Shown: one piece after another, positions 1-33,494 of the stretch | Position numbering within the stretch: the stretch's first letter is position 1 | How the letters are laid out: the number at the start of each line of letters is the position of its first letter | Source of the DNA: Leptolyngbya sp. | GTDB taxonomy: Bacteria; Cyanobacteriota; Cyanobacteriia; Leptolyngbyales; Leptolyngbyaceae | Assembly (NCBI GenBank): GCA_003249025.1 | Contig: QBMH01000016.1 | Location: 6,689 to 40,182, forward strand | Length of the DNA: 33,494 bases | Direction: 5' to 3' | Notes under the pieces: model-generated | What the model was told of the DNA's origin: nothing | The model's database searches: none | What the model saw: only the letters and a program-made list of their open reading frames with translations | Made by a program: the position numbers and the translations under genes

Positions 1-576
1 TTTCATCCTGGTCCTCGGATTATTCCGGCGAGTGCGCTCCCGTTGGGTGTAACGAGTTCTGGTGAAATCGTTGACTTTGAATTGACGCAGCTCATGGATC
101 TTGAAGTGTTTGAGACCCAGTTAAGTGCCCAACTGCCAGCAAATATGCCCATTTATCGCGTGGAGCAAATTAGCCTGAGTGCGCCTGCTGCCACTCAGTT
201 ACTTGAACAAGCAGAGTATGAGCTTACTGTAGGTCTTGCAGGGCAAGAGGACGGAACCCCTGTCAATCTTCAGCAGTGGCAAACCTGGGTTGAAGCGGTG
301 TGGGATAGTCAGGAAATTTGGATAGAACAGACGACCAAATCGGGGAAAACCCATGCAGTGAATTTGCGCGATCGCCTATTCCACCTTGAACTAATTCCCC
401 CTGATTGCTCCTCACTCCTCACTCGTCATTTCTGCCTGCGATATCGGGGTAGCTGTCGCAATGACGGCACCCTATTGCGTCCCGATGCGCTACTTCGGAT
501 GCTGGAGCAAGTGGCAAACCAACCATTACACCTATTCAAAACCCATCGCACCCGCTTAATTTTAAAGGCTGCTTAG
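1..576 (+). CDS. Radical SAM-linked DUF2344 protein, 3' end only
   Basis: The gene is cut by the left edge. The frame is open from base 1 and encodes about 191 residues to the TAG at 574-576, so the TTG at 43 is not a true start. The fragment opens with FHPGPRIIPASALPLG followed by GEIVDFEL, the signature of the DUF2344 domain. In cyanobacteria this domain forms the C-terminus of a large B12-binding-type radical SAM protein. The catalytic CxxxCxxC cluster would lie upstream and cannot be seen. The role is unknown; the domain has been linked to RNA or ribosome-related modification only by family association. It lies upstream of rne on the same strand, an arrangement I recall from other cyanobacteria. 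The family call is fairly firm; the function is not. Confidence 0.75.
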   Translation, partial: FHPGPRIIPASALPLGVTSSGEIVDFELTQLMDLEVFETQLSAQLPANMPIYRVEQISLSAPAATQLLEQAEYELTVGLAGQEDGTPVNLQQWQTWVEAVWDSQEIWIEQTTKSGKTHAVNLRDRLFHLELIPPDCSSLLTRHFCLRYRGSCRNDGTLLRPDALLRMLEQVANQPLHLFKTHRTRLILKAA

Positions 577-1101
577 GTTGTTTCTGTGACTGGTCGCAAT
601 CTCATCTACCCTAAGATGCCGCAACGTTGAGCTATCAGTGATTAGAGTCCTTGCCTCTAGTTTTTGATTTGAATGCTTCCAATGGGTGACGCAGCGCTCG
701 ATTAAGCTGAAATCTATTAAATTTAATATCTCAGTAGTCTCTGCACGCTATAATGCTTTTCAATAGAGGCTGTTGCGGACTGGGAACGCCTGGGGAACCG
801 CTTCATACGCCAGTGATAATACTGGGAGCAGCTTGCTTTACTAAGCTTTCTACTAACGAACAAGACCTTGATACCCTAATGAATATGGGCTTTCCAGTCT
901 TGGGTATAGTTGTTTGGCTCAGTGATTCTGCGTTGGGGCTAACTGTTTTTAAGGCTCTTCACCTAGATTAGATGAGAGTTCGTTGCTGCATCTCAAGCCC
1001 TATAGCTTCTATCGCTTTCAAAAATTGTTTTAACCCGATGGGTGGTTTATTAAGCAGGACGCTTGCCACTCAATGCGATCGCCGAATCTTGAGGAAACTG
1101 A
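577..1101 (+). promoter_or_regulatory. Long spacer and probable 5' leader of rne
   Basis: These 525 bases hold no convincing gene. A 72-codon open frame at 753-971 has no ribosome site and no recognisable protein character. A TATAAT box lies at 749-754 without a good -35 element. If used, it would give rne a leader of about 340 nt. Cyanobacterial rne mRNAs are known to carry long leaders through which RNase E limits its own expression, so an autoregulatory leader is a reasonable inference. The rne ribosome site GAGG is at 1091-1094. One HIP1 copy lies near 1074. Confidence 0.4.
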
Positions 1102-3363
1102 ATGCCAAAACAAATTATTATCGCGGAACAGCACCGCATTGCTGCTGTTTTTTCAGAAGATCAAATTCAAGAACTGATTGTAGCCACTGGAACCCATCAA
1201 GTTAGTGATGTTTATCTGGGGGTTGTTGAAAATGTGTTGCCTGGGATTGATGCCGCATTTGTCAACATTGGAGACTCTGATCGCAATGGCTTTATTCATG
1301 TTACTGATTTAGGTCCTTTAAAACTGCAACGAGCCGCTGGATCGATTACTGAACTGCTGCGCCCTCAGCAGAAGGTGCTAGTGCAGGTGATGAAAGAGCC
1401 GACTGGTAATAAAGGACCGCGCTTAACGGGAAATATTTCTTTCCCTGGTCGATATCTGGTTTTGATGCCCCATGGAAAGGGGGTTAATCTTTCCCGTCGG
1501 ATTCGCAATGAGAATGAACGCAACCGTTTAAGAGCCTTAGCAATTTTAATCAAACCCGCAGGCATGGGTTTAGTCGTGCGAACTGAAGCGGAGGGAGTGC
1601 CCGAAGAGGCGATCATTGAAGATTTGGAAGCATTGCAGGAGCAATGGGAAACCATTTGCCGAGAAGCGACTTCAACTCGTGCTCCAGCGCTACTAAATCG
1701 GGATGATGACTTTATTCAGCGTGTATTGCGAGATGTGTATAGTGGCGATGTGAATCGGATTGTGGCAGATTCTCACACGGGTTTAAGACGAATCAAACAG
1801 CATCTCACAACCTGGGGCGGCGGCAAATTGCCTTTAGGCGTTTTGATTGATCATCACCGCGATCGCATCCCAGTTTTAGAATATTTCCGCATCAATGCCG
1901 CCATTCGGGAGGCGCTTAAACCTAGAGTTGATCTGCCTTCGGGCGGCTATGTCATCATCGAGCGCACCGAAGCTTTAACCGTTGTTGACGTAAACTCTGG
2001 CTCCTTCACGCGTTCTGCAACGGCACGAGAAACAGTGCTGTGGACAAACTGTGAAGCCGCTACCGAAATTGCTCGTCAGCTTCGACTACGGAACATCGCT
2101 GGAGTCATCATCGTAGATTTCATTGATATGGAATCCCGCCGCGATCAACTGCAAGTGCTGGAACATTTCAATAAGGCACTGCGATCGGATAAAGCCCGTC
2201 CTCAAATTGCTCAACTGACTGAATTAGGATTGATTGAGCTAACCAGGAAACGTCAAGGTAAAAATATTTATGAGCTATTTGGACGAGCCTGTCCAACTTG
2301 CAGTGGCACGGGGCAAATAATACATTTGCCGGGTGAACTAGAACACTCTGATGAAGAGGTCGCTGAAAATTCTGTCGTCACTCCAATTCGAGAATATCGT
2401 CCAGACCGTGGAGTTAACCGGGGGCGAGAGTTACCGAGCCGTGAGTTGCCTAATATTTCTCTGCCTGCCGAATTTCCTTGGGAAGAACGGGAAGATGAAG
2501 AAACAGACGATTTACAAGAGACGCTTAGCCATCCCAATTATCAAGAAGTAGGCGGCAACAATCGTCGTCGCCGCCGCCGTCGCACGGGTGAAGAACCCCC
2601 AACTAGTCGCGATCGTGGGCGCGGAACTGGCTGGGGTGAAAGCCGGGTGCCAAGCAGACTTCCTAACAATGGGGTAGAAGACCGTAGTACGTTGGATGGA
2701 GAGACTGAGGCAGAAGAGGTTGAAAGCAAGCCTAGAGGGCGGGAAGCGCCTCGTGGTCGGCGCGATGCTCGTGAAGGATTGGTGCAAAACCGCATTCGTC
2801 CAGACAGTATTCGTCCAGACAGTATTCGTCCAGACAATGGATTAGAGCAAGGAGACATCGCAGAAGAGAAAGAGACTGTAGTTTCATCTGAAGTAGAGGA
2901 AAAACGGGGGCGCTCTCGGCGTGAAAGTAAGCCTATAGAACCACCAGAGATGGTGATGGTTGAAATGACTCCCGAAGAACAAGAGGTTTATGCATGGATG
3001 GGTGTTTCTCCGTTGGTCTTGTCTCAACAAGATGTAAAAAATCCTAAATCGGCAGTTATTTCGGTTGTTTTACCAGGACAAGCGCCTTCAGTTCAATTAA
3101 CAGTCGATGCAGTGGAAGCATCCTCCCTAAAGGTGAATACATTAGAACTAGAGCCAGCCATAAAGCCAGAAACCTCTAACTACAGCCAATCCGTGGAGGT
3201 GAAAGAGGTAGTCGCGATCGCGGCTCCCATCAAAATCATGCCCAAGTTGCCGGAAGTAACTCTTGAGGCGACGAAACCCGATCCAGAACCAGAACTGGAA
3301 GAACCCGATAACGGAATTGTTCGTCGCCGTCGCCGTCGTTCTTCCGCTAGCCCTACTGATTAA
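1102..3363 (+). CDS. rne: Ribonuclease E/G family endoribonuclease (RNase E)
   Basis: This is a 753-residue single-strand endoribonuclease that starts bulk mRNA decay and processes structured RNAs. The ATG follows GAGG with good spacing, and the N-terminus MPKQIIIAEQHRIA is that of cyanobacterial RNase E. An S1-like RNA-binding region occupies roughly residues 35-125. The catalytic DNase I-like region includes VVDVNSGSF and IIVDFIDM near residues 300-345, and the Zn-link motif CPTCSGTG lies near 400. The tail from about 420 is low-complexity and charged. It carries an Arg run (NNRRRRRRRTG), a triple IRPDS/N repeat (about 2793-2838) and the terminal RRRRRRSSA. That last motif matches the nonapeptide known to recruit PNPase in cyanobacteria. 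rnhB follows 12 bases later, so co-transcription is likely. Confidence 0.97.
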   Translation: MPKQIIIAEQHRIAAVFSEDQIQELIVATGTHQVSDVYLGVVENVLPGIDAAFVNIGDSDRNGFIHVTDLGPLKLQRAAGSITELLRPQQKVLVQVMKEPTGNKGPRLTGNISFPGRYLVLMPHGKGVNLSRRIRNENERNRLRALAILIKPAGMGLVVRTEAEGVPEEAIIEDLEALQEQWETICREATSTRAPALLNRDDDFIQRVLRDVYSGDVNRIVADSHTGLRRIKQHLTTWGGGKLPLGVLIDHHRDRIPVLEYFRINAAIREALKPRVDLPSGGYVIIERTEALTVVDVNSGSFTRSATARETVLWTNCEAATEIARQLRLRNIAGVIIVDFIDMESRRDQLQVLEHFNKALRSDKARPQIAQLTELGLIELTRKRQGKNIYELFGRACPTCSGTGQIIHLPGELEHSDEEVAENSVVTPIREYRPDRGVNRGRELPSRELPNISLPAEFPWEEREDEETDDLQETLSHPNYQEVGGNNRRRRRRRTGEEPPTSRDRGRGTGWGESRVPSRLPNNGVEDRSTLDGETEAEEVESKPRGREAPRGRRDAREGLVQNRIRPDSIRPDSIRPDNGLEQGDIAEEKETVVSSEVEEKRGRSRRESKPIEPPEMVMVEMTPEEQEVYAWMGVSPLVLSQQDVKNPKSAVISVVLPGQAPSVQLTVDAVEASSLKVNTLELEPAIKPETSNYSQSVEVKEVVAIAAPIKIMPKLPEVTLEATKPDPEPELEEPDNGIVRRRRRRSSASPTD

Positions 3364-3375
3364 CCAGCATTCAAG

Positions 3376-4050
3376 ATGGTACGCAGGCAAGCACTCACGA
3401 TTGATCAGCCTGAACTTCCAGGACTAAGAAATAGGGATTCCAGCCTGATCATTGCAGGAGTAGACGAGGTAGGGCGTGGCGCATTATTTGGTCCAGTAGT
3501 TGCGGCAGCAGTAATCTTGCCCGATATTACTCTAGCTGATTTAGCGATCGCTGGAGTGACCGATAGCAAACTTCTGTCTGCACCCCAACGTCAACGGCTG
3601 GCTGTGCAAATTCGCTCCTTTGCGATTGCTTACCAGATTGGCTATGCTTCAGTGCGAGAAATTGATCGATTGAACATCTTACAAGCATCGCTCTTGGCAA
3701 TGAAGCGGGCAGTTTTGAAATTATCAGTGCAACCGGATTTTTGCTTGGTTGATGGGAACCAATGCATCCCTGGATTGTTGATTCCACAAGAAACGTTAGT
3801 GAAAGGAGATCAAAAATCCACCGTGATTGCTGCTGCTAGTATCCTGGCGAAGGTTTGGCGGGATGAATTGTTGACTCGGATGGCAGTGCGCTATCCCCAT
3901 TATGGTTTTGCCACAAATAAAGGCTATGGTACTGCTATTCATCGACAAGCCATTCACGAATACGGCATCACGTCCTATCACCGTAAATCGTTTGGTCCTT
4001 GTCGCCTAGCATGTTTAGAAAATAGCCCCAATCAGTTAAGCCAAGATTAA
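3376..4050 (+). CDS. rnhB: Ribonuclease HII
   Basis: This 224-residue enzyme removes RNA from RNA-DNA hybrids, including single ribonucleotides misincorporated into DNA. GVDEVGRGALFGP places the acidic active-site residues at D30 and E31. LVDGNQ supplies D126, and KGDQKS (D145) with the nearby WRDEL (D163) completes the acidic set. The C-terminal HRKSFGP motif is typical of the family. The length is normal apart from about 20 extra N-terminal residues. It begins 12 bases after rne in the same direction, so the two RNases probably share a transcript. Its stop lies only 7 bases from the end of the convergent DUF1997 gene, leaving no room for a separate terminator. Confidence 0.95.
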   Translation: MVRRQALTIDQPELPGLRNRDSSLIIAGVDEVGRGALFGPVVAAAVILPDITLADLAIAGVTDSKLLSAPQRQRLAVQIRSFAIAYQIGYASVREIDRLNILQASLLAMKRAVLKLSVQPDFCLVDGNQCIPGLLIPQETLVKGDQKSTVIAAASILAKVWRDELLTRMAVRYPHYGFATNKGYGTAIHRQAIHEYGITSYHRKSFGPCRLACLENSPNQLSQD

Positions 4051-4057
4051 AATTAGT

Positions 4058-4639
4058 CTAAAAACTACTAGCAGGAAGTGTTCCAGGCTGATTTAAGATT
4101 GCGTCCTCAAGTTGGGCGATCGCCCAAGTGCGATAGTCCAACAACAGTTGATATACTAACCGCTGTTTGATCGTGAGTAAAACACTTTTCAACAGTCCAT
4201 TGCCTGTGGTTTCCAAAATAGACTTTGGAGTAAACCACAGTGGGGGCGGCAACTCTACCAATACTTCCAAATCAGCTTTTCCCTTAAGCCGAGTGACTTT
4301 TGCATCATTAACAACTTGCAACCGACCCGTCAAATTTAACGAAAATCGTTGATTAATATATTCAATCCCCCGAATCTCACAGTCTACCGACTGTAACCGA
4401 ACAACGCCCTCCGACTCTACCCAGACCCGCATATCCACTGTAGGTTGCAAGCTCAGCATAAGAAATTTGAGGGGGCGCATCTTCAGCCGAAAAATATCAT
4501 TGCCCAACAGTTCAATCTGGCTAGAACCTGCCAAAGCATTAATCAATCGTTGAGGTTGACGCAAATAGTGCTGAATAGGCACGGGCTGTTCAACAACAGG
4601 TATATCTACTGATTGGGAAGCTAAAAACTGAATATCCAT
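4058..4639 (-). CDS. DUF1997 family protein
   Basis: A 193-residue soluble protein starting MDIQFLASQS. It matches the character of the DUF1997 family, which is found in cyanobacteria and plastids: a beta-rich N-terminal half with FRLKMRPLKFLML and VDMRVWVE, then VNDAKVTRLKGKADLEV and a C-terminal PPPLWFTPKSILETTGNGLL segment. No signal peptide or membrane segment is seen. The function of the family is not established. It converges on rnhB and is divergent from pheA, so its promoter must lie in 4640-5018. Assignment to the family is by recognition of these motifs only. Confidence 0.75.
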   Translation of the reverse strand: MDIQFLASQSVDIPVVEQPVPIQHYLRQPQRLINALAGSSQIELLGNDIFRLKMRPLKFLMLSLQPTVDMRVWVESEGVVRLQSVDCEIRGIEYINQRFSLNLTGRLQVVNDAKVTRLKGKADLEVLVELPPPLWFTPKSILETTGNGLLKSVLLTIKQRLVYQLLLDYRTWAIAQLEDAILNQPGTLPASSF

Positions 4640-5018
4640 TTAAGGCACAAATGAGAACAGAAGAATAAAGTCTAGCGAATTATTACTGATTATGAATACT
4701 TGCAAAGTAGATGAACTCAATCTTGCTATGTAAAACCACTATACAACTCAAGTGTATTTCTGCATTGCAGTTTAGAATAGAAGCCTTAACGACTTAATTT
4801 CAACATTGCATCAGTCATTAAAGAATTTTTTTAAGCCATAGCCTCAAATTCTAGAAAGTGTTTAGTTAAAAAATCTATTTACAGTTGTAAAAGTCAAGCT
4901 CAATCAGGATGAAGCATTGTAACAACACTGAGAATCCATATTTTTAATGAGACGCGTAAGGTTTATGGTGAAAGGCAATGGTCAAGAGTGGGTTAGGTAA
5001 AAGAGGGGTGAGAACAGG
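4640..5018. other. AT-rich divergent intergenic region
   Basis: A 379-base AT-rich spacer between DUF1997 (-) and pheA (+). It must contain both promoters, but I see no well-matched -35/-10 pair, no inverted repeat of note and no RNA gene. A purine-rich stretch just before 5019 (GAGGGGTGAGAACAGG) is the only translation signal for pheA. Confidence 0.5.
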
Positions 5019-5879
5019 ATGGCAGTATCGATCGCACATTTGGGACCCTCAGGCACCTATGCTGAAGCCGCCGCTCTGGTCTATTCCAACTGGCTGACTC
5101 AAAATTTTCATCAAGAATCTCTGCTCTGTCCTTATCCTAGTATTGCTCAAACTCTGAGTGCTGTTGCTTCAGAACAAGCAGATTTAGCCATAGTTCCAGT
5201 CGAAAACTCCATTGAGGGGAGTGTAACAACGACTCTCGACACGCTATGGATTTTGGACAACCTGCAAATTCAGCGGGCACTCATACTGCCGATTTCTCAT
5301 GCTTTGATATCTCATGCAAATAAAATTGAGTCGATTCAAACAATTTATTCCCACCCACAAGCACTTGCCCAATGTCAGGCTTGGTTAGAGCGCCATCGCC
5401 CAAATGCTCAGTTAATTCCTACTAACTCAACAACGGAAGCCTTACAACAACTGGCAGACGATGTGAACGCTGGAGGGATTTCCTCTCAAAGAGCAGCGTT
5501 GCTATACAAAGTGCCAATTTTGGCTCACCCGGTTAATGATCACCCTGACAATTGCACTCGTTTTTGGGTGTTAGGCTTGCAACCCTCAACCGGGGGAAAC
5601 TATACCTCGCTTGCTTTTAGTGTGCATGATATACCCGGAGCACTAGTGAAACCACTAGATATTTTTGCTCAAAAAGGAATCAACCTTAGTCGGATTGAAT
5701 CTCGCCCGACTAAGCGATCGCTGGGTGACTATCTATTTTTTATTGATTTAGAAGCGGATACTCGCCAAAGCTTCGTTCAATCGGCTTTAGCAGAACTGCG
5801 GCAGCATACAGATACCCTCAAAGTGTTGGGTAGTTATGACATCTTGTCCAAGAGCATAGTAGATTTAGCTGATTTGTGA
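5019..5879 (+). CDS. pheA: Prephenate dehydratase
   Basis: Converts prephenate to phenylpyruvate in phenylalanine synthesis (286 residues, cytosolic). The N-terminal catalytic region begins IAHLGPSGTYAEAA and contains VPVENSIEGSV near residues 59-69. The active-site TRF motif is at 180-182 (NCTRFWVLG). An ACT regulatory domain covers about 196-275, with the phenylalanine-binding motifs GALVKPL and IESRP (226-230), so feedback inhibition by phenylalanine is expected. There is no chorismate mutase domain; the protein is monofunctional, as is usual outside Enterobacteria. The 3' end overlaps the convergent hydrolase gene by 15 bases. Confidence 0.96.
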   Translation: MAVSIAHLGPSGTYAEAAALVYSNWLTQNFHQESLLCPYPSIAQTLSAVASEQADLAIVPVENSIEGSVTTTLDTLWILDNLQIQRALILPISHALISHANKIESIQTIYSHPQALAQCQAWLERHRPNAQLIPTNSTTEALQQLADDVNAGGISSQRAALLYKVPILAHPVNDHPDNCTRFWVLGLQPSTGGNYTSLAFSVHDIPGALVKPLDIFAQKGINLSRIESRPTKRSLGDYLFFIDLEADTRQSFVQSALAELRQHTDTLKVLGSYDILSKSIVDLADL

Positions 5880-6779
5880 AGTTAAAGGTTGGGCAACAGG
5901 ATCATCAAACTTCAGGAAATTGGATAAATGGTGCAGGTAGGTGGGCGTATCCTCCAACATAGGAAAGTGAGCCGTATCATGCATGATCACTAACTGAATG
6001 TAATCAGAATTGAGAGCAGCAGCTTTTTGCCCTAAGTCAGCAGGAATGATGATGTCGCGATCGCCAGAGATCATCAAAGTCGGAACCTTTAATTGGGAAA
6101 ACTCCCCAGGCATTTCTTCAGCCGCTTTTTTGCTAACGCAGGTAAAAATTGTGCCGACCGCCGCTTCATAATCTGCCATCAGAAAATCATTTAAAAAATC
6201 ACGGCTTATGGTTCCTGCCAGAGGACGGTGCAAAAAGCGTTGCATGAATAGGCGATCCATCCCTGGCAGTTGATAAAGCCAGCGGGGACGAAACTTGACG
6301 ACATAGCCACCAAAGGTATAAAACGCCTCAAATGATTTTTCGTCATATTCAAAAATGCCGCTGCAAGTCAAAATTGCTTGTTGCACCCGCTCTGGATACA
6401 AATTTAGAAAAAAGACTGCAATAGAAGCACCCATCGAGTGTGCGTTCAGGTAAATCTTCTCTAATCCCAGCGTGTTTAATAATTCAACTAGATCGTGGGC
6501 ATAGGTTTCTAATTCATAGCTAGGAGATTCGTGCTTTAAAGGATTCTCTTCTACTAAAGCTGAAGAGTGGGAAAGGGTCGATCGCCCAAAGCCTCGCAGG
6601 TCATAGAGCAGACAGTCAAAAGTATGAGAAATTGCTTGGGCAGTACTTTCCCAATATCGAGCAGAACCACCCCAGCCATGCACAAAAACCATGACTGGTT
6701 TATCGGAGGGCGTAGCATCTCCTGATGAGGTAATCCATTCGTAATAGTGATTAATCCCGTTAACCAAGCTGTAGGGCAT
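5865..6779 (-). CDS. Alpha/beta hydrolase fold protein
   Basis: A 304-residue alpha/beta hydrolase. HGWGG at 34-38 forms the oxyanion-hole region, and YDLRGFGRS follows at 59-67. The nucleophile elbow is AHSMGA with Ser115. The acid is probably Asp240 or Asp242 (ISGDRD), and the catalytic His is His271 (DTAHFPMLED). A lid-like insert rich in aromatic and basic residues lies between about 150 and 210. No signal peptide is seen. The substrate cannot be told from sequence; esterase, lipase and haloperoxidase-like members share this pattern. It overlaps pheA tail-to-tail and ends in a short tail (PVAQPLTSQIS). Confidence 0.88.
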   Translation of the reverse strand: MPYSLVNGINHYYEWITSSGDATPSDKPVMVFVHGWGGSARYWESTAQAISHTFDCLLYDLRGFGRSTLSHSSALVEENPLKHESPSYELETYAHDLVELLNTLGLEKIYLNAHSMGASIAVFFLNLYPERVQQAILTCSGIFEYDEKSFEAFYTFGGYVVKFRPRWLYQLPGMDRLFMQRFLHRPLAGTISRDFLNDFLMADYEAAVGTIFTCVSKKAAEEMPGEFSQLKVPTLMISGDRDIIIPADLGQKAAALNSDYIQLVIMHDTAHFPMLEDTPTYLHHLSNFLKFDDPVAQPLTSQIS

Positions 6780-6853
6780 GATTTAAACACAGATAAGACT
6801 GGAATAAAGGCGCGATTTCAAACCTTTATAGCAATCAGAAAATAGGTAACACT

Positions 6854-8197
6854 TTAAGCAGATTCAGGTTTTGGTAAGGATGAAGGATGGAGCAACAACT
6901 CAGCGGTAGAACGTTTCTCAACCATCTCGCGAGTAATAGTGCAACAGGTTACATCCTTGCGGGAAGGCAATTCATACATCACATCAAGCATTAGCTCTTC
7001 AACGATGCTACGAAGCGCTCGTGCCCCTGTTTTTCGGCGATATCCTTCTTGCGCGATCGCCCGAATGGCATCCTGCTTAAATTCAAGAACGACATTATCC
7101 ATCTTCAGCAACTTTTGATATTGCTTCACTAAAGCATTACGCGGCTCAGTCAAAATGGCGGTCAACGTATCTTCGTCTAGCGGATCGACCACTGCCATCA
7201 CTGGAATGCGCCCGATAAATTCTGGAATCATTCCAAACTTCACAAGATCATCCGGCTCCAGATGTTTCAACATATCAGCCGTGCGCTTGTCCTTCGATTG
7301 GGTATCTCCTGGTTGAATAAAGCCGATTGACTTTCTGCCAATTCGTTGTTCGATCGCCTTATCTAAGCCAACAAAAGCACCACCGCAGATAAACAAAATA
7401 TTGCTGGTGTCAATTTGAATACAGTCTTGATAAGGATGCTTACGACCGCCTTGAGGTGGAACGTTTGCGACCGTCCCTTCGAGCATCTTAAGCAAAGCTT
7501 GCTGAACCCCCTCACCCGATACATCTCGTGTAATCGAAGGGTTCTCGCTTTTCCGGGCAATCTTGTCGATTTCATCAATGTAAATGATGCCGCGTTGAGC
7601 TTCCTCTATATCCAAATCTGCTACTTGCAGCAAACGCAGCAAGATGTTCTCCACATCCTCACCAACGTAACCTGCTTCAGTGAGAGTGGTCGCATCGGCG
7701 ACAGCAAAGGGAACTTCCAAAATTTCAGCTAGTGTTTGAGCCAGCAAAGTTTTGCCGCAGCCCGTAGGTCCAATGAGTAAAATATTGGACTTTTGCAATT
7801 CTATAGAGTCTTCCGGTGCAACTTTGCCACTCCCTTTCGCTTGCAAAAAGCTTAGCCGCTTGTAATGGTTATAGACCGCTACTGAAAGCACCTTTTTTGC
7901 ATCATCTTGACCAATGACGTGGTCGTCCAAATAATTTTTGATTTCCCGTGGTTTAGGAAGCTGACCCAGGGAAATGTTAGACTGCCGCACTTTCCGCTTT
8001 TCAGGAGAAGCTTCGCGTCGGGGCACAGGCTGAGGAGACGTTGCACTAGAGTCAAACAACTCTTCATCCAAAATCTCGTTACACAAGTCTACACATTCAT
8101 CACAAATGTAGACACCGGGTCCAGCAATCAGTTTGCGAACCTGCTCTTGAGATTTGCCACAAAAAGAACATTTCAGATGAGAGTCGTACTTGGACAT
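6854..8197 (-). CDS. clpX: ATP-dependent Clp protease ATP-binding subunit ClpX
   Basis: AAA+ unfoldase of 447 residues that delivers substrates to ClpP. The N-terminal zinc domain has Cys10, Cys13, Cys32 and Cys35. Walker A is GPTGCGKT (143-150) and Walker B IIYIDE (204-209). The pore loop GYVG is at 176-179 and the RKH loop at about 252-254. Sensor-2 is in KTGARALR near the C-terminus. Length and motif order are normal. The ATG sits 14 bases after the clpP stop on the same strand, so the two are co-transcribed and probably made in balanced amounts. Confidence 0.98.
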
Positions 8198-8211
8198 ATG
8201 TTCCTCTTAAC

Positions 8212-8901
8212 CTATACCGCAGCCACAGCTTCTCCCGGTTGTGGAAGATTTTGCCTAACAATTACCTGATCAATCAGACCATAGCTCTTTGCTTCCTCGG
8301 CAGACATAAAAAAGTCTCTTTCTGTATCTGCTTCTAATTTTTCAAAGGGCTGCTTTGTGTGATATGACAGTAGCTCATTCAGCTTCCGTTTGTGATAAAG
8401 AATTTCTTTAGCTTGAATCTCAATGTCTACTGCTTGCCCTTGGGCACCGCCAAGAGGTTGGTGAATCATAATCCGAGAACTAGGAAGTGACATCCGTTTG
8501 CCAAAGGCACCTGCTGTCAATAAAAAAGCTCCCATGCTTGCAGCCAACCCGAAGCAAATTGTAGCAACATCACAGCGAACTTGCTGCATTGTGTCATAAA
8601 TCGCCATGCCAGCCGTGACAGAACCCCCTGGAGAGTTGATATAAAACTGAATGTCTTTTTCGGGATCTTCTGCCTCTAAAAAGAGCATTTGAGCCACTAT
8701 GGAATCCGCGACCGTATCATCCACGGGAGTGCCTAAAAAAACTATCCGCTCTCGCAGAAGCCGCGAATAAATATCAAACGCGCGCTCTCCTCGCCCTGAT
8801 TGTTCAACCACCATTGGAACAACACCACTGGGGGTTATGGAGGAAACGTCCCAAGAATTAAAACTGGTTACCAAGTAGTTAGTGGAGTTAGATGTAAGCA
8901 T
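8212..8901 (-). CDS. clpP: ATP-dependent Clp protease proteolytic subunit
   Basis: Serine peptidase of the ClpP barrel, 229 residues from the ATG at 8901. Catalytic Ser122 lies in GLAASMGAF, His147 in MIHQPLGG and Asp196 in ERDFFMS. These triad spacings match E. coli ClpP. The frame stays open to a GTG at 8964, which would add 21 residues. I prefer 8901 because the extension ([10 protein letters not shown]...) resembles no ClpP N-terminus and runs into a HIP1 site. It lies between tig and clpX. Cyanobacteria carry several clpP paralogues; linkage to tig and clpX suggests the ClpX-partnered one (clpP2 type). Confidence 0.95.
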
Positions 8902-9055
8902 AGTCGGCGTTTGCCTAAAATTATTCAAATTTAGATTGGATAGTAGCGTATCTCGCGATCGCACTAGCCTACTTCAACATTATGCCTCAACTCATTAGGG
9001 ACTTGGAAAAGCCTCAATAGAGATGAGAAAAACCATCGTAAAAATCTAAGACGGG

Positions 9056-10696
9056 CTATTCTTCTGTGGCGGTCGGTTTGGACTTCTTGGTTGTTTTGCG
9101 ACCTTTTGCAGCAGTTTCAGAATCGGCTACCTCATTGATAGCAGCGATCTCTTCTACATCTACTTCAGCTTTTAAATCATCAGCAGACTGCGTCGGCTGT
9201 TGCACTTGCGTTTCAGGATAAGCTTTTTCTACAAGGTCATTGGTAGCCGTTTCTATCTCCGTTGCATTCTCTTGAACTAGTTCTGCTACTTCAGCTTCTT
9301 CTTCACCTAGGTCTTCTGCGGCTAATTCTCCCTCAACCAAATCGTCCTCTTGGGTCAAAGTGCCCTCTGGAACAAGCTCTATGGCAGAATGCTCAATCAG
9401 CCAATCCACAATTTTTTCTTTTAACAAATCTTCCGAAACAACCGCTTTCACTCGCTCTTGGTCTATTGGTTGATCATAATTTTGATCTGCCAATTCCTTT
9501 AGAAGCTCAGCAACTTTTGTCTCTAGCTCATCAGGTTGAACTTGAATAGACTCCTGTTTTGCCACCTCACCCATGGCTAAAGTACGTTTGATCCGCTGAG
9601 TTGCATCGGGTCGAGACTGTTCACGCAGCCGAGCGATCATATCTTGCGTAAAAAGTTTGCGAACATCAATCCCTTGATTTTGAAGCTGCATTCCTGTTTG
9701 GTTGATCATGAATGTGACTTCTTGCTCAATCAATGTCTCTGGAATATCAACTTCGACATGATTCAGCAGCTCATCCAAAACAGACTGTTCTTTATTGGAT
9801 TTTGTTTTGTTTTCAGCTTCTTGTTTAAATTTGGTCTCCAAAGATGCCTGTAGCTCTACTAGAGTTTGAAACTCGCCATCACTAGCATCTTGAGCAAATT
9901 CATCATCTAGTTCAGGAAATTCTTTTTCCTTCAATTCCTTTAAGGTGATTGTAAAAACGGCATCGCGTCCCGCCACATCAGGCTGAGGATAATCTTCGGG
10001 AAAGATTGCCTCTACCTCCTTCGTCTCACCGGGATTCATGCCGACAATGCCGTCAATAAATCCTGGAATAAATTGACCTTCTGCAAGTTCAAGCTGAAAC
10101 CCTTGTGCCTCACCGCCGGGAATGGGTTCAGGTTCTTGCTCTGGATCGCTGCTACTCAACACCCCTATGAAGTCTACTACAGCAACATCTGCTATTTGAG
10201 CTGCGCGCCCTTCAATGGGAACTAGAGTTACCATTTGCTCTCGGTACTGTTGCAAGACAACCTCAATCTGTTTAGGATCTGGTTTTATTTCTTCTGCCTG
10301 GATTTGCAAACCTGAGTGCTGTTTCAGGAGGACGTTTGGCTGCACATCCACCGATGCAGAAAAAGTTAGCGGCTGCGCTGGGTCGAATTGGCTGACCAAC
10401 TCTTCAAAGGACGATCGCAATTGAAAGTTGCCCAACGCCTCAATGTTTTCTTGTTTGACCGCCTCTTTAATACTGTTTTCCACCAGTTCTTCAACAGCAG
10501 CAGCTTTGATCCGACTTGATCCGACTTGCTGAATCAAGATTTGGCGTGGAACTTTACCTTTGCGAAATCCAGGAATGTTGACCGACCGCGTAAACTCTTG
10601 CACTACTCGTTCGTAGGCTTTCTTAGATACTTCTGATGGAATTTCAATTTGCAAACCGATTTGGCTGGCGGGAAGCTTTTCCTGAATGACTTTCAT
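9056..10696 (-). CDS. tig: Trigger factor, with long acidic C-terminal tail
   Basis: Ribosome-bound chaperone for nascent chains, with peptidyl-prolyl isomerase activity. The ribosome-docking motif GFRKGKVP is at residues 43-50 of the N-terminal domain. The FKBP-type isomerase domain covers about 160-250 (ADVAVVDFIGV, GFIDGIVGMNPGE). The helical arm/body domain continues to about 450. The total of 546 residues is well above the roughly 430-470 usual for the family. The excess is a tail of about 100 residues, rich in Glu, Ala and Val, that ends with the basic string KGRKTTKKSKP. It is first in the tig-clpP-clpX cluster, which is widely conserved. Confidence 0.96.
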   Translation of the reverse strand: MKVIQEKLPASQIGLQIEIPSEVSKKAYERVVQEFTRSVNIPGFRKGKVPRQILIQQVGSSRIKAAAVEELVENSIKEAVKQENIEALGNFQLRSSFEELVSQFDPAQPLTFSASVDVQPNVLLKQHSGLQIQAEEIKPDPKQIEVVLQQYREQMVTLVPIEGRAAQIADVAVVDFIGVLSSSDPEQEPEPIPGGEAQGFQLELAEGQFIPGFIDGIVGMNPGETKEVEAIFPEDYPQPDVAGRDAVFTITLKELKEKEFPELDDEFAQDASDGEFQTLVELQASLETKFKQEAENKTKSNKEQSVLDELLNHVEVDIPETLIEQEVTFMINQTGMQLQNQGIDVRKLFTQDMIARLREQSRPDATQRIKRTLAMGEVAKQESIQVQPDELETKVAELLKELADQNYDQPIDQERVKAVVSEDLLKEKIVDWLIEHSAIELVPEGTLTQEDDLVEGELAAEDLGEEEAEVAELVQENATEIETATNDLVEKAYPETQVQQPTQSADDLKAEVDVEEIAAINEVADSETAAKGRKTTKKSKPTATEE

Positions 10697-11308
10697 TGAT
10701 TTCTAAAGAGATTGCGGTGATTTTAGCGTGAGAGTTAGAATGGGAGAGTATTGAGTTAGATTCTCAGAAGGTATTTCTTAAAAGGTTTGGAACCTAGTTG
10801 CTTTAGATAGAGTTCCCTAAAACGCATAGCTACTCTGAAAAAGCTGCTAGTTTTAGCCTTTGCTCTATAAATAATTAAGTAGCTGACAGCGAACAATATA
10901 GTTTGCAGTGCTGCAATTAGATATATTAACGGATTCTGATCGCCTATGGACGATACTGCCCCCGTTGGAATCTAAATCCGTACCGCCAAACTTGTTGAAG
11001 TAGACCTGATGAAGCTAAAATCCTTGCCTTCCTAAGGTTGAAAAGTAAAGACAGTGGGAGATATTAGCCTAAGTATAGTGACTTTACGATTTAGACTTTT
11101 GAGTAAAAAATTTAAGAATCCGCTAAAATCTTGGACACAGCGTATTTTGGGCACAGTGTTAAAAATATGTTTGTCGTAGAGCCAGTACACATTAGATGTA
11201 ACCGCTTGTTTCTAAGGCTAAGATAAATGATTTAAACAAGGGTAGTCACAACAAAATTTTATTTTAGAAAAACTTACTAACTAATTGAGCCTTGGGGGGA
11301 TATGTAAT
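10697..11308. other. Divergent intergenic region between tig and asd
   Basis: About 610 AT-rich bases with the promoters for the tig cluster (-) and the asd-dapA genes (+). A TATAGT at 11074-11079 is a possible -10 box for asd but lacks a clear -35. The asd ribosome site (GGGGGGA, 11294-11300) is strong. I see no RNA gene, repeat or reading frame worth reporting. Confidence 0.45.
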
Positions 11309-12346
11309 TTGGATGAATCTTATCGAGTTGCCATATTGGGCGCAACAGGAGCCGTTGGCACTGAGTTGATGACGTTGTTGGAAGAACGTCATTTTCCAGT
11401 TTCTCAGTTAAAGCTACTAGCTTCTTCACGATCTGCGGGACAAACCCTTCACTTTCGAGGAAAACCCTTGATTGTTGAGGCAGTTAGCGATCGCTCTTTT
11501 GATGGCATTGATTTAGTCTTGGCTTCAGCGGGTGCATCGATTTCAAAAACTTGGGCACCCAAAGCGATCGCGGCAGGAGCAGTGGTCGTAGATAATTCCA
11601 GCGCATTTCGGATGGATGCTACGGTGCCGCTGATTGTCCCTGAAGTGAACCCTCAAGCCGCCGCACTCCACCGGGGAATTATTGCAAATCCCAACTGCAC
11701 CACCATTTTGATGGCAGTAGCAATTTATCCATTGCATCAAGTGCAGCCCATTCAACGGATTGTTGCCGCTACCTACCAATCTGCTAGCGGCGCAGGCGCA
11801 CGGGCAATGGAAGAAATGAAGACGCAGGCGCAGGCAATCCTCAATGGGCAGGAACCTGTGGCTGAAATATTTCCTTATCCCTTAGCCTTTAATCTTTTTC
11901 CGCACAACTCTAAGCTAAATGAGCAGGGCTACTGTGAAGAAGAGATGAAGATGGTCAACGAGACGCGTAAAATCTTTGGAGTACCCGATTTGCAAATCAC
12001 TCCAACCTGTATACGGGTTCCCGTAATGCGCGCTCACTCAGAAGCGATTAATCTAGAGTTTAAGCAACCGTTCAGTGTGGCTCAAGCAAGAGAAATTTTG
12101 AGTCATGCATCTGGAGTCCGTTTAGTAGAGGATTGGTCGGCAAATTATTTTCCAATGCCTATCGATGCAAGTGGAGAAGATAACGTATTGGTGGGTCGAA
12201 TTCGCCAAGATATTTCTCACCCTTGTGGCTTGGAGCTTTGGCTGTGTGGTGACCAAATTCGCAAAGGGGCAGCGCTCAATGCAATTCAAATTGCTGAGTT
12301 GCTAGTGCAAAAGCAGTTACTTAAGCCTATAGTGGCAATGACTTGA
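11309..12346 (+). CDS. asd: Aspartate-semialdehyde dehydrogenase
   Basis: Reduces aspartyl phosphate to aspartate semialdehyde, the branch to lysine/diaminopimelate, threonine and methionine. I place the start at the TTG at 11309, eight bases after GGGGGGA. It gives 345 residues starting MDESYRVAILGATGAVG, so the NADP-binding GATGAVG motif sits where the family has it. An upstream TTG at 11285 would add 8 residues and leave the ribosome site inside the gene. The catalytic Cys130 is in NPNCTT, and His243 in MRAHSEAIN. dapA follows 75 bases later and uses the product, so the pair forms a pathway unit. Confidence 0.95.
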   Translation: MDESYRVAILGATGAVGTELMTLLEERHFPVSQLKLLASSRSAGQTLHFRGKPLIVEAVSDRSFDGIDLVLASAGASISKTWAPKAIAAGAVVVDNSSAFRMDATVPLIVPEVNPQAAALHRGIIANPNCTTILMAVAIYPLHQVQPIQRIVAATYQSASGAGARAMEEMKTQAQAILNGQEPVAEIFPYPLAFNLFPHNSKLNEQGYCEEEMKMVNETRKIFGVPDLQITPTCIRVPVMRAHSEAINLEFKQPFSVAQAREILSHASGVRLVEDWSANYFPMPIDASGEDNVLVGRIRQDISHPCGLELWLCGDQIRKGAALNAIQIAELLVQKQLLKPIVAMT

Positions 12347-12421
12347 TGAGCAATATAGAGTAACCTGCTTAATAAAATGAGCAGCAATTACGTGTAGTAA
12401 CCTTCTATAGATCAACAACGT

Positions 12422-13306
12422 GTGGTGAATTTTGGACGAGTCTTAACCGCGATGGTCACGCCATTTACCGAAGATGGCGCTGTGGATTACGCGATCGCAG
12501 AGAAACTAGCTGACTACTTAGTTAACAATGGTAGTGATGCTTTAGTGGTGTGTGGAACCACGGGGGAGTCACCCACTCTGACTTGGAGCGAAGAATATGA
12601 ATTATTTCGGGTAATCCAGCAAGCTGTGGCAGGGAAAGCGAAGGTAATCGCCGGGACAGGATCAAATTCGACGCAGGAAGCGATCGAAGCCACCCAAAAA
12701 GCAGCTAAACTAGGAGTAGATGGTTCGTTGCAGGTCGTCCCTTACTACAACAAACCACCTCAATCAGGGATGTATAATCACTTTAAGGCGATCGCCGAAT
12801 CCATTCCCGATCTGCCAATGGTGCTGTATAACATTCCAGGGAGAACAGGACAAAACCTTTTACCCGAAACAGTTATTCAGCTTTCAGAAATTGCGAATGT
12901 TGTAGCAATTAAAGAAGCAAGCGGTAATCTAGATCAAGTCAGCCAAATCCGCCGCTCCACTCCTGATGATTTTGCCATTTACGCTGGAGATGACTCACTG
13001 ACCTTGCCTCTACTGGCAGTTGGGGGGCATGGAGTTATTAGTGTGGCAAGCCATCTTGCCGGAACGAAAATTCAATCAATGATTCAAGCCTTTTTTGCCG
13101 GCAACATTCAAGCAGCAATTCAAACTCATCTGGCGTTATTTCCTTTATTCAAGGCATTGTTTTTGACCACGAACCCTATTCCAGTGAAAGCTGCACTGCA
13201 AATTCAAGGCTGGCAGGTCGGCTCTACTCGTTCTCCTCTCGCCGATGCGCCCCCTGAAGTCATTCAAACTTTGAAACTAGTCCTAGCAGAATTAGCGCTT
13301 CTCTAG
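12422..13306 (+). CDS. dapA: 4-hydroxy-tetrahydrodipicolinate synthase
   Basis: Condenses pyruvate with aspartate semialdehyde in lysine and diaminopimelate synthesis; 294 residues, cytosolic TIM barrel. GTTGES is at 45-50, the YYNKPPQ loop at 108-114 and YNIPGRTG at 136-143. The Schiff-base lysine is Lys164 in VAIKEASGN. The start is GTG; two GTG codons lie in tandem at 12422 and 12425, so the first residue is uncertain by one. It lies downstream of asd on the same strand and upstream of rnj, a common cyanobacterial order. Confidence 0.97.
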
Positions 13307-13529
13307 CACTGCTTCTTTAAGCTTTCTACAACTAAATAACCCTTGCTTAACACTGTAGAAACATGAAGATAGACTCTCTCAAATCCTGTCTATTGCTTCA
13401 AATCCGCTCCTATTCCAGTCTCGGTTGTTTAACTCAGCTTCAACACTCTGTCTCTCTAGTCCTACGGTTTTCAACCAAACGGCTCTTAGTGAACTCTAAA
13501 TTTCTTTAACTCAAACCCTTTCTATCTAA

Positions 13530-15311
13530 ATGACGCAAATGACCCAAACAAATTCTGCAACTGCTCTCAAAATTATTCCCCTCGGCGGTCTCCATGAGAT
13601 TGGCAAAAACACCTGTGTGTTTGAATTTAACGATGAAATCATTCTGTTAGATGCTGGTCTCGCTTTTCCAACCGATGGGATGCACGGAGTGAACATTGTT
13701 CTCCCCGACATGACGTACCTTAGGGAAAATCGCCACAAAATTAAAGGCATGATCGTCACCCACGGGCACGAAGATCACATTGGCGGCATTGCGTTTCATC
13801 TGAAGCAGTTTGATATTCCTGTGATTTATGGTCCTCGGTTAGCAATGGCATTGCTGCAAGACAAGCTTGAAGAAGCGGGAGTCAGCGATCGCACCGAACT
13901 TCGGACCGTCGGACCCCGCGATATTGTCCGGCTTGGCTCTGCATTTTTCGTAGAATTTATCCGCAATACCCATTCCATGGCGGATAGCTTCACCGTTGCA
14001 ATTCGGACTCCCGTTGGAGTGGTGATTCACACGGGCGACTTCAAAGTTGACCATACCCCTGTAGACGGCGAATTTTTCGACTTTCAGCGGCTAGCGGACT
14101 ATGGAGAACAGGGAGTTCAGTGTTTAATTAGCGATTCCACTAATTCAGAACTTCCTGGTTTTACGCCCTCTGAACGTGCGGTTTATCCTAATCTCGATCG
14201 CGTATTTGGACAAGCACAGGGACGCATATTAGTAACGACCTTCGCCTCTTCAGTCCATCGCATCAACATGATCTTGGATCTGGCTAAAAAGCACGGCAGA
14301 GTAGTGGGCATCTTAGGACGCTCCATGCTAAATGTGATAGCCCATGCCCGGAATCTAGGCTACGTCAGATGTGAAGATGATCTCCTCCAGCCTTTGCACT
14401 TGATTCAAAAAGTGCCTGATGAGAATGTGCTGATTTTGACCACAGGTTCACAGGGCGAACCGCTTTCTGCAATGACGCGAATCGCAAATGGTGATCATCG
14501 ACAAATTAAGGTGCGTTCTGGCGATACGGTTGTATTTTCAGCTAATCCCATCCCTGGAAATACAATCGCCGTTGTAAACACCATCGATAAGCTGATGATG
14601 TTGGGCGCTAAGGTGATTTATGGCAAAGAACATGGAATTCATGTTTCTGGGCATGGCTGCCAAGAAGACCAAAAGCTGATGTTGGGCTTAACACGACCCA
14701 AGTTTTTCTTGCCGGTTCATGGTGAACACCGGATGTTGGTCAAACACTCCCAAACGGCTCAGAGTGTAGGGGTTCCCGCAGAAAATATGATCATTATTGA
14801 CAATGGTGATGTGGTGGAGTTGACCGAAGATTCTATTCGGATTGCAGGTAAAGTGCCTTCTGGAATTGAACTGGTTGATTCGTCTCGCTCTGGCGTAGTG
14901 AATCCCCAAGTGCTGAAGGAGCGTCAGCGGCTTGCTGGAGAGGGTATTGTTACGATCGCTGCCACAGTTAATAACCGGGGCGAATTGGTTGCTCAGCCAG
15001 AAGTGCATTTCCGAGGCGTAGTTACTTCAATCGAGCGATCGCGCTTTCAAGATAAAACTCGCGAAACGATTGAGATTATTTTACGAAACTACTGGAAAGA
15101 ACTGGCACCATCCTATGCCGATGTCCCAAACAGCATTGATTGGGTTGGAGTGAAAACTCAAATTGAGCGAGAATTAGTGAAAATGCTGAAGCGCGAAATG
15201 CAAAGCGCTCCCTTGCTGGTATTCCTGATGCAAACCACCGATGCACCACCAGCAGCTCGTAAGGTGAGCAAAGAACCCACCCGAAAAGTTGCAGCGGCGA
15301 TCGCTTCTTAA
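13530..15311 (+). CDS. rnj: Ribonuclease J
   Basis: Metallo-beta-lactamase/beta-CASP ribonuclease with 5'-3' exonuclease and endonuclease activity, 593 residues. The zinc motif HGHEDH is at 78-83, and further ligands lie in NTHSMADS and HTGDFKVDH. The beta-CASP region follows (TTFASSVHR, LTTGSQGE), with the closing PVHGEHRML. The C-terminal domain includes DKTRETIEI and ends in a basic, Ala-rich tail. The start could be Met1 or Met4 (MTQMTQ); the difference is trivial. A 223-base gap from dapA suggests its own promoter. With rne and rnhB, this is the third RNA-degrading enzyme in 15 kb. Confidence 0.96.
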   Translation: MTQMTQTNSATALKIIPLGGLHEIGKNTCVFEFNDEIILLDAGLAFPTDGMHGVNIVLPDMTYLRENRHKIKGMIVTHGHEDHIGGIAFHLKQFDIPVIYGPRLAMALLQDKLEEAGVSDRTELRTVGPRDIVRLGSAFFVEFIRNTHSMADSFTVAIRTPVGVVIHTGDFKVDHTPVDGEFFDFQRLADYGEQGVQCLISDSTNSELPGFTPSERAVYPNLDRVFGQAQGRILVTTFASSVHRINMILDLAKKHGRVVGILGRSMLNVIAHARNLGYVRCEDDLLQPLHLIQKVPDENVLILTTGSQGEPLSAMTRIANGDHRQIKVRSGDTVVFSANPIPGNTIAVVNTIDKLMMLGAKVIYGKEHGIHVSGHGCQEDQKLMLGLTRPKFFLPVHGEHRMLVKHSQTAQSVGVPAENMIIIDNGDVVELTEDSIRIAGKVPSGIELVDSSRSGVVNPQVLKERQRLAGEGIVTIAATVNNRGELVAQPEVHFRGVVTSIERSRFQDKTRETIEIILRNYWKELAPSYADVPNSIDWVGVKTQIERELVKMLKREMQSAPLLVFLMQTTDAPPAARKVSKEPTRKVAAAIAS

Positions 15312-15317
15312 ACTCAC

Positions 15318-15353
15318 AAAAAAGTGGGGAGTCTTCATTGGTGACTCCCCACT
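15318..15353 (-). terminator. Rho-independent terminator for the 71-residue gene
   Basis: A perfect 11-bp stem (AGTGGGGAGTC at 15323-15333, GACTCCCCACT at 15343-15353) encloses a 9-base loop. On the minus strand the stem is followed directly by a run of six T residues, so it fits as the terminator of the small minus-strand gene ending at 15401. On the plus strand there is no T run, so it would stop rnj transcripts poorly, though it could protect their 3' end. Confidence 0.85.
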
Positions 15354-15400
15354 GGCGCATGGATGGTTAGAATAATAAAACAGGTTGCTAAGATCGCTCT

Positions 15401-15616
15401 TTAAGATGCGATCGCTAGCGATCGCTGATCCGTACTAAGCTCGCGTGATTCTTGGCGAATAGAACCAGCCATCACGGCATGTTGAAGCAACATGAACGCT
15501 CTAAAATCTTTCGCATCATATTTGGTTTTCAAAAGCTGCCGCAGTTGATCCTCTGCTTCAACTGTTAACAACCCTAGGGTAAATGCCTCTTTAACAATTT
15601 CACGAATCGAAAGCAT
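15401..15616 (-). CDS. Small cyanobacterial protein of unknown function
   Basis: 71 residues, starting MLSIREIVKEAFTLGLLTVEAEDQLRQLL, soluble and mostly helical by eye. The ATG is preceded by a strong purine-rich site (GGGGGG, just above 15620), and a textbook terminator follows, so this is a real gene despite its size. The pattern of a short helix-turn-helix-like bundle with TVEAE(D/N)QLRQLL is one I associate with small conserved cyanobacterial proteins, but no function is known to me. The last codons (SLAIAS) are made by two HIP1 palindromes in tandem, so the C-terminus is unlikely to be constrained. Confidence 0.75.
   Translation of the reverse strand: MLSIREIVKEAFTLGLLTVEAEDQLRQLLKTKYDAKDFRAFMLLQHAVMAGSIRQESRELSTDQRSLAIAS
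15408..15425. repeat. Tandem HIP1 palindromes
   Basis: GCGATCGCTAGCGATCGC is two HIP1 octamers separated by TA, forming an 18-bp perfect palindrome inside the last codons of the small minus-strand gene. HIP1 occurs about forty times across the window, mostly inside genes, and is the clearest compositional mark of a cyanobacterial chromosome. Confidence 0.9.
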
Positions 15617-15895
15617 GGTAGCCCCCCTGACCCGCTCTTTTACTTAAAACAACGATTCATTTAATCTGAAAATTCTTTTAGCAAATTGCTGGAGATTTTT
15701 ACTTGCTAATATAACCAAAAAGTTAAGAATTTCTGACAAATCTACTCTAACCAGAGAACACTTGAGAAAAAGTGTAAGTGATTCTACTCAATTCTGTCAA
15801 ATAGTTTGAACATTTAGCAATACGGTCATCATGCCAAGATGTTAATAAACTTTTACAATACTTGAGTATTTCCAGTGGATTGGAAATTTTTCAAT
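15617..15895. other. AT-rich spacer upstream of the small gene
   Basis: Likely promoter region of the small minus-strand gene. The DNA is AT-rich. An imperfect inverted repeat of about 9 bp (GATTGGAAA against TTTTTCAATC) lies near 15878-15896. No -35/-10 pair stands out. Confidence 0.35.
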
Positions 15896-15904
15896 CGAGT
15901 ACAG

Positions 15905-16020
15905 GTCGATTCCCCACCGCTCTGCGGCGAAGATCCGGGGCTTGCAATCCGAATCTGGCATTCGGGAGTAAATCTGCTTCCATACCCCGTCCGCTTGCGG
16001 CGGGGTTCTTGATTAATCAA
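15905..16020. repeat. Two similar GC-rich hairpins, possible insertion-sequence remnant
   Basis: Two GC-rich hairpins with the same build stand in AT-rich DNA. One is CCCC...CCGC-tct-GCGG...GGGG (15912-15940); the other is ACCCC..CCGC-tt-GCGG.GGGGT (15984-16006). The second is followed by the 12-bp palindrome TTGATTAATCAA (16009-16020). The plus-strand frame before the second hairpin reads as a basic peptide ending at a TAA near 15968-15970 (IRGLQSESGIRE). A short basic tail followed by hairpins recalls the right end of IS200/IS605-type tnpB elements, but no tnpB body is present. An alternative is a regulatory or small-RNA structure. Neither stem has a T run, so they are not ordinary terminators. 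Confidence 0.35.
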
Positions 16021-16070
16021 GATGCTTGCGATTAATTAGTAGGAAAAAATTTAACTTTTAGCATGAATTC

Positions 16071-16757
16071 TTAAAGTGATAATTGCGTGATGGCAATATG
16101 TCCTGAGAAACAGGTTTCCACATCTCCCCCTGAATCATAGGTTCGTTTTGCATAGTCACCGTTGTAATAGAAGCAGCCTTCTTCTAGCCGGAAGGTATTG
16201 GGTAAAGGCTGGGTGCAGGGGGCGCACACTATTAGAGTCGGCTCTGGTAATCGAGCAGAATATTGTGGTAAGTTGACGTTCCAATAAGTGCCTGGTTCTA
16301 TCGAGTTGGGCAGCAATTTTTCCAGAACTCGGATTACTAGGCTTGTTGCAACTGACCAATCAATTTCGCATTTTCCCTGCCGATAATTGGAGAAGGCAAT
16401 ACCAGGAATGCGATGCATAGCGGCTTCTCGGACAGCAGCAACGGTACCAGAGATATAAACATCTGTCCCCAAGTTTCCGCCTGCATTAATACCAGACAGC
16501 ACGCCTTCAACGTGAGGGCAAAGATGGCTGAGAGCAATGCGAACGCAGTCTACCGGGGTGCCTGCGATCGCGTACTCATATTCAGAACGCTGCTCTACTC
16601 GAATCGGCTGAGTTGTTGTAACCTGATGACCACAGCCTGAAAACGGCGACTGTGGCGCAACCACGATCGCCTCTAAATTCATGTGACGAACCGCATTGAG
16701 CAGCGATCGAATTCCGGGCGCATCGATTCCATCATCATTTGTAATTACAAACACCAT
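16071..16757 (-). CDS. surE: 5'/3'-nucleotidase SurE
   Basis: Metal-dependent nucleoside monophosphatase, 228 residues from the ATG at 16757. The protein opens MVFVITNDDGIDAPG, so the metal-binding Asp8 and Asp9 fall at their family positions. Ser40 lies in PFSGCGHQVT and Asn91 in SGINAGGNLGTDVYISGT. Upstream codons to 16889 are open but lie in the divergent era gene and are not part of SurE. A weak AGGTG lies about 7 bases before the start. The start codon shares the CATG tetranucleotide with era on the other strand. There is no acid-phosphatase signal peptide, so it is cytosolic. Confidence 0.95.
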   Translation of the reverse strand: MVFVITNDDGIDAPGIRSLLNAVRHMNLEAIVVAPQSPFSGCGHQVTTTQPIRVEQRSEYEYAIAGTPVDCVRIALSHLCPHVEGVLSGINAGGNLGTDVYISGTVAAVREAAMHRIPGIAFSNYRQGKCEIDWSVATSLVIRVLEKLLPNSIEPGTYWNVNLPQYSARLPEPTLIVCAPCTQPLPNTFRLEEGCFYYNGDYAKRTYDSGGDVETCFSGHIAITQLSL

Positions 16758-17733
16758 GACACCTGAAGACGAGAGTTTTGATAATAATTTGGTAGAGAAC
16801 AGATTGGTAGGAACAGGGTTGATTCCATCCGCTCCACTCGGATTTAAATCTGGATTTGTGGGCATAGTGGGTCGCCCCAATGTCGGCAAGTCTACCTTAA
16901 TGAATCAGCTAGTGGGGCAAAAGATTGCAATTACCTCACCGATCGCTCAAACGACCCGCAACCGCCTACGCGGGATTTTGACCACTCCAACGGCTCAAAT
17001 CATTTTTGTGGATACACCAGGAATCCATAAACCGCAGCACCAATTAGGAGAGGTTTTAGTCAAAAATGCCCAAAATGCCATGCACTCTGTTGATCTACTA
17101 CTGTTTGTTGTAGATGGCTCTGTGGAAGTGGGCAAAGGCGATCGCTTCATTGCCGAACTGGCAAAACACTGTCCAATTCCGGTGATTTTAGGCATCAACA
17201 AGATCGACCAGCAGTCTTCAAGCTCTGAGGCGATTGTGGCAGGCTACACCCATTTGGCATCTGAATATGGCTGGGCGATCGCCGTCTTTTCAGCAGTCAC
17301 AGCAGAGGGTTTAGAAGCGTTATCAGAGCAGTTAATTCAGCGCCTTGACTTAGGACCTTACTACTATCCCCCCGATCTCGTCACAGATCAACCAGAGCGA
17401 TTTATTATGAGCGAACTCATCCGAGAACAAGTGCTGAGGCTGACTCGCGAAGAAATTCCCCACTCCACCGCGATCGTCATTGAGCGAGTAGTTGAAGAAC
17501 CGACGCTGACCCGTGTCTTAGCCACTATTCATGTTGAGCGACCCTCCCAAAAAGGAATTTTAATTGGCAAAGGCGGCAGTATGCTCAAAGAAATTGGCAC
17601 ATCTGCCCGTCAGCAAATTCAGAAATTAATTGCGGGGAAAGTGTATCTTGAACTATTCGTTAAAGTGCAACTCAAATGGCGCTATTCACGGAATGACCTA
17701 GCCGAATTAGGTTACAAAGTTGAGGATTCATAG
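16756..17733 (+). CDS. era: GTPase Era
   Basis: Essential GTPase that binds 16S rRNA and helps 30S maturation; 325 residues from the ATG at 16756. G1 is GRPNVGKS (39-46), G3 DTPG (86-89) and G4 NKID (148-151). The C-terminal KH RNA-binding domain has GILIGKGGSMLKEIG. About 30 residues precede the G domain (ending PLGFKSGFVGIVG), as in cyanobacterial homologues. The ATG lacks a ribosome site. TTG codons at 16804 and 16819 sit after purine-rich stretches and are possible alternatives. Its ATG overlaps the surE start on the opposite strand. Confidence 0.95.
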   Translation: MTPEDESFDNNLVENRLVGTGLIPSAPLGFKSGFVGIVGRPNVGKSTLMNQLVGQKIAITSPIAQTTRNRLRGILTTPTAQIIFVDTPGIHKPQHQLGEVLVKNAQNAMHSVDLLLFVVDGSVEVGKGDRFIAELAKHCPIPVILGINKIDQQSSSSEAIVAGYTHLASEYGWAIAVFSAVTAEGLEALSEQLIQRLDLGPYYYPPDLVTDQPERFIMSELIREQVLRLTREEIPHSTAIVIERVVEEPTLTRVLATIHVERPSQKGILIGKGGSMLKEIGTSARQQIQKLIAGKVYLELFVKVQLKWRYSRNDLAELGYKVEDS

Positions 17734-18090
17734 ACATATCGGTCGCCAAAGGTATTCCTATCCATTCTCTCCGTAGTAAAACCTGGATCAGCAACCCTTT
17801 ATGTAGCTGGATTCAGTAGATGTTACGATTCAAAAGTTCTTGAACTATGGAATAGTTACGGTCAAGTTCAATCATTCAAACCGTTGTAAATAAACTCAAA
17901 TATTCTCATTTACTACTCTGTGATCAACCAACCAGTGTGGGATGAATTTTGATCAATAAAGCAACCAGCAGACAATTCTTACTTCTGATTTTTAGTCAGG
18001 CTTGCTCAGACTTGTAAATCAGATGCTTCCATAGCTCATTTCATAACTCTCTTGATTAAGCGTCCCACAGTAATAGGGGATTTGGAAGCA
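17734..18090. other. Intergenic region upstream of the histidine kinase
   Basis: About 350 AT-rich bases after era. I see no terminator hairpin with a T run, no RNA gene and no reading frame of note. A TTTGATCAA stretch lies near 17948. The kinase's translation signal is GGGGA at about 18076-18080. Confidence 0.4.
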
Positions 18091-19245
18091 ATGACACCCT
18101 CCCAGTTTTCTTGGGTACAACACTCCAGCAAATCCGAAAGTCCCTATCAGATTGCATTTAATCAATCCTCTGATGGCATTCTTTTATTGCAAACTAAAAC
18201 TCAGCAGGTTTTAGACATTAATGTTGCCTTACAAGAGTTGTTAGGGTACACAGACCAAGAACTTTCCCGGTTAAGCCTGACCGATCTTGTAGACGAAACT
18301 CAATTTCCTCACGGGCTTAATATCCAGCAGACGGCAGATCAACGTCATCAATCTCTTGGTTTTGTGGATTTTCGTTGTCGCAATGGCACTTTACTCAAAG
18401 CGATGGTAACCGTCAGCTTTGCGAATTATCAAGGGCAGTCTATTTGCTGCTTTGTGGTTCAAAAAGAATTTCCTCCAGAAAGTCCGCAGCTAAAAGATAA
18501 TTTTCTCAGTACTGTTTCTCACGAACTGCGGACTCCCATTACCACTATCAAAATGGCGATTCAAATGTTAACCCTAGCTTTAAGTCGCGAAGGTCTACTA
18601 GCGCCAGACTCCAGCAAGTCATCTTTAGAGGCTAATAAAATAGCCCATTATCTCAAGATTTTGAATGATGAATGTAATCGGGAGATTGGGCTAATCACCG
18701 ATCTATTAGATTTACAGCGCTTAGAAGCAGAAACTCAAACCATTGCTGCCCAACCAATTCAACTAGAAGGATATTTGCATCGCATCGTTCGCCCTTTTCA
18801 AGACCAAGCTGCTAGTCAACACAAAACCTTGAATGTTGCTATTTTTAGCGGGTTGCCTGATCTGATGTCTGATTCGCAAAGTTTAGAACGCATTCTTGTT
18901 GAGCTGTTGACGAATGCGTGTAAATATACTCCTGCCGGAGAAACGATAGCTTTCCGAGCAGGACTTCGTGAAGGGCACACGCGATCGCCCAAAACAGTCT
19001 TCATCAGCGTCATTAACTCAGGTGTCGAAATCCGGCCAAATCAACTAGAGCAAATTTTCGATAAGTTTTATCGAATTCCCACCAATGATCCCCATCGACA
19101 TGGCGGTACTGGTTTAGGATTAGCCCTTGTCAAAAAGCTAGTTTTAAACTTGAGCGGAACCATTTACGCAGAAAGCAGCAATGGTCAAACCTGCTTTACA
19201 GTTGAATTGCCCGTCATTCAGGCTGCTGAGCCACTCGCATTTTAA
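18091..19245 (+). CDS. PAS-domain sensor histidine kinase, orphan
   Basis: 384 residues from the ATG at 18091, which follows GGGGATTTGG; a TTG at 18052 would add 13 residues. There are no membrane segments, so it is cytosolic. A PAS domain covers about 17-125 ([24 protein letters not shown]). The HisKA phospho-acceptor is His144 in [12 protein letters not shown]. The ATPase domain has the N box ([10 protein letters not shown], Asn275) and G2 box [13 protein letters not shown]. The G1 box reads INSGVEI where DxGxG is usual, so the adenine-contacting Asp is Asn; I recall similar boxes in other cyanobacterial kinases. No response regulator lies nearby. The ligand is unknown. The gene overlaps aroB by 32 bases at the 3' ends. 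Confidence 0.9.
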
Positions 19246-20344
19246 GGACTGACCGAACGACTTCGGTTGATACTTGATCCGTCACGATCGCTGCTCCAAT
19301 TTGAGTAGGCAACACAAACCGGACTTGACCCGCTTCCACTTTTTTATCCGATTGTAGCGCCTCTAAAATCGCTTCAATATCTATACCTGTTGGCAAATGG
19401 GTTGGCAGTCCCGCTTTTTTGATTAAGGCAGTTTGCCGCTCCGTTGCAGTCGCTTCCCAAAGATTCAGCATGTTGGCAATCTCTGCGGCAGCAGCCATGC
19501 CGATCGCCACGCCTTCGCCATGATTAATTAATCGGTAACCAGTGAGGCTCTCCACAGCGTGACCAATCGTATGCCCATAGTTCAAAATAGCCCGCAGTCC
19601 GGCTTCTTTTTCATCCTTGCTGACGACAAGTGCTTTCGCCTCACACGATCGCGTTAAAATCTCCTGCAATCGATCTTCTGCAAGCGCAGCAAGTCGATCT
19701 AATCGGGGAGCTTGTTCCAGCAAGGAAAATAAATCTTCATCCCAAATAACCCCGTACTTAATGACTTCTGCCATTCCCGCCCGAAATTCTCTAGGAGGCA
19801 AAGTTTTTAGCACGTCTGGATCAATTAGCACTAGGCGTGGTTGATGAAAAGCGCCAATTAAATTTTTGCCGTGGGGATGGTTCACCCCGGTCTTGCCACC
19901 GATCGCAGCATCCACCATCGCCAGCAAAGAAGTAGGCACCTGCACCACCGATACTCCTCGCAGCCACGTTGCTGCCGCGAAACCCGTCATATCCCCAATC
20001 ACGCCACCGCCAAGGGCAACAAAGGTCGAGGAGCGCTCGACGCGATGAGCCAGGGCAGCATCGTAGATTTTTTGGAGCATGGCAGGAGTTTTGTACCGTT
20101 CTCCGGCAGGCAGTAGGCAGATTGCGACTGAAAATCCGGCGGCGGATAAGGACGCGATCGCCGATTCACCATACTGTCGAAAAATTGCAGGGTTGGACAC
20201 CAGTAATACTTTTTGTCCAATCTGCTTTTGTTCAACCTGCAAGGAGCGAAGCCGTGAACCAATCTGACTCAACCCGTTAGGCGCAATCACAATCTCGTAA
20301 GAGCTTTGCGGAAGAGGAACTGAAATAACCGACTGATTTGACAC
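19214..20344 (-). CDS. aroB: 3-dehydroquinate synthase
   Basis: Second step of the shikimate pathway, cyclising DAHP to 3-dehydroquinate with NAD+ and a divalent metal. 376 residues. The NAD-binding loop is [12 protein letters not shown] (111-122), the substrate region [19 protein letters not shown] (137-155). The metal ligands are Glu193 (MAEVIKYG), His258 ([11 protein letters not shown]) and His275 ([11 protein letters not shown]). The length is normal. The upstream spacer to petL holds divergent promoters. Its 3' end runs 32 bases into the convergent histidine-kinase gene. Confidence 0.97.
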
Positions 20345-20415
20345 AATTAAAATAACGGGGTAACGAAAAATATCCGTGCGCTGATTCTACTGCACTACCG
20401 GGGGCAATTCTTTTG

Positions 20416-20456
20416 TATAGTTTGTTTTAGGTGAATTGTGTTCGATGAATGTGGAG
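20416..20456 (+). promoter_or_regulatory. Candidate -10 box and ribosome site of petL
   Basis: TATAGT at 20416-20421 is a plausible -10 hexamer without a clear -35 partner. GGAG at 20453-20456 sits 11 bases before the petL ATG and serves as its ribosome site. Confidence 0.4.
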
Positions 20457-20467
20457 ACAAGTTTAAA

Positions 20468-20563
20468 ATGACTGCTGTAATTTCCTACGTTGCAATTTTA
20501 GGTGGTGCTTTTGCAGTGGCAATGGGGCTTTACCTTGGATTTAGAGCGCTAAAACTCATTTAA
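20468..20563 (+). CDS. petL: Cytochrome b6-f complex subunit PetL
   Basis: A 31-codon gene starting MTAVISYVAILGG and ending FRALKLI. It encodes one membrane-spanning helix followed by a short basic end, the size and pattern of the PetL subunit of the thylakoid cytochrome b6-f complex. GGAG lies 11 bases upstream. It stands alone between divergent aroB and a downstream membrane-protein gene, as small photosystem and b6-f subunits often do. Other one-helix thylakoid subunits (PetM, PetN, Psb proteins) differ in sequence from this one; PetL with terminal R-x-x-K-(I/L)-(I/L) is the best fit. Confidence 0.75.
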   Translation: MTAVISYVAILGGAFAVAMGLYLGFRALKLI

Positions 20564-20672
20564 GTTAGGTAAGTTAGGTGGCGCTTTCCGTTTATAGGTT
20601 TGATTGAACTGAAGTAGATTTTTCATTCAAGCGCGTTAGGACTCTAGCGTGCTTATTTTATTGGTTTAGGGT

Positions 20673-21608
20673 ATGAAATCTGCTTTATCTCGGCTTAAAC
20701 CGCTAATACGCTGGGTTATTTTGGGTGCCAGTGTATTTTTTTTAGCAGGAGTCTTAGGGCAAAACTGGCAAAATGTTACTTCATTTCGCTTAGATGGTGC
20801 TGGATGGGCATGTTTGGCGATCGCCCTGGGAATCACATTATCGGCTCACATTTGTGCTGGTTGGGTTTGGAGTCAAACCCTCCGCCGTGATTTTCAGCAA
20901 CCAGTGGACAGCGGGCAGATGATTCAGGCGTATCTTCAGACCAATATTGCAAAATATCTTCCCGGTAATGTCTGGCATTATTATGGTCGAATCAAGGCTG
21001 CCACCACGGCGGGTGCTTCTTTAGAAACTGCCACTGTGACCGTGCTTCTAGAGCCACTGCTGATGGCTGCGGCGGCTTTGCTGATAGCTCTGCTAGCAAG
21101 CAAGAGTATTGTTGCTCACTACGGTTCTATGGCTTTGTGGTTGCAATGGCTAGGATTTATTGGGGTGCTGTTAGCAATTCATCCACGAGTCCTCAATCCG
21201 GTGATGGGATATTTGGGCAACCTCAAGCAAAAAACGGCAAGTTCTTCAGAAAATGCCCCTTCAGTTAAGCTAGTGCGCTATCCGGTGCTGCCTTTCCTGG
21301 GAGGATTAAGCTTTCTTTTATTAAGAGGTGCGGGATTTTTAGCGACATTTTGGGCGATCGCGCCGTTTAATTCAGAACAAATTCCGCTCTTGCTGAGTGG
21401 ATTTAGCCTATCCTGGCTAGTCGGGTTCTTGGTTCCAGGTGCGCCCGGTGGAGTGGGAGTGTTTGAAGCAACCGCGATCGCCTTACTAGGTCGCGATTTT
21501 CCAACAGGATTGCTCTTAGGCAGTGTCGCCCTGTATCGACTGGTCAGCGTAACCTCTGAAGCAATGGGCGCAGGGCTGGCTTGGTTGGATCAACAACTTG
21601 GTCACTAA
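20673..21608 (+). CDS. UPF0104 / lysylphosphatidylglycerol synthase TM-region family membrane protein
   Basis: 311 residues with about eight hydrophobic segments. Family features are YLPGNVWHYYGR near residue 95 and the C-terminal VPGAPGGVGVFEATAIALLG. This family corresponds to the flippase-like membrane half of MprF. The soluble aminoacyl-transferase half is absent, so it cannot be called a lysyl-phosphatidylglycerol synthase. A role in lipid or lipid-linked precursor movement is inferred only. It begins about 110 bases after petL and ends 8 bases from the convergent unknown gene. Confidence 0.82.
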   Translation: MKSALSRLKPLIRWVILGASVFFLAGVLGQNWQNVTSFRLDGAGWACLAIALGITLSAHICAGWVWSQTLRRDFQQPVDSGQMIQAYLQTNIAKYLPGNVWHYYGRIKAATTAGASLETATVTVLLEPLLMAAAALLIALLASKSIVAHYGSMALWLQWLGFIGVLLAIHPRVLNPVMGYLGNLKQKTASSSENAPSVKLVRYPVLPFLGGLSFLLLRGAGFLATFWAIAPFNSEQIPLLLSGFSLSWLVGFLVPGAPGGVGVFEATAIALLGRDFPTGLLLGSVALYRLVSVTSEAMGAGLAWLDQQLGH

Positions 21609-21616
21609 TTGGGAAA

Positions 21617-23002
21617 TCAATCAATTGTTTCGTCTTCCAGATCTAATTCTTCGACAGGGGGCGCTCCAGAAAAAAGCTCCACTTTATCTACATGCTTCAA
21701 CTGAGAAAAGATGCGATAAGTGTCTGGATCAAAAGCATTCTCATGAGTTTTAACTGCTTCCTGATCCTGCATTTTAATTAAGTTGTACTGAACATTTTCA
21801 GCATAAATTGCGAACGTGACATTGAAAACTTCTAAAAAGCTTACAACCCATTCACAATCCGATTCAGGATATGCTTGATAGTGCCGAATCAATTCAGCAA
21901 TTCGAGATTCTAAGTGAGTTCTTGAATGCTTGCAGATTAAAATAATTTTCAGAAAAACAATGACTAATGTGACTGGGTTGCCTTGAGACAGTAGCTGAAT
22001 GAACAGCAAAGAAGGCTCAGTTTGATTATCTGTTGTTAGGACATCAATGATTCGATTGCAAATTCTTAAAATTAGTGCAGTTGAGACAGTTTCTTCGTCA
22101 TGCCTAGAATAAAGATCTTCTAGTTTTCCATTGAGTTTCTCTCTGATTGTCTCTGCAAAGATTTTATTTTCTATAGAAAATGTCAGATATTTTTGGAGAC
22201 TTTGCTTAAATTCTCTGAATGTTAGTTGCTCAATTTGACTGAGAAAAATGTTGGCTATGTTGACATAGCTAAATTGCCCTCTTCTCGCTACTATCATTTT
22301 GATAAGTCGCAGTGCTTCATCTCCAAGAGCAGTAGGATTTTTGGAGGAACTACTACTATCTGTTGAGCGAGTTTGCGATCGCGCAATAAACATTGCCAAA
22401 TCAAATTTAAAGCGATCTTTCAATTGTTTAGATAGTGCTCTTGCTGCCTCTCGTTGCTCGATCGGATTGTTGAGATCAATATATTGCGGAACTAGCAAAT
22501 AGGAAGTGTAACGAGAAGACCAGGGACCTTTGTTTTGATCTTCATAGCGAGATGTAAAAAGTTCTAGTTCTTCAAAATCTTTACTAGCGACAAATTCATT
22601 GATCCAAAATCTTAATCGCTTCAGTGTAGGGGAAGCAGTATGGCGATTAAAAGATGGATCGCAGAAAAGTTGAATCAGTTCTCGGATTGGCTTGTAATTT
22701 CTACTTGCATCCCAATTGTTAATTAGAATGTAGCAAGATCGTTTAAGAGTGTGCCTAAAATCCTCTTGATTATTAGAAAAGACAATATCATAAACCGCTT
22801 GTATTGCACCTGAACTGATGGAGTCAACGTGGTAAATAAATAGCCGCTTGAACTCTAGCAGCACTTCCTCAGGCGGCCACTTTTTTACAATCTCTAGCAA
22901 AAAGTTGTAGATAGTTTCTTGAGATTGCTGAATGTTCACCCCTTTCCTTGATCGGTAGGGTTGTTCATTCTTCTGGATATCTTTTGACTCCCCAATCGTC
23001 AT
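21617..23002 (-). CDS. Protein of unknown function, helical, 461 residues
   Basis: I do not recognise this protein. The ATG at 23002 gives MTIGESKDIQKNEQPYRSRKG; a GTG two codons upstream (23008) is less likely. No signal peptide, membrane segment, nucleotide-binding loop or metal motif is visible. By eye it is almost entirely alpha-helical with regularly spaced hydrophobic residues (LLEIVKKWPPEEVLLEFKRL, RHTLKRSCYILINNWD), which suggests a helical-repeat scaffold. The end is acidic (VEELDLEDETID). The DNA is noticeably more AT-rich than neighbouring genes and contains a single HIP1 site (near 22377). It converges on the UPF0104 gene with an 8-base gap. Its length and uninterrupted frame make it a real gene. 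Confidence 0.75.
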   Translation of the reverse strand: MTIGESKDIQKNEQPYRSRKGVNIQQSQETIYNFLLEIVKKWPPEEVLLEFKRLFIYHVDSISSGAIQAVYDIVFSNNQEDFRHTLKRSCYILINNWDASRNYKPIRELIQLFCDPSFNRHTASPTLKRLRFWINEFVASKDFEELELFTSRYEDQNKGPWSSRYTSYLLVPQYIDLNNPIEQREAARALSKQLKDRFKFDLAMFIARSQTRSTDSSSSSKNPTALGDEALRLIKMIVARRGQFSYVNIANIFLSQIEQLTFREFKQSLQKYLTFSIENKIFAETIREKLNGKLEDLYSRHDEETVSTALILRICNRIIDVLTTDNQTEPSLLFIQLLSQGNPVTLVIVFLKIILICKHSRTHLESRIAELIRHYQAYPESDCEWVVSFLEVFNVTFAIYAENVQYNLIKMQDQEAVKTHENAFDPDTYRIFSQLKHVDKVELFSGAPPVEELDLEDETID

Positions 23003-23636
23003 AAACACTTAAAATGCTTAAACGCAGTTTTTGTAAAAATTAAATTCTTTAACCATCAGCTTTTGATGTGTATCAAAGCTAACTTTGCTAGAAGCTATCA
23101 CTCTCTAAAAGTGGGCTATAAAACGCTTGATTACGAATGAGTATCAAGCTCACTATCTTACAGTATGTAAATTACTTAGGTTGGCAGTTTAACATGAGCA
23201 AATTCTTAATAAAGGTGATCCAGTTAGACTTGAGCAAGTGATCAACTCTTAATTCAAAGGTGATCAAAATCATAAATCACACTACCTTGAAGAACGAAGT
23301 AGTGCCGCCCATCAATTGGACGAAATATTTATATATGTGCTTAAAGGGCTGCATGTGCTCAAAGAGTTTCTTTAAGCCATATTGCACTTACTTTTGGTCG
23401 ATTTTTCTCACCGATAATGGAATCAATCCCTGAGATGCACCCGTACTAAAATGTTTAAACTTAAAGAACCTAAGTACTAGCGCTAGTTGAGAGCGCTAGT
23501 TGATTCTATAAATCAACCTTGTCAGTAATCATACGCGAGGGCAACCTAAATTGTCTCACCTCTTTAGGTTAAGCTAATTTCTTCATTGCTTAAACAACTC
23601 GTCCGGGAGAAGCTCGTACCATTTTTTGGCAGTCTC
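23003..23636. other. Gene-free AT-rich region upstream of the unknown gene
   Basis: About 630 bases with no credible gene. It holds the promoter of the minus-strand unknown gene. Small structures seen are an 8-bp stem with a 12-base loop (AACCTAAA 23543-23550, TTTAGGTT 23563-23570), a CACTAC/GTAGTG stem near 23280-23305, and two copies of AAAGGTGATC near 23212 and 23255. None has a T run, so none is an obvious terminator. Confidence 0.45.
23476..23503. repeat. Tandem repeat of AGCGCTAGTTGA with embedded palindrome
   Basis: Two direct copies of AGCGCTAGTTGA lie at 23479-23490 and 23492-23503, one base apart. The first is embedded in the 12-bp palindrome ACTAGCGCTAGT (23476-23487). It may be a protein-binding site or a chance duplication. 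Confidence 0.6.
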
Positions 23637-23822
23637 AATAAACAATACTCCGGACAATTTTCTGAACGGCTTCACAAGGACTTCAGGGCTTACAGTTCCA
23701 AGATCGGGCTATTTTTTTAAAGTTAGCTCTAGCCCTGACTTTGATAATAAGATCCTGTCTACGGTTGAATCAGGGTTTGAGGCTCAAAACCTGCTCAATT
23801 TTTGTCCGGAGTATTGAATAAA
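23637..23822. mobile_element. MITE-like element with 15-bp inverted termini and 6-bp target duplication
   Basis: A 174-bp unit (23643-23816) bounded by perfect 15-bp inverted repeats: CAATACTCCGGACAA at 23643-23657 and its complement at 23802-23816. The direct repeat AATAAA flanks both sides (23637-23642 and 23817-23822) and reads as a target-site duplication. Inside are a 10/11-bp hairpin (23771-23793) and a GGGCTA/TAGCCC stem (23706-23735). There is no transposase. The 63-codon frame across it only translates the termini and is not a gene. It is a non-autonomous element presumably mobilised by a transposase encoded elsewhere; the family is not assigned. It lies 81 bases from the 3' end of tRNA-Leu. 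Confidence 0.85.
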
Positions 23823-23903
23823 AAAAGACCAAGTGTATGAATACCCTCTGTGATTATTTCAGACGAAGGTTGAAAAATTATGCAATCACAACTGGTTTAT
23901 TAA

Positions 23904-24376
23904 TGGGGGCAGAGGGACTTGAACCCTCACGACCTTGCGGTCAACGGATTTTCATCCTCTTGCAGTTTTCACTGCTGCTCAAACTAACGTTGATGAGTTT
24001 TGAGGATTGGACTCTCCCTTTACCCACGCTTTATACAAGTAGATTGCTTGTGGAAAAGCGTTAGGGTAGCTCCCGTCGAGTCTCTGCACCTTCCGTAAAG
24101 ATTGGAGACCTTAGAGTATGGATTTTTGGATTGATGACAATCTAAAATTTTCTCTCTAAACAATCTGGAATCTTTTTGGCTTGGCTCAGGATTGCCATAT
24201 CTATGTAGTGAGAAGAAAGCTTAAATACTAAGAGTTATGTATTTCTCTAGCACTTAGCGGCTAATTAATCACTCAAGACGCAGGTTTCCCTGAATTTGAG
24301 AGCCGTCACTTACTGAGTTTCTCCAGTAAGGCCCAGTTTTCTAAGTCCGTAGCGTCTACCATTCCGCCATGCCCCC
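23904..24376 (-). tRNA. trnL-UAA: tRNA-Leu(UAA), interrupted by a group I intron
   Basis: The 5' exon is complement(24343..24376), 34 nt, and begins GGGGGCATGGCGGAATGG. The 3' exon is complement(23904..23952), 49 nt, with a long variable arm, the T-loop GGTTCAAGTCC and acceptor TGCCCCCA. The 7-bp acceptor stem GGGGGCA/TGCCCCC pairs perfectly. Joining the exons gives anticodon stem ACGGA/TCCGT and loop CTTAAAA, so the anticodon is UAA. The intron interrupts after U34, the position shared by cyanobacteria and plastids. CCA is not encoded. A spurious plus-strand frame crosses the 3' half and should not be annotated. Confidence 0.97.
23953..24342 (-). ncRNA. Group I (IC3-type) self-splicing intron in tRNA-Leu(UAA)
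   Basis: The 390-nt intron is read on the minus strand. It follows the exon's CTT and ends in G, as group I introns do. Conserved core elements appear in order: CTCAAATTCAGGGAAACC (P), AATCCTGAGCCAAGCC (Q), GTGCAGAGACTCGACGGGAG (R) and AAGGGAGAGTCC (S). GACTC in R pairs with GAGTC in S to form P7, the guanosine-binding site. It matches the known cyanobacterial trnL intron in sequence and position. It has no open frame for a homing endonuclease. It is longer than the roughly 250 nt of the Anabaena intron, with extra AT-rich sequence between the Q and R elements (the P6 region) and between R and S. Confidence 0.95.
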
Positions 24377-24646
24377 ATGGCTTGAGGGGTAGTCAAAAAC
24401 TAACCCCGTACTATTCCACCATCAATTGGGGGGTTATGCAATGGTTAAAATAAATTTTTGCGAACTGGCAAGTCCATGCTTAGGCGATCGCTCAATCCTT
24501 TTGCCTGAGTTTTTCAATGCATGAACCCCTTGTCTTAGGGGCTACAAGAGGTAGAATGATGCCATTCTGAAAAAGTTTTGCTTGATTGAAAGTTTTACTT
24601 AATTTCAGTCTAAATTTTTCTTTTTGAAGCTACTGCCCTTGAGATT
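24377..24646. other. Spacer between tRNA-Leu and ndhL
   Basis: Holds the divergent promoters of trnL (-) and ndhL (+). A CCCCT/AGGGG stem with a 6-base loop lies near 24525-24541. One HIP1 copy is at about 24484. No consensus promoter stands out. Confidence 0.4.
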
Positions 24647-24859
24647 ATGGTTGTTGCACTGCTCTATTTGGCGATCGCTGGAGCATTTCTGGTCGTGATT
24701 CCAGGCGCTCTGTATTTTTATCTTCAAGCCCGTTGGTATGTCGCAAGTTCCTTTGAGCGTGCATTCATGTACTTTCTGGTGTTTTTCTTCTTTCCTGGAT
24801 TATTACTCCTCTCGCCCTTCCTAAACTTTCGTCCTAAACGCCGTCCGGTTGAGGGCTAG
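24647..24859 (+). CDS. ndhL: NAD(P)H-quinone oxidoreductase subunit L
   Basis: A 70-residue thylakoid membrane subunit of the NDH-1 complex, involved in cyclic electron flow, respiration and CO2 uptake. Two membrane helices flank the conserved [19 protein letters not shown] loop, and the second helix is followed by LNFRPKRRP. Length and pattern are standard for NdhL. The next gene starts directly after the TAG stop, so the two are translationally coupled. The order ndhL-DUF3007-trpA is common in cyanobacteria. Confidence 0.94.
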
Positions 24860-25183
24860 ATGCGACGGATTGATGTTTTCGGCATTGGGCTGGGCGTTTG
24901 TGCGGCAACGGGTTTGATTTATTTTGCATTTCAGGTCGCGGGGCTGGATGCGACAAATGCGGGTATTTGGACTCAGGTTTTGCTGTTTGGTGGGCTGGTG
25001 GGCTGGCTTGCAACCTATGTGTCGCGCGCTGTAACCGGGTCTATGACTTACCATCAGCAGCGGCGCGACTATGAAAATGCTGTTTTGCAAAAGCGGTTAG
25101 ATGAGCTTAGTCCAGAGGAGTTAGCAACGCTGCAAGCCGAAATTGAACAAGAGAAGAAAGCTGCTTCCAAGCCAATTCAGTGA
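24860..25183 (+). CDS. DUF3007 family membrane protein
   Basis: 107 residues, starting MRRIDVFGIGLGVCAATGLIY. Two hydrophobic helices (about 7-27 and 37-55) are followed by a charged, probably coiled-coil C-terminus (YHQQRRDYENAVLQKRL, LSPEELATLQAEIEQEKKA). This is the layout of the DUF3007 family of cyanobacteria and plastids. The ATG touches the ndhL stop. The function is unknown. The fixed pairing with ndhL suggests a link to NDH-1 assembly or function, which is an inference from context. Confidence 0.85.
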   Translation: MRRIDVFGIGLGVCAATGLIYFAFQVAGLDATNAGIWTQVLLFGGLVGWLATYVSRAVTGSMTYHQQRRDYENAVLQKRLDELSPEELATLQAEIEQEKKAASKPIQ

Positions 25184-25229
25184 AAGAATGATGAATGATT
25201 GGCTTGATTGATGATTGGTTGAATTGAAC

Positions 25230-26030
25230 ATGACTTCTGTATCTCAATGCTTTGAGCATCTCCGGAGCCACGCCCGTTGCGCTCTGATTCCTTTTGTGAC
25301 GGCAGGCGATCCTAGTTTAGAAGTGACAGCGAAGGCATTGGAGCGACTGGATCAAAGCGGCGCTGACTTGATTGAGTTAGGTGTGCCCTATTCTGATCCG
25401 TTAGCGGATGGACCGGTGATTCAAGCGGCGGCAACGAGAGCGCTTCAGCGAGGAACGCGGTTTGAGCAGGTGCTGGAGGTGGTGCAGCAGGTGAGTCCTC
25501 GGTTGCGATCGCCCATCATCTTGTTCACCTACTACAATCCGATTTTGAATCGGGGCATTGACTCGTTTTTGCAACAAATTGCTACGGCTGGCGTGAAAGG
25601 GTTAGTCGTGCCCGATTTGCCGTTGGAAGAAGCAGAGGTTTTGCTGAAGCCTGCGGCAGTTCATGGAATTGAGTTGACGTTGCTGGTGGCTCCCACTACG
25701 CCAAAAGAGCGGTTATTGGCGATCGCCCAGCAGTCTCAAGGATTTATTTACCTGGTCAGCACGACGGGAGTAACCGGAATGCGTGCCCAGATGGAATCCC
25801 GCGTGAAAGATATGATCCTAGAGTTACGCGGCGTGACGGATAAGCCCATTGGAGTTGGGTTTGGTATTTCCCAACCAGAACACGCGCGGCAAGCCATGGA
25901 ATGGGGCGCAGATGGAGTAATTGTCGGTAGCGCTTTCGTAAAACGATTAGCCGATGCTTCGCCCGAAAAAGGCTTACAGGATATTGCCGATTTTTGCCGG
26001 ACGTTGAAAGCTGCGATCGCGCCCAGTTAA
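25230..26030 (+). CDS. trpA: Tryptophan synthase alpha subunit
   Basis: Cleaves indole-3-glycerol phosphate to indole, which is passed to TrpB. 266 residues from the ATG at 25230; a TTG at 25215 would add 5. The catalytic residues Glu49 (LIELGVPYS) and Asp60 (DPLADGP) fall exactly at the Salmonella numbering. [17 protein letters not shown] and [10 protein letters not shown] mark the rest of the barrel, and GVGFGIS and [11 protein letters not shown] form the phosphate site. It is the third gene after ndhL and DUF3007; trpB is not in the window. Confidence 0.96.
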
Positions 26031-26386
26031 TGCTCCCACTTCCTTATCAAAAATTTCTGCCCTTTATTGCCACATTAAGCGAACTGCGGCGAACTACATC
26101 TATTTTTCTCTGGTGGGGTTGACTTAAGTGTTACTGAAGCGGTAACTTCTAACGGGTAATCATTCCCGCAGTAAATACGTACGAATACTGATTCGTTTTT
26201 TAGATGATCACTTTCTTTGTATTGCAGTAGAGTATGTTTCACACACTTAACTTCAAAGATTTGCCCGCTGATTTAATTTGAGATTCATTCTTCTAACGCA
26301 AGGCAAGTTATCTGAATCGCTGGTTCTGACTCCAAAGTTTTCCTCCACACACTGTAGACATTTGTAATAAGGTCCGATTTTTTTGG
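26031..26386 (+). promoter_or_regulatory. Upstream region of the surface-protein gene set
   Basis: 356 bases that must contain the promoter of the 26387-33494 cluster. TTGACT at 26119-26124 resembles a -35 box, with only a weak TAACTT 18 bases later. Short stems GTTAC/GTAAC (about 26131-26147) and CGGG/CCCG (about 26152-26169) follow. Neither resembles a terminator for trpA. Confidence 0.35.
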
Positions 26387-27355
26387 ATGACTACTCCAAC
26401 ATCACCGTTGGGAGCTAGACGTTTGCGTACGCTTTTCTTTGCAGTGTTTGCAGGCGGTCTAAGCTACCAGGGGTTTGCTGCTTACGCCCAAACCAGTTTA
26501 ATTCCCAATACTGCAACGGCAGGATTTCAAAGTACGCCAGGAGGACCGTTCCGCACAGTTCGCTCCAATACGGTGACGGTTCCTTTGTTGAACGAACGGT
26601 TAGAGATTATTAAGGTTGCCGATCGCGGTGCCGCAGAACCGGGCGACTCGGTGTCCTATCGGCTGTTGGTCAAAAACTCTGGTAGTAGCCCTGTCACAAA
26701 CGTGGCGGTTACCGATACGCTGCCTTTAGGATTTAAATTTTTGAATAATTCTGCGAAAGCAGCAATCAGCACAGCGGGTAGCCCAGAAACGCCTGTTGCG
26801 TTGTCTAGCGTCATAACGAATGGTCAAACGATTACATTTACTTATCCAGTCCTTGCGCCTCAGCAGACTTTAGTGATTGTCTATGCGGCGCTGCTTTCAC
26901 CAGATGCCGTCCGAGGTTCGGGGCAGAATGTGGTGGTTGCTGCTGCTAAAAATGTGGGAGGTGGAGAGGTGCGAAGCAATACGGCTAGCGCTCAACTACG
27001 GATTCGTCCGGGTATTTTGTCGGATTGCGGCACGGTTGTAGGTCGGGTGTTTGTAGACAAAAACTTTGATGGAGAGCAGCAGCCTGGAGAGCCGGGAATC
27101 CCGAATGCGGTCATTTTTATGGATGACGGGAATCGTGTCACGACCGATCCGAATGGCTTGTTTTCTTTGCCGTTTGCGATCGCGGGATACCGCTCAGGCA
27201 CATTAGATTTAACCAGTCTGCCGGGATATACGCTAGCTCCCAACCTCTATCGGATTGAAGCAAACAGCCCCTCCCGACTTGTTAAGTTATCGCCAGGAGG
27301 CATGGTGCGGATGAATTTTGCGGTAACGCCAACCTTTAGGGAGGGACAGCGATAA
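26387..27355 (+). CDS. Secreted DUF11 / SdrD B-like domain protein
   Basis: 322 residues, exported. A basic start (RRLRTLFFAVFAGG) leads to a hydrophobic stretch and a probable signal-peptidase site after AAYAQ (about residue 35). A DUF11 beta-sandwich covers about 70-170 (LEIIKVADRGAAEPGDSVSYRLLVKNSG, VTDTLPLGF). A second sandwich of SdrD B/CNA-B type covers about 212-300 (GTVVGRVFVDKNFDGEQQPGEPGIP, DPNGLFSLP). DxNxDGxQ-like acidic residues there suggest calcium binding, which is inferred. There is no membrane anchor, so it is probably periplasmic or surface-attached through a partner. Its TAA overlaps the ATG of the next gene (TAATG), coupling their translation. Confidence 0.85.
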   Translation: MTTPTSPLGARRLRTLFFAVFAGGLSYQGFAAYAQTSLIPNTATAGFQSTPGGPFRTVRSNTVTVPLLNERLEIIKVADRGAAEPGDSVSYRLLVKNSGSSPVTNVAVTDTLPLGFKFLNNSAKAAISTAGSPETPVALSSVITNGQTITFTYPVLAPQQTLVIVYAALLSPDAVRGSGQNVVVAAAKNVGGGEVRSNTASAQLRIRPGILSDCGTVVGRVFVDKNFDGEQQPGEPGIPNAVIFMDDGNRVTTDPNGLFSLPFAIAGYRSGTLDLTSLPGYTLAPNLYRIEANSPSRLVKLSPGGMVRMNFAVTPTFREGQR

Positions 27356-30300
27356 TGCGAATTTACTCAATTGCTTTATTTGGTCTTAACCTTTTAACAA
27401 CCCTTTTGGGGGCACTCGGCATTGTGGCAGCCCATGCCATTGAGCCAGCAAGCGCGCCTGCGAGTGGTGCCAAGCTGGAAAAAACACAGCCACTCGGATC
27501 GGCTCAAGCTGAGGCAGGAAGTCCTTCGCCAGTCAAAGCCGCCGCCCTTAAGCCGACTCCAGCGGCACTATTAAAATCGGCTGAGGTGAAGCAAACCCAA
27601 GCGCAGGCTCCGGAGAGCAGCCAATCTCCATCGTCGATTCAAATTCTCAGCCCCACCAATTTAGTCAGTGGAGCCAAGTTTACTGACTTGGTGGTGCAGT
27701 ATTCGACTGGAGCGAAGGTTCAAATTACGGTCAACCAGCAACCGCTTGATCCTGCCACACCTACCCAAGCCCAGGAAAATCCGGCAACCAACCAGGTGAC
27801 TCAGGTTTGGTATCGAGTGCCGCTGATATCTGGAGAAAACACCATCACGGCACAAGTCAAGGATGCTGCCCCCGTCAGCATCACCCTGACCGTGAAAGAA
27901 ACCTCCGCCAAGATTGAGTTTCTACCGACGCAGCAATCTAGAATCCCAGCCGATGGGCGATCGGTGCTGCCAATTCAGGGGCGCATTCTGGATGAAGCGG
28001 GGCAACCGATCGCCCAAAATGCTGTCGTCACTCTGACTGCCAGCAGCGGAAAGTTTGTTGGCGCAGATTACGACAAAGATCGTCCTGGCTTTCAGGTATT
28101 AGCGCGAGATGGCAAGTTTCAAGCACGGCTCCAGTCGGGGCTAGAAGCGCAGATGGTACGGATTCGGGCAGCCGTCGATCGCCACGAGCAGGTGACGCGA
28201 TCGGAAACGAAGAAACCCGTTGTCCCCTTCCCCGACCTAAACAAGCCGCCCTATCTACTCGCACCCAATCCAACAGATAAAACCTTAGAAGCTTACACCC
28301 AAGCAGAATTTACGACCAATCTCCGCCCCTTTATTTTGTCGGGTGCGGTCAATCTCCGCTTAGGGCAAGGGGGGCTGGATTACTTCGGCAGTTTTGAAGA
28401 TTATTTGCGTCCGAGCCTACTAGATGGCGGCTATCGGGTTGATTTCAGCACGGCAGCCTTTGCCCAAGGGCGCATTGGAGAGTGGCTGTTTACTGGAGCT
28501 TTCAACAATCAGCGCGCCTTAAACAAAGACTGCTCTGGGGCAACGCGGCTGTTCCGCGACCCACAATTTTGCGATCAAGTCTATCCCGTTTATGGCGATA
28601 GTTCCACCGTTGATTACCTCACGCCATCGATCGATAGTGTCTACTTCAAGCTAGAGCGCACATCGCCCACAATCGGCGCAGGGTCAGACTTTGCCATGTG
28701 GGGCGACTACACCACCTCAGAGTTTGCCAGAGCGTCTCAGTTTTATAGTGCCACCACGCGTCAACTGCATGGATTTAAGCTCAACTACAACTTGGGCGAC
28801 CTGCAATTGACGGGCATGTATGCCAACAACGTCAGCGGATTTCAGCGAGACGCGATCGCCCCCAACGGCACCAGCGGCTACTATTACTTATCGCGTCGCT
28901 TGCTGACGAGAGGCAGCGAAAACATCTTCCTGGAAACCGAAGAATTTAACCGTCCTGGAACCGTAGTCGAGCGCAAACCGCTGTATCGCGGTACGGACTA
29001 CGACATTGACTACGATCGCGGCGCAATTATTTTTCGGCGTGTCGTCAATGCCTTGGAGTTTGACCCTTTCGGTCGCACACTGGTTCGCCGGATCATTGCC
29101 ACCTACCAGTTTGAAGACCTAAAAGATGGCGGCAAACTTTACGCCGGACGTGCCCAATATAACTTGTCACGAGAATTGGGCAGGGAAATTTGGGCAGGGG
29201 TGACCTACCTCCAAGAAAATCAGGGCGACCAGCGATTCCAGCTTTATGGCGGAGATGCGTTGATATCTCTGGGCAAAGATGCCCAACTGACCGGAGAAGT
29301 GGCTCGTTCCGACTTCGACTCGATTTTTCGAGGTGACATCGGCGGCTATGCCTATCGGTTTGAACTGCTGGGCACTCTGACTCCCGGAGTAGTGGGCAAG
29401 GCATTCTATCGCTCGGTTGAATCTGGATTTGTCAACAACGCCTCGGCTAGCTTCACTCCCGGACAAACCCGTTATGGAACCGAGATTGCCGCCAAAGTGA
29501 CCCCAACCACTCAGGCAACGGTGCAGTTTGACCGAGAAGTCAACTTTGGGATTGCGCCTGCAATACGAGGTCTTACTGCCATTACGCGAGCAGGCTTTGG
29601 AGATTTATTTAACCCCACGACTGAGCCAATTCCGGGCAGTCGGGTGGATAACAGCATGAGTACGTTTCGGGCGGGAGTGCTGCAAAAGCTGGGACCGATT
29701 GAGCTAGGGTTAGATTTCGTCCGGCGATCGCGCCAAGATCGGGTTTTTCCGCAGTTGCTCGAAGCCGATACCAACCAGTTTATATCCCGGCTCAACTATC
29801 CCATTTTCAAAACCCTTACCTTCCGGGTTCAAGATGAGCGCAACTTGGGCAGTAGCCCCGACCCGCTGTATCCCAACCGCACCACGGTCGGCTTAGACTG
29901 GGCAGCCGATAAAGATGTCACCGTGCGTCTGGCGCAGCAATTTATCGGCAGTACTGCCCAGCTTAGAGACAACTCCTTTACCAGCCTGGATATTTTGTCG
30001 GACAAGCGCATCTCAGACGACACCACTTTTACCAACCGCTACTCCTTAATCAATGGGATCAATGGTTGGTCGAGTCAGGCGGCAATGGGGATGAGCCATC
30101 GCATTTTGCTTGCCCCTGGCTTACGGGCAAGCCTAGGCTTAGAGAGAATTTCAGGCGATGTGGTTCCCTACGCTGCCGCTGGACAGCAGTTTCTCCAACC
30201 GATCGCGGCAGGACAAAGTGTCTCCTCTTTAGGACTATCCGCCTACACCAGCTATAGCGTTGGGCTAGATTACATCGATAATCCCAACTTCAAAGCCAAC

Positions 30301-31143
30301 GGTCGGTTTGAATATCGCGATGGCGAAGGTCGCAATGACACGATGGTGATTTCGGCAGGAGCCGCCGGAAAGATATCGCCCTCGTTTACGATGCTAGGTC
30401 GCTACCAGCAGGGCAATTTTGCCAACCAGCTACTAACGGATTCTGGCTTGTCGGATACGGTCAACCTGAAGCTGGGCATGGCATATCGCAATCCGAGTGA
30501 TGATAAATTTAACGCTCTACTGCGCTATGAATATCGTCAAAACCCTGCTCTCACGCCTGATACGATTTTGTTTGGTTCAGGGACGGGTTCTAACGTGCAT
30601 CTGGTGGCGCTGGAAACGATTTATGCACCGAACTGGCGCTGGGAGTTCTACGGCAAATTTGCGCTGCGAAGCACTAAGTCTTTCCTGGCGAGAGATTTAC
30701 TAGGCACCAATGCCATCACCCTGGGGCAGTTCCGGGCGGCGTATCGGTTGGGCTATCGGGTGGATGTGGCGGGTGAGGTGCGCTGGATTAGCCAATCGGT
30801 CATCGGTTTTGATGAAGTCGGCTTGGCAGTGGAAGCAGGCTATTACCTTAACCCTAACCTGCGGGTGGCGCTGGGTTATAACTTTGGGCAGGCGAACGAT
30901 CGCGACCTAAGTCGCAACAAAGATGGCGTATATGTCACTCTCAGCCTGAAATTGGATCAACTGCTAAGCGGGTTTGGCGTGACTCTGCCCGGTCGCAAAG
31001 TTGCCCCACCGCAACAGCAAGAATCTGTAGTGAAACCGATCGCAAATCAACCAACTACGGCTCCCCCATTGTCCAGCTTGCCATCAACGAATTCCAATCA
31101 AGCCCCTGTGGCAGCCCAATCTGCTGAGGAGGTGGCGCAATGA
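27355..31143 (+). CDS. Large outer-membrane beta-barrel protein with Ig-like/Big_1 N-terminal domains
   Basis: 1262 residues. A signal peptide (MRIYSIALFGLNLLTTLLGALG) ends near AHA, residue 28. An Ala/Pro/Gln-rich linker runs to about 90, then an Ig-like sandwich (about 95-180) and a Big_1-like sandwich (about 182-275: PADGRSVLPIQGRILDEAGQ). Residues from about 310 to 1210 alternate hydrophobic and polar residues with many aromatic strand ends, as in a large beta-barrel. The motif YRGTDYDIDYDRGAIIF lies near 543-560. A possible disulphide joins two Cys near 392-408. After the last strand (VYVTLSLKLDQLL) comes a 50-residue Pro/Gln/Ser tail. No TonB box or plug domain is recognisable. Its stop overlaps the next start (ATGA). 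Specific function unknown; transporter, adhesin or secretion pore are all possible. Confidence 0.82.
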   Translation: MRIYSIALFGLNLLTTLLGALGIVAAHAIEPASAPASGAKLEKTQPLGSAQAEAGSPSPVKAAALKPTPAALLKSAEVKQTQAQAPESSQSPSSIQILSPTNLVSGAKFTDLVVQYSTGAKVQITVNQQPLDPATPTQAQENPATNQVTQVWYRVPLISGENTITAQVKDAAPVSITLTVKETSAKIEFLPTQQSRIPADGRSVLPIQGRILDEAGQPIAQNAVVTLTASSGKFVGADYDKDRPGFQVLARDGKFQARLQSGLEAQMVRIRAAVDRHEQVTRSETKKPVVPFPDLNKPPYLLAPNPTDKTLEAYTQAEFTTNLRPFILSGAVNLRLGQGGLDYFGSFEDYLRPSLLDGGYRVDFSTAAFAQGRIGEWLFTGAFNNQRALNKDCSGATRLFRDPQFCDQVYPVYGDSSTVDYLTPSIDSVYFKLERTSPTIGAGSDFAMWGDYTTSEFARASQFYSATTRQLHGFKLNYNLGDLQLTGMYANNVSGFQRDAIAPNGTSGYYYLSRRLLTRGSENIFLETEEFNRPGTVVERKPLYRGTDYDIDYDRGAIIFRRVVNALEFDPFGRTLVRRIIATYQFEDLKDGGKLYAGRAQYNLSRELGREIWAGVTYLQENQGDQRFQLYGGDALISLGKDAQLTGEVARSDFDSIFRGDIGGYAYRFELLGTLTPGVVGKAFYRSVESGFVNNASASFTPGQTRYGTEIAAKVTPTTQATVQFDREVNFGIAPAIRGLTAITRAGFGDLFNPTTEPIPGSRVDNSMSTFRAGVLQKLGPIELGLDFVRRSRQDRVFPQLLEADTNQFISRLNYPIFKTLTFRVQDERNLGSSPDPLYPNRTTVGLDWAADKDVTVRLAQQFIGSTAQLRDNSFTSLDILSDKRISDDTTFTNRYSLINGINGWSSQAAMGMSHRILLAPGLRASLGLERISGDVVPYAAAGQQFLQPIAAGQSVSSLGLSAYTSYSVGLDYIDNPNFKANGRFEYRDGEGRNDTMVISAGAAGKISPSFTMLGRYQQGNFANQLLTDSGLSDTVNLKLGMAYRNPSDDKFNALLRYEYRQNPALTPDTILFGSGTGSNVHLVALETIYAPNWRWEFYGKFALRSTKSFLARDLLGTNAITLGQFRAAYRLGYRVDVAGEVRWISQSVIGFDEVGLAVEAGYYLNPNLRVALGYNFGQANDRDLSRNKDGVYVTLSLKLDQLLSGFGVTLPGRKVAPPQQQESVVKPIANQPTTAPPLSSLPSTNSNQAPVAAQSAEEVAQ

Positions 31144-33344
31144 CCATAAGAGGAGTGAATCATTTGCACAGCAGCACGCAGCCGCAAGTATCTCGCTTTG
31201 TAGCGTGGCGCAATTTTCTCAGAGATTGTGCAAACTGTCCTGTCCGACCAGGCATTTATATAGCGGCATCTTTTCTAGCGATCGCGGCAGCAACCCCAGC
31301 CTTCGCACAAGCTGACCGCCAATTCATGCGGGTGATTGTCAACAGTACCAAAGACGGAGTTCAGCCCGATGCCGAACTAACGCTACGAGAAGCAATTTCG
31401 ATTGTGAATGGCACCTTGCCGATGGATAAGCTCAGCGATGCTGAAAAAATGCAGGTTAGCCCTGGCACCGAGCGATCGCGAATTGAGTTCAATCTGATGG
31501 GCGACACCACCATTCGCTTAACCGAAGAGTTGCCGCCGCTTGCCACAGGAATGATGATCGATGGGGGAACCCAACCCGGATACCAGGGCGATCGCTCGGT
31601 GATTACCGAACTGTCACTACCAGCGCCGATCGTGGCGATCGCTCCTGCCGAAGGCGCGTTCATTTTTCGCGGCTTGACCGTGGCAGCCGACGACGTAACC
31701 ATTCGGGGCTTAAGCCTGTATGGGTTCACCTCTAACCATCAAGAACCCGCCATCAACACGCCTAACACACCCACAACGCCACCAGCCGATATTTTTATTG
31801 CCCATCGTCTGCCGCCAGCCGATATTCGCAAACAGCGGATTCCCGCAAACTTCGCCCCCTTTTACCCCGATGATTTGCCGCCTAAAGGCACCCTCATCGA
31901 AAATAACTGGCTGGGCATTCCCCCGTCTGCGGATGGCACTGGGCGTACTACTGGCATTCGTTCTGCCTTTGGAGTCTCGGTCTTCAACGGCACGGGCACG
32001 ATCATTCGGCGTAACTGGATTGCCGATCACGAAGGCAGCGCCATTATTACCTCGGTAAAAGCCACAGAGTTGCAAGTCACCGAAAACGCAATTTTGGCGA
32101 ATGGTGTGGCGGGAATGCCCGACGCAATTCGGCTAGAGGGCAATGTTGACCAGGCACAAATTACGGGCAATGTGATTTGTGGCAACGATGGCAGCGCTGT
32201 GTATTTGTTTAAACCCGATGGCGCGGTGCAAATTCGCGATAATCAAATTGCCTATAATGGTCGTCGTCTGCGGCGGGCTGCCGTTTACCTGATGGGCAAT
32301 AATCACCAGGTCACCAACAACCAGGTGAGTTATCAAGCGGGTCCCGGCGTGGTTGTGGCAGCGGTGCCTCATAGCGAACGGGCAGTGATCACCGGCAATC
32401 GCTTTGTGGGCTTAGAAGGACTGAGCATCGACCTGATTACTCAGCAAAATACCAACGTGTTGGATTATCAGGTAGGGGATGGTTTGAATCCACCGCGCAA
32501 CAATTTCTTTCGCCGCTTGGAAACAGGAAATGCCGCGATCGCCGCTCCCCAGTTCATCACCCGCAACTTTGTCGCCCTCGCCAGTGCCGATGGGCAGGCT
32601 CAGATCTCGCCCGTGCAAATTTATGGCAAAGCTGATCCCGGCTCCGAAATTGAAATTTATCGGGTGACCAGCGCTGGCGGCGAAACGTCCTTAACCGAGC
32701 CGATCGCCAAAGCTGAAACCGACAGCAAAGGTGAATTTACCGCTGCTCTCAGCGGGTTGAAACTGGGTGAACAGATTAGCGCGATCGCCACCGATCCACG
32801 CTACGGCACCTCCGAGCCTGCGGTTCCTGCTCAGATTCAAGCAATCCCCACCACCACAGATTCTCTGCTTGCCACGCCGCCATCCTCAGCGCCAAGATGT
32901 GTCACACTTTCGCCCCCACCGCCGGAACCCCCGCCCGTAGTGCCCACACCAATCGTATTGAAGGTGCCCCGCAACATTCACTTTGCCCTGGATAAAGACT
33001 TTATTAGTCCTGCCAGCGCTAGAGTCCTGGATCGAATTGCCCAAGTATTGCAAGAGAATCCCATGGTACTGGTCAGCATTATTGGACACACCGATCCCCG
33101 CGCCACCGATGCCTACAACCTGGCGTTGGGCGCGCGCCGTGCCCAGAACACCCGCAACTACTTACTCAAAAAAGGGATTGCGGCAGAACGGATCACCATT
33201 CGCTCTGAGGGAGAACGCCAACCCGCAACCCCTGGCAGAAACAAGCTGGATTTTGCCCGCGATCGCCGCGCCGAATTCCTCTACAAAGACGTTCGTGACA
33301 TCGAAATCATCATTCAGGAAGACGACCTGCAAATCGAACGTTGA
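31140..33344 (+). CDS. CSLREA / right-handed beta-helix protein with C-terminal OmpA-like domain
   Basis: 734 residues. An unusually long N-region of about 38 residues precedes a hydrophobic core (IYIAASFLAIAAATPAFA), with cleavage likely after Ala56. A CSLREA-type motif follows (VNSTKDG...LTLREAISIVNG, about 67-91). Residues 110-480 have the repeated short strands of a right-handed beta-helix (ITGNVICGNDGSAVYLF, VTNNQVSYQAGPGVVV). A small Ig-like module lies at about 490-570, then a Pro-rich linker. The OmpA-like domain (about 610-720: HFALDKDFISPASARVLDRIA, GHTDPRATDAYNLALGARRA) should bind peptidoglycan. Its ATG overlaps the stop of the barrel gene. I infer an envelope-anchored, partly surface-exposed partner of the two genes before it. 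Confidence 0.85.
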   Translation: MTIRGVNHLHSSTQPQVSRFVAWRNFLRDCANCPVRPGIYIAASFLAIAAATPAFAQADRQFMRVIVNSTKDGVQPDAELTLREAISIVNGTLPMDKLSDAEKMQVSPGTERSRIEFNLMGDTTIRLTEELPPLATGMMIDGGTQPGYQGDRSVITELSLPAPIVAIAPAEGAFIFRGLTVAADDVTIRGLSLYGFTSNHQEPAINTPNTPTTPPADIFIAHRLPPADIRKQRIPANFAPFYPDDLPPKGTLIENNWLGIPPSADGTGRTTGIRSAFGVSVFNGTGTIIRRNWIADHEGSAIITSVKATELQVTENAILANGVAGMPDAIRLEGNVDQAQITGNVICGNDGSAVYLFKPDGAVQIRDNQIAYNGRRLRRAAVYLMGNNHQVTNNQVSYQAGPGVVVAAVPHSERAVITGNRFVGLEGLSIDLITQQNTNVLDYQVGDGLNPPRNNFFRRLETGNAAIAAPQFITRNFVALASADGQAQISPVQIYGKADPGSEIEIYRVTSAGGETSLTEPIAKAETDSKGEFTAALSGLKLGEQISAIATDPRYGTSEPAVPAQIQAIPTTTDSLLATPPSSAPRCVTLSPPPPEPPPVVPTPIVLKVPRNIHFALDKDFISPASARVLDRIAQVLQENPMVLVSIIGHTDPRATDAYNLALGARRAQNTRNYLLKKGIAAERITIRSEGERQPATPGRNKLDFARDRRAEFLYKDVRDIEIIIQEDDLQIER

Positions 33345-33425
33345 CGTGTGTCTGCTACACCCGCAATATCTGAAATCAACCCGACGACTAACCGCCCCAA
33401 TAATCGCCATGTGTGAGGAGAATGG

Positions 33426-33494
33426 ATGAAACGTCCCTTGAGGATACTGGCAAGCCTAGCCTCCCTTAGCACCCTCCTGGGGGGTTCCCAGCCC
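33426..33494 (+). CDS. Exported protein, 5' end only
   Basis: The window ends after 23 codons: MKRPLRILASLASLSTLLGG, then SQP. A basic start and a hydrophobic core give a signal peptide. GAGGAG at 33415-33420 is an excellent ribosome site. It lies 81 bases after the OmpA-domain gene on the same strand, so it is probably a fourth member of the surface-protein set. The mature protein is outside the window and cannot be named. Confidence 0.7.
   Translation, partial: MKRPLRILASLASLSTLLGGSQP

Follow-up and report, generated by a model that had tools for sequence, protein, structure and literature searches.

The 33,494-nucleotide stretch of Leptolyngbya sp. DNA analysed here (the window) ends in consecutive plus-strand genes for exported proteins, P1 to P4, raising the question of whether their products work together as a single envelope assembly split into subunits, as a sequence-only reading had proposed. 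As detailed below, comparison with relatives makes the existence of a co-inherited module near certain, and we consider it somewhat better than an even chance (about 0.55) that P1, P2, P4 and, where present, P3 form one envelope assembly of barrel, adaptor, surface clients and tether respectively.

Gene layout and domain content

P1, P2 and P3 are intact plus-strand open reading frames whose N-termini, inspected by eye, resemble Sec signals. P1 (26387..27355, 322 aa) carries a signal sequence, a DUF11 domain (aa 72-160) and an SdrD_B-like region near the C-terminus from aa 220. Its stop codon shares 1 nt with the start of P2 in a TAATG junction (27353..27357, plus strand). P2 (27355..31143, 1262 aa) consists of a signal sequence, a Pro-rich linker, Ig-like and Big_1-like domains (aa 96-274, 27640..28176) recognised by Pfam scan and AlphaFold2, a beta-barrel predicted to have about 40 strands (aa 327-1199, 28333..30951), and a Pro/Gln-rich C-terminal tail. 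Stop and start of P2 and P3 share 4 nt in an ATGA junction (31140..31143). P3 (31140..33344, 734 aa), the proposed peptidoglycan tether, displays in order a signal sequence, a CSLREA-like motif, a right-handed beta-helix, an Ig-like domain, an OmpA domain of the peptidoglycan-binding type (32982..33260) and a conserved C-terminal tail, DLQIER (33324..33341). Both gene overlaps reported earlier are thus present, and production of the three proteins in fixed ratio, judged from these overlaps, is plausible. Of the fourth gene, P4, only the ATG and 23 codons encoding a signal sequence are included (33426..33494, plus strand) because the window ends with its contig (C77); the earlier description of four consecutive genes holds in full for the first three and for the beginning of the fourth. 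A trpA-like TIM-barrel gene (tryptophan synthase alpha by sequence inspection) lies before P1 at 25215-26030, and a similar gene precedes the set in two other loci (L070 and L071).

The domain content that had been claimed was recovered in Pfam and family profile scans, with differing strength. DUF11 in P1 (2e-11; 4e-14 for TIGR01451), Beta_helix in P3 (5e-10) and OmpA in P3 (PF00691, E 2e-17, 64 bits against a cut-off of 27) are solid, while SdrD_B (0.004), Big_1 (4e-4) and CSLREA (0.013) fall below curated cut-offs yet at the expected places, SdrD_B exceeding the cut-off in one fused homologue. The OmpA domain of P3 is the sole PF00691 copy in its own genome, where a single DUF11 match exceeds the cut-off. 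The Ig domains of P2 resemble those of GH2 beta-galactosidases and of intimin/invasin. A PDB sequence search with the P2 profile retrieved these domains only (GH2 enzymes and invasin), the barrel being without match, and the Pfam scan assigned no sequence family to the barrel region.

The assignment of P3 to the peptidoglycan-binding type is strengthened by its intact GHTD...R motif (GHTDPRATDAYNLALGARRA), equivalents of which are kept across P3 relatives; we take the conserved Asp and Arg to be the diaminopimelate contacts. The C-terminal DLQ[LI]E tail is near-invariant in cyanobacterial P3 relatives and also occurs in an OmpA protein of Acinetobacter (L150 11584-12666), the remainder of which is unlike P3. 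The beta-helix, on the other hand, had been placed on the cell surface, a location that does not agree with the make-up of P3: the protein has a signal and a periplasmic-type OmpA domain and no membrane-spanning part, and helix and OmpA domain should therefore lie on the same side. Judged from this composition, a periplasmic helix is more likely than a surface-exposed one.

A conserved P1-P2 core and its partner family

To the question of whether homologues are scattered or kept together, 115 P2 loci and a phylum sample of 292 genomes give a clear answer. Strong matches to P2 were found in 32 of the 292 genomes, all of class Cyanobacteriia, with weak matches in four more distant ones. Strong P1 matches occur in the same 32 genomes, and strong P3 matches are confined to them. 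P1 lies immediately 5' of P2 in all 108 loci where the contig extends that far, an adjacency far beyond chance expectation, and the two genes overlap in 72 of these (ATGA in 62, T(A/G)ATG in 10), so that most relatives display ATGA against the TAATG of the window. The genes consequently form a conserved set, as had been proposed, although its membership has to be redrawn. P3 follows P2 in only 56 of the 115 loci and was dropped as a core member; the tether is therefore not essential, and the core consists of P1 and P2 with the P4 family, overlooked in the earlier three-protein view, as constant partner.

Two subtypes of the locus are found: in A, that of the window, P1 is short, while in B it is long and two additional genes lie upstream. 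In type B (L049 13513-16806 and other loci), these upstream genes, which are conserved and absent from subtype A, encode exported-looking proteins of about 850 aa (DUF7925) and about 187 aa (DUF11-like). A stand-alone P3 gene distant from every barrel was noted in one genome (G174:C1:2631276-2633333, L160), which also holds a third P1-P2-P4 locus lacking P3. Loci with P1 and P4 but seemingly without P2, in the same genome and in G091, proved only apparent, P2 being present there.

The identity of the truncated fourth gene was established through a locus whose DNA is about 85% identical (L070), where the matching gene opens a tandem array of three paralogues of about 600 aa and its product carries a C-terminal DUF11-type domain. 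Given these tandem copies, the contig of the window probably broke in a repeat. Members of the P4 family differ in their front ends (lectin-like, SdrD_B-repeat or DUF11-repeat regions) and share a conserved DUF11-type domain, about 166 residues long, at the C-terminus. This domain is present in 102 full-length copies in 92 of the 115 loci, every one stopping 0-3 residues short of the stop codon, with GFVRFRVRIN as the typical ending.

The distribution of this domain follows that of P2. In the phylum sample, a profile of the domain (threshold E 1e-10) detects it in exactly the 32 genomes with P2 and in none of the other 260. Among 390 genomes of the class, a sample partly overlapping the first, 148 have both, 13 P2 only, 8 P4 only and 221 neither, counts on which a Fisher test ignores kinship. 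Five of the 8 genomes with P4 only belong to one family (f25; G307, G339, G349, G357 and G365) and give weak scores; their barrel may have diverged, or the domain may serve another purpose there. Furthermore, for all 95 P4 domains compared, the closest relative came from a locus with a barrel of matching subtype, and this agreement also holds in genomes carrying both subtypes. In several loci P4 is not nearby. The own genome of the window has an unlinked copy, flanked by homoserine/housekeeping-type genes, on contig C66 (26526-26999; L156 10093-12003), encoding a protein of 636 aa with a subtype-A C-terminal domain, and a second genome has another (G278, contig C168); both agree with the subtype of their own genome's barrel. 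Co-inheritance, subtype agreement and unlinked copies together give the pattern of clients following a machine. DUF11 being a common fold, the C-terminal domain of P4 may also be merely structural.

These observations bear on the simplest explanation of the locus, namely that ordinary surface-protein genes lie together without a common machine, their order kept by recent descent alone. Most relatives do come from one class, and neighbouring genes can persist together by inertia. However, within one genus (g16) the set is patchy and yet its members were gained or lost together, P2 and P4 both being carried by G072, G127 and G245 and neither by G048 and G064. Unlinked P4 genes track P2 as well, and fusions of the parts extend across phyla. 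This explanation is already disfavoured and we regard it as highly improbable.

The fusions also bear on the idea of a machine split into subunits. On an Acinetobacter plasmid, P1 and P2 are fused into one protein of 2008 aa, followed by the OmpA protein that shares the OmpA domain and tail of P3 and then by a DUF11 protein whose end is a DUF11 domain. On a Sulfitobacter plasmid, a 6195-aa protein of about 35 DUF11 repeats ends in a P1 module and adjoins a P2-like barrel. OmpA is fused N-terminal to the barrel in Eleftheria, while in two cyanobacterial families a degenerate OmpA-like domain is C-terminal to it. Since such fusions connect all the parts, the view of the gene set as a split machine is borne out. 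The barrel-fused OmpA-like domain at L051, L053, L057, L058, L059 and L068 has lost the GHTD peptidoglycan-binding motif; P3 at these loci, where present, keeps it. The proteobacterial genes, annotated as 'DUF11 domain-containing', 'OmpA family' or 'TonB-dependent receptor', are genuinely related and share both modules and neighbours with the cyanobacterial set, although their modules are fused in differing orders, identity over the barrel is 25-30% and they are likewise functionally unassigned.

The predicted barrel and its likeness to known systems

The roughly 900-residue outer-membrane barrel suggested earlier is supported by two AlphaFold2 models and by fold comparisons. Whole P2 modelled with 29 relatives gave a pLDDT of 71 and a pTM of 0.59, and the barrel alone with 55 relatives a pLDDT of 77 and a pTM of 0.69. 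About 41 long strands were counted in the latter model, or 40 +/- 2 if the number is even, and an even number is indicated by the fusion of OmpA at either end of the barrel, which places both ends in the periplasm. Alignments of the model to porins begin at its first strand and end at its last, suggesting that the sheet closes. P2 is thus predicted, with moderate confidence and an uncertain strand number, to form one outer-membrane barrel of roughly 40 strands from a single chain; the model would fit a single open pore as well as a barrel that is plugged or irregular. A strand-alternation score was no better than a shuffle at the threshold used and was excluded from the evidence. To our knowledge, SprA with 36 strands is the largest single-chain barrel.

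Foldseek ranked SlpA, SprA, LptD and fimbrial ushers among the top structures and also matched the Mtr complex, TonB receptors and porins, all with low TM-scores, which makes these matches resemblances of kind. The presence of TonB-dependent receptors and porins among them, together with the 'TonB-dependent receptor' annotation of proteobacterial relatives, could point to P2 as a TonB-type receptor or large uptake porin, with the DUF11/Ig proteins trapping its substrate on the cell surface. Pfam scans of P2, however, contained no N-terminal plug family, some 40 strands are predicted instead of 22, and its partners, fibre-type DUF11 proteins and peptidoglycan tethers, include neither binding proteins nor inner-membrane transporters; we consider an uptake function improbable. 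P2 was also rejected as an inverse autotransporter of the intimin/invasin kind, its Ig domains being N-terminal to a barrel far above 12 strands.

The best fold match, SlpA of Deinococcus, leads to a static alternative, in which P2, P1 and P3 would constitute an outer-membrane anchor like SlpA/OmpM (SDBC of Deinococcus), with the C-terminal domain of P4 merely docking and the DUF11 proteins arriving by another route, such as type I or type II secretion. Both have a large barrel and peptidoglycan attachment, but P2 has more predicted strands and its attachment would be via a separate OmpA protein; the Pfam scan found no SLH domain in P2. A separate SLH protein occurs only at locus L062, a distant relative from another class; encoded at 10906-11640, between the genes resembling P1 and P2, it might take the place of the OmpA tether. 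This position of OmpA and SLH domains beside the barrel agrees with an anchor, as do the apparently ordinary Sec signals of P4 proteins. Subtype-matched clients with an invariant extreme C-terminus, on the contrary, are not needed by a simple anchor, and ranking folds among large barrels cannot tell an anchor from a translocon. A static scaffold is retained as a possible but doubtful explanation.

SprA, among the best fold matches of the P2 barrel (Z 13.8, 340 residues, 8.4 A), belongs to the outer-membrane part of the type IX system (SprA/Sov and PorE-type OmpA), which shares with our gene set a very large single-chain barrel and a peptidoglycan-binding OmpA-type partner. Type IX clients resemble P4 in combining front ends that vary with a C-terminal beta domain that is conserved. 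The likeness is nevertheless one of fold only, no sequence relation to P2 having been detected; a TIGR04189 (SprA) search was silent in the own genome and silent too in the control genomes. The C-terminal region of P4 matches DUF11 and not Por_Secre_tail (PF18962), for which the own genome has two matches only, both below cut-off. The gene set may thus work like the type IX translocon by analogy, while membership in type IX is not supported and was not adopted, the client domain of P4 being of another type.

The giant DUF11 proteins that form surface hooks, GhpA of Aureispira and GhlA of Litorilinea (PMC13319060), are likewise DUF11 Ig-like chains on the surface, and the 6195-aa Sulfitobacter relative of P1 is similar in size. 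They carry about 50 DUF11 domains, compared with one to several in the proteins of the window and of cyanobacteria, none of which is a hook-forming protein, and the passages describing them name no P2-like barrel. P1, with one DUF11 domain and not tens in thousands of residues, was not assigned to the grappling-hook fibres. A literature search reaching neither subscription papers nor preprints returned no published name or description of the gene set. It did retrieve the use of a signal peptide from a DUF11 protein of Synechococcus PCC 11901 (PMC13297417); DUF11 matches of a paper on T11SS cargo were discarded as a lead, nearly all being DUF1194.

A possible working of the assembly

In the single envelope assembly that we favour, P2 would sit in the outer membrane with its Ig domains and C-terminal tail facing the periplasm. 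P1 would be a dedicated adaptor or base module on P2 and might plug or cap its large barrel. P4 proteins, whose genes lie within the locus or at other genomic sites, would be the surface clients, recognised by their cognate P2 and P1 via the C-terminal DUF11-type domain, then held at the barrel and possibly exported through it. Where present, P3 would anchor the assembly to peptidoglycan through the GHTD...R motif of its OmpA domain, its DLQ[LI]E tail being a possible contact to the complex. Gene order, co-inheritance, subtype agreement, domain content and the fusions are observed and the barrel is modelled; these contacts, the topology, client recognition and the export of P4 as against its simple anchoring are inferred. 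A bolder proposal, advanced only tentatively, is an outer-membrane export and display system, fused or split, common to Cyanobacteria and Proteobacteria, in which a barrel of some 40 strands with a DUF11/SdrD_B adaptor would carry P4 out by its C-terminal domain.

Few surface-protein systems have been characterised in cyanobacteria, and the P2 set is found in 161 of the 390 class genomes sampled. If P2 recognises the C-terminal domain of P4, the location and route of many 'DUF11 domain-containing' proteins could be predicted, and the tail of P4 could serve as a tag for protein display on cyanobacteria. With about 40 strands, the barrel would moreover probe how large single-chain outer-membrane barrels can become. 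Taken together, the P1-P2 core and its P4 partners represent a candidate new mode of protein display on bacterial cells.
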